From assembly GCA_949299565.1 (NCBI GenBank), contig OX437086.1, forward strand, positions 166,919-230,918: a DNA stretch of 64,000 nt, written 5' to 3'. Positions 1 through 64,000 of this stretch are shown one piece after another. Source of the DNA: an uncultured Bacillota bacterium (GTDB taxonomy: Bacteria > Bacillota_I > Bacilli_A > RFN20 > CAG-826). Both the position numbers and the translations under genes were made by a program. The number at the start of each line of letters is the position of its first letter. Within the stretch, counting starts at the first letter, position 1. Under the pieces are notes generated by a model. The model did no database searches. It saw only the letters and a list, made by a program, of their open reading frames with translations, and was not told the origin of the DNA.

Positions 1-1129
1 GCTTCTCCTTACTCCTTGCAAGAGGTTCTGGCGCATTCAAATCATTAATTAGTTCGTCAAGAATATCCTCCATTGTAATGACGCCAACGAATTTATTGTT
101 TTGGACAACGATTGCCATATGCGTTTTTTCTTTTTTAAGTGTCGCAAAAACTTTAGTGATCGGTTCATCGAGATTTGTTACGACAGGTTCTACAAGAACG
201 GACAAAATGTTTAAATGCTCATCTTTTGCGTATTCTTCGAAGTAATTTTTCAAAACCAAAATTCCGATTACTTCGTTACGGTTTTCTTCGCTGCATACCG
301 GAATCCGACTATACGGAATGCGCGGTAATTTACGATTTAAAGAACTGGCCACCAAATCTTTGCTGCTTAAGGTCACAACGCGTTCGCGCGGAGTGTAAAT
401 ATCACGAACCTTAATTCGCCCGATCGTGAAAACGTTATCGATAATTTCCTTCTCGTCTTCTTCGAAAAGTGCCTCGGGTTTCTCTCCTTCTTCCGTTTCT
501 TCTTCAACATTGATAGCCTCATCAACTGAATTAAAAAGGTCGTCTGGCGATAATAAATTATCGCTTTTGATATGAAATAAGCGGTAAACGCCTTTTAAAA
601 CTAAGCGGAAAATGAAAATGATCGGATAAAGAAGAATTCCGACAATCAAGACAGGATACGCCAAAAAAACTGCCATGCGATTCGGGAAAGACTTCGAAAT
701 GATTTTTGGAACAGTGTCGGAAACCACATAAACCAAAACTGCCATGACGACAGTTGAAAGAACCGCCTCAATACCAGCGCCTAAGCCATACAATTGGCAG
801 AGGTTATAAAAAAGCATCGCGCTCAAATAGGACATCAAAGTCTGAACGATGTTGTTGCCGACGAGAACACTAATTAAAGTATTGTCAAAATTATCAACCA
901 AGCGAGTGACGAGTTTAGCAGTCCGCTTGCCCTTGGCCGCCTCTGCGTGAAAATGGTATTTGTTGCAGTTGCTGTAGGCGTTTTCAGCCGCGGAAAATAA
1001 ACCGCTCACAAGCAAAAGAACAGCAATAATAATCCAAACAACCCAATCAGGCATTCCCCAAACTGTCGTGTTAGTCGTAACGTTGTCAGCGGCTCTTGAG
1101 ATTAACAAAGTACACAAGTCAGGGTCCAT
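1..1129 (-). CDS. DUF21/CBS-pair membrane protein (CorC/HlyC-like), 3' end beyond window
   Basis: The reverse strand is open from an ATG at 1127-1129 to the window edge (about 376 residues seen), so the C-terminus is missing. The N-terminal part has several hydrophobic segments and the DUF21 features SGLFSAAENAY (near residue 45) and LVGNNIVQTL. An acidic linker follows, then a CBS-domain pair (FTIGRIKVRDIYTPR, then a second CBS ending near VGVITMEDILDELI). Family knowledge links this architecture to Mg/Co efflux or divalent-cation homeostasis at the cytoplasmic membrane; older annotations say hemolysin. The missing end should hold the CorC/HlyC transporter-associated domain. No clear ribosome-binding site precedes the ATG, and the frame stays open and hydrophobic for about a dozen codons upstream, so the start is uncertain. 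Confidence 0.85.
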   Translation of the reverse strand, partial: MDPDLCTLLISRAADNVTTNTTVWGMPDWVVWIIIAVLLLVSGLFSAAENAYSNCNKYHFHAEAAKGKRTAKLVTRLVDNFDNTLISVLVGNNIVQTLMSYLSAMLFYNLCQLYGLGAGIEAVLSTVVMAVLVYVVSDTVPKIISKSFPNRMAVFLAYPVLIVGILLYPIIFIFRLVLKGVYRLFHIKSDNLLSPDDLFNSVDEAINVEEETEEGEKPEALFEEDEKEIIDNVFTIGRIKVRDIYTPRERVVTLSSKDLVASSLNRKLPRIPYSRIPVCSEENRNEVIGILVLKNYFEEYAKDEHLNILSVLVEPVVTNLDEPITKVFATLKKEKTHMAIVVQNNKFVGVITMEDILDELINDLNAPEPLARSKEK

Positions 1130-1167
1130 AAGTGAGATGAATATAACAAAAATAATAAAAGAATGCA

Positions 1168-1194
1168 AAAAAAGAGGGGTTAACTAAGCCCCTC
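1168..1194 (-). terminator. Rho-independent terminator, probably the original end of the rpsF-ssb-rpsR operon
   Basis: On the reverse strand GAGGGG and CCCCTC (arms at 1189-1194 and 1174-1179) enclose a 9-nt loop and are followed by seven T residues. It lies between the GC-rich insert and the CBS gene. The flanking bases are AT-rich and host-like, so I infer it terminated the rpsR transcript before the insert arrived. Confidence 0.8.
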
Positions 1195-1235
1195 TATAAA
1201 ATCAAATTTGCGTGTCGCCGCACGGACCCATCCGT

Positions 1236-1250
1236 CCCCGAAACTACAAT
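1236..1250 (-). repeat. Left boundary box of the GC-rich insert
   Basis: The reverse strand reads ATTGTAGTTTCGGGG. The 11-base core ATTGTAGTTTC recurs in the same orientation at 3100-3110, directly after rpsR, and in both places a small hairpin follows (here ACGGA-TGGG-TCCGT, 1222-1235). The host-like AT-rich sequence resumes just to the left. I infer a target-site or attachment-site duplication. Confidence 0.5.
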
Positions 1251-1274
1251 CTTCTCCCTTCCAAGGCGATCATG

Positions 1275-1466
1275 CCGCGTTTCCATAAATCCGCGAATGG
1301 TCTTTTCAAAAAATCTCTTGCCCATGCCCAGGCAGCCTCGCATAAGGAAAAAGCAGGCACCGTCTGGCTTGTCCGGGCTTGCCACGAAGCGATCCGGGCT
1401 TGCATGGGAAGCGTTTCTCGCAGGCTAAGGAATTCGCCAAGGAATAAGAAAAAGGCCTCGCCGAGG
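1275..1466 (-). repeat. 192-bp dispersed repeat, copy A
   Basis: By hand alignment this copy matches 2857-3048 at about 154 of 192 positions (80%) with no gaps and in the same orientation. It begins (reverse strand) with a CCTC-GGC-GAGG hairpin followed by T-rich sequence, immediately after the acyltransferase stop codon. Both strands carry open frames through it, but translated identity in the reverse frame is only about 65%, below the nucleotide identity. That argues against protein constraint and for a structural DNA or RNA element. Confidence 0.75.
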
Positions 1467-1476
1467 GAATCGGCCA

Positions 1477-2529
1477 TTACCCGGCCTTCAAGCCGGGATT
1501 TTCCCTATTCCTGCCAATTGATCTTAGAACAAGCGAAATCAAATAGGCCAAAAGGAAGGAAAGCACGGCAACCAACAACGGGCGAAGCCACTCCACCGCG
1601 AATTCCGGCCAAGGCCAAACGGTCGAGTTCAGCGACCTGACCGTATAGCCGACGAGATGGTGATAGAGATAGACGTAGACCGAGCAGTACCTGCCTAGAT
1701 AGCCGAGCACCGGGACGGGACGGCGCACATTCGACCTGAGGCAGCATAGCAAGAGCAACGAACCCGTTGTTATCTTGAAGATCATGGAAATGTCCGCTGC
1801 GTCAACCTTCAGGCAGACGGTCAGGAAGAGCAACCCGAAAGAGGCGGCCAACGACAGCAATAACGGCCAAGTCGGAACCCTGTCGGTAAGTTCCTTATAT
1901 CGGCGGAGAGCTGAACCTAATATGACGATGGGCAAGCCGCCGAAAAGGAATATGCTGCCGGCGTGGTAGTCGAACCATTCCCCCGAAGGGTAGATACTTA
2001 TGTATATCTCGACCGTTATCTTGCCAATAAGCAGAAGCGGCAACAGCCAATAGAAGATCTTCTGGAGACGGTATTTCTCCATCAGGTAAAGTATCGGATA
2101 GCATATCAGCAGGTTTACCATGAACCAGAGGTGCCCGGCCCTGATGAAGGAAAAATCCATCAGGTAGACGGCCTTGAGGTAAACGTAGGGATCTTTATAT
2201 TGTTCCCAATACGAAGAAGAGGTCCCAAGGGCATAGGCGCTTACCATGGAGTAGATGAAATACACCGCGAAGGCGACCACGGTGATGATGAGGTTTCGCT
2301 TGGCCCGCACGAGCAGTTTGGTCGGACTGCTGCCGTCCGCGGTCGAGGACTGGTAGCCGGTTATCAGGAAAAAGACGATGACGCCCATGGTACCGAAACT
2401 CCCCATTATCTTCCCGAAATACCCCGGAAACTGGTAATGAGCGAAAACCACGCCGAGGGCCAATAGAGCCTTGACGGCATCAAGCAGGTTGTTCCTCTTC
2501 CCCATATTCTCCCCGGGGAATTCTACCAT
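1477..2529 (-). CDS. Acyltransferase family 3 membrane protein
   Basis: This 350-residue, very hydrophobic protein has about ten predicted membrane segments. Its N-terminal signature is that of acyltransferase family 3 (OafA/NodX-like O-acetyltransferases): a histidine in VVFAHYQFPG, then GVIVFFLITGYQ. Members transfer acyl groups, usually acetyl, to sugars of surface polysaccharides or glycolipids at the cytoplasmic membrane. The ATG at 2527-2529 is preceded by GGAGG at good spacing; an internal ATG eight codons in has a GGGGAGA sequence but too close. GC content and codon use differ strongly from neighbouring genes, and the gene lies between two 192-bp repeats, suggesting it is horizontally acquired cargo. 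The substrate cannot be told. Confidence 0.85.
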   Translation of the reverse strand: MVEFPGENMGKRNNLLDAVKALLALGVVFAHYQFPGYFGKIMGSFGTMGVIVFFLITGYQSSTADGSSPTKLLVRAKRNLIITVVAFAVYFIYSMVSAYALGTSSSYWEQYKDPYVYLKAVYLMDFSFIRAGHLWFMVNLLICYPILYLMEKYRLQKIFYWLLPLLLIGKITVEIYISIYPSGEWFDYHAGSIFLFGGLPIVILGSALRRYKELTDRVPTWPLLLSLAASFGLLFLTVCLKVDAADISMIFKITTGSLLLLCCLRSNVRRPVPVLGYLGRYCSVYVYLYHHLVGYTVRSLNSTVWPWPEFAVEWLRPLLVAVLSFLLAYLISLVLRSIGRNRENPGLKAG

Positions 2530-2856
2530 AAATCCTCCAGCAACGAGGAAAAATCAGCATCGCCAACCGTCTCGTAGCAATTACCGAGGTAGCGGAAATG
2601 GGTTTTGCCGTATACCTCGATGAGACCGCCTTTGTAGCCGGAAAGGATTACCGGAATTGAAGATGCCACGAGATCGGAACGTACGAATTCGAGACTAAAA
2701 AGCGAATCGAACCGCCCCATCATCCGTCCATCGGGACCGTAGGCCACGATTTCGTCCTCTTCGCATCCGGCGAAGGCGCCGGCGGTCAACGACGGGTTAC
2801 TAGGCTGGGGCAAGCCACACGGGGGAATGTAGTTGGAATCCCCATTGCGCAGCAGT
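2523..2856 (-). pseudogene. 5'-truncated unrecognised coding remnant, fused in frame to repeat B
   Basis: A frame open from 3014 (inside repeat B) continues to a stop at 2523-2525. The first part translates the repeat; beyond the repeat lie about 110 residues, the last 85 of which look like ordinary protein (GRFDSLFSLEF, VILSGYKGGLIEVYGK, FRYLGNCYETVGD). Its stop overlaps the acyltransferase start (ATGGTAG), so the two may once have been a translationally coupled pair. I do not recognise the family. No ribosome-binding site is evident before candidate starts near 2745, so it is more likely the 3' remnant of a gene cut by the repeat than an intact small gene. Confidence 0.45.
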
Positions 2857-3048
2857 CCGCGTTTCCCTCGATCCGCGAACGGCTTTTCCAAAGGATCCCT
2901 TGCCCACGCCCAGGCAACCGGGCGACGGGAAAACGCAGGCGCCGTCTTGATTATTCGGGCTCGCCACGAAGCGATCCGGGCCCGTTTGGGAAGCGTTTCT
3001 GGCAGGCTAGGCAATTCGCCAATACATAGAAAAAGGGCCTCGCCGAGG
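2857..3048 (-). repeat. 192-bp dispersed repeat, copy B
   Basis: This is the same-orientation partner of copy A, ungapped and about 80% identical. The most conserved blocks are the first ten bases, GCCACGAAGCGATCCGGGC, TGGGAAGCGTTTCT and the terminal GCCTCGCCGAGG (forward strand). The copy follows the rpsR gene and provides a better terminator hairpin than copy A. Confidence 0.75.
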
Positions 3049-3053
3049 AGGCC
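3030..3053 (-). terminator. Rho-independent terminator at the head of repeat B
   Basis: On the reverse strand GGCCTC, a 6-nt loop and GAGGCC are followed by CTTTTTC. In the present arrangement it would end transcripts that read out of rpsR before they enter the acyltransferase cassette, leaving the acyltransferase dependent on another promoter or on read-through. Confidence 0.65.
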
Positions 3054-3094
3054 AATGGAGAACGGTTCTTGTTGTGATTTCCGGGAAAATCGAG

Positions 3095-3110
3095 CCCGGG
3101 AAACTACAAT
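3095..3110 (-). repeat. Right boundary box of the GC-rich insert
   Basis: The reverse strand reads ATTGTAGTTTCCCGGG starting six bases after the rpsR stop codon. It shares ATTGTAGTTTC with 1240-1250. A hairpin with a single bulge (TTTCCCGGG against CCCGGAAA) overlaps it and extends to about 3078. Confidence 0.5.
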
Positions 3111-3116
3111 TGCGAA

Positions 3117-3347
3117 TTAACGAACGCCAACTTCTGGCAAAAGACCCATAAAGCGTGCGTTTTTAATTGCTTTGGCGAGCTGACGTTGATATTTTGCGCT
3201 CGTGCCAGTCGCGCTGCGGGGAGCAATCTTTCCATCAGGATTGATGAAACGACTCAAAAGTTCCACATCCTTGTAATCAATATGCTTTATATGGTTCTTT
3301 GTGAAATAACAAACCTTTTTACGGGTTCGAATCTTTTTATAAGCCAT
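3117..3347 (-). CDS. rpsR: 30S ribosomal protein S18
   Basis: The 76-residue product has the S18 core ([20 protein letters not shown], then ISxKG-like [27 protein letters not shown] in two parts) and usual length. S18 binds S6 on the small-subunit platform. The start [11 protein letters not shown] is chosen because AAGGAG precedes it; an upstream in-frame codon would add 17 non-conserved residues overlapping ssb. It is the last gene of the classical rpsF-ssb-rpsR operon, 19 bases after ssb. The foreign cassette begins a few bases beyond its stop codon. Confidence 0.97.
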
Positions 3348-3366
3348 CAAACAAAACTCCTTTTCT

Positions 3367-3828
3367 TTAGAACGGCAAATCGTCGTCAACAACGTCAATG
3401 CTGTCTAAATTGTCGTCATCGCGCGATGTGTCAGAGAGTGAAACATCCGCGTTACGATCCGGCATATAGCCGCTATTGTTAGAGGTATTGTTTTGCGATT
3501 GAGCATTTCTTGAATCTAAGAAATTCACATGATCGCAGACAATCTCTGTAGTTGTGATTTCGACATTATCACTGCGACGCGTATATTTACGCTGCGTCAA
3601 GCGCCCATCGACAGAAACTAAAGAGCCTTTCCGTGTATATTTAGCAACTGTTTCACCGCGATTACCAAAGCATGAACAATTCATGAAAATTGTCGCACGC
3701 TCGCCGTTAGGACCACGATAATCATCATCGACCGCGATTGAGAAGGAGGCAACCGAAGTTCCCGATGTAGTTTTTCTTAATTCAGGGTCGCGTGTCAAAC
3801 GACCGACCAACGTAACACGATTCAGCAT
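3367..3828 (-). CDS. ssb: Single-stranded DNA-binding protein
   Basis: The protein has 153 residues with an N-terminal OB fold ([30 protein letters not shown]), a low-complexity Asn/Ser/Asp linker, and the acidic tip DDDLPF that recruits repair and replication partners. It coats single-stranded DNA during replication and recombination. Its place between rpsF and rpsR is the conserved bacterial arrangement and implies co-transcription from the promoter upstream of rpsF. Confidence 0.97.
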
Positions 3829-3860
3829 TCAATTTCTCTCCTATATCAGGATTTTCCGCT

Positions 3861-4148
3861 TTATTCTTCGTCGACAGTAATCAGATGCCGAATGACATTC
3901 TGATCAAGACGAGCTACCCGGTCAAATTCTTTCAAAGCGGCGCTTTCGGCTGTGATCTTTAAAATCACATAAGCACCCTTTGTTTGCTTTTTGATTGGGT
4001 AAGCGAAATCGCGGACGCCCCATTCTTTAACATCATTGACCTTGGCTTTATTGCTTTCCAAAGTCTTTTGGAGCTTTTCCGTTTCTTTCTTGCGCGCTTC
4101 ATCGTCTAAAGCGGCGGAAAGAATGTACATGATTTCGTACTTTTTCAT
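3861..4148 (-). CDS. rpsF: 30S ribosomal protein S6
   Basis: The 95-residue product has S6 features: MKKYEIMYILSAALDDE at the N-terminus, VKEWGVRDFAYPIKKQTKGAY in the middle and LDQNVIRHLITVDEE at the end. A strong AGGAGG lies seven bases before the ATG. It is the first gene of the rpsF-ssb-rpsR operon; the leader upstream resembles the S6:S18 autoregulatory motif. Confidence 0.97.
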   Translation of the reverse strand: MKKYEIMYILSAALDDEARKKETEKLQKTLESNKAKVNDVKEWGVRDFAYPIKKQTKGAYVILKITAESAALKEFDRVARLDQNVIRHLITVDEE

Positions 4149-4164
4149 CTCGCACCTCCTAAAT

Positions 4165-4200
4165 TCGGTCTACGGATTATCTTTTGATAACCATAAGAGC
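4165..4200 (-). promoter_or_regulatory. Candidate S6:S18 autoregulatory leader motif
   Basis: In the rpsF leader (reverse strand) GGTTATC-AAAA-GATAATCC forms a stable hairpin, and the 3' arm runs into CCG (plus-strand 4173-4175), with possible outer pairing TCT/AGA. A hairpin with an unpaired CCG trinucleotide in the rpsF leader is the known binding site for the S6:S18 complex. The match is by eye; the exact fold was not computed. Confidence 0.45.
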
Positions 4201-4231
4201 TGCGCTTCCACTCCTTCATGAAAGCCCGATA

Positions 4232-4260
4232 ATTTTAGCAAGGCGAAACAAGAAGGGCAA
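4232..4260 (-). promoter_or_regulatory. Promoter of the rpsF operon
   Basis: The reverse strand has TTGCCC (4255-4260), a 17-base spacer and TAAAAT (4232-4237), a good sigma-A-type match placed about 85 bases before the rpsF start. Confidence 0.6.
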
Positions 4261-4297
4261 AGGTTTCCTGCGGAAAATCTAAGAAAGGACTTTGCCC
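4255..4297 (-). terminator. Candidate lysS terminator hairpin
   Basis: GGGCAAAG (4255-4262) and CTTTGCCC (4290-4297) are perfect 8-base arms around a 27-base loop, with further pairing possible inside (TCC/GGA). On the reverse strand moderately T-rich sequence follows. It lies after the lysS stop and overlaps the -35 of the rpsF promoter, so it could also be a bidirectional structure. Confidence 0.4.
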
Positions 4298-4335
4298 CTC
4301 ATTTTATTTTAGAAAGAAAAAGAACAAAATGCCCT

Positions 4336-5805
4336 TTATTCATCTTTTAAAGTCGGGAAAAGAAGAACTTCACGAATGCTGTTTTCTTCAGTCAACAACA
4401 TTGCGAGTCGATCAATTCCTAAACCGATGCCTCCTGCCGGCGGCATTCCATAGGCTAACGCGTCAAGAAATGAGAGGTCCATGTCGTTTGCCTCATCGTC
4501 TCCCCTTTCGCGCGCTGCTAATTCAGCCTCAAAACGCTCTTTTTGATCAAAAGGGTTATTTAGTTCACTGTAGGCGTTACAGAATTCAGTGCCGCAAATA
4601 AAAAGTTCAAAACGTTCAACGAAACGCGGATCCGGACTCTTTTTCGTAAGAGGCGAAACTTCGATTGGATAAGTATGAACAATCGTGGGTTCAATTAAAT
4701 CATCCTCACATAATTCGTCAAAGAACGCCTGCATAATATAACCGGTTGCATTCCAGCTTGGATCAAGAGGAACTTTCCATTTCTTGGCCAAATCAACTGC
4801 TTCTTCAAAGCTTATTTCCTTGCGGAAATCGATACCGGTTTTCGCATAAATCAACTCCCACATTGCCACTTTCTTAAATGGCTGCGTGAGATCTACTTCA
4901 TGCCCGTTCCAATTGTATTTATCTTTTTTGATGACGTTTTTAGCAAGATATTGCAGCAATTCCTCAATCCACTTCATCATATCCGATAGATCAGCGTACG
5001 CTTGATATAACTCGATGGTCGTAAATTCTGGATTGTGTTTTGAATCGATTCCTTCGTTGCGGAAATTTCTCCCGATTTCATAAACGCGATCAATGCCGCC
5101 GACCATGCACTTTTTAAGGTTCAATTCAGTCGCGATTCGCAAATAAAAATCCTTGTCCAAAGCATTGTGATGCGTAATGAAGGGGCGAGCCGCCGCGCCT
5201 CCTAAAATCGGAGAAAGAATTGATGTTTCAACTTCCAAAAACCCATGTTCATCGCAAAATTTGCGAACGCCAGAAACAATATGAGAACGTAAAATAGCAA
5301 CGCGTTTTGAATCCTCGTTGACGAGTAAGTCTAGATAACGTTTCCGATAACGCTCCTCAGTATCTACCAAACCATGAAATTTTTCTGGCAACGGTTTCAA
5401 ACATTTAACTAAATGCGTGTATTCATGCGCTTTGATGGTCAATTCTCCGGTTTTAGTCTTCATCAAAGTTCCAGAAATTCCCACGATATCTCCGCGATCA
5501 GCTAATTTAAAAAGCGTATAGCTCTTCTCGCCTAATTCATTCAAAGAAAGCCATGCTTGAATCGAACCGCTTCTATCTTGCAAATGGACAAAAGAAGCTT
5601 TACCCATTCGCCTGATGGCCATTAAACGACCGGCGACTTTTACTTCAATATTTTGCTCAAGCAATTCTTCGTTGCTCAAACTCCCGTATTTCTCTTTTAT
5701 TTCTTCGGCTAACGCATTGAATTCATAACGTGAGCCATAAGGATCTACTCCGAGTTCGCGATACTTTTCTAATTTAGCGTAACGGGCCTCTTCTTGGTCA
5801 TTCAT
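4336..5805 (-). CDS. lysS: Lysyl-tRNA synthetase, class II
   Basis: It charges tRNA-Lys. The N-terminal OB-fold anticodon-binding domain (VAGRLMAIRRMGKASFVHLQD in two parts) is followed by the class II catalytic core with motif 2 (GRNFRNEGIDSKHNPEFTTIE region) and motif 3 (GIGLGIDRLAMLLT) near the C-terminus. The length of 489 residues is usual. I start at MNDQEE because GGAAGAG sits just before it; an ATG four codons upstream lacks such a site. Confidence 0.96.
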   Translation of the reverse strand: MNDQEEARYAKLEKYRELGVDPYGSRYEFNALAEEIKEKYGSLSNEELLEQNIEVKVAGRLMAIRRMGKASFVHLQDRSGSIQAWLSLNELGEKSYTLFKLADRGDIVGISGTLMKTKTGELTIKAHEYTHLVKCLKPLPEKFHGLVDTEERYRKRYLDLLVNEDSKRVAILRSHIVSGVRKFCDEHGFLEVETSILSPILGGAAARPFITHHNALDKDFYLRIATELNLKKCMVGGIDRVYEIGRNFRNEGIDSKHNPEFTTIELYQAYADLSDMMKWIEELLQYLAKNVIKKDKYNWNGHEVDLTQPFKKVAMWELIYAKTGIDFRKEISFEEAVDLAKKWKVPLDPSWNATGYIMQAFFDELCEDDLIEPTIVHTYPIEVSPLTKKSPDPRFVERFELFICGTEFCNAYSELNNPFDQKERFEAELAARERGDDEANDMDLSFLDALAYGMPPAGGIGLGIDRLAMLLTEENSIREVLLFPTLKDE

Positions 5806-5867
5806 TTTCTCTTCCATAGATAAAACCTCAATTTATTAGTTTATGATAATTCTAATCGACTCTCTAC

Positions 5868-5891
5868 AAAAAAAAGGCCCGAAGGCCTTTT
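5868..5891 (-). terminator. Rho-independent terminator after the ABC exporter operon
   Basis: The reverse strand reads AAAAGGCC-TTCG-GGCC followed by eight T residues, 18 bases after the stop of the second ABC gene. Confidence 0.9.
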
Positions 5892-5909
5892 CTAAAAATT
5901 GTTCTCGCC

Positions 5910-7871
5910 TTATTTCGCGGTAACTTGTCCGCCTGTATAAAGCTGCCAGTATTTGCCTTGTTTAGCAAGCAATTCATCGTGTGAACCGCGCTCAATGATC
6001 CGGCCTTGATCAATGACCATAATGACATCAGAGTTTTTAACAGTCGAGAGACGGTGAGCGATAACGAAAGTCGTCCGGCCTTTCATGATGGCATCCATGC
6101 CTTGCTGGACTAATTCTTCAGTGCGCGAATCGATAGAAGAAGTCGCTTCATCTAAAATCATGACCGGAGGATTCGCGATTGCACATCTTGCAATTGCGAT
6201 TAGTTGCCTTTGTCCTTGCGACAAATTAGTGCCGGCTTTTGTAAGGACAGTATCATAGCCTTGCGGCAACTGAGAAATGAAACGATCGGCGTTCGCTAAT
6301 TTAGCGGCAGCAATAACTTCTTCATCTGTCGCATCGAGCTTCCCGAAGCGGATATTTTCTTTGACAGTTCCGGTAAAAAGCTCGGTTTCTTGAAGAACCA
6401 TGCCTAAAGAACGACGAAGATCCGCCTTTTTAATCTTGTTGATATTGATGTCATCATAACGAATTTTGCCATCTGCAATATCATAAAAACGATTGATCAA
6501 ATTCGTGATTGTCGTTTTGCCAGCGCCCGTAGGTCCAACAAAGGCCACCTTTTGACCGGGTTCAGCGTAAAGAGTGATGTTGTGAAGTACAATCTTCTCG
6601 GGGTTATATCCAAAGTCAACATCGTAGAAATTAATTTTGCCTTGTAACCATGTGTAGGTGGTTTGGGAGCCATCTTGATGCGGATGTTTCCATGCCCAAC
6701 GTCCCGTTCTTTCGACTACTTCAACAGGATTGCCGTCGGGTCCTTCTTTGGCGTTCACTAATTCAACATAGCCGTCATCAGTTTCAATCGGTTCATCAAG
6801 GAGAGCAAAGATTCTCACCATACCGGCAAACGCCATGACAATTGAATTCGTTTGTTGCGCCATCTGTCCAATCGGGGAAGTATATGAACGCGAAAGCATG
6901 ATGCTACTGAGAATCGTGCCGATCGAGAAAGAAGCGCCCAAAAAGATAACCGGAGTCTCGTTACTATCAATAACCCCTTGCGAAGTGCCAATAAAGTAAT
7001 AAAGAAGGCTGCCGATAATCGCTAAAAGAATGTATTGAACGTTGCCAATTTGGTTGACGGCCGGAAGCATGATATTTGCATAACGGTTGGCTTTGATTGA
7101 TTCATCGCAAAGGCGATCATTGATTTCATCAAACTTCCGAATTGATTCTTCTTCGTAGTTAAAAACCTTAACAACCCTTTGGCCATTCATCATCTCTTCG
7201 ACATAACCGTTTGTCCGTCCTAAAGATTTTTGATAGGCAATAAAATATCGGCTCGAACGTGAAGCGATTGCTTTGGCAATGAAGATGGTCGGAATCGACA
7301 TCGCGATAGTGATGAGGGCTAAAATCCAGTTTTGCACGAACATTGTGACGACAACGACCAACAAAGTAGAAACAGAATTGACCAAAGCCGGCCAGCTGCG
7401 CGACAAAGCTTCTCTCAAGGTATCAACATCATTTGTATAAATAGACATGATGTCCCCGCGAGTGTGACGATCGAAGAAAGAAACCGGCAAATCCTGCATG
7501 TGATTAAATAAATCATCACGAATATGCTTTTGCGTTCCCTGCGCCACATAAGCCATCAAATAGCTATATAGATACATCGAAACCAAGCAGACAAAGAGAA
7601 TCGCCGCTAAAATGATTGTTAGTTGCGTTAATGGCCAATAATCAACCTCTAGGCCGTTTTGTGCTTGGTCTAGCATGCTGCTAATCGGACCATCAACGAC
7701 AATTCCGATAAAAATAGTTGAGAAAACATTGCAAACGGCGCTGATAATCATGCAAACAAAAGAAGAAAAGAAGGCAATCGGATAATAATGAATCTCGTAT
7801 TTGAAAACTCTTTTTACAGCTGAGAGCAATTCGCCCTTGCTGGCTTTTTCTTTCTTATTCAGCGACGACAT
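5910..7871 (-). CDS. ABC exporter half-transporter with the catalytic Walker B (heterodimer subunit 2)
   Basis: This 653-residue protein has an N-terminal six-helix exporter membrane domain and a C-terminal nucleotide-binding domain. The latter has Walker A GPTGAGKTT, signature LSQGQRQ, Walker B ending LDEATSS with the catalytic Glu, and switch His in IAHRLSTV. The start MSSLNKK is chosen for GGAGGTGA five bases upstream; it overlaps the end of the preceding ABC gene by 17 bases, indicating translational coupling. Together they form a heterodimeric exporter of the BmrCD/TM287-288 type, under a MarR regulator, probably for drugs or lipophilic compounds. A charged and acidic insertion lies between the membrane and ATPase domains (around residues 370-420). 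Substrate unknown. Confidence 0.9.
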   Translation of the reverse strand: MSSLNKKEKASKGELLSAVKRVFKYEIHYYPIAFFSSFVCMIISAVCNVFSTIFIGIVVDGPISSMLDQAQNGLEVDYWPLTQLTIILAAILFVCLVSMYLYSYLMAYVAQGTQKHIRDDLFNHMQDLPVSFFDRHTRGDIMSIYTNDVDTLREALSRSWPALVNSVSTLLVVVVTMFVQNWILALITIAMSIPTIFIAKAIASRSSRYFIAYQKSLGRTNGYVEEMMNGQRVVKVFNYEEESIRKFDEINDRLCDESIKANRYANIMLPAVNQIGNVQYILLAIIGSLLYYFIGTSQGVIDSNETPVIFLGASFSIGTILSSIMLSRSYTSPIGQMAQQTNSIVMAFAGMVRIFALLDEPIETDDGYVELVNAKEGPDGNPVEVVERTGRWAWKHPHQDGSQTTYTWLQGKINFYDVDFGYNPEKIVLHNITLYAEPGQKVAFVGPTGAGKTTITNLINRFYDIADGKIRYDDININKIKKADLRRSLGMVLQETELFTGTVKENIRFGKLDATDEEVIAAAKLANADRFISQLPQGYDTVLTKAGTNLSQGQRQLIAIARCAIANPPVMILDEATSSIDSRTEELVQQGMDAIMKGRTTFVIAHRLSTVKNSDVIMVIDQGRIIERGSHDELLAKQGKYWQLYTGGQVTAK

Positions 7872-9720
7872 CGAAATCACCTCCACCCAGTTGCGATTCA
7901 TAAAGTTCTTTATAAACTGTGCAATTTTCCAAAAGTTCTTCGTTCGTGCCTTTAGCCACGATTTCACCATCATCCATCACGAGAATCGTGTCGCAATCTT
8001 TGACCGACAACACGCGTTCAGCCACGATGAATTTTGTGGTGCCAGGCATTGTTTCTTGAAGCGTTTTGCGAATCATCGCGTCAGTGTGAGTATCGACCGC
8101 GCTGGTTGAGTCGTCGAGAATTAAAATCTTCGGCTTTTTCAAAAGAGCACGCGCGATACAAAGCCGTTGCTTTTGGCCGCCAGAAACGTTGCTGCCGCCT
8201 TGCTCAATATGCGTTTGATATTTATCTGGCATGTTTTGAATGAAGTCATCGGCTTGTGCCCATTTGGCGGCCTGCACGATTTCATCTATCGTCGCATTCT
8301 TATTGCCCCAACGGAGATTCTCTTCAACCGTTCCGCTGAAAAGCATGTTTTTTTGTAACACGACGGCGACCGCGTCGCGTAAAACTTTTAAGTCATAGTC
8401 ACGCACATCGACTCCGCCGACTTCTACCGATCCGCCCGTAACGTCATATAGACGCGCTAACATCGAAAGCAAAGTCGACTTGGAAGAGCCGGTTGTGCCG
8501 ACGATGCCGACGACCGCCCCGCTTTTGAAATGCAAATCGATATTCTTCAAAACATCGTTTTCAGGGTTGTCCTTAAAGTGAAAAGTTACATTATTGAAGT
8601 CAACTCGTCCATCTTTGACTTCCATAACGGGATTTTCAGGAGATGTGATATCCGGCACTTCCTCAAGAATATGAACAACACGTTCTGCGCTATTGCGCGA
8701 CATGATGATCATCGTGTACACCATCGTCACCAACATCATTGCCAACATTATTTGCATAACATAAGAAAGCATCGATGTTAAGGCACCGGTTGTAAGAGTA
8801 CCTATAGGATTATTCGGACCAACGTTTTGAACGATTAAAACAGCGCCGAAATAACTGATCACCAAGATGCAAATATAAGAGGCCAACATCATCAAAGGAC
8901 TATTCAAAGCCAAGAACTTTTCGACTTTGACGAAGGCACGATTGATATATTCGGATGTCTTGTTGAATTTTTCTTTTTGCTGCGTTTGACGACCGAAGGC
9001 TTTTACAGCGCGGATGCCGGCCACGTTTTCTTCAACATCTTCATTGAGACGATCGTAAGTCCGGAAAATGCGGACAAAAATCGGATGCGCGTAATTAGCG
9101 AGAACAAGAAGCAATCCTCCAATGATAGGGATAACAAGCAAGAAGACAAAGGCCAATTGCCACGCAGTCACAAAACTCATAATAAGGGCAAAAAACATCA
9201 ACATCGGAGCCCGCAATAGAGCTCTAATCGTCATTTGATAAGCGAATTGAACATTTGTAACGTCGGTCGTCATCCGCGTGACAATCGAAGAAGTAGAGAA
9301 TTTATCGATATTATAGAAGGAGAAATCCTGGATATGGTAATACATCGCTTTGCGAAGGTTATGACCAAGACCCGAAGAAGCTGAAGCTGCCCAATAACCG
9401 GCCGCAATCCCGAAAACAACCCCACAGATTGCAAGGCCGACCATTAAAAGACCCCAAAGAAAAACTTCCCCAAGATTGATGGTGGCTGGGTTCTCCTTGT
9501 CGATCGAATTGATCATAAACTGCATCAAATAAGGAATTAGAATCTCGCAAAGAGTTTCTAACGCCACGAATAACCAAGTCAGAAGAACATCTTTTTTATA
9601 TTTGCCGAGTTGCTTATTGAGTTTACCGACTGTTTTCAAAACAGAGTCTTTATAAATCGGCATTCCCTTTTCATCATAAAGCTCGTCTGCGCTCGTACCG
9701 CGTTCTACTGCTTCTGCCAT
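7855..9720 (-). CDS. ABC exporter half-transporter with degenerate ATP site (heterodimer subunit 1)
   Basis: The protein has 621 residues: about 60 leading residues, a six-helix membrane domain and a C-terminal nucleotide-binding domain. Walker A is GTTGSSKST and the signature is VSGGQKQR. Walker B reads LILDDSTSAVD, so Asp replaces the catalytic Glu, and the switch region reads VAERVLSV, so Glu replaces the His. These changes mark the non-hydrolysing site of heterodimeric exporters; the non-canonical LSQGQ signature of the partner would face this site. AGGAGG precedes the ATG. It follows the MarR gene by 24 bases, making a three-gene operon. Confidence 0.9.
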   Translation of the reverse strand: MAEAVERGTSADELYDEKGMPIYKDSVLKTVGKLNKQLGKYKKDVLLTWLFVALETLCEILIPYLMQFMINSIDKENPATINLGEVFLWGLLMVGLAICGVVFGIAAGYWAASASSGLGHNLRKAMYYHIQDFSFYNIDKFSTSSIVTRMTTDVTNVQFAYQMTIRALLRAPMLMFFALIMSFVTAWQLAFVFLLVIPIIGGLLLVLANYAHPIFVRIFRTYDRLNEDVEENVAGIRAVKAFGRQTQQKEKFNKTSEYINRAFVKVEKFLALNSPLMMLASYICILVISYFGAVLIVQNVGPNNPIGTLTTGALTSMLSYVMQIMLAMMLVTMVYTMIIMSRNSAERVVHILEEVPDITSPENPVMEVKDGRVDFNNVTFHFKDNPENDVLKNIDLHFKSGAVVGIVGTTGSSKSTLLSMLARLYDVTGGSVEVGGVDVRDYDLKVLRDAVAVVLQKNMLFSGTVEENLRWGNKNATIDEIVQAAKWAQADDFIQNMPDKYQTHIEQGGSNVSGGQKQRLCIARALLKKPKILILDDSTSAVDTHTDAMIRKTLQETMPGTTKFIVAERVLSVKDCDTILVMDDGEIVAKGTNEELLENCTVYKELYESQLGGGDFDVVAE

Positions 9721-9744
9721 AGTCTTCCTCCTTGTTCTCCTTAT

Positions 9745-10197
9745 CTATTCGCGTTGCTGGTGAAGAATCAAGGCGTTATTGCGAATCTTCACAAGCACTT
9801 TTTCAGCAATTTTTAGATCGTTGTCATCAATTCCTACTAACAGCCGAGAAGAAAAATAAGCAAACGAATCCTTCATCATTTTAACCGTTTTCTTTCCTTC
9901 TTTCGTCAAAGACAAAAGTTTTTGACGACGATCAGATTTGGCAACCGTCATTTTGATTAGCCTTTTTTCTTCAAGTCCTTTTAATGTTTGAGAAATCGTA
10001 GCCTTGCTGACATTTGCAGCCCCCATTACATCGCGAGCTGTAATCTTGGTTTTATCGCTGAAAGCTATAAAATTCAATGTGAAGCCTTCAAAAGACGTAA
10101 CGCCCAAGTTTGGGATATGTTCACATTCGGCATCCATGTACCGTTTAGCGGTATTCCGCACCTGGCGCACCAGGTTCATAATCGTATTGTCTGACAT
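9745..10197 (-). CDS. MarR-family transcriptional regulator
   Basis: The product is about 150 residues with a MarR winged helix: ARDVMGAANVSKATISQTLKGLEEKRLI is the recognition region and MTVAKSDRRQKLLSLTKEGKK the wing with the typical DxR. It probably represses the downstream exporter pair and itself; the promoter upstream contains an inverted repeat over the -10. I start at MSDNTIMN; the open frame extends nine codons further upstream but without a better start. Confidence 0.88.
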   Translation of the reverse strand: MSDNTIMNLVRQVRNTAKRYMDAECEHIPNLGVTSFEGFTLNFIAFSDKTKITARDVMGAANVSKATISQTLKGLEEKRLIKMTVAKSDRRQKLLSLTKEGKKTVKMMKDSFAYFSSRLLVGIDDNDLKIAEKVLVKIRNNALILHQQRE

Positions 10198-10233
10198 TAT
10201 TGCTATTGTTAGATTGCGAACCAAAACTTCGCG

Positions 10234-10267
10234 TGGGATATTTTAATCCCAACTTTTGTTTTTTCAA
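10234..10267 (-). promoter_or_regulatory. Promoter and operator of the marR-ABC operon
   Basis: The reverse strand has TTGAAA (10262-10267), 16 bases, then TAAAAT (10240-10245). The -10 is exactly the spacer of a perfect inverted repeat TGGGAT-N6-ATCCCA (10234-10251). A regulator bound there would block polymerase, so this is a likely MarR autoregulation site. Confidence 0.65.
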
Positions 10268-10324
10268 CAGGTGAAAAATAGAAAATAAAGGAAAGCGTTT
10301 CTTTATTGAAAAGTCTTGCTTTAT

Positions 10325-11311
10325 TTAAGAGTTTTTATCGTTGAAACTCCCTTTTAAATCCAATAAAAAGTCTGACATTTCTTGTAAGGACGTCGCTTCG
10401 CTTGCAAGAAAATTGCGTGCCTTGCGATAGCCGGAAAAGCCTTTAAGAAAATGCGGAAGAATTCCTTTTAAATGAAGGAAGGCCTTTTGCTCACCGCTAT
10501 TGTTTTTGCAAACTTCTAAAAAAGACAAAGCGTAGTCTATTTGTTCTTTATAAGTTTCTTTTGGGAGAGGAGAAAGACCCTTTAAAGAACGATCTAGATC
10601 AAGAACCAAACGCGGATGACCGACTCCGCCGCGGGCCACCATCACAAGTTGTGCCCCAACATCTTCCATGGCTTTGATGGCTTCTTCTACCGAAAAGATG
10701 TCACCGGATATACAAAGAGGTATTTTGAGTTCTCGCCCTAAATTCGCGATTTCTTGATACTGAGCTTGTCCAGAATAAAGTTGTTTTGTCGTGCGGGCAT
10801 GGATGCTGATGAGCGAGACGCCTGCTTCTTCTAGAAGTTTGCTGACTTCGCGTGCATTGATGTGTTCTTGATCAAAACCCAGACGTATTTTTGCACTGAC
10901 GGGTTTATGAGAATGCGCAACAATCGTTCGAACATGTTCATAAAGAGCACTCGGATCTTTGAGCCAAAAAGAGCCGCCTTTCCCTTTAAGAACTTTCGGC
11001 ATCGGACATCCGAAATTCAAATCTAAAATCTCGTATTCGGCGTCCCTTTCTAAAATCTCGATAGCCTTCAAATGATCCTCGGTCCTTCCGCCGAACAGTT
11101 GAAGCGCTAACGGGTGATCGTTAAAAGAAGAACGATAATATTCCTTGGTGGCTTGATTGCCATAAACCAGTCCTGTAGCTGAAATCATTTCAGAAATGCT
11201 TAAAGCAACGCCAAAAGGTTTCATGAATTCGCGATATGCTAAATCAGTAATCCCGGCCATCGGGCCCAAGACTACTTGTCCGTTCAGTGAAATGTTCCCA
11301 ATTTGTATCAT
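10325..11311 (-). CDS. dusB: tRNA-dihydrouridine synthase
   Basis: It reduces uridines in the tRNA D-loop using FMN. The 328-residue protein is a TIM barrel with the Dus hallmarks VLGPMAGITDLAYR near the start, the catalytic Cys in LNFGCPMPKV, ARTTKQLYSG, CISGDIFS, and a phosphate-binding VARGGVGHPRL. The length is normal. It lies just after the ftsH terminator; in many Bacilli dus genes also sit near lysS, ftsH and tilS. Confidence 0.93.
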   Translation of the reverse strand: MIQIGNISLNGQVVLGPMAGITDLAYREFMKPFGVALSISEMISATGLVYGNQATKEYYRSSFNDHPLALQLFGGRTEDHLKAIEILERDAEYEILDLNFGCPMPKVLKGKGGSFWLKDPSALYEHVRTIVAHSHKPVSAKIRLGFDQEHINAREVSKLLEEAGVSLISIHARTTKQLYSGQAQYQEIANLGRELKIPLCISGDIFSVEEAIKAMEDVGAQLVMVARGGVGHPRLVLDLDRSLKGLSPLPKETYKEQIDYALSFLEVCKNNSGEQKAFLHLKGILPHFLKGFSGYRKARNFLASEATSLQEMSDFLLDLKGSFNDKNS

Positions 11312-11336
11312 AAAGAAAAGGGGACTTGCCGTCCCC
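11312..11336 (-). terminator. Rho-independent terminator after ftsH
   Basis: The reverse strand reads GGGGAC-GGCAA-GTCCCC followed by TTTTCTTT, directly after ftsH and abutting the dusB start codon, so dusB would need its own promoter or read-through. Confidence 0.85.
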
Positions 11337-11343
11337 GTTTATT

Positions 11344-13530
11344 TTAAGCGTTTGAAGAAGTGTCGTCCTTTGTCGATTTTTCTTCCGCTTGAGAATTTGT
11401 TTCTTCTTTTGTCTCTTGCGCCTTTTGCCCTAAAGGACCGTCGCTTTTTTCAATCGCTTCAGCTTTTTCTTTGCTGGGAAGCTGACCAGTTTTTACAAGA
11501 GACTCAATTTCCTCAGCAGTAATCGTCTCCTTCTCTAATAATGTATTAGCGATAAGAGTAACTTGATCGGCGTGTTCTTTAATAATGGCAATCGCCTGCT
11601 GATGGCAATTTTCAATAATCTGTCGGACGGCATTATCGATTTCAAAGGCCACTTGTGTCGAAAAATTCTTCTGCGTATCCATATAATCACGACCAAGGAA
11701 AACAGAAGAATTGCTCTGTTCATATTGAATAGGACCGAGCGAAGACATGCCAAACGTTGTGACCATCATTCTTGCAATCTTCGTCGCCTGTTTGATGTCC
11801 TCTTCAGCGCCGGTGGAAATATCGTCGAAGAATACTTCTTCTGAAGAACGACCACCAAGCAATCCCGTAATTTGCGCTAACAATTCTTTCTTCGTGAGAA
11901 GGAAACGGTCATCTTCCGGCGTCATCAAAACGTGCCCGCCGGTTTGTCCGCGCGGAATGATTGTGATTTTTTGCACTTTTTCAGCATGCGGAAGCACAAG
12001 GCCGATAATCGCGTGACCCGATTCATGGAAAGCATCTATCTTCCGCTCTTGTTCAGACATTCCGCGTCCAGATTTGGCAGGTCCGGCAATCCGGCGATCA
12101 ATCGCCTCATCGATTTCCGCCATCGTGATCGATTCTTTGTTAAAACGGACAGCAAGAATTGCCGCCTCATTGAGAATATTTTCAATATCGGCACCAGAGA
12201 AACCGACCGTTCTTTGAGCTAAAGCCTTGAAGTCAACAGAAGGATCAATATGTTTGTTGCGAGCATGGACACGGAAAATAGCTTCGCGTCCAACTTTATC
12301 GGGCAAAGAAACAGTGATGATTCGATCGAAACGTCCAGGTCTTAAAAGCGCTGGATCTAAAACATCATCACGGTTGGTAGCTGCCATTACAAGAATGCCA
12401 GCATTGTAATCAAAGCCGTCCATTTCGACTAAGAGTTGATTGAGCGTTTGCTCGCGTTCATCATTGCCGCCGCCAAGACCTGCACCTCTTTGTCGACCAA
12501 CAGCGTCAATTTCATCGATGAAGATGATGCAAGGAGCCGTAGCCTTCGCCTTCTTGAAAAGATCGCGAACACGTCCAGCGCCAACGCCGACAAACATTTC
12601 CACAAAATCAGAACCGGAAATGCTATAGAACGGAACGCCGGCTTCACCAGCCACCGCTTTAGCCAATAACGTTTTACCAGTGCCGGGCGGACCAATCAAA
12701 AGGACGCCTTTCGGCAAGCGCGCACCGTATTTAGAATACTTTTTCGGTTCTTTGAGATATTCCACCATCTCAACCATTTCGGCTTTTTCTTCATCATTGC
12801 CGGCAACATCGCTGAAACGCACTTTGGAAGCGTCTTCGCGCCGGGCGGGCGATTTATTGAAATCCATCGCTTGACGGTTAGAGCCGTTGACCGCGCCAGA
12901 AAGGCGACTGATGAGGAAAATCGCTAAACCAGCGATAAGAACAATATAAATAAGAGTCGGACCCCACGTATCCCACCACGAAACCGCGAAAGCATCATTA
13001 ACAATTAAGCCTGGCGCTCTTCCGAATTGATCAACGATTTCGGCATTGGAATTCCATTGTTCGGTTTTTGCGAGGAAGATGGCCGAATAAGAATCGTGTT
13101 CAACTCTGACTTGACCGCTTCCATCTTCAGCGGGGATGAAAATTGTAAACGGCTCATTCCAATGACTTTCATTGATATTGACCGTGAAATTAAAACTTGA
13201 ATAACGATTTGTTTCGAAATTGATTGAATAGGCAACGCCAGAGACAGTCACCATTCGGCTGTTTGTTGATTCGCTATACTGTGGAATGAAATAAGATTCG
13301 TTTGTTTCAACAATCTGAATATCTTCTTCCTCGTTTCCGTTCCCGTCATCGCGGAGACTCAATTGGTAGCCCAAATAAGTGTCGAGCATACCTTCGTTCC
13401 ACGTCACCGTATTGTTCCATGAATTCCCGAATATCAAAAAGACGAAAAGAAAGATAATAACTGCAATAATAATGGCGGGTAAGAGCATCGACCACATGCT
13501 GCGGCGAGGAGCTTTATTGTTATCGTTCAT
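11344..13530 (-). CDS. ftsH: ATP-dependent zinc metalloprotease FtsH
   Basis: This membrane-anchored AAA+ protease degrades misassembled membrane proteins and regulators. The 728 residues run: membrane helix 1 (residues about 14-34), an extracytoplasmic domain of about 130 residues, helix 2 ([16 protein letters not shown]), then AAA Walker A GPPGTGKT, Walker [12 protein letters not shown], second region RPGRFDR, and protease zinc motif HESGH near residue 505. The C-terminus is a low-complexity Glu/Lys/Ser tail. The extracytoplasmic domain is longer than the roughly 70 residues of the E. coli protein. Its place next to tilS is conserved across Bacilli. Confidence 0.97.
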
Positions 13531-13644
13531 AGACTCTCCTATCTGCTGTTCAACAAACTATTCACTGCTTTGACGCTCAAATCCTAAAAAGCGTCGAAGT
13601 TATAATACGCAAACGCAACTATTTGTCACTTAAAATAATGCAAA

Positions 13645-14901
13645 TTAGCGTTCATCGTCGTTCATGTGAATTGTCAGCTTTGACTGCGAATGATACTCAC
13701 GAAAATCTTTGCGATATCGTGGCACATAAATTATTTTACCATCTTTAGAAATGAAAACGGGCCACAAATGCACAAGGCGTGCTGGCGTGCCGGCAGCGAT
13801 AAGCATTCGCTTCACCGGCACCAAGTAGCCGCCATAAATCATCATGTCAGCCGGCAAAACGTTGCGAATTGTCAAAGGGTAGTCGCTAGCCTTAATTCCG
13901 CGATCTTCAGCCCCGTTAGAAAAATCTAAATCAAAGACTTCGCAAGAAAACTTTCCGGGTTTTTCCATCGTGTAACTGTAGGGTAAATCAAGACCATCTG
14001 TATCTAAAGTCAACATGTCATACTCTTTGACGAAAGAAACTTTTCCTTGCACATGAAGCGACATAATGGGTTTAGGGTTCGTGCAAAGTTTTCGAATATC
14101 TTCTAACAATTCAGGTGTGACCGTTATGTGCTCCGGCGATTTGGCATTTACAAAATCAATGATCGCCTTAGCGTAAACGCCTTGAGGCAAGGCCAGAAGA
14201 GGGCGAATTTCTAATTCATCTTGAACCTTGATTTCCTCAGAAACCTGCTCTGCCAATTCTTGACGTTCGCTCATTTCGCTCTTCATCTGTGTAAGAATCT
14301 GATCGCGTTCCACCTCATTGAGACGTGAAACAACATCCTTTCGAATTGTAGATCCTTGGTTTTCTAATTCAAATTTAGAGACGTCTAAAGAAAAAGGAAC
14401 GCCGTTCTCCTGGCAATAATCCAATAAATCATCGCGTGTATAACTGAGAAGAGGACGCACAACAATCATCTCACGGAAGGTCGATATCGGCTCCCAGCCA
14501 TATTTGGTTGCTTGAATTCCTTGCTTTTTAAGAAGCAAATAATTCTCAATCACATCATCTTGATGGTGCGAAACAAAAATAGCGGCAGCCTTATATTTTT
14601 TATAAATCTTTTGGAAAAAATTATAACGGACTTCGCGCGACCATTGACCAAAATTCTTGTCGCGTCCTTTTTGTTCAACTTGAGTAGTATCGCAAACTTC
14701 AAGGACCAAACGTTTTTGCAAACAATAATGGCGGAGCATTTCTTCGCTTTCCTCGCTCAAAGTTCCCGCATGGTAATTAACATAACAAACAATAGGACTG
14801 ACGCCAGCCTTCCGCATCATATCAAGCAAAGCCATCGAGTCCGGCCCATAACTACAAGCGACAAGATAGGTGTTATTTGGTCCGAATTTATAGTCCAGCA
14901 T
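13645..14901 (-). CDS. tilS: tRNA(Ile)-lysidine synthetase
   Basis: TilS converts the C34 of tRNA-Ile2 to lysidine so that it reads AUA. The N-terminal PP-loop ATPase domain is followed by a C-terminal region ending in a basic tail (residues about 380-410). The PP-loop reads SYGPDS (residues 17-22) where the usual form is SGGxDS; the HHQDD motif that follows (SHHQDDVIENY) is intact. The gene overlaps rqcP by 14 bases and precedes ftsH, the standard tilS-ftsH order. Enzymatic activity is likely because the gene is essential wherever AUA is used. Confidence 0.9.
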   Translation of the reverse strand: MLDYKFGPNNTYLVACSYGPDSMALLDMMRKAGVSPIVCYVNYHAGTLSEESEEMLRHYCLQKRLVLEVCDTTQVEQKGRDKNFGQWSREVRYNFFQKIYKKYKAAAIFVSHHQDDVIENYLLLKKQGIQATKYGWEPISTFREMIVVRPLLSYTRDDLLDYCQENGVPFSLDVSKFELENQGSTIRKDVVSRLNEVERDQILTQMKSEMSERQELAEQVSEEIKVQDELEIRPLLALPQGVYAKAIIDFVNAKSPEHITVTPELLEDIRKLCTNPKPIMSLHVQGKVSFVKEYDMLTLDTDGLDLPYSYTMEKPGKFSCEVFDLDFSNGAEDRGIKASDYPLTIRNVLPADMMIYGGYLVPVKRMLIAAGTPARLVHLWPVFISKDGKIIYVPRYRKDFREYHSQSKLTIHMNDDER

Positions 14902-15160
14902 CGGTCGTCCCTCCTTTTGTTTCTATAAGAATGTACATATCTTTAGCGTTTTCCTTTGAAGCGTAGGCCTTCTCCATAGCGACTTTCAAACGGATCTCTT
15001 GTGTGGCAATTTTTAGAATAATCATATCGCCCGCTTTCACGTCGCTTGCGGGTTTCGCCACCTTTCCGTTTAAGATCACGCCTCCCGTCTCCACTAACTT
15101 CTTTGCGGTCTCGCGCCTCTTAATAAGACGTGAGACTTTCAAAAATTTATCAAGCCTCAT
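14888..15160 (-). CDS. rqcP: S4-domain ribosome quality-control protein RqcP
   Basis: The 90-residue protein has an S4 RNA-binding fold from residue 1 (MRLDKFLKVSRLIKRRETAKKL, GGVILNGKVAKPA) like B. subtilis YabO/RqcP and E. coli Hsp15. RqcP assists RqcH in adding alanine tails to peptides on stalled 50S subunits. The position shortly after mfd matches the Bacillus mfd-to-yabO neighbourhood. Confidence 0.88.
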   Translation of the reverse strand: MRLDKFLKVSRLIKRRETAKKLVETGGVILNGKVAKPASDVKAGDMIILKIATQEIRLKVAMEKAYASKENAKDMYILIETKGGTTDAGL

Positions 15161-15178
15161 TTCTTAAAATATAGCACA

Positions 15179-18100
15179 TTAAGCGTGAGACAATGAGTGG
15201 CGATATGTAAGATGGATGGTCTTTAACACCGCCAATAAATCATCGAGCCAAATTTCTGGCCTCTTTGTGATTTGAATCCTGACTTGTCGATTGAGAAAAG
15301 AAACTTTTAAAAGCGGCAAATATTGTTCTAAAGCTTTAAAAAGACGCGCTCCGATGCCGCTCACGCGCGAAAATGAAGATGATAAAAGCAAATCCAATAT
15401 TTCTTCACGGTCTTCAATGCTTGCAAATTCTTCATTGTCCAAAAGAAGATCAATGTCTCTCTTTTTGAAAAGCTTTTGCACTTCTTGCGGGAGAGGGCCG
15501 TGCATATCTTTTAAATGCTTGGCATATTCTTTTAAATAGTCAGAATCTTTAGCGTTCTCAATTTCTTGATATATTTCAACCTTTTCTTCATTAGAAGCAT
15601 AGGAGTCGGGGATATAGGCGTTGATTTTGAAAACCTTGACGGGCCGCGGTGGCTTTTCGTTTGCAGCGCCGGTTTTTCTTTCTTCAACGGCTTCGTTGAG
15701 CATTTTTAAATAGAGATCGAGTCCTATTGAGTCGATGAAACCGGCTTGTTCTGGACCGAGGATATCGCCTGCGCCTCTGATCATTAAATCGCGCTGAGCA
15801 ATCTTGTATCCGCTTCCTAATTCCGTAAATTCTTGAATCGCTTCTAGCCGTTTCCTCGCCTCTTCGTTCAATTCTTTCCCCGGACGATAAAAAAGGTAAG
15901 CATAAGCTACTCGATCCCCTCGCCCGACGCGTCCTTTAATTTGATAGAGTTGAGAAAGACCGAAAGCGTCAGCATCTTCGACGATCAAAAGATTAGCGTT
16001 CGGAATATCAATCCCGTTTTCTACGATTGACGTCGCGACTAAAACATCCGTCTTGCCGTCATAAAAATCATTCATCGCATCTTCAATTTCTTCTTTTGCC
16101 ATTTGTCCATGCACGACAGAAAAGCGCGCTTCCGGTAGTAGCGAAGAAAGACGATGCGCTACGCTATAAATGCTCGCCACTTTGTTATAAACGTAAAAGG
16201 CCTGGCCTCCTCTTGCAAGTTCGCGCGAAAGAAGTTCAGCCACAACTTTCTCTTTATAGGGCGCTACATATGTTTGAACAGGCATCCGCGTTTTCGGAGC
16301 AGTATTGATTTCTGAAAGCGGTCTTAACCCTACTAGTGACATCTGTAATGTCCGCGGAATCGGCGTCGCGCTCAAAGTTAAAACATCAACATTACGCGCC
16401 AATTCCTTAATTTTTTCTTTTTGTTCGACGCCGAAACGCTGCTCTTCGTCAACGATCAATAGCCCTAAATCACGAAATTTAAGATCCTTAGCCAAAAGAG
16501 CGTGCGTTCCGATTGCAAAATCAATCTTCCCCGCCGCTAATTCCTCTTTTTCTTCCTCTATTTCTTTCGGAGACAAAAGACGCGAAAACATTGCAATCTT
16601 CATCGGAAAATTGCGAAATCTCTCCTTAGCTACCAAAAAATGCTGCCGTGCTAAAAGAGTTGTCGGGCAAAGAAGCGCTACTTGTTTTCCAACCTTGAGG
16701 GCTTTGAAAGCGGCTCGGAAAGCTATCTCGGTTTTTCCAAACCCGACATCGCCACAAAGGAGACGATCCATAATCTCGGGTTTTTCCATGTCTTTCTTAA
16801 TCTCTTCCCACGAAGACATTTGATCGGGAGTTAATTCATAAGGAAAAGCGGAGGCAAACTTTTGATCCTCCAAATCCTCCTCAGGAAAGGCATAACCTGG
16901 AATTTTTACACGGTCACGGTATAAAACGAGGAGACGATCTGCTAATTCGTTCACGCGTTCCTTGATTTGCTTTTTGCGTTTGTCCCATTCACCGCTGAAA
17001 AGATGCGAGAGTCGAGGGCTCGCCCCTTCACGTCCAGCATATTTCCGAATCAAGCGGAATTGCTCTAAAGGCACGAAGAGTTTTTCTTCATTTGCATAAA
17101 CGATTTCAAGATAATCGCGATGAATGCCTTCAGATTCAATATCCTTAATCCCGAGATATTGTCCGATGCCGTTATATTCATGAACGACGTAGTCTCCAAC
17201 TTTTAAATCTTCATATGTTCTTAAAATAGTTGCGTTTTGAAAGCGAGATGAAAAACGTGATTTGTGGCTTTTCTGACCAAAGATTTCCTTAGGAGACAAA
17301 ACGACTAATTTTTCGTCCGGTAATTCAAAACCCTCAACCAAATTTAAATTGTTGATCCCGATTTGATCGCTTGGAGGAATTTCGTCGCTTTTAAGGTCGA
17401 CGTAAGAAATTTTTTGTTCTTTTAATTCTTCTTCTATGAGACTGCGTTGACGGAGATCCGGCAACGTCAAAAGTACGCGCGTTTGCGTTTTTCGATAAAC
17501 ATTTAAGGTGTCCGTTAAACCATCTAAAGAATGACTGTAGGAAATCGCCGGACGTACATTCAGCTCAAAATCAATTGAGTCATCGCGATAACGATGGCCA
17601 TGAATGATTTTCTTACGTCCTGCAAATACTTCGTTAAGGTCTAAATAATGACGAGCTTTAGATGGCAATTTGCCCTCGCTATAGAGTTCATAATAATAGT
17701 CGTGCGCTTCTTTAAGAAGCAAATTAACGCCTCCGTCGAACCCTTCTTGATCAGTGATATATATGAAACGCGGCTTGAAATAGTCTAAGACAGAAGCGTG
17801 AGAATCACGCAATAAAGAGAAAAATTTATAACTGAAGGAAGAGAAACTGCCTTGCAAAAAATCTTCGCATTCACGTTCAACGTTATCCTTGAGAATCTCG
17901 TATCTTTCTTCCGGCAAGCGCTTTTTATCCTCAAGAAGGAGTTCTTCGATTTTCTTTCTAGCGTTCTCTTTTTCTTCTTCTTTTAAAAGGAATTCGTGAG
18001 CTGGCAAAATTTGAAGAGATTCAAGTTGCTTTAATGATGCCTGCGTTGCAATGTCGAATTCACGGAGAGAATCAATTTCATCGCCAAAAAATTCAATGCG

Positions 18101-18655
18101 GCAAGGGTTTAAGCTATTGACCGAGAAAACGTCAACAACATCGCCGCGAGCGGCATATTGAAGGCTTTGATCGATTTTATCGACACGACGGTAACCAAGC
18201 GTACTCAAACGTTTCTTGAAATTTGAAAGAGAGATTCTTTCGCCTTTTTTCACTTCGATGAGAGATTCTTTAAAAAGCGCGGGATCCGGCAAAAAGCGAA
18301 GCAAGGCGCTTGGATGCGTAATCAAAATCTTCGGCTGTGGCTTCAAAAGAATTCCGAGCGCATATAGCCTCTGCGCCAAAAGCTCAGAACTAGATGCCAA
18401 TGATTCAGCGCGTAAGAGTTCATCAGAAGGAAAAAAAGCAATCTCTTCCTCTTTTAAAAAGCTTAATAGAAATTCATATATCCGTTGAGCGGCATATTGA
18501 TTGGGAGCAATTAAGGCACAATCTTTTCTTTCATTAATAAAAGAGGTGATTGTTAAAAGAGAAGCCCCGATAATCGGATCGGTGAAGACGTTAGAAGCTT
18601 CCGCAAAATTTTTGGTTCTAAATTTTTGAGTTAAAAGAGAGAACAGCTTTTCCAA
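15179..18655 (-). CDS. mfd: Transcription-repair coupling factor
   Basis: Mfd removes stalled RNA polymerase and recruits UvrA. The 1158-residue protein is full length: N-terminal UvrB-like module, RNA-polymerase interaction domain (DYVVHEYNGIGQYLGI), then the RecG-like translocase with Walker A GDVGFGKTE, DEEQRFG as motif II and TATSIVENGIDIPNANLLIV region in motif V, followed by the TRG and autoinhibitory C-terminal domain. It lies four bases after pth, the conserved pth-mfd arrangement. Confidence 0.97.
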   Translation of the reverse strand: MEKLFSLLTQKFRTKNFAEASNVFTDPIIGASLLTITSFINERKDCALIAPNQYAAQRIYEFLLSFLKEEEIAFFPSDELLRAESLASSSELLAQRLYALGILLKPQPKILITHPSALLRFLPDPALFKESLIEVKKGERISLSNFKKRLSTLGYRRVDKIDQSLQYAARGDVVDVFSVNSLNPCRIEFFGDEIDSLREFDIATQASLKQLESLQILPAHEFLLKEEEKENARKKIEELLLEDKKRLPEERYEILKDNVERECEDFLQGSFSSFSYKFFSLLRDSHASVLDYFKPRFIYITDQEGFDGGVNLLLKEAHDYYYELYSEGKLPSKARHYLDLNEVFAGRKKIIHGHRYRDDSIDFELNVRPAISYSHSLDGLTDTLNVYRKTQTRVLLTLPDLRQRSLIEEELKEQKISYVDLKSDEIPPSDQIGINNLNLVEGFELPDEKLVVLSPKEIFGQKSHKSRFSSRFQNATILRTYEDLKVGDYVVHEYNGIGQYLGIKDIESEGIHRDYLEIVYANEEKLFVPLEQFRLIRKYAGREGASPRLSHLFSGEWDKRKKQIKERVNELADRLLVLYRDRVKIPGYAFPEEDLEDQKFASAFPYELTPDQMSSWEEIKKDMEKPEIMDRLLCGDVGFGKTEIAFRAAFKALKVGKQVALLCPTTLLARQHFLVAKERFRNFPMKIAMFSRLLSPKEIEEEKEELAAGKIDFAIGTHALLAKDLKFRDLGLLIVDEEQRFGVEQKEKIKELARNVDVLTLSATPIPRTLQMSLVGLRPLSEINTAPKTRMPVQTYVAPYKEKVVAELLSRELARGGQAFYVYNKVASIYSVAHRLSSLLPEARFSVVHGQMAKEEIEDAMNDFYDGKTDVLVATSIVENGIDIPNANLLIVEDADAFGLSQLYQIKGRVGRGDRVAYAYLFYRPGKELNEEARKRLEAIQEFTELGSGYKIAQRDLMIRGAGDILGPEQAGFIDSIGLDLYLKMLNEAVEERKTGAANEKPPRPVKVFKINAYIPDSYASNEEKVEIYQEIENAKDSDYLKEYAKHLKDMHGPLPQEVQKLFKKRDIDLLLDNEEFASIEDREEILDLLLSSSFSRVSGIGARLFKALEQYLPLLKVSFLNRQVRIQITKRPEIWLDDLLAVLKTIHLTYRHSLSHA

Positions 18656-18659
18656 AGCG

Positions 18660-19232
18660 TTATGACTCCTTTTTGTTATAAATATTCATCGCGTGAGAAA
18701 AATCATGGTGAATGATGTCTTCTAGCGCATCGACGGCTCTAATGATTCCGTTTTGCCACTTATTTTTTTCTTCCCCGCTCGGAGTTCCTAAAACAAAGGA
18801 GACAGCGTCTTTGTGTGGAGGCTCTCCGATGCCAATTTTTAAGCGCGCGATTTTATCAGTATGCGTTTTCTCAATGATGTCTTGAATTCCTTTATGCCCG
18901 GCGCTTGATCCACCTGGTTTAAGACGAATAGAGCCTGGTTCGAGAGCCATCTCGTCATAAACAACTAATAAATCATCTGCAGATAAATGGAAATAATTCA
19001 GAAAAAGGCTGACTGCGGTTCCGCTCTTGTTCATGAAAGTCTGCGGCTTCAAAAGAGCGATTGGCTCCAAAAGGTCAGCGTTTTTAATAATTGTATATTC
19101 AGCTTCAAAGCCTCTACGGTCAAAACCCACGCCAAGTTTGGAAGCTAGAGCCTCAACGGCTAAAAATCCTGAGTTATGACGCGTCTTTATATATTCCGGT
19201 CCCGGGTTCCCTAGTCCAACAATAACCTTCAT
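18660..19232 (-). CDS. pth: Peptidyl-tRNA hydrolase
   Basis: It recycles peptidyl-tRNA released from ribosomes. The 190-residue product has GLGNPGPEYIKTRHNSGF with the catalytic His, KPQTFMNKSG, VVYDEMALEPGSIRLKPGGS and GHKGIQDII, all family signatures, at normal length. It is in an operon with a flavodoxin gene upstream (3-base gap) and mfd downstream. Confidence 0.97.
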   Translation of the reverse strand: MKVIVGLGNPGPEYIKTRHNSGFLAVEALASKLGVGFDRRGFEAEYTIIKNADLLEPIALLKPQTFMNKSGTAVSLFLNYFHLSADDLLVVYDEMALEPGSIRLKPGGSSAGHKGIQDIIEKTHTDKIARLKIGIGEPPHKDAVSFVLGTPSGEEKNKWQNGIIRAVDALEDIIHHDFSHAMNIYNKKES

Positions 19233-19235
19233 ATT

Positions 19236-19799
19236 CTAATCTTCTTTTGATGAATTTGTTTCGCTTTTCTTGCGGAGACGTAACGTCTCGATTACTGAAC
19301 AAACTTTATCGACTTTATTTTGGTCGTAAACTTCAACAGAACGCGATAAAAGTTCGTTCACGTAATTTACGTCAGTACCGGGTCGCTCTTCTTTCAACAA
19401 AGCGTCCAATGAATGCTTGATGAGCCAAGAATAAGGAAAGTGCAGTTTCTTCAAATTAAAATTTCCGCGGAATTGATAAAAGCGCACATGGTATAAATCC
19501 AAGACGTTTTTTTCAATCAAGTCATTGCGTCCTGATTGTGTCGGAAGAGCCAAACCGCAAGCAAAAACAATAACTTCTTTGTCTTTCATCAAATCATAAT
19601 AACTTAGAAAGTCGTTGAGACCTTGGATGTTGCCACCCATAATCCACCCGCCAAAAACAATAATGTCATAGTCTTTTATTTTGTTTTTGGGAAAACGCCG
19701 TTTCAGAGGCATCACATCAGCCCCGACACGAGAGGCAATATCCTCCGCGTATTTTTTGGTGCTTCCCATTTTTGAACGATAAAGAATCAATGTATCCAT
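19236..19799 (-). CDS. Flavodoxin-domain protein
   Basis: This 187-residue protein begins with a flavodoxin FMN-binding loop (LILYRSKMGSTKKYAEDIA) and continues with IIVFGGWIMGGNIQGLNDFL, a second FMN-contact loop seen in HemG-like flavodoxins. The C-terminal 50 residues are charged and not conserved as far as I can tell. It probably carries out single-electron or hydride transfer in the cytoplasm; the partner is not evident from its neighbours, pth and mfd. It is the first gene of the leftward operon starting at about 19.8 kb. Confidence 0.75.
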   Translation of the reverse strand: MDTLILYRSKMGSTKKYAEDIASRVGADVMPLKRRFPKNKIKDYDIIVFGGWIMGGNIQGLNDFLSYYDLMKDKEVIVFACGLALPTQSGRNDLIEKNVLDLYHVRFYQFRGNFNLKKLHFPYSWLIKHSLDALLKEERPGTDVNYVNELLSRSVEVYDQNKVDKVCSVIETLRLRKKSETNSSKED

Positions 19800-19838
19800 A
19801 ATCTAACAAAGTTTATCATGCTTCTTTCGCGGAAAAAG

Positions 19839-19875
19839 AGCAAAGATACTTTTCAAAAAAGTATGCCTCTTTGCT
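19839..19875. promoter_or_regulatory. Long interrupted inverted repeat between divergent flavodoxin and tetR genes
   Basis: AGCAAAGATACTTTT (19839-19853) pairs with AAAAGTAT plus CTTTGCT (19857-19875), with a few extra bases in the right arm. TTGACA at 19897-19902 is a candidate -35 for the tetR gene. The repeat could be a TetR operator controlling both directions, or, read leftwards, a hairpin followed by CTTTTTCC that would attenuate transcription into the flavodoxin operon. Confidence 0.45.
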
Positions 19876-19944
19876 GAAGGACAAAAAGATTGACGATTGA
19901 CAAGCAACTTTCTTTTTCTTATTGATAATTTAAGGAGTGAAAAG

Positions 19945-20535
19945 ATGCCACGATCAAAAGAGCAAAACGCTGTTCTAAGAGATGAACGGAAACAAAAGAT
20001 TCTCAGTGAAGCTCTCCGCCTTTTTGCAATCCGCGGTTTCGATAATGTCACAATCGACGACATCACTAAAGCTTGTGAATGCTCACATGGGCTTTTTTAT
20101 CATTATTTTCGAAACCGAAACGATGTCTTGAAAGCAGTTTTAAAATGGCGTGATGAGACGTATCCGGAATATGTGATGCCGATTCACGAAGCTTTGGCGC
20201 TTGAAGGAATCAGAGGATTGAAATTGATCGCCGATTATTGCATTAAAATTTCAAAAGCTCCGATTGAAATGCTCTACTTTTCGCGCTTGACCTCTATTTC
20301 TCGTTACGCCAGCAAACAAGCGCCGAAGAAATTATTCAACGAAGACGTCTTCGCTTCGATTTGCACCCTCATAAATCAAGCTATGCAACGCGAAGAAATT
20401 CGAAAAGGAAAAGTTGAAGAAATTGCTCTTTTGTTTTTTGATTTCGTGTCAGGCGCCACGTACCGGCGTCTTTATGAACGCGACAATATCGATGTTTCTC
20501 TCTCTTCAGAAACAATCATGCGCATTTTCCGTTAA
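19945..20535 (+). CDS. TetR/AcrR-family transcriptional regulator
   Basis: The product is 196 residues. The N-terminal TetR helix-turn-helix is clear: ILSEALRLFAIRGFDNVTIDDI then CSHGLFYHYFRNRNDVLKAV. The C-terminal ligand domain is not assignable. I start at MPRSKEQ because AAGGAG lies seven bases before it. It is divergent from the flavodoxin operon and convergent with the sugar-kinase gene, whose end is only 11 bases away. Confidence 0.9.
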   Translation: MPRSKEQNAVLRDERKQKILSEALRLFAIRGFDNVTIDDITKACECSHGLFYHYFRNRNDVLKAVLKWRDETYPEYVMPIHEALALEGIRGLKLIADYCIKISKAPIEMLYFSRLTSISRYASKQAPKKLFNEDVFASICTLINQAMQREEIRKGKVEEIALLFFDFVSGATYRRLYERDNIDVSLSSETIMRIFR

Positions 20536-20546
20536 TTTGCAGTTGA

Positions 20547-22145
20547 TTACTTGCCAAAAAACTTTTCAAAACGCGCTTCTTTTTCCATTTCTTTGTTGTA
20601 ATTCTTAATATCGCGATAGATGCCTTTAAGGCGCGGATACATCTTCTCGTAAGCGCGAGTGTATAAATAATCATATTTGCGATGAGCGGTTTCGACAGGC
20701 TTAAAAACATCCTGTGGATGCACCATCGCTTCAACCGCTTCCTTTGGAGTTTTAAATTCTCCGATTGCTAAAAATCCGGCGATAGCTGCTCCTAAGGAAG
20801 AAGTTTCACATGTTTGAACGCGCTGAACCTCGCGCCCCATGATATCAGCCGTAATCTGACAAATCTCAGAAGATTGAGAACCGCCGCCAGCGATTCTGAT
20901 ACGCGGAATGTAGTGATGAATTTTCTTTTCAAAGTGTTCAAGCCCTTCACGTAAAGCGTAAGCGATTCCTTCGATAATCGCGCGGTAAAAATGTTCCTGC
21001 GTAATCGAATCGCTGAAACCGATAATCGCACCCTTGGCTAGCGGTCTCGCTAATCCTGGACCCCAGTACGGTTGTAAAACCAATCCGTCAGATCCGGGAG
21101 GGACAAGTGACAATTTGCGGTTGAAATCATCAGCAGAAACATCAGAAATGATGATATCGTTCACTTCTTTGCCACCAAATTCCTTCAAAAACCAGTTAAT
21201 CATCCAATAACCGCGATAAACTTGAATGTCCATGTTGTAATATCCGGGTATACAAGAAGAATATCCCGGCAAAAACGGCTCGGATGATGTGTATTTAGTG
21301 CGTGTCGTTTCAACGGTAGACGCTGTGCCGTAAGAAATAGCCGCTGTTTGATCGTCTAAAACGCCAAGACCTAATGTTTCGCATGACTTATCAGACCCGG
21401 TTGCATAAAGCGGAAGGCCTATAGGGAGGCCTGTTTCCGATGCAGCCGCTTCATTGATGTTTCCAATAAGATCCCCTTCTTTCACGAGCTCTGGAAGCAT
21501 TGAAGCTTTAATTCCGAAAATCTGTCCTTTGAAGTGTTTTTCAGGATTTTTATACCAAGCCCGATGGCGGAAATTGATTGGATAATGTCCGGCGTAATTA
21601 GAAGCACTATCGCGCATAGAGCCAGTCAATAACCAATTAAAATATGTGGAAATTGAAATATATTTATTGGTTTTAGCCCAATTTTCCGGTTCGTTCTCTT
21701 GTATCCAATTTGCAACCGAACGTTGTCGATTAAAGGTGACCGTATTGCCCATGCCAACAATCCAAAACATGAAGCGATGATACCAAGGTAGCGGCTTTTT
21801 ACACTCTGCTGTCCTCTGGTCAATCCAAAGAATCGTTGGTCTAATGACTTTGTTATCCTTATCAAGAATTACAGCGCTATCGCGGAAACAAGTGAGCGTC
21901 AACGCTTTTAAATTTGGCATTAAGCTTGCGTTAACACTCGTCAATCTTTTAAGGCAGCGGCAAAGCGACTCGTAATAAAGATGCGGATCTTGTTCCGCAT
22001 AATTTGGTAAAAGAGAAAAATAAGGCGGTTGATACTTCTCTTTTTCTTGAGCTAAAACTTCTCCTTGTTTGTTATAAACGGAAGTTCTGACGCTCTGCGT
22101 GCCAAAGTCAATCGTCAGAAGCAATGGTTCTAGTTTCGTCTCCAT
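20547..22145 (-). CDS. FGGY-family carbohydrate kinase
   Basis: The 532-residue product belongs to the xylulokinase/glycerol-kinase superfamily: ATP-phosphate loop LTIDFGTQSVRTSVY at the N-terminus, ILWIDQRT, ATGSDKSCETLGLG, GYWMINWFLKEFGG and the second nucleotide loop RIAGGGSQSSEICQITADI. Such enzymes phosphorylate pentuloses, polyols or related sugars; the substrate cannot be fixed by eye. I start at METKLE for the TGAGG six bases upstream. No sugar transporter or isomerase is near, so the substrate supply lies elsewhere. It is divergent from ppdK with two palindromes between. Confidence 0.88.
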   Translation of the reverse strand: METKLEPLLLTIDFGTQSVRTSVYNKQGEVLAQEKEKYQPPYFSLLPNYAEQDPHLYYESLCRCLKRLTSVNASLMPNLKALTLTCFRDSAVILDKDNKVIRPTILWIDQRTAECKKPLPWYHRFMFWIVGMGNTVTFNRQRSVANWIQENEPENWAKTNKYISISTYFNWLLTGSMRDSASNYAGHYPINFRHRAWYKNPEKHFKGQIFGIKASMLPELVKEGDLIGNINEAAASETGLPIGLPLYATGSDKSCETLGLGVLDDQTAAISYGTASTVETTRTKYTSSEPFLPGYSSCIPGYYNMDIQVYRGYWMINWFLKEFGGKEVNDIIISDVSADDFNRKLSLVPPGSDGLVLQPYWGPGLARPLAKGAIIGFSDSITQEHFYRAIIEGIAYALREGLEHFEKKIHHYIPRIRIAGGGSQSSEICQITADIMGREVQRVQTCETSSLGAAIAGFLAIGEFKTPKEAVEAMVHPQDVFKPVETAHRKYDYLYTRAYEKMYPRLKGIYRDIKNYNKEMEKEARFEKFFGK

Positions 22146-22171
22146 AAAAAACCTCATAGTGATTATATCAA

Positions 22172-22189
22172 AGTTGAAAAGAATCAACT
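22172..22189. promoter_or_regulatory. Operator-like inverted repeat near the sugar-kinase start
   Basis: AGTTGA-N6-TCAACT is a perfect 6-base inverted repeat 27 bases upstream of the kinase start codon, well placed for a repressor of the kinase gene. Confidence 0.4.
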
Positions 22190-22196
22190 CTTCTTT

Positions 22197-22215
22197 CTTT
22201 CCTTTTAAAGGAAAG
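22197..22215. promoter_or_regulatory. Nineteen-base palindrome between kinase and ppdK
   Basis: CTTTCCTTT-T-AAAGGAAAG has 9-base perfect arms around one base. It lies between the divergent kinase and ppdK genes, upstream of TTATAG (22226-22231), a possible ppdK -10. It may be a shared operator. Confidence 0.5.
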
Positions 22216-22291
22216 CCATCTCGTGTTATAGTTTCAGCGTTGGGCTTATTCTATAGGCTCGTTGATGTAATTATTGTCATAGGAGGACAAA

Positions 22292-24949
22292 ATGGCAGAC
22301 AAGAAATATGTCTATTCCTTCCAAGAAGGTCATGCCGCTCATTTAGGCAAGGACATCTTAGGCGGAAAAGGTGCTGGTCTTTGTGAAATGACCGCCGCTG
22401 GAATCAACATTCCACCGGGATTTACTGTCACAACCGAAGCTTGCACTCTTTACTACGAATCTGGAAAGCAAATTCCGGATTATGTGTGGAACGATATCGT
22501 GGCCCACATTCACGGCATTGAAAAACAAACAGGAAAAGAGTTTGGCGGAACCGGTTTACCTTTATTGGTTTCTGTCCGTTCTGGCGCAAGAATGTCAATG
22601 CCAGGCATGATGGATACTATCCTCAATTTAGGTCTTAACGATGTGACTGTTGAAGCGTTAGCGAAAGCTTCTAGCAACGAACGTTTCGCTTACGATTCCT
22701 ATCGTCGTTTCATCTTGATGTTCACAAATATTGCAAAAGGCCATCCGCGGACCGACATGGACCGGATGCTCGATGAACTCAAAGAGAAAAATGGTTATAA
22801 ATTGGATACCGAAGTCACGGCCGAACAATTGAAAGTCTTGGTCAAAGAATACAAGGAATATTACAAGAAAGTTTTCGGCGAAGACTTCCCATCTGATCCA
22901 TACGTTCAATTGAGAGAGGCTGTCGCGGCCGTTTTCCGTTCTTGGGACAACCCACGCGCCAACGTCTATCGTCAAATGAATGGCATTCCATATGAATGGG
23001 GCACCGCTGTCAACGTTCAATCGATGGTCTTCGGCAACATGGGCGAAGATTGCGGAACTGGTGTTGCTTTCTCCCGTAATCCTTCAACCGGCGAGAAAAA
23101 GATTTATGCCGAATTCCTTCCGAACGCTCAAGGTGAAGACGTTGTTGCCGGTATCCGTACACCGCTCCATATCGATGAATTAGCGAAGCGGATGCCTGAT
23201 GTTTATAAACAATTCATTGAAACCATCACTCGCATGGAGAATTACTTCAAAGACATGCAAGATATGGAATACACAATCGAGAAAGGCACGCTTTACTTCT
23301 TGCAGACTCGTAATGGCAAAAGAACTGCAAGAGCGGCCGTTAAGATTGCTTGTGATTTAGTGGATGAAGGTTTAATCGATGAGAAGGAAGCTTGCTTAAG
23401 AGTTGAACCTAAAGCTCTCAACGATTTGTTGCACCCGACATTCGATCCAGATGATTTAAAGAAACACAGCCCAGTTTTAACGGGTCTTCCGGCCTCTCCT
23501 GGTGCTGGAACCGGACACTTAGTCTTCACAGCCGAAGAAGCGAAAGCCGAACACGATGCTGGACGGAAAGTTATCCTTTGCCGTGCCGAAACTTCGCCAG
23601 AAGATATCATCGGTATGGTGAACGCTGAAGCCATCATCACCGCTCGTGGCGGTATGACTTCACACGCCGCTGTCGTTGCGCGTTCAATGGGCAAATGCTG
23701 CACTGCTGGTTGTACAGACGCCATCATCGACGAAGAAAAGAAGACAATGACGATTAAAGGCAAAGTCTACACTGAAAAAGATGTTCTTTCTGTCGATGGT
23801 AACACCGGTTTTGTTTATGAAGGCGCCATCAAAACGATGGATGCTGATTTAAGCGGCGACTTCGGCCGTATCATGGGTTGGGCCGATAAATATCGCCGTC
23901 TCAAGATCCGGGCAAACTGCAATACGCCGCTCGATGCACAAAATGCTCGTAAATTCGGCGCTGAAGGCATCGGTTTATGCCGCACTGAACGGATGTTCTT
24001 CGCTGATGATCGCATCCTCAACATGCGCGCGATGATTCTCTCTGACACAACCGAAATGCGGGAAGAAGCTCTCGAGAGACTTCGGCCGTATCAAGTCAGT
24101 GACTTCTATGCCATGTATATGGCCAATCCTGATAGCCACGTTTGCATCCGTCTTTTAGATCCACCGCTTCATGAATTCTTACCAGACATTCACGAAGAAG
24201 AAAAAATCAAAGCGATTGCCAAACAATTGAATGTCACGGAACAAAAAGTCAAAGACAGAATTAATCAGTTGCACCAAGCCAACCCGATGATGGGCTTCCG
24301 CGGCGTCCGTCTCTGCGTTGCCTATCCAGAGATCTATAAGATGCAGGCCACTGCTATTATCCAAGCTGCTTTAAAAGCCAGCCACGATCTCGGACATGAC
24401 ATCGAACCAGAGATTATGATTCCGCTTTCTGGCGAACTTAAAGAATTCAAGTTTGCCAAAGAAATCGTCGTATCCGCTGTTGAAGGAGAAATGGCTAAAG
24501 CCAAGCACACTCTCCGTTATCACGTCGGTACAATGATTGAAATCCCAAGAGCTTGCATTAGAGCCGGCGATATTGCCAAAGAAGCTGAATTCTTCTCATT
24601 CGGCACTAACGACTTAACCCAATTAACAATGGGCTTCAGCCGTGATGATTCCGGTCAATTCTTGCCGTTCTATTATGACAAAAAGATCTATGAGTTCGAT
24701 CCATTCCAAACCGTCGATCAAGAAGGCGTTGGCGAACTCGTAAAGATGGCTTTCGATCGTGGTCGGGCGACAAAGAAAGACTTAACAGTCGGCGTTTGCG
24801 GTGAAACTGGAGGCGATGCCGCTTCGATTGAGTTCTACGATAAAGTCGGACTTGATTATGTTTCCTGCTCACCATTCCGTGTCCCGCTTGCTCGTCTAGC
24901 CGCTGCTCAAGCTAACATCAAGCATGAGCGCGAAAAAGCCGGCAAGTAA
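22292..24949 (+). CDS. ppdK: Pyruvate, phosphate dikinase
   Basis: PPDK interconverts pyruvate, ATP and phosphate with PEP, AMP and pyrophosphate, letting anaerobes glycolyse with pyrophosphate economy. The 885-residue protein is full length: ATP-grasp domain (GKGAGLCEMT, SVRSGARMSMPGMMDT), swivelling domain with the phospho-His motif GGMTSHAAVVARSMGKCC, and the PEP-binding barrel (FFSFGTNDLTQLT, ending with CSPFRVPLARLAAAQA holding the catalytic Cys). AGGAGG precedes the ATG by six bases. Codon use is more biased than in neighbours (many GCC/GGC, few rare codons), as expected for a highly expressed gene. Confidence 0.97.
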   Translation: MADKKYVYSFQEGHAAHLGKDILGGKGAGLCEMTAAGINIPPGFTVTTEACTLYYESGKQIPDYVWNDIVAHIHGIEKQTGKEFGGTGLPLLVSVRSGARMSMPGMMDTILNLGLNDVTVEALAKASSNERFAYDSYRRFILMFTNIAKGHPRTDMDRMLDELKEKNGYKLDTEVTAEQLKVLVKEYKEYYKKVFGEDFPSDPYVQLREAVAAVFRSWDNPRANVYRQMNGIPYEWGTAVNVQSMVFGNMGEDCGTGVAFSRNPSTGEKKIYAEFLPNAQGEDVVAGIRTPLHIDELAKRMPDVYKQFIETITRMENYFKDMQDMEYTIEKGTLYFLQTRNGKRTARAAVKIACDLVDEGLIDEKEACLRVEPKALNDLLHPTFDPDDLKKHSPVLTGLPASPGAGTGHLVFTAEEAKAEHDAGRKVILCRAETSPEDIIGMVNAEAIITARGGMTSHAAVVARSMGKCCTAGCTDAIIDEEKKTMTIKGKVYTEKDVLSVDGNTGFVYEGAIKTMDADLSGDFGRIMGWADKYRRLKIRANCNTPLDAQNARKFGAEGIGLCRTERMFFADDRILNMRAMILSDTTEMREEALERLRPYQVSDFYAMYMANPDSHVCIRLLDPPLHEFLPDIHEEEKIKAIAKQLNVTEQKVKDRINQLHQANPMMGFRGVRLCVAYPEIYKMQATAIIQAALKASHDLGHDIEPEIMIPLSGELKEFKFAKEIVVSAVEGEMAKAKHTLRYHVGTMIEIPRACIRAGDIAKEAEFFSFGTNDLTQLTMGFSRDDSGQFLPFYYDKKIYEFDPFQTVDQEGVGELVKMAFDRGRATKKDLTVGVCGETGGDAASIEFYDKVGLDYVSCSPFRVPLARLAAAQANIKHEREKAGK

Positions 24950-24966
24950 TCTCATCGGAAATAAAT

Positions 24967-24995
24967 AAAAGCTCCGCATATACGGAGCTTTTTTA
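24967..24995. terminator. Bidirectional terminator between ppdK and the macrodomain operon
   Basis: AAAAGCTCCG-CATA-TACGGAGCTTTTTT has arms with A-tract and T-tract on either side, so it can end ppdK transcripts rightwards and the small-gene operon leftwards. The stop codon of the leftward gene lies within its edge. Confidence 0.92.
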
Positions 24996-25181
24996 TTGCA
25001 TTTCTTTCATCAATAAATTTCGTTCGTTTTCATAATCTAAAGGAGTAATGATTCTGGCACGATAAGCGCGTTCCAACATGTCCATCGCTTTCGCTTTTGA
25101 ACCTTTGGTTCTTTCTTCTTCGATAGCCTCTAAAGCGTTTTTCCGTTTATCGATTTCTTCTTTTTTTCGCCACTTAAACAT
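24993..25181 (-). CDS. Small protein with SHOCT-like C-terminus
   Basis: The 62-residue charged protein ends in LERAYRARIITPLDYENERNLL, which fits the short C-terminal SHOCT pattern (leucines, then G/R-I-I-T-x-x-D/E-Y/F, then K/R and LL). SHOCT motifs are found at the ends of many bacterial proteins and are thought to mediate oligomerisation. GGAGG precedes the ATG, which follows the macrodomain stop codon directly, so it is co-translated with that gene. Function unknown. Confidence 0.6.
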   Translation of the reverse strand: MFKWRKKEEIDKRKNALEAIEEERTKGSKAKAMDMLERAYRARIITPLDYENERNLLMKEMQ

Positions 25182-25979
25182 TTAATCATCCTCCAGCATC
25201 TTGTAGCATTTTTCATATATTTCTTGGTTATCGGTCGCGATAGCAACAATAAGATTATTATCCATTTGATAAATGGCGTCGATAGCGGAATCTATCGCAA
25301 TGGAAATAACTTCCTTCGGTGAGAAAAAATTTTCCTCCAATCCGATAAGAGGCAGCACTAAAGAGCGGGCTTTGATTTTTCTTGCGGCCAAAAACACGCG
25401 TTTATAAGTTTTCATCAAGAGTGTTATCTCATGATCTGTTGGACGACGACCGCTTTTAGGCGTAACAGCATGAATGATGAATCTGTTCGCGAGGTTATAT
25501 CCTTTACTTACGCCTACAAAAGACGGATATCCCTTTATGTTTTTAAGCGTGAATTCATGGTAACAAGCAAAACGACAAGCAAGACCGGCACCGGAATGAA
25601 TTTGATTGTCAATGCAATTATGCCCAGGAACATAGCATCCCGTTAAATCCTCGCTGGCTTCATTTACGATCGCGTCAGCCTCAACGCGCGTGAAGTCACC
25701 GAAAAATAAAGCTAAACGAGGAATTCTAGTCTGTGGCAAACTTTCGATTTTCACTACTCCTTTTTTAGTTTTTTCGTAATTTAAAATTTCCTTCTCTAAC
25801 AAGAAATAAGTGTCGTCAATTTTGCGGTTGGGCGAAAATAAATTCCTTAAACCTCGATAAACCTTTTCTAAAAAGAGCAGGCTGCTACTTTTATTCGCGC
25901 CTTTTGCATAAAAATTTAGGTCTGGATCGGCCTCTAAAATCATCCTTATAGCGTCTAGATAACAATCAACAAGGTTCAT
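25182..25979 (-). CDS. Zinc-containing macrodomain protein (ADP-ribosyl hydrolase)
   Basis: The 265-residue protein has an alpha-helical N-terminal extension (residues 1-85) and a macrodomain (about 88-265). GDFTRVEADAIVN (94-106) is the ADP-ribose-binding strand and loop, and GCYVPGHNCIDNQIHSGAG carries Cys115, His120 and Cys122, the zinc ligands of the Zn-macro class known from the SirTM systems of Staphylococcus and Streptococcus. That class removes ADP-ribose from proteins. The start codon overlaps the RelB-like antitoxin stop (TAATG), implying coupled translation. No sirtuin, GcvH-L or lipoate ligase is adjacent, unlike the SirTM operon. Confidence 0.85.
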   Translation of the reverse strand: MNLVDCYLDAIRMILEADPDLNFYAKGANKSSSLLFLEKVYRGLRNLFSPNRKIDDTYFLLEKEILNYEKTKKGVVKIESLPQTRIPRLALFFGDFTRVEADAIVNEASEDLTGCYVPGHNCIDNQIHSGAGLACRFACYHEFTLKNIKGYPSFVGVSKGYNLANRFIIHAVTPKSGRRPTDHEITLLMKTYKRVFLAARKIKARSLVLPLIGLEENFFSPKEVISIAIDSAIDAIYQMDNNLIVAIATDNQEIYEKCYKMLEDD

Positions 25980-26239
25980 TAGATTTTCTTAAAAGCTTCT
26001 TCCAAAGAAATTGTTTCTTCTTCAAAGGAAGAATCGGAAATCTCTTCCGTTTTTCTTTCAGATATCACTTTGGCATCCTTAATGTCGGAAACAAGTGAAA
26101 AAGGTATTCCTTTATGCCTAACAAGGGCTTTCAAAAAGAGATTGATTCCTGAGCTTAGATTAAGCCCCAGATCTTCCAAGATTATCTCTGCTTGTTCTTT
26201 GACTTCCTCGTCAACTCGAATATTCACAACTGTCTTCAT
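25979..26239 (-). CDS. RelB/DinJ-type antitoxin
   Basis: The 86-residue product has the ribbon-helix-helix N-terminus of RelB/DinJ antitoxins: MKTVVNIRVDEEVKEQAEIIL, LGLNLSSGINLFLKALVRHKGIPF. A charged C-terminal tail (about residues 58-86) would normally wrap a toxin. I start at MKTVVN; a longer open frame upstream is made of operator sequence. Normally a YafQ/RelE toxin follows; here the next gene, overlapping by one base, is a macrodomain protein instead. Self-regulation is likely through the palindromes directly upstream. Confidence 0.85.
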   Translation of the reverse strand: MKTVVNIRVDEEVKEQAEIILEDLGLNLSSGINLFLKALVRHKGIPFSLVSDIKDAKVISERKTEEISDSSFEEETISLEEAFKKI

Positions 26240-26242
26240 ATT

Positions 26243-26288
26243 ATATACACATTGTATATTTTTAATTAATGTTTGTATATACATTGTA
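26243..26288. promoter_or_regulatory. Operator cluster upstream of the RelB-like antitoxin
   Basis: TATACA-CAT-TGTATA (26243-26257) and ATACA-T-TGTAT (26278-26288) are inverted repeats, and the half-site TTGTATA also occurs at 26272-26278. They lie 4-50 bases before the antitoxin start codon, the classical place for ribbon-helix-helix autorepression. Confidence 0.65.
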
Positions 26289-26327
26289 TTTACAATATCA
26301 AAAGACAATTTACAACATAATAGTCCA

Positions 26328-26600
26328 TTAGCCTTTAAGACGATTGCCGAAAAAATGGAGATCAGAAGATGCGTCGATTTCGCCAACAACTCTCCCGTTC
26401 AAAATTAATTCGCCTTCATCATTTATATATCCGACCTGTTTTTCTTTAAAATAGATTTCTCCGTCGGAAGTAAGGTCTGCGAACTTCTTGCCATTTATAT
26501 AAATAATTCCATCACCTAAATGATTGCTGCCAACATAGCCAACTAACGTTGAGTCTATATAAATATTGTGTCCTAAAACAAATGTCCAATTCATGAACAA
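26328..26600 (-). CDS. Small glycine-rich beta-repeat protein
   Basis: The product is about 90 residues and made of a repeated pattern of about 14-20 residues with G-x-I-x-x-x-G-x-x-V/F (GYVGSNHLGDGIIYINGKKF, GEIYFKEKQVGYINDEG, GELILNGRVVGEID). This suggests a small beta-solenoid or WG-repeat-like fold. A TTG start at 26598-26600 is supported by AGGTGG seven bases upstream; an ATG two codons later is the alternative. I do not recognise a function. It precedes the antitoxin-macrodomain operon in the same direction and follows glmU by 33 bases. Confidence 0.55.
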   Translation of the reverse strand: MFMNWTFVLGHNIYIDSTLVGYVGSNHLGDGIIYINGKKFADLTSDGEIYFKEKQVGYINDEGELILNGRVVGEIDASSDLHFFGNRLKG

Positions 26601-26633
26601 TTAGTTACCACCTATTAGAAAAATTTCAATAAA

Positions 26634-28022
26634 TTATTTTTTGGCCGCTTTATCTAAAATTTTTCTAGCGTAGTTCTTTTTAGTAACTTGTCTTGCACGA
26701 GCGATTGCAAAATCGCCCTTTTCTAAATTTTCGGTGATTGTCGAGCCAGCAGCAATGAACGAGTCTTTTTCTATCGTTACAGGGGCAACAAGCGTTGTCC
26801 CGCAGCCGATAAATGAATTCTCGCCAATTGATGTGTGGTGCTTATTGATTCCGTCATAATTAGCGGTTATCGTTCCACATCCAACGTTAACGGCTTCTCC
26901 AATTTCTGCATCGCCAAGGTAAGATAAATGCGCACATTTCGCTTTTGTTCCAAATTTCGTAGCCTTTAACTCGTTGAAATTTCCAATATGCGCCTCGTCC
27001 ATAATTTCAACGTGTCCTCTTGTTCGCAAGAAGGGACCTAAAGTTGTCCTATTATGAACGACCGTATCAACTAAATGCGAATAGGCAATAATGTTATGAT
27101 TACCCACACTTACATTTTCTAAATATGTATCTGGGCCTAAGACATTCCCAATTCCAATCGTCGTTTCACCATAAATATGCGTGCCTGGCTTAATTATTGT
27201 ATCTGGGCCTATTGTTACATTTGGAGCAATGTAGGTGTTTTCGGGATCCTCGATGCTGACGCCGTTGAGCATGTGCTTGCGGTTGATGCGCCTTTTTAAA
27301 ATATGTGCCGCTTCCGCTAATTGAGAACGATCGTTCACGCCAAGCGTTTCTTGAATATCAGATACAACATGGGTGCCGACTTTTAATCCTTTTTTAACGA
27401 ATAGACCAATAACGTCCGTTAAATAATATTCACCCGCTGCGTTATTGGTGGTTAGGTGTCCTAATGATTCAAAGAGTTCTTCGTTATCAAAAACATAGAC
27501 GCCAGCATTCACTTCTTTTATGTCTTTCTCTAAATCGGTCGTATCTTTTTGCTCGCAAATTCGCAAAACATTTCCTTGGTCATCTTTAACGATTCGTCCG
27601 TAACCATAAGGATTATCGAGAACCATTGTCATAATCGTTAAATCATTATGGTTTGCTTCATGCGTCTCTATGAGACCACGCATGGTTTCGTCAGTCATGA
27701 GCGGCGTGTCTCCGCAAGTAATCAACGTCTCGCCTTTTAAATCTTTAAGGATGGGGGCTGTCATCATGACTGCATGTCCGGCGCCTTTTTGTTCCCTTTG
27801 CCAAACAACTTCACAGTAATCTTTGACGATAGCTTCTGATGTTTTCCCGCCGTGCCCGATAACCGCAATCAGATGTTCGAAATTAAGCGGTAAAAGGCTT
27901 TCAATCACATAACGGACAAGCGGCACTCCTAAAATAGGAAAAGAAATCTTCGATATATTCTCGTCTTGAGATTTCATGCGGCTGCCTTTTCCGGCGGCCA
28001 AAATTACAGCGTAACGTTTCAT
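26634..28022 (-). CDS. glmU: Bifunctional UDP-N-acetylglucosamine pyrophosphorylase / glucosamine-1-phosphate acetyltransferase
   Basis: GlmU makes UDP-GlcNAc for peptidoglycan and other cell-surface polymers. The 462 residues hold the N-terminal uridylyltransferase (LAAGKGSRMKS, GAGHAVMMTAP, ITCGDTPLMT) and a C-terminal left-handed beta-helix of hexapeptide repeats (FLRTRGHVEI, KCAHLSYLGDAEIGEAVNVGCGT, IAAGSTITENL). Length is standard. AAGGGGA precedes the ATG. It ends the leftward operon from mnmE through ispE. Confidence 0.96.
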   Translation of the reverse strand: MKRYAVILAAGKGSRMKSQDENISKISFPILGVPLVRYVIESLLPLNFEHLIAVIGHGGKTSEAIVKDYCEVVWQREQKGAGHAVMMTAPILKDLKGETLITCGDTPLMTDETMRGLIETHEANHNDLTIMTMVLDNPYGYGRIVKDDQGNVLRICEQKDTTDLEKDIKEVNAGVYVFDNEELFESLGHLTTNNAAGEYYLTDVIGLFVKKGLKVGTHVVSDIQETLGVNDRSQLAEAAHILKRRINRKHMLNGVSIEDPENTYIAPNVTIGPDTIIKPGTHIYGETTIGIGNVLGPDTYLENVSVGNHNIIAYSHLVDTVVHNRTTLGPFLRTRGHVEIMDEAHIGNFNELKATKFGTKAKCAHLSYLGDAEIGEAVNVGCGTITANYDGINKHHTSIGENSFIGCGTTLVAPVTIEKDSFIAAGSTITENLEKGDFAIARARQVTKKNYARKILDKAAKK

Positions 28023-28036
28023 ATTTCCCCTTCCTT

Positions 28037-28918
28037 CTACATCATTGTTCTTGTTAAAAACACTGTATATTTATCAGTTCTTATATATTTTTTAGCAATT
28101 TCTTTGGCGGTTTTAAAGTTCTCAAAAAGAGCAAAAACCGTCGAACCGGATCCTGTCATTCCGACAACAGGGACCTTTTCCTCTTGAAGAGAATCAATGA
28201 GATTTTGAATCTCCGGCAAAAGAGAGATGGCCGGCTTTTCTAAATCGTTGATTCTAAGAACGGACAAATCATTCAATCTGCCTTCTTTAAAAGCCTCCGC
28301 AATGTCTTGAACGTTAGAATCATGCGTTTCCAATCCAATTTGGTCATATTTCTCAAAAACATCTTTAGTAGCTAATCCATCATCTGGTTTTATAAGAAGG
28401 CAAAAATATGTTTTTTGACAGTTAACTGGCAAAACTATTTCCCCAATCCCTTTGACAATGGCCGGTTTGTTCATAAGGAAAAACGGAACGTCTGCCCCGA
28501 TGTCTTTACCGATATTCATAAGTTCTTCTACATTCGTGTTTAAATGTAGAAGATCAACAATTCCTCTCATCAAGGCTGCAGCATTACTGGATCCGCCGCC
28601 TAATCCGGCCGCAAACGGAATTTCTTTATGAATTTTAATCATAAAATGTTCACGAAAGTTAAATCTTTCGCGCATAGCGTTCAATGCTTTAGTGCATATA
28701 TTAGCGCGCATATGGTGCTTGAGCGCTATGTCATCTACAGTTATGAACGATTCGTCAGAATCTGGCGCCATATCAATTTCTAACGCATCATGCAGTTCCA
28801 ACGGAACATTAAACATTTCGAGAAGGTGATAATCTGCCGTATTTTTACCAAGGACACGCAAACTGACGTTTATTTTAGCGTGTGAACGAACCAAGATCGA
28901 ACTACTACGGAAAAACAT
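28037..28918 (-). CDS. ispE: 4-diphosphocytidyl-2-C-methyl-D-erythritol kinase
   Basis: IspE phosphorylates CDP-methylerythritol in the MEP route to isoprenoids. The 293-residue GHMP kinase has SHAKINVSLRVLGK at the N-terminus, the ATP loop PFAAGLGGGSSNAAAL and the C-terminal MTGSGSTVFALF. The gene sits between rsmA and glmU, as in Bacillus (ksgA, ispE, glmU). It implies the MEP pathway rather than mevalonate in this organism. Confidence 0.95.
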   Translation of the reverse strand: MFFRSSSILVRSHAKINVSLRVLGKNTADYHLLEMFNVPLELHDALEIDMAPDSDESFITVDDIALKHHMRANICTKALNAMRERFNFREHFMIKIHKEIPFAAGLGGGSSNAAALMRGIVDLLHLNTNVEELMNIGKDIGADVPFFLMNKPAIVKGIGEIVLPVNCQKTYFCLLIKPDDGLATKDVFEKYDQIGLETHDSNVQDIAEAFKEGRLNDLSVLRINDLEKPAISLLPEIQNLIDSLQEEKVPVVGMTGSGSTVFALFENFKTAKEIAKKYIRTDKYTVFLTRTMM

Positions 28919-28924
28919 ATTTGA

Positions 28925-29749
28925 CTAAGCCATTTTACTAGGCTCTATTTCTCTTGCAATCAAGTTTGTTAATTCAAGAAACTTTTCGGCCTCAATTTCT
29001 TCCGGACGAGCATTTAAAGCAATGTTAGCCTTAAACAAAAGATCGCTTGCAGTATCGCGCGATTTTATAATCGTCATTAAATTGCTTAAAATGTTTTTTC
29101 TTCTGTGAAGAAAAAGTTGCTTTGCGATTAAATAAACATCTTTAAGTTTTTTTGTATCAATATCATTCGCGTCCATCTCTAAAACGGTCGATTCCACGTT
29201 CGGAACCGGAATAAATTGCTGACGGTCTACATTTAAAAGCCGTTTAGATCTAAAACGGAGAGATAAAATGACATTTAAAGCTCCGTAATCTTTAGATTTA
29301 GGGCCGGATAAAATTCTAGCCGCTGCTTCTTTTTGAACCATCAAAACAGCCCGTCTAAGTCGCGGAGTCTCCAAGGCGATTCTCTCAATAATCGAAGATG
29401 TGATGTAATAGGGGAGGTTTCCTACAATCAAATCAAAATCATCCATGTTGATTTTCAAAGCATTCTCTTGAATTATCTTTATATCGTCGCTTCGAAAATC
29501 GTTTTGCAATTTGACAACCAATCCGGGGTCGATATCAATTGCGGTTTTCTCGCCATTTGCATCTTTCAGAAAGTATGTTAACGAACCAGCGCCAGAACCA
29601 ATTTCAAGCACATTATCGCCTTCTTTAACTTCCAAAAAATCAATTATTCTTTTAGCTACAGATTGATTAATTAAGAAGTTTTGCCCAACTTCTTTTTTAG
29701 CGTAATAGTAATAGGTTGCAATCTCTTCAAAATATTTATTCGCGTCCAT
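28925..29749 (-). CDS. rsmA: 16S rRNA dimethyladenosine transferase RsmA (KsgA)
   Basis: It dimethylates two adenines of helix 45 in 16S rRNA. The 274-residue SAM enzyme shows GQNFLINQSVAKRI, motif I LEIGSGAGSLTYFL, acidic IDIDPGL and the catalytic NLPYYITSSII. The ATG lies within the end of rnmV (14-base overlap), with AAGG upstream, so the two genes are coupled, as is common in Bacilli. Confidence 0.96.
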   Translation of the reverse strand: MDANKYFEEIATYYYYAKKEVGQNFLINQSVAKRIIDFLEVKEGDNVLEIGSGAGSLTYFLKDANGEKTAIDIDPGLVVKLQNDFRSDDIKIIQENALKINMDDFDLIVGNLPYYITSSIIERIALETPRLRRAVLMVQKEAAARILSGPKSKDYGALNVILSLRFRSKRLLNVDRQQFIPVPNVESTVLEMDANDIDTKKLKDVYLIAKQLFLHRRKNILSNLMTIIKSRDTASDLLFKANIALNARPEEIEAEKFLELTNLIAREIEPSKMA

Positions 29750-30281
29750 TTATTACCTTCTCCAAATCATCTTTTGTCACACCAAGCGCATTGAGCCGCT
29801 TCAAAAAAGTTTTGCAGTTTACATGTCCTATATGAAAATAATCCGCAACAAAATTCCTTAAATCAACCGCATTGTCAGAACCTGAAAGGCCAAGCTTTTC
29901 AACATCCGTCAACGATAAAGAACCATTGGAAGACGTGTAGTTCGGAATTAAATGTTCCAAAGCCTCAACAATCGCTTGAGGGCTGGCTTCCGCCACGCCT
30001 ACTTTATGCTTTTTGATTGCTTTCTTTTTTTCAATAAAGGCGTGCTTAACGTTATCGACATTTTGATCGATGATACTCCTAATCCTTTCGCCTGGCGAGT
30101 CAGGATCGGTAAAAACGATTATTTCATGCGACAAAGAAGCCCTTTTTAAATAGTCTATTGTTTCACGTGAAACTGCCGATCCGTTGGTAATCACAACATC
30201 GCACTTATACAAAGATGAAATAATAGCAGCGTCAGTCTTTCCTTCTACAACAATAATCGGGCTTTTGTTTTTCATATTCAT
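29736..30281 (-). CDS. rnmV: Ribonuclease M5
   Basis: RNase M5 trims both ends of 5S rRNA precursors. The 181-residue product has a Toprim fold from residue 8: IIVVEGKTDAAII with the catalytic Glu and EIIVFTDPDSPGERIR with the DxD. The C-terminal domain is a short helical region. It overlaps tatD by 4 and rsmA by 14 bases, the conserved Firmicutes order tatD-rnmV-rsmA. Confidence 0.95.
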   Translation of the reverse strand: MNMKNKSPIIVVEGKTDAAIISSLYKCDVVITNGSAVSRETIDYLKRASLSHEIIVFTDPDSPGERIRSIIDQNVDNVKHAFIEKKKAIKKHKVGVAEASPQAIVEALEHLIPNYTSSNGSLSLTDVEKLGLSGSDNAVDLRNFVADYFHIGHVNCKTFLKRLNALGVTKDDLEKVINGRE

Positions 30282-31063
30282 AGTTTCACGTGAAAAAAAT
30301 TCTCAGTATTTTTTACCAATATTGCATCGATTTCAGAAGAGCTTTTTCCAAGCAATTCCCCCATTTTATCCGCAATATGCATAACCGCGTTCGGCTCATT
30401 GACTCTCTGCCAATTAGGCGAAAGATACGGACTATCGGTCTCGCTTAAAATACGATTGAGGCTCGCGGTTTTTAAGGACTCTTTAGGAGCCACTGCCTTT
30501 TTATAACAAAGTGGACCATCAAAACCGAAATATAAGTCTAATTTGGAGAATTCTTTAACCATTTCAGGTGATCCGCTATAGCAATGAAGAACAGCCCCGT
30601 GGTTTGGCCGATAAGTTTTTAAAATCTCCAAAGTATCATTTAAGGCATCGCGGGCGTGAATCGAGAGCGGAAGTCCTAATTCATTGGCTAATTCAATTTG
30701 CGAAATAAAAAACTGCTTTTGGAGTTTTTTTGTCTCCTCGTCTTTTTCCCAGTGATAATCTAAGCCAATTTCACCGATTGCTAAAACCTTTTCGCATGTA
30801 GCCAAGGTTCTTAGTCGTTGAATAACTGAGTCGATGTTGTCTATAGAATATTCTTTGACGTTTTCTGGATGAATTCCGACCGCGGCATAAATTTCGGGAA
30901 ATTCCTGCGCAATCTCAATAGCCATCTCAGATGATTTTAAATTCCACCCCACTGTGAGCATAAAAATCACGCCAGCCTCACGGGCTCTTTTTACAATTTC
31001 TGCTCGATTTTCATAGAGAGCCTCGTCATTTAAATGCATGTGTGTATCAACAAGCCTTCTCAT
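30278..31063 (-). CDS. tatD: TatD-family metal-dependent DNase
   Basis: TatD proteins are metal-dependent 3'-5' exonucleases active on damaged DNA or RNA. This 261-residue TIM barrel has DTHMHLNDEAL at the start, AVGIHPENV, AIGEIGLDYHW, LSIHARDA, LHCYSGSPEM and SETDSPYLSP, carrying the metal-binding residues. Gene order and length fit the Bacillus yabD homologue. Confidence 0.94.
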   Translation of the reverse strand: MRRLVDTHMHLNDEALYENRAEIVKRAREAGVIFMLTVGWNLKSSEMAIEIAQEFPEIYAAVGIHPENVKEYSIDNIDSVIQRLRTLATCEKVLAIGEIGLDYHWEKDEETKKLQKQFFISQIELANELGLPLSIHARDALNDTLEILKTYRPNHGAVLHCYSGSPEMVKEFSKLDLYFGFDGPLCYKKAVAPKESLKTASLNRILSETDSPYLSPNWQRVNEPNAVMHIADKMGELLGKSSSEIDAILVKNTENFFHVKL

Positions 31064-31064
31064 A

Positions 31065-32384
31065 TCATTTTCCTACACAAAAATTGCCGAAGACTTCATC
31101 TTCGAGATCGCTTGAAACTTCTTCGCCCACCAGCGCTTTTAATCCTTGATAGGCCGAAAGAAGAGAGGCGGAAATTAAATCCAGCGGGGCGCCTTCTTCA
31201 TTATCTTCTAACGCTTGTTTCAAATCGCTATTTATTCTGCCTAAAAGCGATAACTGCCTTTTATTGGCTAAAGATGGAAGCGAAAACGTTTGCTCAGAAG
31301 TTATAGCCTTATCGCGAATGGCCTTTAAAACATTCTCGACTTCACCTTTTAAGGCAGATGTATGGAGTTCGTTATTCGGCGGCGTTTTTAAATCGTCTTT
31401 ATTGTAAACGACTATCAAAATTTGATCTTGTTTCTTTTGCACCGGCAACGGTTCATCTTTATCCTCACTTTCCTTTATCCACAGCAAAACGTCTGCTTCT
31501 GATACGATTTCTTGCGTTTTTTTAATTCCTAGTCCTTCTAAAAAATCCGAACTTTCATGAAGACCGGCCGTATCATAAAAATGAAACATCAACCCGTCAT
31601 AAAAGACGTCGCCCTCAACAATATCGCGCGTCGTTCCGGGAATCGCGCTGACTAACGCTTTATCCTTTTTAACAAGAGCATTTAATAATGAAGACTTTCC
31701 GACATTAGGTTTCCCGATTAACGCAACCTTGATGCCTTCATGAACGAAACGCGCTTCCGTTCCTGAACTTAATATTTTTTCTATTTGCTTTTGTAATGGT
31801 TTTACTTCCTTCTTAATAAGCTCTTGGTTGGCTTCTTCGACATCGTCATATTCCGGGTAATCGATATTCGTCTCAATAAGACCTATTAATTTACCTAATT
31901 GGTTTTTTAAATTAATGACGAGAGTTGAAGCTTGGCCTGATAACGACTTTAAAGACAAAGCGCGCGCTTCCCGCGTTGTTGAATTGATTAAATCGTTTAC
32001 AGCTTCAGCCTCAATCAAATCCACCTTACCATTCAAGAACGCCCTCTCAGTAAATTCACCTCTAGTTGCATATATCGCCCCGTTTTCCAAATAAGCTTTG
32101 ATAATGTCGTCAGCGATCAAAGGGTTACCGTGACAAAAAATTTCTACGACATTTTCGCCAGTCATCGAACGTGGAGCTGGATAAGCCAAAAGGACAACTT
32201 CATCTATAACCATTCCGTGTTTGTCAGAGATTTTCCCAACAAAAGAAGAACGGCTTTTGACAGTTGATATCTTTTTGTTAAACAAAGAATCGGTGATATT
32301 GAAAGCCTCGTCTCCAGAAACACGAATGACGGCGAGAGCTGATTTTAAAGGAGGCGTCGCTAATGCAATGATTGTTTTTCGCAT
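31065..32384 (-). CDS. mnmE: tRNA modification GTPase MnmE
   Basis: With MnmG it installs the carboxymethylaminomethyl group on wobble U34 of tRNAs. The 439 residues comprise a folate-binding N-terminal domain, a helical domain with an inserted G domain (GKPNVGKSSLLNAL, GTTRDIVEG, DTAGLHES, VVYNKDD), and the C-terminal FCVGK, where the Cys is essential. It follows the DUF2188-type membrane gene with a 2-base gap and precedes tatD by one base. Confidence 0.96.
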   Translation of the reverse strand: MRKTIIALATPPLKSALAVIRVSGDEAFNITDSLFNKKISTVKSRSSFVGKISDKHGMVIDEVVLLAYPAPRSMTGENVVEIFCHGNPLIADDIIKAYLENGAIYATRGEFTERAFLNGKVDLIEAEAVNDLINSTTREARALSLKSLSGQASTLVINLKNQLGKLIGLIETNIDYPEYDDVEEANQELIKKEVKPLQKQIEKILSSGTEARFVHEGIKVALIGKPNVGKSSLLNALVKKDKALVSAIPGTTRDIVEGDVFYDGLMFHFYDTAGLHESSDFLEGLGIKKTQEIVSEADVLLWIKESEDKDEPLPVQKKQDQILIVVYNKDDLKTPPNNELHTSALKGEVENVLKAIRDKAITSEQTFSLPSLANKRQLSLLGRINSDLKQALEDNEEGAPLDLISASLLSAYQGLKALVGEEVSSDLEDEVFGNFCVGK

Positions 32385-32386
32385 CT

Positions 32387-33598
32387 TTATTCTTTACGTA
32401 ATTTTCCTTTTACTGAATGAACGCGGATTGAACCGCCGTTTTTACGAACAAGGTTTTTGGCGTAATCGATTGCTTCTTGCTGAGTGAGGAAGGTTCGAAT
32501 CGCTCGTTGACCTGTCGCTAATTTTACTTGCCACTTGTTCGCGTTTTTTTGCTTTGAAATGTGGTAGACGCGAGGGCGACCTAAATATCCTGAGCGCTTA
32601 TCAGATTCAATTAAAGCTCGTTCTTCGGCTTCTTCGCGTTCTTCTGAATAAGCGGAAACATGTTCAATTTTTATTGAGACGTTTTTGTTTTTCGGAGCCT
32701 TCTTCTTTATTTCGTCTTTTTGGGAATCGCTACTGACTTCTTCTTCATTTAAGATAGGTTCTTCGGGTTCATTTGTTAACTCGCTTTTTTTATCAAGAGA
32801 ATCATTGATTTTCGTGTTGCGATCGAATTCTTCAATCTTCTTCATATCAACGATTGGAATTTCAATCGTAGCCTTTAAATTCTTTTCGATTGTTCTATCT
32901 TCGGTGGACGGAACTTTCTTAGCATAAATTTTGCTAATCGCATTTCGGAAAGGAATGACAATTAAAGAAATTAAGAAGGTACCCAGAATCATCGAAAGGC
33001 AAATAGCAACCAAAATCAAATAATTGCTTTGAGTATCAAAAGCAAAGAACGGATAAAGCGGTCCAATCACGCCGTTGATTGATAACGGCAAAATCACCGC
33101 CAAATAAAGAGTGCCAGGTATCAAAGCGTAAAGAGAAGTCACTAAACTCAATCGTTTTTCATTTTCAAAGAAGACGAAGGAAACGAAGGTGATAATCGGA
33201 ATTAAAAGATTTACCCATAGACCCCATGTTAAGCCATATATCGAATAATCAGGCGTATTGTAATTACCAGCAAAAAGAGAGGAGTAATAAATATTGAAAA
33301 TCGGCGTGCTGATGGCGATTACCACAAGCATCGAAACAGATAGCATCTTAAAAAGAGAAACAATCTTCGGGAAGCTTTTCACGCTCGAAAGCGAGACGAT
33401 ATCAAAAATCAAAGTTAATATAGAAGAAAAACCAAGCAGAATTAGCGTCAAAACTTCATATTTTGCAAAAAACAAATAATCTTTAACAATATTTGTTTCC
33501 CCTAAAAACCCCGTAAAAGCGTTGCAAAACAAAAGAATGATTAGAGCAGCCAGAAGAATGTTTATTATCAAAGAAATTACATGACTAGCTTTTTTCAT
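32387..33598 (-). CDS. Six-helix membrane protein with a C-terminal DUF2188-like domain
   Basis: The 403-residue protein has about six hydrophobic segments in residues 1-215, a low-complexity acidic linker (about 230-310), and a 60-residue C-terminal domain (YHISKQKNANKWQVKLATGQ, TQQEAIDYAKNL, GSIRVHSVKGKL) that resembles DUF2188. DUF2188 is a small domain of unknown role. It lies between the jag terminator and mnmE, and TTGACT about 18 bases before TATTAG upstream may be its promoter. Function unknown; an envelope-associated role is only a guess. Confidence 0.7.
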   Translation of the reverse strand: MKKASHVISLIINILLAALIILLFCNAFTGFLGETNIVKDYLFFAKYEVLTLILLGFSSILTLIFDIVSLSSVKSFPKIVSLFKMLSVSMLVVIAISTPIFNIYYSSLFAGNYNTPDYSIYGLTWGLWVNLLIPIITFVSFVFFENEKRLSLVTSLYALIPGTLYLAVILPLSINGVIGPLYPFFAFDTQSNYLILVAICLSMILGTFLISLIVIPFRNAISKIYAKKVPSTEDRTIEKNLKATIEIPIVDMKKIEEFDRNTKINDSLDKKSELTNEPEEPILNEEEVSSDSQKDEIKKKAPKNKNVSIKIEHVSAYSEEREEAEERALIESDKRSGYLGRPRVYHISKQKNANKWQVKLATGQRAIRTFLTQQEAIDYAKNLVRKNGGSIRVHSVKGKLRKE

Positions 33599-33663
33599 AA
33601 GTTTCTCCTCTAATAAATTATCATCCTAATCGTAGTCAAAAACACTCTTTTCCTAAAAGAGAT

Positions 33664-33688
33664 AAAGAAAAGGCAGCAATCGCTGCCG
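33664..33688 (-). terminator. Rho-independent terminator after jag
   Basis: The reverse strand reads GGCAGC-GATT-GCTGCC then TTTTCTTT, adjoining the jag stop codon, and ends the rpmH-rnpA-yidC-jag operon. Confidence 0.9.
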
Positions 33689-34288
33689 TTATTCTACGTA
33701 TTTAATAACTACCGCTCGATTATTTCCTTCGCCTTCTGACTCGGTTTTAATGTGTTCCATGCCATTTAACGCGTTATGGACAGCCCTTCTTTCATCCGGC
33801 GTCATTGGATCAAGGTGTGCATCAACATGACTACGTAAAACATAGCGCGCCTCCTTGCGGGCTAAGTATGCAAGCCGTGAATATTTATCTTCTTTATAGC
33901 CATTAACATCTAAAAGAACGCGATAACGATGTTGGAAGTGATTAGAAACCGCTAAACGTGTCAATTCATTTAAAGCTTGCAGAGTTCTGCCGCCTTTGCC
34001 GATCAAAACCGGATTACGTGAAGAATTTAAAGAAATTCTAATTACACCGTTTTTGACTTCGCTTGTGGTCTCGATGTCGATTCCGAGTCCGGCGATAACT
34101 TTCTTTAAATATTCCTCAGCGTAAATAGAAGCATCTTCTTCATCAAACACTTCAATTGTGACCTTTTTTGAAAAAAGTCCCTTCTTTTCGTCGACAATTC
34201 TATAAACGAGGCTTTCAATCGCTACGCCTAATTCAAGAGCAGCATCATTTAAAGCTTCTTCTTTTGTTTTCGCAGAATATTCTTTCAT
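33689..34288 (-). CDS. jag: RNA-binding protein Jag/KhpB
   Basis: The 199-residue product has the Jag N-domain (about 1-50, EYSAKTKEEALNDAALELG), a KH domain with GKGG (PVLIGKGGRTLQALNEL) and a C-terminal R3H domain (RRAVH within DPMTPDERRAVHNAL). Jag (KhpB) binds RNA, pairs with KhpA and affects cell division and envelope growth in Gram-positives. It is eight bases downstream of yidC, the conserved spoIIIJ-jag order. Confidence 0.93.
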   Translation of the reverse strand: MKEYSAKTKEEALNDAALELGVAIESLVYRIVDEKKGLFSKKVTIEVFDEEDASIYAEEYLKKVIAGLGIDIETTSEVKNGVIRISLNSSRNPVLIGKGGRTLQALNELTRLAVSNHFQHRYRVLLDVNGYKEDKYSRLAYLARKEARYVLRSHVDAHLDPMTPDERRAVHNALNGMEHIKTESEGEGNNRAVVIKYVE

Positions 34289-34296
34289 TTTCTATC

Positions 34297-35874
34297 TTAC
34301 CTCTTTTCTTTTTTATTCATCCGCTTAGCCATCCATAATTGAGTGAAGACGGTTTGAAGCATTGAAACAAACGATCCAATAAGCCAATAAACGCCCATCG
34401 CGGAAGGCAAAGCAAAACCCATCAAAATCGTCATAATCAACATACCATAGGAAACCCATTTCATCGTTTTAGTGTTGCGATCTTGAGCTGGATTCGCTGT
34501 GGTGCGACTAAGCTTCTTAATTCTCCTTTTTGTAATCCATTGCGGGAGCATCATTGCCAACCATTGAGACACTGACATGAGCAAAAACAAGATTAAGGCT
34601 GTCCAGAAGCCCGTCGAGTTCAAATACCACTCGCCAGTAAAGTTGAAAAGAATTGACGAAATCGAACTAGAAAGCGACATGTTAAGGAATTCGCCAGACG
34701 AAAGAACCGCCGATCCTTGAAGAGCGCCCCAAACAGAGATAAAGACCGGGAATTGAATAATCAAAACAAGAATCATCGAGAAGGGGTTAATGTGGTTCCG
34801 TTTATAAAGCGCCATTTGCTCTTGAGCTAAACGTGCCTTCTCGGCTTGATTGGTGTTCGAATTTGGATATTTAGCTTGAAGTTTTGCCAATTGCGGCTGA
34901 AGAGCTTGCGTTTTTTGCTGATCCATCGTCGATTTGAATGTCAAAGCCAAAACAACAATACGAACAATGATGGTGACAAAAACAATAGCTAAAATCTGAC
35001 CAAAACCAGTAAGAGCCGGATCCATGCCGACTGAGAAAACATCGACTAGCCACGCAACAGGATAAACAATAAATCCTTCAAGGAAACCTTTGCCCCAAGC
35101 ATAGCCCCAGTCTTTCGCTTCTAGGGCAACTTCCCAGTTTTCAGCTTGTCCATAATGTCCGAAAGAACCGCCTGACGCTGTTGTAATGCAGCTGCGAGCG
35201 TTATTTAAAACGGTGTTGATGTTATTTTGATAAAGGGTAACAAAATCGTTGCTAGGGCAATTGCTGGCCCCTAAAGTCAACGCTAATTCGTGATTCCATT
35301 CTGTCCAGTTCGTCCAATTGTTGCCATCATCTCCATAAAATTTCACATAGCCATAGTTACGTAAAATTGAATTCTCGTTAGCAGAAACCCCTGCCTCGTT
35401 TCCAACACAATCAGGTTCAGAAAAAGGGTTGATGTCGTCAGCGCTTAAAGTTGGTATATCAACCGTAACTCCATCTTCAATCGCGGTCGCGATAGCTTCC
35501 TCAAGAACCAATTGGTCCATTTGCTTAAAATACTCAAAAGACGGCACGGTGTAGTTGTTCGTCAAAGCATTCGCAATGATTTCGCTATTTAAGCGCTGCG
35601 CCTTCTTAGCGGTAAAATTTCCGTTTCTATCAACAGGGATATAAGCATATAGCTCATCGTTTTCAGGAAAAACTTGCCATGACAAGCCTTCGCCTTGATA
35701 TGCCTCGGGTATTTCATCGTGATCAACGTAAATCGTGACACCCTGTTCATAAGGGTAGGCGATTGACGCTTTATCGAAGTTACTGCAAAAATTCTGTGTA
35801 CAGCCAGTCAAAGCTAGTCCACCGACAATAAGGGCCATGATCCCTAAAAATTTAATTTTCGTACTTTTTTTCAA
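34297..35874 (-). CDS. yidC: Membrane protein insertase YidC, lipoprotein form with large extracytoplasmic insert
   Basis: YidC inserts and folds membrane proteins. The N-terminus has a lipobox (LALTGC, Cys25). About 230 residues follow outside the membrane before the five-helix core (GFGQILAIVFVTIIVRIVVLALTF carries the hydrophilic-groove Arg; INPFSMILVLIIQFPVFISVW follows), and the tail is basic. At 525 residues it is about twice the length of B. subtilis SpoIIIJ (about 260), owing to the insert, which resembles the long YidC of some Mollicutes relatives only in general design. Its ATG overlaps the rnpA stop by four bases. Confidence 0.93.
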   Translation of the reverse strand: MKKSTKIKFLGIMALIVGGLALTGCTQNFCSNFDKASIAYPYEQGVTIYVDHDEIPEAYQGEGLSWQVFPENDELYAYIPVDRNGNFTAKKAQRLNSEIIANALTNNYTVPSFEYFKQMDQLVLEEAIATAIEDGVTVDIPTLSADDINPFSEPDCVGNEAGVSANENSILRNYGYVKFYGDDGNNWTNWTEWNHELALTLGASNCPSNDFVTLYQNNINTVLNNARSCITTASGGSFGHYGQAENWEVALEAKDWGYAWGKGFLEGFIVYPVAWLVDVFSVGMDPALTGFGQILAIVFVTIIVRIVVLALTFKSTMDQQKTQALQPQLAKLQAKYPNSNTNQAEKARLAQEQMALYKRNHINPFSMILVLIIQFPVFISVWGALQGSAVLSSGEFLNMSLSSSISSILFNFTGEWYLNSTGFWTALILFLLMSVSQWLAMMLPQWITKRRIKKLSRTTANPAQDRNTKTMKWVSYGMLIMTILMGFALPSAMGVYWLIGSFVSMLQTVFTQLWMAKRMNKKEKR

Positions 35875-36203
35875 GACTTTTCTCCAATCTCTTTCAGCAA
35901 TGCTTCAAGTTCGTTTTTGTTGGTGTGAAAATCGTCTAAATTGTAGTTTGTTTTCACAATAATAACTAGGTCAAACTCTTTCGCAAAATCCCATGAATCG
36001 ACAAGCATCGCGCGAATTTGCCTCTTTATGCGGTTGCGGACTACCGCGTTTCCGTTCTTTTTCGTCACGCGAAGCCCTATCCGTGCGTGTTTTTCTGTAT
36101 TGGCAAGAAAATAAATGACAAATGACGACGACTTAATTTTGTGTCCCGACTTCATTAAACGCGTAAAATCATCAAATTTCAGAAGTCGGTATTCTTTTTT
36201 CAT
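35871..36203 (-). CDS. rnpA: Ribonuclease P protein component
   Basis: RnpA assists the RNase P RNA in maturing tRNA 5' ends. The 110-residue basic protein has LKFDDFTRLMKSG at the N-terminus and the RNR-type signature VVRNRIKRQIRAML. It lies between rpmH (17-base gap) and yidC (4-base overlap) as in nearly all bacteria. Confidence 0.95.
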   Translation of the reverse strand: MKKEYRLLKFDDFTRLMKSGHKIKSSSFVIYFLANTEKHARIGLRVTKKNGNAVVRNRIKRQIRAMLVDSWDFAKEFDLVIIVKTNYNLDDFHTNKNELEALLKEIGEKS

Positions 36204-36220
36204 TGCTGGATCAAAAAGAC

Positions 36221-36355
36221 TTAAGCGGCGATTTTAGCACGGCCTTTCGCTCTCCGGCGTGATAAAACTTTACGACCATTATGGGTAGCCATCCGAGCGC
36301 GGAAACCAGCCACATTACTATGCTTGATTTTGGAAGGTTGATATGTTCTTTTCAT
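36221..36355 (-). CDS. rpmH: 50S ribosomal protein L34
   Basis: The reverse-strand frame encodes 44 residues, [18 protein letters not shown], then [19 protein letters not shown], an unmistakable L34. AGGAGG-like CGGAGGAA precedes the ATG. It is the first gene of the rpmH-rnpA-yidC-jag operon beside oriC. Confidence 0.97.
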
Positions 36356-36392
36356 TTTCTATTCCTCCGAAGTTCACGTTATACGCTGAAAG

Positions 36393-36421
36393 ATTATAGA
36401 AGTTAAAGACCTTTCGCTCAA
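36393..36421 (-). promoter_or_regulatory. Promoter of the rpmH operon
   Basis: The reverse strand has TTGAGC (36416-36421), a 17-base spacer and a perfect TATAAT (36393-36398), about 40 bases before the rpmH start. Confidence 0.8.
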
Positions 36422-36510
36422 TGAAATTCTTTTTGAAACGCACGCTCGCGCGTGTAGATAGATGGTGCGATTTAGATTAATTTGAACTTTTAAATGCATT
36501 GAGAGCGAAC

Positions 36511-36801
36511 TGTGGAAAAATTTTTGTCAACAACTCACTTTATAAGTTATCAACATATTTGTGGATAACTTCATTTTTGCTAGATTGTTTCAGCACTTTA
36601 TTTCTGATAATTAATGTTGATAAGTCGTCATTAAACAAATTTGTCCACACATGCTTGTCAACAAGTTTTTGAGTAAACCAGTTATTCACAAAATGCAGAT
36701 TGTGGAAAACTTAAACATCAGCATTCATCGAAAGTTTTTATATTTTCTTTGTGGATAACTTATTTTTATCGGTTTATCTAGTGATTTTTTATTGTGGATA
36801 T
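36511..36801. other. oriC: DnaA-box cluster upstream of dnaA
   Basis: This interval between rpmH and dnaA carries about ten DnaA-box-like 9-mers. Forward: TTGTCAACA (36524), TTATCAACA (36547), TTGTCCACA (36641), TTGTCAACA (36655), TTATTCACA (36682). Reverse: TGTGGATAA (36560 and 36750, perfect consensus), TGTTGATAA (36615), TGTGGAAAA (36511, 36701) and TGTGGATAT (36793). Surroundings are AT-rich. Gene orientation switches here. Together with the second cluster after dnaA this is the replication origin. Confidence 0.93.
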
Positions 36802-36824
36802 GTTACCTTTTTAGCCGTTCTTTT

Positions 36825-38189
36825 ATGGATAAAACAATAAGCGAAACAACAGCTCTCTGGGATCGAGTGCTCAAAAAGATTAATGACAAACTTCAAAACA
36901 AAACTACTTACGATTTTTTCTTTTCAGGCACTTACATTTCATCCATTGAGCAAAACCAATTGATCATTGTAACCACAACAAAAATAGCGAGCGAAATCTT
37001 AAGCACTTCATACAAAGCGCTTGTGGATTCAGCCATCCAAGAGGTCTCAGAAACGAATTATGAAGCGGTTTTTATCGATAAAGATTCTCTTAAAAAATCT
37101 CAGAAAAAAATTACAAATACAACAAGAAAATATTTCCAAAATTCTTGTTTGAATCCTAAATATAATTTTGAAAATTTTGTTGTTGGTTCTTCTAACAGAG
37201 AGGCTTGCCAAGCTGCTTTATGCGTAAGCCAAAATCCTGGTAAATTTTATAATCCTGTTTTAATTTATGGTAATTCTGGACTCGGAAAAACTCACTTGTT
37301 GCACGCTATCGGAAACGAAATAAATAAATGCTTCCCTTCTTATAGAGTGCTTTATATGCACGCACAAGATTTCCTAGATGAATATGTCAAATACGTCAAC
37401 GGCAACAAAACAGGCGAAAGCCTGATTGATTGGTTTAAAAGTTCAGTTGACGTCTTGCTTGTTGATGATGTTCAATTTTTAGTAAACAAGAAGAAAACAG
37501 AAGAAACATTCTTTTCGATTTACGATTCTTTCTACTCGATGAACAAACAAGTTGTCTTAACTTCCGATCAGCATCCATCAAAATTAAACGGACTTGATGA
37601 AAGATTAAAATCACGCTTTGTTCAAGGGTTGCCGTTATCAATCGATGCTCCAGAAAAAGAAACCTGTGAATTGATTCTAAAATTAAAAATAAAATCGAAC
37701 GGATTGGATGTTAATGATTTTTCTCCAGAAGTGATTTCTTTTTTTGCTGAAAAATTTAGAAAAAATATTCGTGAATTAGAAGGAGCTTTCGATCGTTTAC
37801 TCTTCTATGTCGTCAACATCAAAAAGACAAAAAAGATCGATATCGAGATAGCGATGGATTCTATAAGATCGCTTATTGATGTTAAAAATAGCGAAGAAGA
37901 GCTTTCGATGGACGCGATCGTTAAAGCCGTCGCGAATTTCTATAACCTCGCGCCATATCAATTGACTGGTAAAATACGCACTTCGCAAATCGCTCTGGCA
38001 CGTCATATTTCGATGTATCTATCACGAACACTCCTAAACGTTCCATTGATCAAAATAGGTGAATATTTCGGAGGCAAAGATCACACCACTGTGATTAACG
38101 GTGTAAAAAAAGTGGAGAAGATGTTGAAAACCGATACTGATATGCAAGATGCGATAAACAAGATAAAGGCGTCATTAAACATTAGTTAA
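36825..38189 (+). CDS. dnaA: Chromosomal replication initiator DnaA
   Basis: DnaA binds DnaA boxes and melts oriC. Domains: helical domain I (MDKTISETTALWDRVLKKI), linker, AAA+ domain with Walker A GNSGLGKTH, Walker B VDDVQFL and arginine-finger region, and domain IV with the box-recognition sequence KDHTTVINGVKKVEKM. Length is 454 residues. I prefer the ATG at 36825, which starts domain I; a TTG at 36792 in frame would add 11 residues and overlaps a DnaA box. No strong Shine-Dalgarno is seen at either. A DnaA box over the upstream frame suggests autoregulation. Confidence 0.95.
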   Translation: MDKTISETTALWDRVLKKINDKLQNKTTYDFFFSGTYISSIEQNQLIIVTTTKIASEILSTSYKALVDSAIQEVSETNYEAVFIDKDSLKKSQKKITNTTRKYFQNSCLNPKYNFENFVVGSSNREACQAALCVSQNPGKFYNPVLIYGNSGLGKTHLLHAIGNEINKCFPSYRVLYMHAQDFLDEYVKYVNGNKTGESLIDWFKSSVDVLLVDDVQFLVNKKKTEETFFSIYDSFYSMNKQVVLTSDQHPSKLNGLDERLKSRFVQGLPLSIDAPEKETCELILKLKIKSNGLDVNDFSPEVISFFAEKFRKNIRELEGAFDRLLFYVVNIKKTKKIDIEIAMDSIRSLIDVKNSEEELSMDAIVKAVANFYNLAPYQLTGKIRTSQIALARHISMYLSRTLLNVPLIKIGEYFGGKDHTTVINGVKKVEKMLKTDTDMQDAINKIKASLNIS

Positions 38190-38236
38190 TATGCTGCTTT
38201 CACTGTTTTATACGTTAAATTACAACCGTTTCGGTA

Positions 38237-38310
38237 AGTGGATAAAAACAAGTTTTCCACCATTTCAACATTGCTAATGATTATTATTAATAAATATATA
38301 AAAGTAGAGA
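38237..38310. other. Second DnaA-box group and AT-rich stretch between dnaA and dnaN
   Basis: AGTGGATAA (38237-38245) and TTTTCCACC (38253-38261) are one to three mismatches from DnaA boxes. They are followed at about 38277-38302 by AT-only sequence with ATT/AAT triplets. In Bacillus the unwinding region lies here, so this may be the melting site of a bipartite origin. Confidence 0.5.
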
Positions 38311-38328
38311 AGAAAGGATACGTAGAGT

Positions 38329-39450
38329 ATGCGCTTCACAATCGCTAAAGCTAAATTTGAAAAAGCTCTAAACATCGCTAGTCATGCAATCGGAAGCCGT
38401 TCAGCCAATCCGCTTTTGATGTGTTTTAAACTTGAAGTCAGTGCCAAAGGATTAGAAATCACTTCTTCTAATAATGACATTTCAATTTGGACCTTAATTC
38501 CAATAGAAGAAAACGGAGGAGAAAACATCCGTTCAGTGATTCCTGGAGCCACTCTTTTGGATGCCAAAATACTTTCAGAAATTGTTCATAAATTTGAAGG
38601 TAACGAAGTTTCTGTCGATGTTGTTGATGATGCGATTGCGAAAATCGATGACGGACGTGCTGTTTTTAAACTCAACTGCGTAAAAGCGGAAGAGTATCCG
38701 GATATCGATATGGAGAGAAGTGGAAATTCCTTCACTTTAGATTCTGCGGGCTTGATTCAACTTGTTGATCAAACAGCGTTTGCGGCACTTGACAAAGATA
38801 CAAGGCCGATTCTTACAGCAATAAATTTGAAAGCCGAAGCTGGAAAGCTCATCGCTACAGCAACTGACTCTGCTCGTCTGTCGAGAAAGAGCACGGAAGT
38901 TGACTCAACTTTACGTTTTATCGCCAATATTCCGGCCAAGACTTTAGAGGACATTGTAAAACTTCTTGACGGGGTTAAGAGTGTTGAAATTTCTGCTTCT
39001 AGCGAAAAAGCAGTTTTCTCGTTCGCGAACACTTTGATTTCATGCCGGTTGATTGCCGGAGAATATCCGGTTTCAAATTCAATAATTCCTCAAAATTTCA
39101 GTTACTTCCTAGAGGTTAATAGTCAGCAATTGTTGAATGCCGTCGATAGAGCTTCAATCCTTTCAACTGATCGCGCTCCGGTTGTTAAATTGACGATGTC
39201 GGAGGAAAAGGTTGAGATTTCTTCTTCTAGTGATCAAAACGGAAGCGCAGCGGAGCAATTAACAACACTCCAATATTCCGGCGAACGCCTTGAAATAGCT
39301 TTCAACGCCTCTTTCGTCAGTCAGGCGGTCCGTGCTTTGGGGTCCGAAGATGTTACAATGTCTTTTCTTGGAGAAATGAAACCGTTTGTTATTAAAAATC
39401 CAAAAGACGATTCGATCGTCGAGTTGATAACACCGATGAGAACCCGTTAG
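38329..39450 (+). CDS. dnaN: DNA polymerase III beta subunit (sliding clamp)
   Basis: The clamp tethers polymerase and repair proteins to DNA. The 373-residue product has three repeated clamp domains and begins MRFTIAKAKFEKALNIAS; the C-terminal TPMRTR replaces the usual MPMR motif. GAAAGGA precedes the ATG. It follows dnaA as in nearly all bacteria and is closed by a strong terminator. Confidence 0.96.
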   Translation: MRFTIAKAKFEKALNIASHAIGSRSANPLLMCFKLEVSAKGLEITSSNNDISIWTLIPIEENGGENIRSVIPGATLLDAKILSEIVHKFEGNEVSVDVVDDAIAKIDDGRAVFKLNCVKAEEYPDIDMERSGNSFTLDSAGLIQLVDQTAFAALDKDTRPILTAINLKAEAGKLIATATDSARLSRKSTEVDSTLRFIANIPAKTLEDIVKLLDGVKSVEISASSEKAVFSFANTLISCRLIAGEYPVSNSIIPQNFSYFLEVNSQQLLNAVDRASILSTDRAPVVKLTMSEEKVEISSSSDQNGSAAEQLTTLQYSGERLEIAFNASFVSQAVRALGSEDVTMSFLGEMKPFVIKNPKDDSIVELITPMRTR

Positions 39451-39469
39451 AGGTAATAAAATCGAAAAG

Positions 39470-39498
39470 AAAAGAAACGCTGTTTAGCGTTTCTTTTT
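39470..39498 (+). terminator. Rho-independent terminator after dnaN
   Basis: AGAAACGCTGTTTAGCGTTTC (8-base stem AGAAACGC/GCGTTTCT) is followed by a run of seven T residues, 20 bases after the dnaN stop. Confidence 0.92.
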
Positions 39499-39499
39499 T

Positions 39500-39511
39500 T
39501 ACTACGTAGTA
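39500..39511. promoter_or_regulatory. Twelve-base palindrome upstream of the S4-recF-gyrBA operon
   Basis: TACTACGTAGTA is a perfect palindrome between the dnaN terminator and the start of the next gene at 39525, extended by another GTA. The position suits an operator; no protein can be named for it. Confidence 0.4.
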
Positions 39512-39524
39512 GTAAAATATTTCC

Positions 39525-39749
39525 ATGAGTGTTCAGACTTTCAATGTAGCTATTCACACTGAGACAATCGCGCTTGGACAATTTTTAAAATTTGTCGGAT
39601 TGATTGAGCAAGGCGGCGAGGCTAAGAGATTCTTAAATGAACACAATGTTTTGATAAACGGAGCAAAAAGAACGGAACGAGGAGCAAAATTAAAGCCTGG
39701 GGATGTTGTTGACGTTGATCAAAACACGTATGTGTTACAAAAAGAATGA
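39525..39749 (+). CDS. yaaA: S4-domain RNA-binding protein, YaaA/RlbA type
   Basis: The 74-residue product has an S4 fold (LGQFLKFVGLIEQGGEAKRFL, NVLINGAKRTERGAKLKPGD). Homologues sit between dnaN and recF in most Firmicutes. In Bacillus the protein is implicated in ribosome assembly. The stop overlaps the recF ATG by four bases, showing translational coupling. Confidence 0.9.
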   Translation: MSVQTFNVAIHTETIALGQFLKFVGLIEQGGEAKRFLNEHNVLINGAKRTERGAKLKPGDVVDVDQNTYVLQKE

Positions 39750-40810
39750 TCATTAAAGAATTGACACTCAGGAATTTCCGCAACCACGAGCGGCTGTCGC
39801 TCGAGCCTGAAAAAGGAATTAATGTTATAACCGGTGAGAACGGAACCGGTAAAACGAATCTCGTCGAAGCGATTTATTATTTATCCTTCGGAAGAAGCTG
39901 GCGAGTTAAAGACACGCAACCATTAATTCTATCAGGCAGTCCTTCCTCGTTTTTGAAAGCTGATTTAGCGATCGGTAAGAGACATCATGAATTGGAAATC
40001 CTTTTGACTTCAAAAGGCAAAAGGATATCTCTCGATCAAAAACCCATCCGCCGCTTAAGCGAACTATCCTCGGTGATTAATGTTGTTCTTTTTACCCCAG
40101 ACGATGTCTTCTTGTTCAAAGATTCTCCGAGCAATCGACGTTCGTTCTTGGATACAAGCATTTCGAAACAAGTTGATGATTATTTGGAATTATTGCTCCG
40201 ATATCATCGCGTGCTTGAGGAGCGAAACGCTCTTCTAAAAAGAAAAAATCCTCAAACAGAACTTTTAGAAATCTTAACCGAGAAGCTTATCGCTTATGAA
40301 GAACCGCTCATCGCTTACCGTCTGCTCTACATTCAAAAAATAAATACCGTTCTTGACGAATGTGCATCGCGCCTTTATGGGAGGGCGAGAAAACTCCAAT
40401 TGAAGTATCAGCCGTTCATCAAAGTAAACGACTTCAAAAAAGAAGCGAAGGAAGCGTATCAGAGAAGTCTTGAAACCGATATGCGGCATCAAAGCACGAC
40501 AATCGGCATTCACCGAGAAGACTTTAAGGCATATTTGGACGGAAAGGACATCGCCATTTATGGAAGCCAAGGAGAGAACAGAATAGCAGCCATCGCTCTT
40601 AAGATGGCTCCTCGGTATTTAGTGGAAGACGCCGATCGTGAGCCGATAGCGGTATTGGACGATGTTTATGGAGAACTTGATCAAACAAGGCAAGGCACGC
40701 TCACGAATCTCTTGAAAGAATTTGGGCAATGCTTTGTGACTTCGCACCGAGGTTATAGTGTCGATAACGCGAAAATCTTCGCTTTGACTGGAAATAGAAA
40801 AGGAGACTGA
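39746..40810 (+). CDS. recF: DNA replication and repair protein RecF
   Basis: RecF loads RecA at gaps with RecO and RecR. The 354-residue SMC-like ATPase has MIIKELTLRNFRNHERL at the N-terminus, Walker A GENGTGKTN and C-terminal Walker B PIAVLDDVYGELDQ (with Asp-Asp). Its TGA overlaps the gyrB ATG by one base. Confidence 0.95.
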   Translation: MIIKELTLRNFRNHERLSLEPEKGINVITGENGTGKTNLVEAIYYLSFGRSWRVKDTQPLILSGSPSSFLKADLAIGKRHHELEILLTSKGKRISLDQKPIRRLSELSSVINVVLFTPDDVFLFKDSPSNRRSFLDTSISKQVDDYLELLLRYHRVLEERNALLKRKNPQTELLEILTEKLIAYEEPLIAYRLLYIQKINTVLDECASRLYGRARKLQLKYQPFIKVNDFKKEAKEAYQRSLETDMRHQSTTIGIHREDFKAYLDGKDIAIYGSQGENRIAAIALKMAPRYLVEDADREPIAVLDDVYGELDQTRQGTLTNLLKEFGQCFVTSHRGYSVDNAKIFALTGNRKGD

Positions 40811-42858
40811 TGAAGATGGAAGAAGAGAAAAAGACAATCGTCAATGAAAACAAAGAAGATGACGACAACCTTATTTACAAAATCGAAGAGGTTGAAGGCG
40901 AAGAAGAATTAGAAAAAGCCGACGAACATTATGATGCTTCTAACATCAAAGTCCTCAAGGGACTTGAAGCGGTTCGTAAACGCCCTGGCATGTACATCGC
41001 GAATACCGGTGAAGCAGGGCTTCATCATCTTGTTTGGGAAATAGTCGATAACGCTATCGATGAGTCTTTAGCGGGCTTTTGCCACAACATTGAAGTCACG
41101 ATAAATAAAGACGGTTCGATCAGCGTCCAAGATGATGGACGCGGGATTCCGGTTGATATCGTTGCCGATAGCGGGCTTTCAGGCGTTGAAACGGCTTTTA
41201 CCGTTCTCCATGCCGGCGGTAAATTTGGAGAAGGCGGAGGCTATAAAGTCTCAGGAGGTTTGCACGGAGTCGGCGCTTCTGTTGTCAACGCTTTATCGAC
41301 ATGGTGCGAAGTGACCGTCCATAAGGATGGCGGAGCCTATTTTGTTCGTTTTGAAGACGGCGGACACCCTGTTGGTCATCTCGAAAAGGTCGGGGAGGCT
41401 GATGATCAAGGAACGAAAGTTACTTTTATGCCAGATCCCGAGATCTTTACCGAAACAACGACCTTCAATTATGAAACAATTAAAACGCGTTTGCGGCAGA
41501 CGGCTTTTCTTAATGCCGGCGTCAAAATAATTCTCACTGATTTACGCGGAGAAAACGCCAGGAGCGACACTTTTTGCTATGAAGGCGGAATTAAGGAATA
41601 TGTTAAATTCTTAAATTCGAGCAAAACTCCGATAAACGCAAACGTCATCTATTGCTCTGGTGCCGAGAAAGTGACTTTAATAAACGGCGAAGTGGAAGAA
41701 ATTATCGCTGAAGTAGCGATGCAATGGACAGACACAGCGAATTCGAACGGCGTTTATTCTTTCTGCAACAATATTTTAACGAAAGAAGGCGGGACGCATG
41801 TGGACGGCTTTAATTCTGCTTTGAATAGAACGGTCAACTCACATGCCCGGCGTTTAAAGGTTTTAGGCGACAAGGATGATAATTTTGTCGGTGATGATTG
41901 CCGCGAAGGTTTAACGTGCATCATCTCTGTCAAACATCCAAACCCGCAGTATGAAGGACAAACCAAGACAAAACTCGGAAATACAGAAGTTCGAAAAGTT
42001 GTTTCGAACATTGTCAGCAAGCAACTTGATCAATATTTCCTCGAAAACCCTGATCAAGTCAATTTGATTTTAGCCACCGTTAAAAGAGCCGCGAACGGAA
42101 GAATGGCTGCTCAAAAAGCTCGCGAAACCGCGCGCAAAAGTTCGCTCACTATCACGAATCTCCCTGGCAAATTAGCTGATTGCTCGTCTAAGGATCCTTC
42201 TGAGTGCGAATTATATATCGTTGAGGGAAATTCGGCCGGCGGCAACGCAAAGAGCGGACGCGACAGCAGAACGCAAGCGATCCTTCCTTTACGAGGCAAA
42301 ATCCTCAACGTCAAAAAAGCTAATGAAGCACGTATTTACAACAATGCTGAGATCGGAAACATGATTACCGCTATCGGAGCGGGCATCGATTCTTCTTTTG
42401 ATGTCAGCAAAATCCGCTATCACAAAATCGTCATCATGACTGATGCTGATGTCGATGGAGATCACATTAGAATTCTCTTACTCACTTTCTTTTATCGTTT
42501 CATGCGGCCGCTTCTCGACGGAGGTTATGTTTATATTGCGCAACCACCGCTTTATAAAATCGATTACAAAGGGAAACCGTATTACGCCTATAATGACGAA
42601 CAATTAGAGAGACTTAAAAAAGCCCTCAATTTAAAACCCGGCTATCCGTTCCAACGTTACAAAGGGTTGGGTGAAATGGATGCCGAGCAGTTATGGGAAA
42701 CAACGATGGATCCGCAGGCGCGAAAAATGATTCGGATCACAATCGATGATGCGGCTGAGGCTGACAAAATCTTCTCCGATTTAATGGGTGATGATGTCGA
42801 ACCTCGTAAAACCTTCATCAACGAAAACGCTAAATTTGTAACAAATCTTGATATTTAA
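40810..42858 (+). CDS. gyrB: DNA gyrase subunit B
   Basis: GyrB supplies the ATPase and Toprim parts of gyrase. The 682 residues begin with about 35 acidic residues, then the GHKL ATPase ([44 protein letters not shown]), transducer, and Toprim ([30 protein letters not shown]), ending with [20 protein letters not shown] precedes the ATG. Length is slightly above the Bacillus 638 because of the acidic extension. Confidence 0.97.
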
Positions 42859-42877
42859 AAAGAAGAGGAGCAAAAAA

Positions 42878-45541
42878 ATGGAAAACGAAGAAATGAAAAA
42901 AACAGAATTGGACGAATCTGATTCACACGAAGATAACGGCTCTTCTTCGGAAGAAACGACAATAGTTTCAGGTATCATGCCCGGAATGATTGAACGTGAG
43001 ATTACGAATGAAGTTAAGACGGCCTTCTTGTCTTATGCGATGTCGGTCATTGAGGCGCGGGCGATTCCGGATGTTCGTGATGGTTTAAAGCCTGTTCAAA
43101 GAAGAATTATTTACGGGATGGATGAATCCGGGATGCAGCCGAGCAAACCGCATAAAAAATGTGCGCGTATTGTCGGCGATGTCATGGGTAAATACCATCC
43201 GCACGGCGACTCTGCGATTTATTCGACGCTTGTGCGTTTAGCACAGCCATTTTCGATGCGTTACACGTTGGTTGATGGACACGGTAACTTTGGCTCCATC
43301 GATGGCGATGAAGCAGCGGCCATGCGTTACACCGAAGCGAGAATGGCGAAAATTGCTTTGGAGATGGTGCGTGGTCTTGATGAAGACACGGTCGATTTCC
43401 AAGACAATTATGATGGCACCGAAAAAGAACCAGTCGTTCTTCCTTCAAGGATTCCAAACCTTTTAATCAACGGCTCAGAAGGCATCGCCGTCGGTATGGC
43501 AACAAACATGCCTCCGCACAATTTGGCGGAAGTTATTAACGCCATCGTCGCTTTGGCTAAAAATCCCGAAATAACAGTTGATGAAATTATTCGCGATTAT
43601 TTGCACGGCCCGGATTTTCCGACAGGTGGCATTATTTTAGGACGGCAAGGAATTCGCGATGCTTATACCACCGGCACCGGGACAATTCCGATTCGTTCGC
43701 GTTATAGCATTGAAGATTTGCCTGGCGGGAGAAGCCAAATCATCGTTACTGAAATCCCTTATCAAGTTAACAAATCGAAGATGGTTGAAGGGATTGCTAA
43801 CCTCGTAAAAGATAAGTTGATTGAGGGAATAAGCGATATTCGTGATGAATCGAATCGCGAAGGAATTCGGGTTGTCATCGAAGTTAAACGTGACGCGATT
43901 CCCGAAGTCGTTATCAACAATCTTTTGAAACATTCGCAATTGCAAGTCAATTTCGGCGTTATCAATCTTTGCCTTGTTAATGGCGAACCGAAGGTTTTGC
44001 CAATCATCCCGCTTCTTCAAAATTATATCGATTTCCAAGTTGAAGTTCTTACGCGACGAACAAATTCACGTTTAAAACGCGACACAGACCGCGACCACAT
44101 TGTTCTCGGTTTGATTTTAGCTCACGACAATATCGATGAAGTTATTCACATCATTCGTTCCTCGCAAAACGATGAAGAAAGTGCCCTTAAATTACATGAG
44201 CGTTTCGATCTCACAAGCGAACAAAGCGCTGCGATTTTAGCGATGACGCTTCGTCGTTTGCAAGGCTTAGAACAAGAAAAACTTCAAGTCGAGCATCACG
44301 AATTGAGCGCGAATATCATTGAATATAAGCGGCTTTTGTCGAGCAAAGAGAACATTATCGACCTAATGATTCAAGAATTGAATGAAATTCGTGATAAATA
44401 CGGAGACAAGCGATTGACAGAAATTTCTGATCAAGAAGCTAACATCGACTCCGAGGATTTGATTCCGGAAGAAGACATTGTTGTCGTCCTCACGCGCAAT
44501 GGTTACCTCAAGAGGATGAATGATCAAACATTCCGTTCGCAAAACCGCGGAGGACGAGGCGTTAAAGGAATCAGCACAACAGCGGGCGATATGGTGCGGA
44601 TCATGCTCCATACAAAAACGCATACCGATTTGTTGTTCTTCTCCTCTTTAGGTTTTGTTTATCGCTTAAGAGGATATGCCGTTCCCGACGGAGCGCGTGA
44701 AGGCAAGGGAATCCCGGCTGTCAATTTGTTGAAATTAGAAAAGGACGAAAAAATCGTTTCAATTGTTCCTCTTGATGAATATCCGGAGGAGGATTATTTG
44801 TTCTTCGCAACCACGAATGGCATTGTCAAACGAACACCTCTTAAAGAATTTGCCTCAATTCATTCAAACGGCAAACGTGCTTTGACGTTGAAGGATGATG
44901 ATTCTTTGCTTGACGTAAAACACACGAACGGACAGGCGATTGTTTCTTTAGCATCTTCAAACGGGAAAGTTTGCTCGTTTTATGAAAATGATGTCCGCGC
45001 AATGGGGAGAAGTGCGGCCGGTGTGCGCGGCATGAATCTTGATGATGGTTCGCACCTCGTTGACATCACAACATCATTAGAGGGCGACAAAATTCTTGTT
45101 TTGACTGATTTAGGATATGGAAAAATATCATATGCCAAAGACACAGAAGTCACAGCAGCTGATGGCAGCGTTAGACATTATGACGGTTATCGTCTGACGA
45201 GCCGTGGCGCCAAAGGCGTTCTTTCTTTAAAAATGGGGAAGAAGAACGGCGAACTCACTGCGATGCGGGCTGTCAATGGCGATGAAGATTTGATGGTCAT
45301 TACAACGCACGGCATTGTTTTGAGAACGCATCTTTCGCAAGTTAAAGTGGCTGGAAGAAATACGCAAGGCGTCAAGATTATCAATCTTGAACCACGGCAA
45401 AAAGTCGCGTCGTTGACGATCGTTCCTTTTAGCGAAGAAGCTGATGGCGAGAGCCAAGAGACGATAGAAGCTGAAATAACCGAGGACACGGATCCTGTTA
45501 TTAAAGACGAAGAAATCGTCACGCCCGACGACATTGATTGA
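42878..45541 (+). CDS. gyrA: DNA gyrase subunit A
   Basis: The 887-residue product has the winged-helix cleavage domain with catalytic Tyr151 ([10 protein letters not shown]) and a C-terminal beta-pinwheel with a GyrA-box (QNRGGRG), which marks it as GyrA rather than ParC. About 36 acidic or Ser-rich residues precede the conserved core. The quinolone region reads [11 protein letters not shown] (residues 110-120): the Ser equivalent to E. coli Ser83 is present, but Ser116 replaces the usual Asp/Glu at position 87. I start at MENEEM for AGAGGAG upstream; an in-frame start at 42848 overlaps gyrB. No separate topoisomerase IV genes lie in the window. Confidence 0.96.
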
Positions 45542-45542
45542 T

Positions 45543-46559
45543 ATGAAGGTTCTAGTCCATTTTGATTCTAAAAAGGACCGAGAAGCTTATGAAGCATCTC
45601 GTCTTCAAAAAAACATTAAAGGCGCTTTGAATTTGGCCGGAGTTGAGACGGTTGATTCACTCTTTTCTTCGCCAGACATCATTCATCTTCTTTCTCCGCA
45701 AGACGAAATGAAAGCACGTGATGCGAAAATCGACGGCATCAAAGTCGTGACGAGCGCGCTTTATGCGGAGCGTGATTTCAAAGCGCGGTTCTTGGAGGAA
45801 AAAGAAGAGAATGGTTTTCGTCTCCGCTCAGAGGCCGAGCGCCTTCTTCATCAAAGCGACTTGGTACTCGTTCCTGACGAAAAGGCTAAATCTTTCCTCC
45901 AAAAACTTGTTCCTGATTGCGATATAAAAGTCGTTTCTCCCGGCGTTAATTTCGCGAGATTTGAGGAACTTGACGAAGTTGAATGCCGCCTCTTTTCTTA
46001 TTATTTTCGTCTTAAAGAAGGGACGCCATACGTCATTTCGATGGCCAACAATTACGAGAGCGAGGTTTTTTCTTGTCTTGAGCTTTTAGCGCAGCTCCTT
46101 CCGAAATTGCACTTCTTTTTGCTCGTTAATTCCAAAAAAGGGCGCAATAATTCATTGTTTTTGCGGAAATATAATCGAAAAACTCCGCCAAACATCCATG
46201 TACACTCCTTGCTTGAAGACGACGTTTATCGGAGCGGGCTCTTAGGGGCCAAAGCGTTTTTGGCTTTAGGAAACTACGGAATTGAACACTTAATTGTTTT
46301 AGAAGCGAACGCGGCTCATACCCCTGTTTATGTTTTGGGGAATCAAGAAAGCGGCATTGATTTAATCGACGATGAGGATGTTTTGTATCGCCCCACGATT
46401 GCTTCTTTAGCTGAATCGTTGAAAAAGTTAATCAACGAACCAAACATAGAATTCAGCGAAAAAGCATATAAGAAAGCGAGCAATTATTCATTAAAGAATA
46501 TCGGAGACATCTTAAAGCGTTATTATTTATATCTCTTGGAGGGAAAAGAAAATGATTGA
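45543..46559 (+). CDS. GT-B type glycosyltransferase-like protein
   Basis: The 338-residue protein resembles GT4-like glycosyltransferases in layout: an N-terminal domain (VLVHFDSKKD, SPDIIHLLSPQD), the pivot VKVVSPGVNFARFE-like segment KVVSPGVNF typical of the interdomain linker, and a C-terminal domain with YVISMANNYESEV, LEANAAHTPVYVLG (matching the E-x7-E-like sugar-nucleotide loop) and a helical tail. Such proteins build glycolipids or cell-surface polymers; the substrate is unclear. The ATG follows the gyrA stop by one base and the end overlaps serS by eight bases, so it is embedded in a housekeeping operon. Confidence 0.7.
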   Translation: MKVLVHFDSKKDREAYEASRLQKNIKGALNLAGVETVDSLFSSPDIIHLLSPQDEMKARDAKIDGIKVVTSALYAERDFKARFLEEKEENGFRLRSEAERLLHQSDLVLVPDEKAKSFLQKLVPDCDIKVVSPGVNFARFEELDEVECRLFSYYFRLKEGTPYVISMANNYESEVFSCLELLAQLLPKLHFFLLVNSKKGRNNSLFLRKYNRKTPPNIHVHSLLEDDVYRSGLLGAKAFLALGNYGIEHLIVLEANAAHTPVYVLGNQESGIDLIDDEDVLYRPTIASLAESLKKLINEPNIEFSEKAYKKASNYSLKNIGDILKRYYLYLLEGKEND

Positions 46560-47826
46560 CTGGCGTCTCATTGAAGAAAAACCTGAAGAAGTGAAAGAAC
46601 TTTTAAGTAGAAAAGGTTGGGAATTTGATCCAAAGCCTCTGCTTTTGTTGTTTAGCGAAAGAAGAAATCTTTTAAAAGAAGTTGAAGAAAATAAGGCTCA
46701 GCAAAACAAAATCACCGCGGAAGTCCCGCTTTATAAAAAAGAAGGAAAGAATCCGCAAGAATTGTTCTTAAAAGTGAAAGAACTTGCTTTGCAAAATAAG
46801 GAAAAGGAAGAAAAACTCTCAGAAGTAGAAACGAAAATCCAAAAAGAAATTGAAGTTTTGCCGAATTTACCGGATCCGGATTTGGCTTCCGGCGGCAAAG
46901 AAAACAACCATCCGATTTATAGTTACGGCGATCCTAATCGCTTTAAAGGACGGAAATTAAAAAATCACGTTGAATTAGCCGAATCGTTGGGACTCATTGA
47001 TTACAAAAGAGCAGCCAAGATCAGCGGCGCGGGAACCTGGATTTATACGAACAAAGGTGCTCAGTTAGAGTGGGCTCTCCTTAACTATTTCATTTCCACA
47101 CATCTTCGAGATGGATATCAATTCATGCTTGTGCCTCATCTTTTGAATGAAGAGTCCGGATATACGGCCGGACAATTTCCGAAATTTAAAAACGAAGTCT
47201 TTTGGCTTGAGGGCGAGGATAAATTCCTTCTTCCGACAGCTGAAACAGCTCTCGTAAATCTTCATCGCGGAGAAATATTGAGCGAAGCCGATTTGCCGAA
47301 AAAATATTTTGCTTACACGCCCTGCTATCGCAAAGAAGCCGGATCATATCGAAGCGAAGAACGCGGAATGATTCGAGGTTATCAATTCAATAAAGTGGAA
47401 ATGGTCCAATATACGACAAGCGAAGGCAGCGACGCTGCATTTGAAGAACTTGTTAAGAAAGCACAAACTCTTTTAGAGGGCTTAAATTTAACTTACAGAT
47501 TGGATAAATTGGCCGCTGGCGATTGCTCGCATTCGATGGCACGCACGTATGACTTAGAAGTTTATTTGCCATCGCTTGACATCTATAAAGAAGTTTCAAG
47601 CGTTTCTAACGCACGTGATTATCAAGCGCGGCGAGGAATGATTCGCTATAAAGGCAAAGACGGGAAAACGCATTTCTGTCATACGTTAAACGGATCGGGT
47701 TTAGCGACATCGCGCGTTTTCCCTGCTCTTCTTGAACAGAACCAAAATGACGATGGAAGCGTTACAATTCCCAAAGTTTTACGTCCGTTTATGGGTGGAT
47801 TAGAAATTTTGACCCGCGAGAAATAA
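46552..47826 (+). CDS. serS: Seryl-tRNA synthetase
   Basis: It charges tRNA-Ser. The 424-residue product has the N-terminal long coiled-coil arm (residues about 30-105) and a class II core with motif 2 (TPCYRKEAGSYRSEERGMIRG in two parts) and motif 3 (LNGSGLATSRVFPALLEQNQ). GGAGGG precedes the ATG. No T-box leader is visible, since the gene overlaps the glycosyltransferase gene. Confidence 0.96.
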   Translation: MIDWRLIEEKPEEVKELLSRKGWEFDPKPLLLLFSERRNLLKEVEENKAQQNKITAEVPLYKKEGKNPQELFLKVKELALQNKEKEEKLSEVETKIQKEIEVLPNLPDPDLASGGKENNHPIYSYGDPNRFKGRKLKNHVELAESLGLIDYKRAAKISGAGTWIYTNKGAQLEWALLNYFISTHLRDGYQFMLVPHLLNEESGYTAGQFPKFKNEVFWLEGEDKFLLPTAETALVNLHRGEILSEADLPKKYFAYTPCYRKEAGSYRSEERGMIRGYQFNKVEMVQYTTSEGSDAAFEELVKKAQTLLEGLNLTYRLDKLAAGDCSHSMARTYDLEVYLPSLDIYKEVSSVSNARDYQARRGMIRYKGKDGKTHFCHTLNGSGLATSRVFPALLEQNQNDDGSVTIPKVLRPFMGGLEILTREK

Positions 47827-47835
47827 AAAGTTTTG

Positions 47836-47841
47836 TATAAT
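47836..47841 (+). promoter_or_regulatory. -10 element of the SRP RNA gene
   Basis: A perfect TATAAT lies seven bases before the predicted 5' end of the SRP RNA. A matching -35 is not obvious at normal spacing; TTGACC lies 21 bases upstream, inside the serS end. Confidence 0.6.
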
Positions 47842-47847
47842 AATAAA

Positions 47848-47925
47848 GCCATCGCGAGAAGCGTTTTCCGAACCAGGTCAGGCGGGGAACCGAGCAGCCT
47901 TAAGGTTAATTCTTCTGTGCGGTGG
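47848..47925 (+). ncRNA. ffs: Small signal-recognition-particle RNA (4.5S-type)
   Basis: The core GGTCAGG-CGG-GGAA-CCG-AGCA-GCC matches SRP helix 8: the asymmetric and symmetric internal loops and a GGAA tetraloop that bind the Ffh M domain. The ends pair (GCCATCGC with GCGGTGGT) and a run of T residues follows at 47926-47930. At about 78 bases it is the short eubacterial form, without the Alu domain found in Bacillus. The location between serS and tadA is a common one. It works with Ffh and FtsY, delivering nascent membrane proteins to the Sec translocon and YidC. Confidence 0.88.
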
Positions 47926-47933
47926 TTTTTCTT

Positions 47934-48401
47934 ATGATAAAAAAGATTGATTACGAAAAATATATGCGTAAAGCGCTCGCTCTTGCTAAAGAGGCTTCTA
48001 ATTCTTCCGATGTCCAGGTTGGGGCGCTTGTTTTATATGAAGATAAAATCATTGGCGTCGGTTTCAATGAACGCGAAAAACATCAGGCGATTACAAAACA
48101 CGCGGAAATCGTCGCTATCGAAGAAGCAGAAAAGTTTCTCCATAATTGGCGGCTTGACAATTGTTCGTTAGTCGTAACGCTTGAACCGTGTTTAATGTGC
48201 ATGGGAGCGATTATTTCAAGCAGGATTTCCTCTCTTGTTTATGGCGCTTCAGATCAAGAGGCGGGAGCGATCTCGCGTTTTCATGTTCTCGATTATTTAG
48301 AAGGCAAAAAACAGCCATTAATTTTTCCGGGAGTTCTTGAGAAAGAGTGTCAAGAATTGTTGAAAAATAGTTGGAAACAAACTACAAAAAAAGAGCTCTA
48401 A
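47934..48401 (+). CDS. tadA: tRNA-specific adenosine deaminase
   Basis: TadA makes inosine at the wobble base of tRNA-Arg(ACG). The 155-residue product has the zinc deaminase motifs HAEIVAIEEAE and TLEPCLMCMGAI. I start at the ATG at 47934, just past the SRP RNA terminator run; an in-frame GTG at 47922 lies inside the RNA stem. No Shine-Dalgarno is visible at either. Confidence 0.94.
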   Translation: MIKKIDYEKYMRKALALAKEASNSSDVQVGALVLYEDKIIGVGFNEREKHQAITKHAEIVAIEEAEKFLHNWRLDNCSLVVTLEPCLMCMGAIISSRISSLVYGASDQEAGAISRFHVLDYLEGKKQPLIFPGVLEKECQELLKNSWKQTTKKEL

Positions 48402-48441
48402 ATGTTAAATTAATCTTCTAAATCATTGTTACGGATGAATT

Positions 48442-51312
48442 ATGCTTGAACTACACAATATAACTAAGGATTATTTCGTCAACAAAGTCCCTTTTCAGGC
48501 TTTGCGCGGCTTAAATTTGACATTTCCCGATTCTGGTCTCATTGCGATTTTAGGTCCTTCCGGATGCGGAAAGACGACGCTTCTTAATATAATCGGCGGT
48601 CTTGATCACGCAACAGAGGGCGATTTGTTAATAAATGGCAAATCTACTAAGGAATTTAACGATAAAGAATGGGATGCTTATCGCAACGAAAGGGTTGGTT
48701 TTGTTTTTCAATCTTACAATTTGATTCCTCATATGAACGTTATCCGTAACGTAGAAATCGCTTTGACGTTGAACGGAGTCAGCCGTTCTGAACGAGAGAA
48801 ACGAGCGTTGAAAGCTCTCCGAGAAGTCGGACTAGAGGGCATGGAAAAGAAGAAGCCTAATCAATTATCGGGCGGACAAGCCCAGCGCGTGGCAATTGCG
48901 CGTGCTTTAGTCAATAATCCGAAAATAGTATTGGCTGATGAACCGACGGGTGCTTTAGATTCCGTTACCTCTATTCAAGTGATGAATTTATTGAAGGAAG
49001 TCTCGAAGGAACGCCTTGTGATTATGGTCACCCACAATCGCGAATTAGCAGAAAAATACGCAAGTCGGATTATCGAAATGAAAGACGGACTTGTCATTTC
49101 GGATACAGACCCTCTTCCCTTATCGGAAAACAATAGTCAAGGCAAAGAAATCAACAAAAAAACTTCGATGTCTTTCCTTACGGCCTTATCTTCATCTTTA
49201 TCTAACCTTTTAACGAAAAAAGGACGAACGATCATGACAGCCGTTGCTTCTAGCATCGGAATTATTGGCGTAGCTTTAGTGCTTTCGGTATCGAACGGCT
49301 TTTCGGTTTATATTGGAAACGTCGAGGCTTCTGTTGCGTCCTCTGTGCCTATTTCGATCACTAAAACGCAATATAGTTTGTTCGGGAACGTGGATTCTGA
49401 TGATTTTGTGGATTCCCCCGATGATGATTTGCTTCATGTTTACAATAACGAAGCGCAAACATACGTCAGTCACACTAACGAATTTACCGATGAATATATC
49501 AACAACGTCCTATTACCTTTAGAAGAAGACGGTCTAGCCAGGTCTATTTTGATAAATCATCAAGGGTTGTCGTTTAATGTCTTAACAGAAAAAGGAGTTA
49601 ACGAAGGCTCTGGCGAGTATATGATGATTGATCAATATCAAGACGCCGGTTTAGCGGGCTCTCTTTTAAATTCTATCGCAGCTTTACCTGCTACAGTTTT
49701 CCATGAAATTTACGCGGAAGAACAGGGTATAGACGCGATGTATGACTTGATTTATGGTGAATACCCCGATAGCCCGAACGAGCTTGTTCTCATCACCGAT
49801 CGATATAACCGCGTTGAATCATCCACTCTTAAAGCGCTTGGTTTTTTTGCTGAAAACGCGATAACTCCGGAAACGATTTCTTTTTCTGACATCATCAGCA
49901 CCGACGAGCATGAAGGCAAGACGTTTAAAGCATACCCGAACTCCTCATTTTATCAAAACGAAGACCTTTCTTATCCGATTGAAACATATGAAGAAGTAAG
50001 GATGGAGATTAATAACGAATCGGGCGGAACGCCGAGCGTCGAGCTTATTCCAAGCAGCAATACAGTGACGCGAAACATTCCTTCTTTTACGCGAGTTGAC
50101 GATGACTCTGATGGTTATCGAGAAATGTATCTGAATGATGATAAGTACAACCCATTAGAATTAAAAATTGTTGGCGTTTTGCGCCCGTCGCAAAACAGTT
50201 ACATCGCAATGATGCCGTCTTCTGTCGGATATTTATCTTCTTTGAAAGATTATTTTGTGAGCGACAGCGAGAATAACTGCGACGCGATTCATGATGTAGC
50301 GACGACTAGTTGGTATATTCCTTCTGATGATGGTGGGCTTGCTCTTACAAGATTAGAAAGTGCCTTAAATTCGTTGCTTTCAGTTTTTTATAATCAGGAT
50401 AGCGCAGGAGCTTCCTCTGATATTTTCTCAAACATCGCGAACGCTTTGACTTATCGCTTCTTCAATGTACAAAACGCTGATGTGGTTGATGGGGACGGGC
50501 CAAGCAACACTAACGCGAGTTCGTTCTTTAACGCCGCTTTATCGGTAGGTGCTGAATTTAGAACCGAGAACATCGCAAGGATTATGGGCAAACTTCAAAC
50601 AGGGACCGTTGCCGAAAAGATTGAAGCCGCGCAAGCGCTTCTTAATAGAATGCTCTCTCCCAACTTCTTCAATCCGTTACGAGTCGATAACGAGTTTAAC
50701 ATCATTGATTTAATCGCGTATTTTAATTCTTATTCCACAATCTCTTCGATTCTTATTTTCCCAGAATCATTGACTGTCAAAGGCGAAATTACTCAACGTT
50801 TAGATGAATATAATAATAGCCAGAGCGATCCTTTAGATACGATTGTTTATAGCGATGTAATGTCAACGTTTACCGATTCTTTATCAACAATGATTGAAGT
50901 TATTTCGACGGTTCTCATTGTTTTTGCTTCAATTTCTTTAGTTGTTTCTTCCGTCATGACAGCAATTATCACTTACGTGTCTGTCATCGAGCGCACAAAA
51001 GAAATCGGTATTCTTCGCGCTTGCGGCGCAAGAAAAAAAGATGTTGGAAGGTTATTCGAGGCTGAATGCGTGTTGATAGGTTTAGCTTCTGGCCTCATCG
51101 GAATCATTGTTACAGTTATTGCTTGTTTCCCAATTAACATGATTATAAACGCAATGTTCCCGGATATTTATTTAGGCAATATTGCTCAATTATCCCCAAT
51201 TTCTGCTGTGATTTTGCTTTTAATAGCTGTTGTTTTGGCGTTCATTTCTGGCTTTATACCTTCAAGAATTGCCGCTAAACGAGATCCAGTAGTTGCATTG
51301 AGAACGGAGTAA
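48442..51312 (+). CDS. Fused ABC ATPase/FtsX-type permease (MacB-like)
   Basis: The 956-residue protein begins with an ABC ATPase (residues about 1-225; Walker A GPSGCGKTT, signature LSGGQAQR, Walker B LADEPTGALDS) and continues with an FtsX/MacB permease: one membrane helix near 275-300, an extracytoplasmic domain of some 500 residues (about 310-810), then three helices near the C-terminus. MacB-type transporters do not pump across the membrane; they work mechanically on substrates outside, such as peptides or lipoproteins. Large single-gene versions occur in Firmicutes, linked with antimicrobial-peptide response. No two-component system is adjacent. Confidence 0.87.
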   Translation: MLELHNITKDYFVNKVPFQALRGLNLTFPDSGLIAILGPSGCGKTTLLNIIGGLDHATEGDLLINGKSTKEFNDKEWDAYRNERVGFVFQSYNLIPHMNVIRNVEIALTLNGVSRSEREKRALKALREVGLEGMEKKKPNQLSGGQAQRVAIARALVNNPKIVLADEPTGALDSVTSIQVMNLLKEVSKERLVIMVTHNRELAEKYASRIIEMKDGLVISDTDPLPLSENNSQGKEINKKTSMSFLTALSSSLSNLLTKKGRTIMTAVASSIGIIGVALVLSVSNGFSVYIGNVEASVASSVPISITKTQYSLFGNVDSDDFVDSPDDDLLHVYNNEAQTYVSHTNEFTDEYINNVLLPLEEDGLARSILINHQGLSFNVLTEKGVNEGSGEYMMIDQYQDAGLAGSLLNSIAALPATVFHEIYAEEQGIDAMYDLIYGEYPDSPNELVLITDRYNRVESSTLKALGFFAENAITPETISFSDIISTDEHEGKTFKAYPNSSFYQNEDLSYPIETYEEVRMEINNESGGTPSVELIPSSNTVTRNIPSFTRVDDDSDGYREMYLNDDKYNPLELKIVGVLRPSQNSYIAMMPSSVGYLSSLKDYFVSDSENNCDAIHDVATTSWYIPSDDGGLALTRLESALNSLLSVFYNQDSAGASSDIFSNIANALTYRFFNVQNADVVDGDGPSNTNASSFFNAALSVGAEFRTENIARIMGKLQTGTVAEKIEAAQALLNRMLSPNFFNPLRVDNEFNIIDLIAYFNSYSTISSILIFPESLTVKGEITQRLDEYNNSQSDPLDTIVYSDVMSTFTDSLSTMIEVISTVLIVFASISLVVSSVMTAIITYVSVIERTKEIGILRACGARKKDVGRLFEAECVLIGLASGLIGIIVTVIACFPINMIINAMFPDIYLGNIAQLSPISAVILLLIAVVLAFISGFIPSRIAAKRDPVVALRTE

Positions 51313-51315
51313 AAT

Positions 51316-53787
51316 ATGAGGCGTTTTATTGAACTAGAAAACAAAAAAAAGAACGAGATGATAGCGCGCATTAAAAACGCGTCACCGATTTATGTTGACC
51401 CGTCTTATGGTCTTTCTGAAGAAGAGGTCAAGACGCGCTTAAATGAAAATCTGCTCAACAAAACTCCTAAAAACGTAACGAAGACATATTGGCGTATTTT
51501 TGTTGATAATTTCTTTAGTTTTTTCAACATGGTGTTTTTGGCTATCGTTATTTTGTTAGTGGTCGCCGGCGCTGATATATCCTACTTCTTTTTTACGCTG
51601 CCGATTATTTGTAACATTGCTTTGGGTCTCATTTGCGATATACACGCTAGACGAATGGTTGATAAGCTGCGTTTGGTGACAGAGCCCAAGGTAACAGTCA
51701 TCCGTGACGGGAAAGAAAATGAATTGCCGCTTGGGGAATTAGTTTTAAGTGACATCTATATTTTAAGAGCCGGTGATCAAATTCCGACTGATAGCACAAT
51801 TGTTCAAGGCAGCATCACCGTTGACGAAGCGCTTCTTACCGGTGAATCTGATCCAATTTTTAAGGAAGTCGGTGCTTCTATTTATGGCGGTTCGTATGTA
51901 AAAAGTGGAACAGCGCGTGCTCAGGTCACATCTGTCGGCATTGCGAATTATGCTGAATCATTGCAGCAAGAAGCTAAAAAGTTTTCACGTCCAAAATCTG
52001 AACTTAAAAAATCTTGCCTTTTGATTTTTAGATTTACTGGAATTGGTGCGGTTATTTTAGGATTCGCTATGCTTCTAACTTGGCTTATTCAAAGCGTGAT
52101 TGGCGGAGATTTGAATTACGCATCTTATTCAAAATTCGCTATTGAAAATTTTTCTGGTTCCTTAACAGCGATGATTCCGGCGGGACTTTATCTCTTAACA
52201 TCCCTTACTCTCTCCATCGGCGTCATAAATTTAGCTAGTAAAAGAATGCATGTTCAGGAACTTTATTGCATTGAAATGTTGGCCCGCGTTGATGTAATTT
52301 GCTTTGATAAAACAGGAACAATCACTGACGGGAAACTAAAAGTACTGAATTTCTATAGTTTCTCCAATCTTTTTTCTAAAGAGGAGTTGAAAAAATACAT
52401 TATTGCTTTAGTGACACAAACGGGCGATAAGAACGCGACCGCAGAAGCGATTCTTGAATTAAAAGATGATTTTGATAACGAATTGACCACCATTGCTTTT
52501 TGGCCGTTTGATTCAAGCAAAAAGCAATCAGCTGTTTCATTTAAAGACCTCGGCACCTTTGTGATGGGCGCGCAAGAATTTATTGATGGAAAAAAAGATA
52601 AACAAGCACTCTCCTTAATCAAAGAAGAAGAAAATACGGGAAAACGGGTTATTTCGATTTTTTATAGCCCAAGAACTTTTGCCAAGAATGAAAAAATAAG
52701 TGATTTAGAGCTTGTTGGATATGTATCTTTCTCTGATCATATAAAGGATGATGCCTTTGAAAATATCGCGTGGTTTCAAAAAAACGGAGTCGAAGTAAAA
52801 ATTATTTCCGGGGACAATTCTTTAACAGTGTCGCGCATCGCTGAAGAAGTTGGTGTTAAAAACGCCCAAAATTCCGTTTCTTTAGAAAGCGTTTCCGATG
52901 ACGAACTCATTGCCTTATCCCCAAAAACGACCGTTTTCGGACGCGTTAAGCCGGAACAAAAAGCTTTGATAATTGAAAGCCTTCAAAAATCAGGCCATGT
53001 TGTGGCAATGACTGGAGATGGCGTCAATGATATTTTGGCCTTAAAGAAATCCGATTGTTCGATTGCAATGGCGAGCGGTTCTAGCGCCACTCGAAATATA
53101 GCGCACATCGTTTCGCTCGATAACGACTTTTCTAAGCTTCCGCGGGTAGTTTTTGAAGGGAGAAGAGTAATCAACAACCTTCAAAGAACATCATCTCTAT
53201 TTTTAGCGAAGACCGTTTTCGCTTTCATGATGACGATTGTCTTCCTTATTTCGCAGTGGTGCGGCGGGCCTAGATATCCATTCACGACGAAAAATATGGT
53301 TCTTTGGGAAGTCGTCACGATTGGCCTCGGCGGTTTTTTGTTAGCGCTTCAACCATCAAACGAACGTTTGCAAGGCTCATTCCTAATCAACACATTAAAA
53401 CGAGCATTCCCGGCCGGAATTGTCGCTGTTCTTTCATGCTTGATTATCTTTTTAATTACAATCATCAACCCATCTTTAATTTCTTTTGAACAAGCAAGGG
53501 CGATGGCGGTTATCCTTTTCTCTCTGCTTAGTTTCTGTACTCTCTTCAGAATTTGTTGGCCGTTTGATCTTTATCGAATTCTAGTTTATGGCGGACTTTT
53601 GATTTTGGCTTTCGCCTTATTGTTTGTCGATTTGTACACGCGTTTTGATATTTTTGACATTAATTTCTCAATTTTAGGCGGTTTGAATTACGGCATATGT
53701 GCTGGAATTTTTGTTGGAGCGGCCGCTCTTTATGCTCTCCTTGATTATTTATTTTCAAAGTGGAAGATAAAAAGGAGAGTTGATTGA
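51316..53787 (+). CDS. P-type ATPase, cation-transporting, ion unassigned
   Basis: The 823-residue protein has the actuator LLTGESD, phosphorylated Asp331 in CFDKTGTITDG, and hinge MTGDGVNDILALKKSDCSIAM, plus about ten hydrophobic segments. The helix-4 signature reads IPAGLYLL, where Ca/Mg pumps have PEGL and copper or zinc pumps CPC; no N-terminal metal-binding domain is seen. Hence a cation pump of the general class but without a transport-specificity call. GGAG upstream and a three-base gap after the ABC gene suggest one operon; the next gene psuG begins right after its stop. Confidence 0.87.
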   Translation: MRRFIELENKKKNEMIARIKNASPIYVDPSYGLSEEEVKTRLNENLLNKTPKNVTKTYWRIFVDNFFSFFNMVFLAIVILLVVAGADISYFFFTLPIICNIALGLICDIHARRMVDKLRLVTEPKVTVIRDGKENELPLGELVLSDIYILRAGDQIPTDSTIVQGSITVDEALLTGESDPIFKEVGASIYGGSYVKSGTARAQVTSVGIANYAESLQQEAKKFSRPKSELKKSCLLIFRFTGIGAVILGFAMLLTWLIQSVIGGDLNYASYSKFAIENFSGSLTAMIPAGLYLLTSLTLSIGVINLASKRMHVQELYCIEMLARVDVICFDKTGTITDGKLKVLNFYSFSNLFSKEELKKYIIALVTQTGDKNATAEAILELKDDFDNELTTIAFWPFDSSKKQSAVSFKDLGTFVMGAQEFIDGKKDKQALSLIKEEENTGKRVISIFYSPRTFAKNEKISDLELVGYVSFSDHIKDDAFENIAWFQKNGVEVKIISGDNSLTVSRIAEEVGVKNAQNSVSLESVSDDELIALSPKTTVFGRVKPEQKALIIESLQKSGHVVAMTGDGVNDILALKKSDCSIAMASGSSATRNIAHIVSLDNDFSKLPRVVFEGRRVINNLQRTSSLFLAKTVFAFMMTIVFLISQWCGGPRYPFTTKNMVLWEVVTIGLGGFLLALQPSNERLQGSFLINTLKRAFPAGIVAVLSCLIIFLITIINPSLISFEQARAMAVILFSLLSFCTLFRICWPFDLYRILVYGGLLILAFALLFVDLYTRFDIFDINFSILGGLNYGICAGIFVGAAALYALLDYLFSKWKIKRRVD

Positions 53788-54681
53788 ATGCGGATAAAAG
53801 ATGATGTCGCCATTGCGCTTAAACACGGAAAGCCTATTGTTGCGTTAGAGACGACGATAATTTCCCACGGCCTTCCATATCCTACAAATTTAGAAACCGC
53901 TTTTGAACTGGAGGAGATTATTCGTTCTCTAGGAGCAACGCCGGCAACGCTAGGAATTGTCGATGGCGAGATAGCGATTGGTTTAAGCAAAGACGAAATA
54001 AGATCCTTCGCTACAAGAAAAGATATCATCAAAGTCTCAAAAAGAGATTTGCCGATTGTGATGGCCAAAAAGCTTTGGGGCGCGACAACCGTCTCAGCCA
54101 CTCTGATTTTAGCTAAAATGGCTGGCATCAAATATTTTGCGACTGGCGGTATTGGCGGCGTCCATCGAGGGGCCTCTAATTCTTTTGATGTTTCGCGCGA
54201 CTTATATGAGATTGCATCTTCTCCCGTCGTCACCATTTGTTCGGGAGCGAAAGCAATTCTCGATATTCCTAAAACATTAGAGGTTTTGGAGACGTTGGGT
54301 GTTTCGATCCTTTCTTATAAGAGCCGTTGCTTCCCTGCTTTTTATTCGCGATCAACATCGTATCCTGTTGACTACGATTGTCAGACAATTGACGATTTAT
54401 TGAGAATTATTCAAGATAATAGAAAGCTGGACAAAAACGGGATTTTAGTTGTTAACCCTTGTCCCGAGGAAGATGAAATACCATTCGAAAGAATTGAACC
54501 GCTTATCGAAGAAGCTATTCAAACGGCTGGAAGAAAAGGCGTTTACGGTAAGGACGTAACTCCGTTTTTATTGTCTTCGCTCTGTGAGATCAGCGATGGT
54601 CAAACTTTAAAAGCAAATGTCTCATTAGTTAAAAACAACGCACATTTGGCTGCGCAATTAGCCGTACATGATATATCCTAA
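53788..54681 (+). CDS. psuG: Pseudouridine-5'-phosphate glycosidase
   Basis: PsuG splits pseudouridine 5'-phosphate to uracil and ribose 5-phosphate. The 297 residues show VALETTIISHGLPYP, GIVDGEIAIGLS, GATTVSATLILA, FATGGIGGVHRG and NPCPEEDEIP, close to the family profile and its usual length. The partner kinase PsuK is not in the neighbourhood. The ATG follows directly on the P-type ATPase stop codon, and a regulator and dehydrogenase follow. Confidence 0.93.
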   Translation: MRIKDDVAIALKHGKPIVALETTIISHGLPYPTNLETAFELEEIIRSLGATPATLGIVDGEIAIGLSKDEIRSFATRKDIIKVSKRDLPIVMAKKLWGATTVSATLILAKMAGIKYFATGGIGGVHRGASNSFDVSRDLYEIASSPVVTICSGAKAILDIPKTLEVLETLGVSILSYKSRCFPAFYSRSTSYPVDYDCQTIDDLLRIIQDNRKLDKNGILVVNPCPEEDEIPFERIEPLIEEAIQTAGRKGVYGKDVTPFLLSSLCEISDGQTLKANVSLVKNNAHLAAQLAVHDIS

Positions 54682-54697
54682 ATAAAGGGTAAAATTT

Positions 54698-55255
54698 ATG
54701 ATGACAGAAGCTAAATTTAAGCATGCTCTACGAACAATGATTCTTGAGATGCCCCTAGAGGAAATTAACGTCAAAGGACTTTGCGAACGTTGTCATTGTC
54801 ATCGGCAAACGTTTTACTATCATTTTGAAAATATTTACGATCTTCTAGATGCTATTTTTTTAACGGAAGAAGTTAAGGGCTTAGATAACGCCACTGAACC
54901 GGAAGAGGTTTTAGTGGCCCTCGTGTCTTATATGAAAGAGAACTTTGATTTTGTGAAGGCCGTCTCAGCTTCTTCGGCCCGTGATTTAGTGATTGATTTT
55001 GTAGAGAGCAAAATTACGACGAAACTTTTTCCGCTTCTTCATTTACAAGATAATGAAAAATTAAGTAAGGATGCCTATCGATCGATTGCAAGAAGATATG
55101 CACATATTGTGAGTGAAGAATTTGGTCAATGCTTCAAAGACAAGGCTATAACGCCACTAAAATTCGAGAGGAGAATGAAGGCCTTTGCTATAGCAAGCCT
55201 CCATACCGTCCTTCCCGCTTTAGTGACCTTGGCCAAAGAGGAACGCGCGCGATGA
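54698..55255 (+). CDS. TetR-like regulator
   Basis: The 185-residue product has a short N-terminal helix-turn-helix of the TetR/DhaS type (INVKGLCERCHCHRQTFYYHFENIYDLLDAIF). The ligand domain is not identified. The ATG overlap with the following dehydrogenase (ATGA at 55252-55255) means the two are co-translated, so it may govern this operon or respond to the dehydrogenase substrate. Confidence 0.85.
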   Translation: MMTEAKFKHALRTMILEMPLEEINVKGLCERCHCHRQTFYYHFENIYDLLDAIFLTEEVKGLDNATEPEEVLVALVSYMKENFDFVKAVSASSARDLVIDFVESKITTKLFPLLHLQDNEKLSKDAYRSIARRYAHIVSEEFGQCFKDKAITPLKFERRMKAFAIASLHTVLPALVTLAKEERAR

Positions 55256-56418
55256 ACGCTTTTTCTTATTGCATGTCTACAAAAATCATCTTCGGCAATT
55301 ATATTGTTGAAGATGTTGGTTTTCATTTAAAAAACGCCGGTTTTACCAATATTTTGTTTATATATGGCACGAATTCTCTCAAAGCAAGCGGGAATTACGA
55401 CATTATCATAAAATCGCTGCAAAACAATGGAATTTCTTTTGTCGAATATGGAGGCATCACGCCAAATCCGGATATTCATTTTGTTTATGACTGCTTAGAT
55501 ATTTTTAGGAAACGCCATTTTGAAGCTATTTTGGCTGTTGGGGGCGGTTCTACGATTGATGTTGCTAAATCGGTAGCAGTGAGTTGCTTTTTAGAGTCGG
55601 ATAAAGATCCACTTCTTTTCAATAAGAAGAAACTTCGCCCACAAAAAGCGCTTCCCTTTATAGCTGTTCCAACAATCGTTGGATCCGGTAGCGAATGCTC
55701 TGATTCCTGCGTTATATCTGATTACAAAAATAATTTCAAAGCAGGCTTCAACAGCGATTTGATTCGTCCGAAAATGGCAATTTTGGATCCCGCTCTTACC
55801 TATAGCGTTTCTAAAAAACAGACGACTGCTGGCGTTCTTGATACGATGATGCATGCTTTGGAACGTTATTTCGAACCAACGAATTATGAGTTAGTTGACG
55901 CTTGGGCTTTAGAATTAGTTAGTAACGGACGGATCGTCTTAAATGATCTTAAAAACGAAAAGGCCAGAAGCACTTTGATGCTCAATTCTTCTTTTGCTCA
56001 TAACGGTATTTTAGGTTTAGCAAAAATCCAATCTTTTTCTGTCCATCCTTTAGAACACGCCTTGAGTGCTTTATATCCTAATATCACTCATGGTCTCGGC
56101 GTCGGGCTTGTGTTTTTAGGATGGGCAAGTTTTATGCGCTTAAAAATCGAAAAGAAATTAGCGAGAATGGCGAGAATTGTCTTTGAAAATAATATTCAGG
56201 ATGATAAAGAATCGTCTATAATGTGCCTTGATGCTTGGCGGCAAATGTTAAGCGATTTAGGCGCCCCGACATCCTTAAAAGAATTAGGAATTCTAGATAG
56301 CGATATTGATATTCTCGCTGATATAGTAACCGCTGGTGGCACACGTGTGGTTGGCCCAACGGGACTTACCATAAATAGAGACGATGTAGTTGCGATATAT
56401 CGTTTGATATCGAAATAA
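55252..56418 (+). CDS. Iron-containing alcohol dehydrogenase
   Basis: The 388-residue group III dehydrogenase has NAD-binding VGGGSTIDVAKSVA, the PTIVGSGSE loop, and metal ligands in LDTMMHALERYF and SVHPLEHALSALYPNITHG. Family members reduce aldehydes or ketones, or oxidise butanol, lactaldehyde or glycerol; the substrate is unknown. The true start is the ATG at 55252 (MNAFSYC), coupled to the TetR gene; an upstream open frame overlaps that gene. Confidence 0.9.
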   Translation: MNAFSYCMSTKIIFGNYIVEDVGFHLKNAGFTNILFIYGTNSLKASGNYDIIIKSLQNNGISFVEYGGITPNPDIHFVYDCLDIFRKRHFEAILAVGGGSTIDVAKSVAVSCFLESDKDPLLFNKKKLRPQKALPFIAVPTIVGSGSECSDSCVISDYKNNFKAGFNSDLIRPKMAILDPALTYSVSKKQTTAGVLDTMMHALERYFEPTNYELVDAWALELVSNGRIVLNDLKNEKARSTLMLNSSFAHNGILGLAKIQSFSVHPLEHALSALYPNITHGLGVGLVFLGWASFMRLKIEKKLARMARIVFENNIQDDKESSIMCLDAWRQMLSDLGAPTSLKELGILDSDIDILADIVTAGGTRVVGPTGLTINRDDVVAIYRLISK

Positions 56419-56429
56419 AGGAGAAGAAT

Positions 56430-57677
56430 ATGAAACGCAGTAATTTGTGGGGATGGATTATATACATCGCCATGCTTGTGATTGCCGTGGTAGTAGGACT
56501 TGTTGTTGTCCGCCCTTACTTTAACAGAGAAATTTTAGCGCCGGTTCCAATGAATGGGATTGTCTTCATTCTTTTGGCCGTCCTTTTGGGTGTTATTGGT
56601 AATGCTTTGCTTGTTGAACTTGGACATTTGCTTGGTGCTAAAGCCGGAGGATATAAAGTTCTTTCTTGGAACTGCTTAGGCTTCACTTTCAAAAGAGACA
56701 CTAACGATAAATTCCGTTTTTGTTTCTCGAATTTTGATGGTTTAACTGGAGAGACTAAGGTCGGTCCTAAGGATATTAAAAAATCCAATCCTTCTTTAAT
56801 GGGCTATTTTTCTCTTCTCCTTTTCCTATTAGAAGTCATAGGCTTAGTTATCGTTATAGTACTAGGCGGCATGGCAGAGGCTAACGACCCAGCAAATCCG
56901 ATTATTTGGTGGAAGGTTTTTGCGATTGTCGTTTTAACTGTTGGTGGAATGATTTATCTTTATGATATTTTTCCTGCCCCCCTTGATAGCAAAAACGATG
57001 GTTATGTCCTTGTAATTGCTTCAAATAAGACCAACCGTGTTGCGTACAATCAAATGCTTAAAGCCGAATATGATGCCGCGCTTGGCTTACCGGTTGAAGA
57101 ATTACCGATTTATGAAGACGTCACTGATTTTACAGAGCGTGTAAATCAGGTTTCTGTTTATCGGCATTTGGCTAAGCATGAATACGTAGAAGCTCTTTCT
57201 ATTGTTGAAAAAACTATCGCGTGTAAAGGGAAAGTAAGCGATACAACTTATCGTTCTGCCGTCGCCCAAAAATGCTCATTGTTGTTGTTAAACGGTCAAT
57301 TTGAGGAGGGGCGTGAATATTACGTTTCAATACCTTTAGACTGCAAGAAATTTATCGCATCGATGGAGAACGCCCCCGCTAATCGCGCATATATTTTGAT
57401 CAGTGGTTTGATTGAATCTTCTATTCAAGAGACAACGCAAGCTTTAGATCATGCAGATACTGCTATTAGAAACGCTGATAAAGATAAGCAAGATATTGAA
57501 GAAGACTTAATAAGAATCGCTTTGCAGATGGTAATCAAAGCTCATCCTGATTGGGATATGAGTGCTTATAATTCCGGCGAAGAAGATAGTTCTGCTTCAA
57601 CTGATAACGACACTAAGCAAGCCTCTAACGAGAATAAAAACGAAGCATCTAACGACGATACTGAACAAAATAATTAA
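56430..57677 (+). CDS. M50-like (site-2-protease-like) membrane protein lacking the first catalytic histidine
   Basis: The 415-residue protein has membrane segments near 8-28, 42-62, 125-147 and 162-182. The sequence VELGHLLGAKAGGYKVLSW (from residue 62) aligns with the M50 zinc-site HELGH and its following helix, and FPAPLDSKNDGYVL (181-194) with the second M50 motif N-D-G. Val62 stands where the first zinc His should be, so a zinc site seems broken. The C-terminal half is helical, ending in an acidic Asn/Asp/Glu-rich tail (residues about 380-415). It is probably a regulated scaffold or pseudoprotease; function unknown. Confidence 0.6.
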   Translation: MKRSNLWGWIIYIAMLVIAVVVGLVVVRPYFNREILAPVPMNGIVFILLAVLLGVIGNALLVELGHLLGAKAGGYKVLSWNCLGFTFKRDTNDKFRFCFSNFDGLTGETKVGPKDIKKSNPSLMGYFSLLLFLLEVIGLVIVIVLGGMAEANDPANPIIWWKVFAIVVLTVGGMIYLYDIFPAPLDSKNDGYVLVIASNKTNRVAYNQMLKAEYDAALGLPVEELPIYEDVTDFTERVNQVSVYRHLAKHEYVEALSIVEKTIACKGKVSDTTYRSAVAQKCSLLLLNGQFEEGREYYVSIPLDCKKFIASMENAPANRAYILISGLIESSIQETTQALDHADTAIRNADKDKQDIEEDLIRIALQMVIKAHPDWDMSAYNSGEEDSSASTDNDTKQASNENKNEASNDDTEQNN

Positions 57678-57694
57678 AGCAAAATTATTTATAT

Positions 57695-57723
57695 ACCGCC
57701 TCATTTCTTGTGGCGGTTTTTTT
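57695..57723 (+). terminator. Rho-independent terminator after the M50-like gene
   Basis: ACCGCC, an 11-base loop and GGCGGT are followed by seven T residues, 18 bases after the stop. Confidence 0.9.
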
Positions 57724-57881
57724 GTTGTCGTCCCTAAAAATAAACGCAAGATGAAAACTAGGTTTTATTTATAAGTTGCTAACGTTCTTTACGAATTAAG
57801 TTGCGCTTCTCGTGGGGGGTATAATCAACAAGACGAAATAAAATTACGAATCAAGCTTTCTCTTTAGGAAAAGGTAAAGAA

Positions 57882-58136
57882 TTGTTTATGGAAGAAAATC
57901 AGCAATTTAACATAGAAACGAAATCAAACGAAGGGTTGGATGACGTTGTCCGTTGTCCGAATTGTGGATCAACGCAAATTGAATTTGTTACATATCAAGC
58001 AAGCCAAGGCTACGATGCCGCTCAAGGCTGTTGTGGCATTTTAATGTGTGGTCCTTTAGGAGCCTTATGCGGAGTTGGACCAAAAGAAAAGCCGAAAACT
58101 GTTCGCAAATGCAAAAAGTGCGGCCATGAATTTTAG
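57882..58136 (+). CDS. Small zinc-ribbon protein
   Basis: The product is about 82-84 residues. Two Cys pairs (RCPNCGS and CKKCGHEF) at either end can form a zinc ribbon. Between them is a Cys/Gly-rich hydrophobic stretch ([18 protein letters not shown]) that may enter a membrane. A TTG at 57882 with AAGG seven bases upstream or an ATG at 57888 may start it. The -10 TATAAT near 57821 could drive it. Its end overlaps the next gene, so the two act as a pair. Unrecognised function. Confidence 0.65.
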
Positions 58137-58527
58137 AAACAAAAGACATAAGCCGGTTACTGAAGAACAGTATAAAAAATGGCAAAGGTTTATGGATTTA
58201 GGATACAAACTTTGCCGCTGTCATCAATTGCCAGAAAGAAGTTTTTATTATCACGGATTTCAATTTCCTGTATGTGCAAGATGTACAGGAATTTTATGCG
58301 GTTTTTTCATTTTAGGCCCAATTATAACTATTTTTACATTTGGGAATATGTATGTTTCGCTGCTTCTTTTCTTTTTAATGATTTTTGATGGAGGGCTGCA
58401 ATTGATTACGAAATATCATTCGAACAATCTTTTGCGACTCATGACAGGCCTAGGGTTTGGTTACGCCTCTTTTTCTCTTATTGTTCATATTGTTGAGAGA
58501 ACAATATATTTGATTTGTAATATTTGA
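58126..58527 (+). CDS. DUF2085 membrane protein
   Basis: The 133-residue protein has the DUF2085 signature [28 protein letters not shown] (split here as [12 protein letters not shown] and FPVCARCTG) and about three membrane helices after it. The conserved Cys and His residues look like a metal or redox site. Its start overlaps the zinc-ribbon gene by 11 bases. The biochemical role of DUF2085 is unknown. Confidence 0.8.
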
Positions 58528-58642
58528 GTGCTAGTTATTTTATATCCATAGAAAATACTGATCACAATATATTTAATAAATGATGATTAACATATTTCTT
58601 AGTATATATCTAATAAAATTAATACCTAAAAATATGAACCAA

Positions 58643-59254
58643 TTAATGCTTCCACAAACTTCTATATATATCGTAGAGAAAGAGTCTTTTCGTTGCTTTT
58701 GCAGGGAAAAATTTCCCATATTTCATAGCCTCATCCGCGGTCAAATGCTTTCTTCGACAGAACGATTGGAGGATCGGCAAGTTTTCTTTAATAGTCGTGT
58801 CATCATTTGCGGTTAAATAGGTTAAAAGCAAGTTTATCGCTAAATTATCGTTTGTTATAGGAAGATATGGCTTTCGAATAGTTATCCGCCTTTCGAAAGA
58901 ATAGATTGTCTTTTTCCCTGATGTTGCTTTGTTTGTGTAAATGTCGATTTGTTCTTTAAAATCCGGATTCATATCTAGCAAAGAATTTTTAAAATTTTTG
59001 CCGGCATAGAAGCCGATGTTGTTGCCCGCCGCAAGAATATATCGTTCAGAAATCGCGGACTCATAAGTGTAACTGCCAGCATTGAGAACATAGGTTCCAT
59101 ATCCCAGATGTTTCAGATCTTTTGACTTAACTAAAAAATTTAAGCTTTGTCTGATTTCAGATATTTTTAGCCCAGTACCTAGTAGATCTTGCGGACTAAA
59201 TGGATTATTTTTGCCTATTTTCTTTTTGATGTAATTCAAAATCAATTCGTTCAT
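58643..59254 (-). CDS. AbiEi-like antitoxin/regulator without a partner
   Basis: The 203-residue protein begins with a winged helix (FSPQDLLGTGLKISEIRQSLNFLVKSKDLKHLGYGTYVL) followed by a long domain, matching the layout of type IV antitoxins (AbiEi and DUF6088 families). AbiEi represses its own operon and blocks the nucleotidyltransferase toxin AbiEii. No AbiEii gene follows; downstream there is only a short gap and the convergent DUF2085 gene. An inverted repeat lies upstream. Assignment rests on general layout, so it is moderate. Confidence 0.6.
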   Translation of the reverse strand: MNELILNYIKKKIGKNNPFSPQDLLGTGLKISEIRQSLNFLVKSKDLKHLGYGTYVLNAGSYTYESAISERYILAAGNNIGFYAGKNFKNSLLDMNPDFKEQIDIYTNKATSGKKTIYSFERRITIRKPYLPITNDNLAINLLLTYLTANDDTTIKENLPILQSFCRRKHLTADEAMKYGKFFPAKATKRLFLYDIYRSLWKH

Positions 59255-59269
59255 GACTATATAATATAT

Positions 59270-59286
59270 TACCTAAAAAATAGGTA
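59270..59286. promoter_or_regulatory. Inverted repeat upstream of the AbiEi-like gene
   Basis: TACCTA-AAAAA-TAGGTA is a perfect 6-base inverted repeat 16 bases before the start codon and next to an AT-rich -10-like stretch, a plausible autorepression site. Confidence 0.5.
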
Positions 59287-59423
59287 TCAATTATAAGATT
59301 CACCATTGCGATTTTTTTATTTTCAACTAGCCTAAGTTTTTGTTCTTTTAAACTTTAGAAAAAGAACGTGCTGATTATGATTCTATTTTTATAACTGTTT
59401 ATGTCTCTTGTTTTTGCTGTTTT

Positions 59424-59452
59424 AAAAAAGACGATTCGGTAAACAAATCATC
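59424..59452 (-). terminator. Rho-independent terminator after tldE
   Basis: The reverse strand pairs GATGATT with AATCGTC (one G-T pair) and is followed by TTTTTT, 21 bases after the tldE stop. Confidence 0.75.
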
Positions 59453-59472
59453 TCTAAAGTTTTTGATAATTT

Positions 59473-60798
59473 TTATTCTCCGCCTATCGACATTTTTTTG
59501 ACATAAACATTCGGGCACGAGACTTCATTTGCCAAAATTGAATGTTCGTTATCGATGTCTTTTATGTCCTTAAACATTTGAAATAGATTTCCAGAAAGAG
59601 TTATGAGGCTTAAAGGTCTATCTATCTTCCCGTTTTTGATCAAGAAGCCTTCGGCTTGGCATGAGAAGTTACCAGATTCAGCATTCATTCCAGTGCCTAG
59701 TCCGGCTAAGTCGGTTATATAGACGCCGTTCTCGATGGGTTTAATCATTTCGTTAAAACCTTTGCGCGATGGTTTGACTGTGACGTAAGAGACGCCAATA
59801 CCCATCTTGCCTCCTGACCATACGGCATTAGCGGTTGTTTTAGCGTTATCTTTAGCGGCCGTTTCGCGGTTATATAGATATGTTAATAGACGCCCTTTTT
59901 TCACGATGTCTTTGTTGAATTTGGCAACCCCTTCATCGTCAAAATAAGAATAGAAGCAAGTCTTGTCCAAAGGCCTTTCAGAAATAGTTATTATGCTGCT
60001 TGCTACTTTTTCGTTGAGTTTGCCAATTAATTGAGAAGAATTTTTTTGAATTTCTTCAGCGCTTGTAGAGCGCAAGAAATAGCGGAGCAAAGAAGCGAAG
60101 CAATCGTGTTTTAATACCGTGGGGTAATAACCGGAAGAGCAAGAAGTTCCGCCTAATTTGTCGATTGCGTTTTTCGCAACCTTTTGAGCAAATTTTAAAT
60201 AATCAAATTCTTGAAAATTGCTTCCAAAGAAAATTTCGCCGGATGTCTTGGTTTCATTGCTTTCTTTCGCGATTGCTGAAGCCTGAACAACGAAAACGTT
60301 GCTCTTCTCTTTTAAAGCCAATCCGTATGAATTGTAAAATTCCGAAGAAGACTCCTCATCTTCGTAGACCACTGACTCTACTTCAGAAATACGAGAATCA
60401 TAGGATAATATTGCCTGCTCTATCTTTTTCAAAATATCGATTTTATCTTCGTTTTTAATGGAGGAAAGGCTGGAGGAAAAAACTCTCTTTCGACAATATT
60501 TTTCGCTTCCTTTAAAAAGACCGACTTCATTTTTCTTTTCATTATTTTTCGCTGTTTCTAAAATGCCGTCGATGAGAAAGCTATTGCTTTCCTTATCAAG
60601 CCTTTCAGTTGAAGCGGACCCTAGTTTTCCATCAACAATCCCTGAAGCCAAAACCGATTGAGAGGAGGCGATCGTGCAATTATCAATTTCGCCATGAAAT
60701 AGAGAATATGAAGTTGTCTTGCTTTTAAAAATTTGAACTTGCGACGTTTCGATACCTTTATTTTTCGCTTCTTCGAAGAAAATATGACGATTCCACAT
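59473..60798 (-). CDS. tldE: TldE/PmbA-family peptidase subunit
   Basis: The 441-residue protein is the TldE half of a heterodimeric zinc peptidase, lacking a HExxH. It shows SGEIFFGSNFQ, GMNAESGNFSCQAEGFLIKNGK and other family segments. TldE recruits unfolded or leader peptides to TldD. I start at 60798 (MWNRHIFFEEA), where GAGGTGATAAAG is the ribosome-binding site; a GTG nine bases upstream is the alternative. It follows tldD by 15 bases. Confidence 0.9.
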   Translation of the reverse strand: MWNRHIFFEEAKNKGIETSQVQIFKSKTTSYSLFHGEIDNCTIASSQSVLASGIVDGKLGSASTERLDKESNSFLIDGILETAKNNEKKNEVGLFKGSEKYCRKRVFSSSLSSIKNEDKIDILKKIEQAILSYDSRISEVESVVYEDEESSSEFYNSYGLALKEKSNVFVVQASAIAKESNETKTSGEIFFGSNFQEFDYLKFAQKVAKNAIDKLGGTSCSSGYYPTVLKHDCFASLLRYFLRSTSAEEIQKNSSQLIGKLNEKVASSIITISERPLDKTCFYSYFDDEGVAKFNKDIVKKGRLLTYLYNRETAAKDNAKTTANAVWSGGKMGIGVSYVTVKPSRKGFNEMIKPIENGVYITDLAGLGTGMNAESGNFSCQAEGFLIKNGKIDRPLSLITLSGNLFQMFKDIKDIDNEHSILANEVSCPNVYVKKMSIGGE

Positions 60799-60813
60799 CT
60801 TTATCACCTCTTT

Positions 60814-62223
60814 CTATTCAAGTTTGCCGCCGCGCCCGCCAACAGTAATTTCTTTCACGCGGATGGTTGGCTGTCCAACGTTGACTGGGACTGATCCCGA
60901 AAGAGAACCGCACATTCCAGTTCCTTGGGCGTCTAAATCGTTCCCAATGCGGTCAATGTTCATTAAAACTTCGCTGCCGCTGCCTATTAGAGTGCATCCT
61001 TTAACTGGGTCAGCTATTTTCCCGTCACGGATGATGTAGGCCTCGCTGGCCGAGAAGTTGAATTCACCAGTAGCTGGATTGACAGAACCGCCACCGAAAT
61101 CTGAAACATAGATGCCAAGCTTTGTGTCTTTGATTATGTCTTCAGGGTTGTCTTTTCCCGGTGCGATGTATGTGTTGCTCATTCTCGACGTCGGTTCATA
61201 TTTATAACTTTCACGGCGAGAGCAGCCGTTTGGTTCCATATTTAAACGCCTGCCATTAAATTTATCGACCAAAAATCCGACGCAAACGCCGTCTTTAATC
61301 AATTGATTCTTTTGTGTTTTATGACCTTCGGAATCGATGTTATTAGAACCCCAGTGGAAGGGCAGGGTTCCATCATCATAGGCGCTGACGATCGGGGAAG
61401 CGATTTGCTTTCCGATAGAATCAGAAAAAACCGATATATGTTTAGCGGTGCTTGTAGCTTCTAAAGAATGACCGCAGGCTTCGTGAAAAATTACGCCGCC
61501 CCAACCGTTTCCGATAACGACAGGATAACGCCCGGAAGGACATTCTTTCGCATCAAGGAATTTCATTGCTTTTAAGGCGGTGTTTTTTGCCAGTTCACGC
61601 CATGGTATTTCGTCGCGAAATACATGCCAACCGGCAGAGCGGCCAGGATTGGCTGAAGAGACTTGAAGCGATTTGCCGTCACTTGCAAAAGCGACAAAAG
61701 AGAAACGTCCGCGTTCCTCCTCGTTTCGTTTGATTGTTCCAGTAGCGTTTTCGGCGCTATAAATCATGACGTTTCTTAAAGTGCTAGAGAAACTTGAAAT
61801 CGCCCTTACGATAGAGGGCGAAACTCCTCTCGTTATATTGTTTGCTTCCTTAAGAAGAGAAATTTTTTCCTCGGCCGGAACATCTAAAAGATGATCGTCA
61901 ATCGGATATATAGATTTTACTTTTTGCCCTATTAATTTTTCGACAGAAATTAATCTTTCACCGATGAATGAAGCGGCTAAACCGTGCGCTAAAGCTAGAA
62001 GAGAAGCGCGTGAAACATCTGACGTATAACCATAAACGCTGCGGAGACCTTTTAAAATTCTTAGGCCAACACCGAACGATTCGCGTTTTATACAAGATTC
62101 AACCAATCCGTTTTCAACTCTGAACGATTGAGTGAGAGTTTTTTCATAATAGATTTCCGCATAGTCTCCTCCTGTTTCTAGAGAAGCATTCAAGACATCC
62201 AAGGCTATTTTTTTCGTGAGCAT
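60814..62223 (-). CDS. tldD: TldD-family zinc metalloprotease
   Basis: The 469-residue product carries the zinc motif HEACGH (within GWGGVIFHEACGHSLEAT, about residue 245) and the conserved C-terminal substrate channel (SDFGGGSVNPATGEFNFSASEAYII). With TldE it digests unfolded or modified peptides; in E. coli it matures microcin B17 and degrades CcdA. The start MLTKKIALD is supported by AAGGAAG upstream. No RiPP precursor is recognisable beside it. Confidence 0.95.
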   Translation of the reverse strand: MLTKKIALDVLNASLETGGDYAEIYYEKTLTQSFRVENGLVESCIKRESFGVGLRILKGLRSVYGYTSDVSRASLLALAHGLAASFIGERLISVEKLIGQKVKSIYPIDDHLLDVPAEEKISLLKEANNITRGVSPSIVRAISSFSSTLRNVMIYSAENATGTIKRNEEERGRFSFVAFASDGKSLQVSSANPGRSAGWHVFRDEIPWRELAKNTALKAMKFLDAKECPSGRYPVVIGNGWGGVIFHEACGHSLEATSTAKHISVFSDSIGKQIASPIVSAYDDGTLPFHWGSNNIDSEGHKTQKNQLIKDGVCVGFLVDKFNGRRLNMEPNGCSRRESYKYEPTSRMSNTYIAPGKDNPEDIIKDTKLGIYVSDFGGGSVNPATGEFNFSASEAYIIRDGKIADPVKGCTLIGSGSEVLMNIDRIGNDLDAQGTGMCGSLSGSVPVNVGQPTIRVKEITVGGRGGKLE

Positions 62224-62303
62224 AAAACTTCCTTTCAACGAAACACGCTAGCACAAATGACGTTTATTTTCACTTTTATTGTTGTCCTTAAGCATATTAA
62301 AAT

Positions 62304-62912
62304 ATGCAGATGAATTGGCTAGAAAACATCAAAGACATAAATTCGAAGTGGATTTTGCAAAGAAGTTCTTTGTCTAAGGAAGATTTCAAATATATTCTAG
62401 CGAGAAAAGGATTTAATGGAGTTTTGCGTGGTTTTTTAACAAAAGAGTATTATAAACGAAAAAAACTCGTGGAAACCGGGGAAATTATTTACGGATATTG
62501 CTTCAAAATGTGGTCAAATAGCAAAAAAACGAATGAAGCCGATTTCCCTGTTTGGGTTATTCATTCGCCAATGAGCGTTATCAACGAAAAACCTGAAATT
62601 CTTCGCGATACCGCATTCAAATGTTTGGATTTTGCTTCTAAGAACAAAGATTCACATGATAAATTTGCTGACCTTATAAATAAGCCTTTATCCGACACCT
62701 TGATGTTTCCTGTCCCCATGGAATGCTCAAACAATCATTTATGCTACTTATCGATTATTGAAAGGAGGGCTTTAAACATGGCCCGTTTCTCCTTAGGCCT
62801 CAATCTTTTTATTTCTTCGCCAAGCGTTACGCACGAGATTTTGTTTTTGCCTGACCGCTATTGGAGCGAAGAATTTCGTAATGGCTATGAGCCAGCCGGT
62901 TACCCATTATAA
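62304..62912 (+). CDS. Hypothetical protein
   Basis: The 202-residue soluble protein is unrecognised. It has helical N-terminal half (WILQRSSLSKEDFKYILAR), a central region FPVWVIHSPMSVI and a C-terminal part with RRALNMARFSLGLNLF. The ATG at 62304 has another two codons in; no clear ribosome-binding site precedes. It is divergent from tldD and followed 11 bases later by the MBL-fold gene, which suggests an operon. Confidence 0.65.
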   Translation: MQMNWLENIKDINSKWILQRSSLSKEDFKYILARKGFNGVLRGFLTKEYYKRKKLVETGEIIYGYCFKMWSNSKKTNEADFPVWVIHSPMSVINEKPEILRDTAFKCLDFASKNKDSHDKFADLINKPLSDTLMFPVPMECSNNHLCYLSIIERRALNMARFSLGLNLFISSPSVTHEILFLPDRYWSEEFRNGYEPAGYPL

Positions 62913-62922
62913 TAAATTAGTT

Positions 62923-63531
62923 ATGGCACAGCTTTTCTATCAAGGACATTCATCGTTCAGAATCACATCAAATGATGGTTATGTATGCTTTATTGATCCA
63001 TATGCGGGAGTCGGATATCAAACACCGGCCGATTTGGTGCTCATTACACACGAACATTACGATCACAACGATATCTCGCTTATTGTAAAAAAGCCGACCA
63101 CGATTGTTATTAGGGCCGCTGATGCTTTGAAAAACGGCGTTTATCAAACTTTTTTTGAATACGGATTTCATGTGCAAGCAGTTGCTGCTTATAACAAACA
63201 TCACAAAAAAGAAGAATCAGTTGGCTATCTTGTCGATGTTGATGGAATTCGCCTATATCACACGGGCGACACAGGATTAATTCCCGAAATGTCTCTTTTG
63301 AAAGATCAAAAAATTGACTACGCCTTATTGCCGATTGATGGTTTTTATACGATGACGCCGGAAGAAGCGTCTGAGGCTGCTAAAGAAATTCAAGCAAAGC
63401 ACGTCATCGCGATGCATACGCATGTCGGGCGCCTTTTTGACATAACGCAAGCGATGAAATTAAATGTTGCGAACGGAATTTTAATGCGTCCTAACGATTC
63501 GATTGTTTTAGGAAGGTCTAATCATGAATAG
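62923..63531 (+). CDS. Metallo-beta-lactamase-fold hydrolase (UlaG-like/UPF0173 type)
   Basis: The 202-residue product starts MAQLFYQGHSSFRI and shows the MBL zinc motif LITHEHYDHND (HxHxDH), HTGDTGLIPEMSLL and a final HAM-H segment VIAMHTHVGR. This arrangement is like the metal-dependent hydrolases of the UPF0173/UlaG group, which act on phosphodiesters or lactones. Substrate unknown. I start at the ATG at 62923; an in-frame ATG at 62881 lies inside the preceding gene. It overlaps the next gene by eight bases. Confidence 0.88.
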   Translation: MAQLFYQGHSSFRITSNDGYVCFIDPYAGVGYQTPADLVLITHEHYDHNDISLIVKKPTTIVIRAADALKNGVYQTFFEYGFHVQAVAAYNKHHKKEESVGYLVDVDGIRLYHTGDTGLIPEMSLLKDQKIDYALLPIDGFYTMTPEEASEAAKEIQAKHVIAMHTHVGRLFDITQAMKLNVANGILMRPNDSIVLGRSNHE

Positions 63532-63994
63532 CGCTTCTTTGGTAAGAAAAATAGGCGGATATATTTTTTATTACATTTCAGCCATTCTTTTTTACTATTT
63601 TTCCATAAGCATGGCCCTTCACTTTTATTTGAATGCTTCATCAATGGTTATCAGTGAATTTTTCCCTTTGATATTACGCGCTTGTACATGCTTAATCATT
63701 ATGCTTTTGAGTGAATTTTTCCTTTTGCATTCTAAGGGACCATTGGAATTGAAGTGGTCATCCATTTTCAACATGGCATATCATGGCGTCTACTTTTTAG
63801 CTCTTGTTTTGATCGCGGTTTGGGGGTTTAGCTCAATCTCTGATGGTCAGCTTGATTTTGTTCCGCTTCTTTCGATTTTGCTGCCTCTTTTTATCTTTTC
63901 TCTTTTTCAAATCTTTTTCGGCGCCAAGAATTTTTATCTTTATAAGAAGATTGAAACTGAAGAGAAAAAAATACCCGAGAAAGAAAGCAAATAG
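63524..63994 (+). CDS. Hypothetical four-helix membrane protein
   Basis: The 156-residue protein has four hydrophobic segments (about residues 11-33, 44-66, 80-103, 110-131) and a charged C-terminal tail (KKIETEEKKIPEKESK). I see no family signature. Its ATG overlaps the MBL-fold gene, so the two are likely coupled, and the stop lies just before the window edge. Confidence 0.7.
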   Translation: MNSASLVRKIGGYIFYYISAILFYYFSISMALHFYLNASSMVISEFFPLILRACTCLIIMLLSEFFLLHSKGPLELKWSSIFNMAYHGVYFLALVLIAVWGFSSISDGQLDFVPLLSILLPLFIFSLFQIFFGAKNFYLYKKIETEEKKIPEKESK

Positions 63995-64000
63995 TTCTAC

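Follow-up and report, generated by a model that had tools for sequence, protein, structure and literature searches.

The locus examined here raises the question of how a block of GC-rich DNA, with one intact gene and no recombinase, came to lie directly behind the essential gene rpsR, and what could have moved it there. The window (the whole stretch of 64,000 nucleotides that was analysed) belongs to a genome, G000, consisting of a single contig of 1.06 Mb. Within the window the GC content is 0.48-0.63 across positions 1201-3000 as against 0.37-0.47 on either side, which agrees with the initial annotation, where a foreign cassette of higher GC than the host had been placed between the rpsR stop codon and a host terminator. 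The parts of the locus between 1160 and 3341 are all on the minus strand. The rpsR gene, of which the coding part without the start region was tested (3117..3341, 74 codons, Pfam Ribosomal_S18, stop codon at 3117-3119), served as the anchor for finding the equivalent locus in relatives. The two same-orientation repeats of 192 nucleotides that had been reported are present at 1275-1466 and 2857-3048, with 80% identity and a spacing of 1582, and a search of the 1.06 Mb of G000 showed these two copies only.

On comparison with relatives, the limits of the inserted element were set at 1213-3108, comprising a left arm (2857..3108), cargo and a right arm (1213..1466), with CGCAA on both sides. The order at the junctions is rpsR...TAATT-CGCAA-T-[TGTAGTTTCC...GCGGCGACA]-CGCAA-ATTTG...terminator, where the left copy of the target duplication occupies 3110..3114, with a single additional T at 3109 separating it from the element, and the right copy occupies 1208..1212. 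The arms correspond to positions 1-252 and 61-314 of a unit of about 314 nucleotides, and the 192-nucleotide repeat is the overlap of these two partial copies. The left arm starts with the terminus TGTAGTTTCCCGGGCTCGATT and contains subterminal repeats and a built-in rho-independent terminator-like hairpin (3036..3053, GGCCTCCTCGGCGAGGCC with a T-rich tail), which is kept in all left ends and which likely closes rpsR transcription after insertion; the right arm, holding the second repeat copy, ends in GTGCGGCGACA. Between the arms lie the captured 3' fragment of an XRE-family gene (2523..2863), a broken ORF whose whole gene has 438 codons, and the intact acyltransferase gene that had been noted earlier (1477..2529), encoding an OafA-like membrane protein of 350 residues (Acyl_transf_3, Pfam E-value 3.8e-19) with perhaps a role in surface O-acylation, judging from its family. 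Host DNA resumes at 1160..1207 with what reads as the original rpsR terminator (GAGGGGCTTAGTTAACCCCTC TTTTTTT, approximately 1165-1200), and in G012, G019 and G026 an analogous stretch comes after the right end.

Removal of one CGCAA would give TAATT-CGCAA-ATTTGATTTTATAGAGGGGC as the empty site of the window species. Empty sites had been predicted in relatives and do exist, with rpsR leading straight to a terminator (e.g. G035, L069), however the predicted course through ATTGTAGTTTC proved wrong, and the TTGTAGTTTC motif is part of the element ends, not of the empty site. The gene behind rpsR in the window (1-1150) encodes a CBS-domain membrane protein and was not found close to rpsR in those relatives that were read; in several of them gdpP-rplI-dnaB takes that place.

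The arms turned out to be members of a wider family. We located rpsR in 60 relatives and read the DNA behind the gene, and in ten genomes the same sequence was found to start directly behind it; the left arm of the window is 89-91% identical to the units behind rpsR in G094, G022, G093 and G026. A whole-genome search detected the complete 314-nucleotide unit (family A) in 11 of the 37 genomes of the genus and in three genomes of the sister genus g21, giving 14 genomes in two genera, and in all 14 the first A left end lies 0-14 nucleotides after the rpsR stop. A second family of arms, C (TGTGTCAGGACGA.../...TCGTCATGGCACA), is related to A; one of its units gives matches in 26 of 279 genomes from the order, and nearly every one of the 26 belongs to the same GTDB family. 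Family C, too, lies behind rpsR wherever rpsR is on the contig (as in G013 and in the sister genus g21), with a similar distance between the stop and the first left end, and occupies this spot in a dozen further genomes of that GTDB family. A third kind of end, B, accompanies the cargo common to G017 and G028. The repeat thus recurs in other species with other cargo, an outcome that had been named beforehand as support, and the outcome in which it is found nowhere else does not apply, though G000 itself has no copy elsewhere. The elements are 0.3-2 kb long, share one orientation and form tandem arrays. Of the unit matches away from rpsR that were checked, the majority lie close to the end of a contig, where arrays interrupted during assembly would be expected; the genomes are for the most part fragmented MAGs, composites occur among the arrays, and the arrays of G012 and G019 were read across contig breaks. 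The hosts are uncultured Bacilli, probably of the gut given the kind of MAG.

A scan of a genome collection returned the same MAGs and G116 (L124), and the search of plasmids and viral contigs as carriers gave no unit. One hit of the collection scan, in an Opitutaceae contig, was discarded as an unrelated chance match, and so were eight viral matches to the B end, which showed nothing similar beyond the 17-nucleotide pattern. The repeat was also considered as a gene; its ORFs are without Pfam or NCBIfam match and, on inspection of the units, indels between copies appear to break the frame.

The ends of these elements provide the main clue to how they insert. Each element starts with TGT and ends with ACA, within imperfect terminal inverted repeats. 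On alignment, the A termini read TGTAGTTTCCCGGGCTCGATTKYCCCGGAAATCAC on the left and, reverse-complemented, TGTCGCCGCACGGACCCATCCGTCCCCGAAACTAC on the right, and match each other ungapped at 21 of 36 positions (10.3 in shuffles, P 1e-4), while 40 of 55 positions agree between the C ends (P <5e-5), each of which contains an internal repeat spaced by 24 nucleotides (P ~0.008 per end). These subterminal repeats resemble transposase-binding sequences and are putative sites of that kind. When an offset of up to 4 nucleotides is allowed, 11 of the 22 arrays carry the same 5 nucleotides in the rpsR-proximal flank and in the flank of a distal right end. Permutation gave 1.06 on average and 7 at most, with none of 20,000 permutations as good; without offset, 5 of the 22 match where 0.55 would be expected. 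Three right flanks in this comparison were added by hand, that of L168 from an earlier reading of the locus, and a second contig supplied those of G012 and G019. The duplicated 5-mers include CTAAG, TCTTG, CCCGC, ACAAA, CTTGT, CTTGA, GCTTG and CCGCA, besides CGCAA in the window, and since they vary by host, each is a copy of the target in the host concerned. In several arrays the flanks are mismatched or match only after a gap of 1-4 nucleotides, the window having one extra T and G004 needing 13. Neighbours within arrays are typically 5 nucleotides apart, and these spacers are often identical to the 5 nucleotides flanking rpsR, as would be expected from repeated insertion at one spot.

Considering these features together, the block is probably (with a chance of roughly 0.7) a non-autonomous, site-specific cassette of Tn7/Mu type that uses rpsR as its attachment site and is mobilised in trans. 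The TGT...ACA termini and a second subterminal site would be recognised by a DDE transposase of Tn7/Mu type supplied from elsewhere, and this enzyme, which may recognise the 3' end of rpsR, would insert elements one way round just behind the gene, duplicating 5 bp of host DNA; Mu also duplicates 5 bp. Repeated insertion at one spot would then build the tandem arrays. The terminator built into the left arm would take over from that of rpsR and thus render the insertion harmless to the essential gene.

The initial annotation had instead compared the block to a gene-cassette unit in which each gene is followed by a shared structured sequence. Extended to a mechanism, this would mean integron-like cassettes, with a tyrosine integrase acting on a structured site after each gene and rpsR providing an attI-like start. 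A same-orientation array behind a fixed point, with a shared sequence for every gene, cargo that is varied and differs in GC, and no recombinase in the array, is what such a system would look like. Nevertheless the host-specific 5-bp duplications and the inverted-repeat termini argue against it, the arms fold no better than shuffled DNA (z 0.30 and 0.55) and give no credible Rfam match, and the tyrosine recombinases of G000 (PF00589) number only two, of a size and kind present in all 37 genomes, probably XerC and XerD. Moreover, cargo was captured with a cut gene and not as gene plus site, so that the proposed cassette layout is not supported either. We regard an integron-like origin as very improbable; although in both a series of different single genes, all in the same orientation and with a shared intergenic sequence, follows a fixed point, the target duplication, the terminal inverted repeats, the mode of capture and the want of an integron integrase set them apart, and the rpsR cassettes are not integron cassettes.

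The cargo is diverse and nearly all of it is oriented like rpsR; in none of the cassettes read, including that of the window, for which this had already been noted, is there a recombinase. It includes GmrSD (G018), a HATPase-Z1-DUF4420 operon (G022), PDC-S01/DUF4143 (G029, also G012 and G022), Schlafen/AlbA (G029, G012), DUF5655 (G030), an ArsB/CitMHS permease (G017, G028), a membrane protein without family name (G026, G018, G032) and a gene for a protein of 414 residues that reads as antiporter-like (seven g21 genomes). Going only by their PADLOC or Pfam names, several of these are candidate defence genes. A peptide with what reads as a Nif11-like leader is cargo in two rpsR arrays (L165 of G100, L171 of G109).

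Comparison of cargo with host genes points to recent movement. The antiporter-like gene is 99.0-99.7% identical among G095, G099, G100, G110 and G121, whereas rpsR is only 72-81% identical in the measured pairs of these carriers; more generally, cargo is 98-100% identical across species with rpsR at 72-81%, and the outer arms differ. From such identities it is concluded that cargo has recently moved between species. The identity of the antiporter segment extends from inside the left-arm terminator to near the start of the right arm, while the outer left ends of its carriers are of different subtypes, indicating that cargo was exchanged between non-identical arms, an outcome to be expected of recombination within the arms but not of a transposase that cuts at the tips. 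The window cargo tells a similar story. Its segment 2863-1466 shares 96.4% identity with G007:C2 36091-37487, and this slice stops exactly at the arm edges. There, the acyltransferase homologue is 91% identical and interrupted by stops, and the upstream XRE-type gene is whole, whereas the window keeps its 3' part only, from which it follows that capture ignores gene boundaries. This source-like locus has no detectable A or C arms, and slightly further on it contains segments that share 97% identity with the cargo carried by G026, G018 and G032. Hence a second process is proposed, in which homologous or microhomology recombination within the long conserved arms would swap cargo or capture pieces of chromosome.

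Two loci deserve mention in their own right. At L214 (G007:C2 30000-44000), source-like copies of two rpsR cargos lie a few kb apart beside AT-rich foreign genes, and this locus is possibly another exchange hotspot. At L072 (G022:C4, ~10.8-11.8 kb), a PDC-S01 cassette in the rpsR array of a low-GC species is joined to DNA that is 90% identical to a stretch of the chromosome of a high-GC relative, comprising an XRE gene together with the initial portion of cysK.

Such exchange could also be explained if there were no present mobility at all, the arms being relics of old transposons (MITE pairs) fixed behind rpsR that now act as homologous arms only, with exchange by transformation and RecA-type recombination. 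A complete host genome without transposase, the swapping of antiporter cargo among arms that differ in subtype, and window arms that are only 80% alike and thus come from different units, would all agree with this. However, the many host-specific 5-bp duplications, in both genera, need many separate insertions, and the spacers within an array, being identical, speak for insertion having occurred repeatedly at a single target, making a purely relic state unlikely.

We also looked for the enzyme that the trans-mobilised cassette would need. No rve domain was found in G000, and a Tn7 transposase was not found in the 279 genomes of the order. For TniQ nothing exceeded the cut-off in these genomes, a search whose controls were also silent and which is too weak to prove absence. 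Mu-transpos_C exceeded the cut-off once in the 279 genomes, and one further match fell below it. The single match is L131 (G128:C41), a Mu-type transposase-like protein of 632 residues on a 3.1-kb contig that looks like a Mu-like phage. The rve genes of the two genera were considered as mobilisers and set aside, as the loci read look IS3/IS30-type from their ORF sequences. No autonomous relative with matching ends was found through the rve loci or the TniQ and Mu-transpos_C searches. With no candidate enzyme, the transposase would be transient, on an unassembled replicon or of an unrecognised kind.

Integration at rpsR is known from staphylococci, where the gene is an island hub and SaPI4-type islands enter within the end of the gene, at its 3' end, through a tyrosine recombinase, with 15-bp direct repeats (PMC8407400). 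The rpsR cassettes might accordingly be remnants of a phage satellite or genomic island integrated by such an enzyme, and duplications of the rpsR 3' end around cargo in G006, G034 and G100 would fit this. The cassettes, unlike those islands, begin after the stop codon without restoring the gene end, contain no integrase and are flanked by 5 host-specific bp instead of a 15-bp core; an island origin is thus most improbable, although rpsR as an integration hub is common to both. The duplicated ends themselves, 20-37 codons plus stop and without recombinase, are seen in L056 (G006, 621-2357), L055 (G034, 4559-2267) and L165 (G100, 12335-12394), the cargo of G006 lying between them without any A or C arms, and they may reflect another mechanism of integration at this gene.

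Among known systems, Tn7 combines a 5-bp duplication, arrays of sites at its ends, fixed orientation and an attachment site at a conserved gene (PMC11406308). The rpsR cassettes resemble Tn7-like transposons (attTn7 behind glmS etc.) in the 5-bp duplication, multi-site ends, fixed orientation, an attachment site adjoining a conserved essential gene and cargo that includes candidate defence genes. In contrast, TnsA/B/C and TniQ are neither in the element nor detected in the genomes, the cassettes measure only 0.3-2 kb, the site is rpsR and the long arms would double as sites of cargo exchange; since our searches for the defining proteins found none, we do not class them as Tn7 members. Mobile insertion cassettes carry passenger genes between inverted repeats without a transposase and depend on an enzyme in trans (PMC5444012; PMC6542083). 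With these (MIC/MICE) and with MITEs the rpsR cassettes share inverted-repeat ends, a passenger gene, no transposase and dependence, as proposed, on a trans enzyme, but they differ in the strict single site, the one orientation, the tandem arrays, arms of ~250 nucleotides and the fact that no parent insertion sequence was found. The rpsR cassette would therefore work like a mobile insertion cassette with Tn7-like homing.

A search of the literature, covering open-licence papers, found no description of cassettes behind rpsR. A bolder proposal, which we hold tentatively and think somewhat doubtful, is that of an undescribed two-layer system, in which a dedicated enzyme plants paired arms behind rpsR across a whole bacterial family and the arms then act as a docking bay, exchanging arbitrary chromosomal segments, defence genes especially, between species without any mobility gene in the cassette. 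Even apart from this, the first ~15 nucleotides after rpsR are a predictable address for horizontally moving genes in many uncultured Bacilli, presumably of the gut, and several genes at this address are of putative defence type. The puzzle is that there is recent site-specific cassette traffic, while the mobilising enzyme is neither in the cassette nor recognisable in complete carrier genomes. Should there be a Tn7-type enzyme with a selector for rpsR, a new member would be added to the defined insertion sites that adjoin essential genes.

Finally, the contigs of G002, G005, G008, G012, G019, G027 and G032 stop within ~40-700 nucleotides behind rpsR, a hint that strains vary or that repeats occur there even where no unit is recognised.
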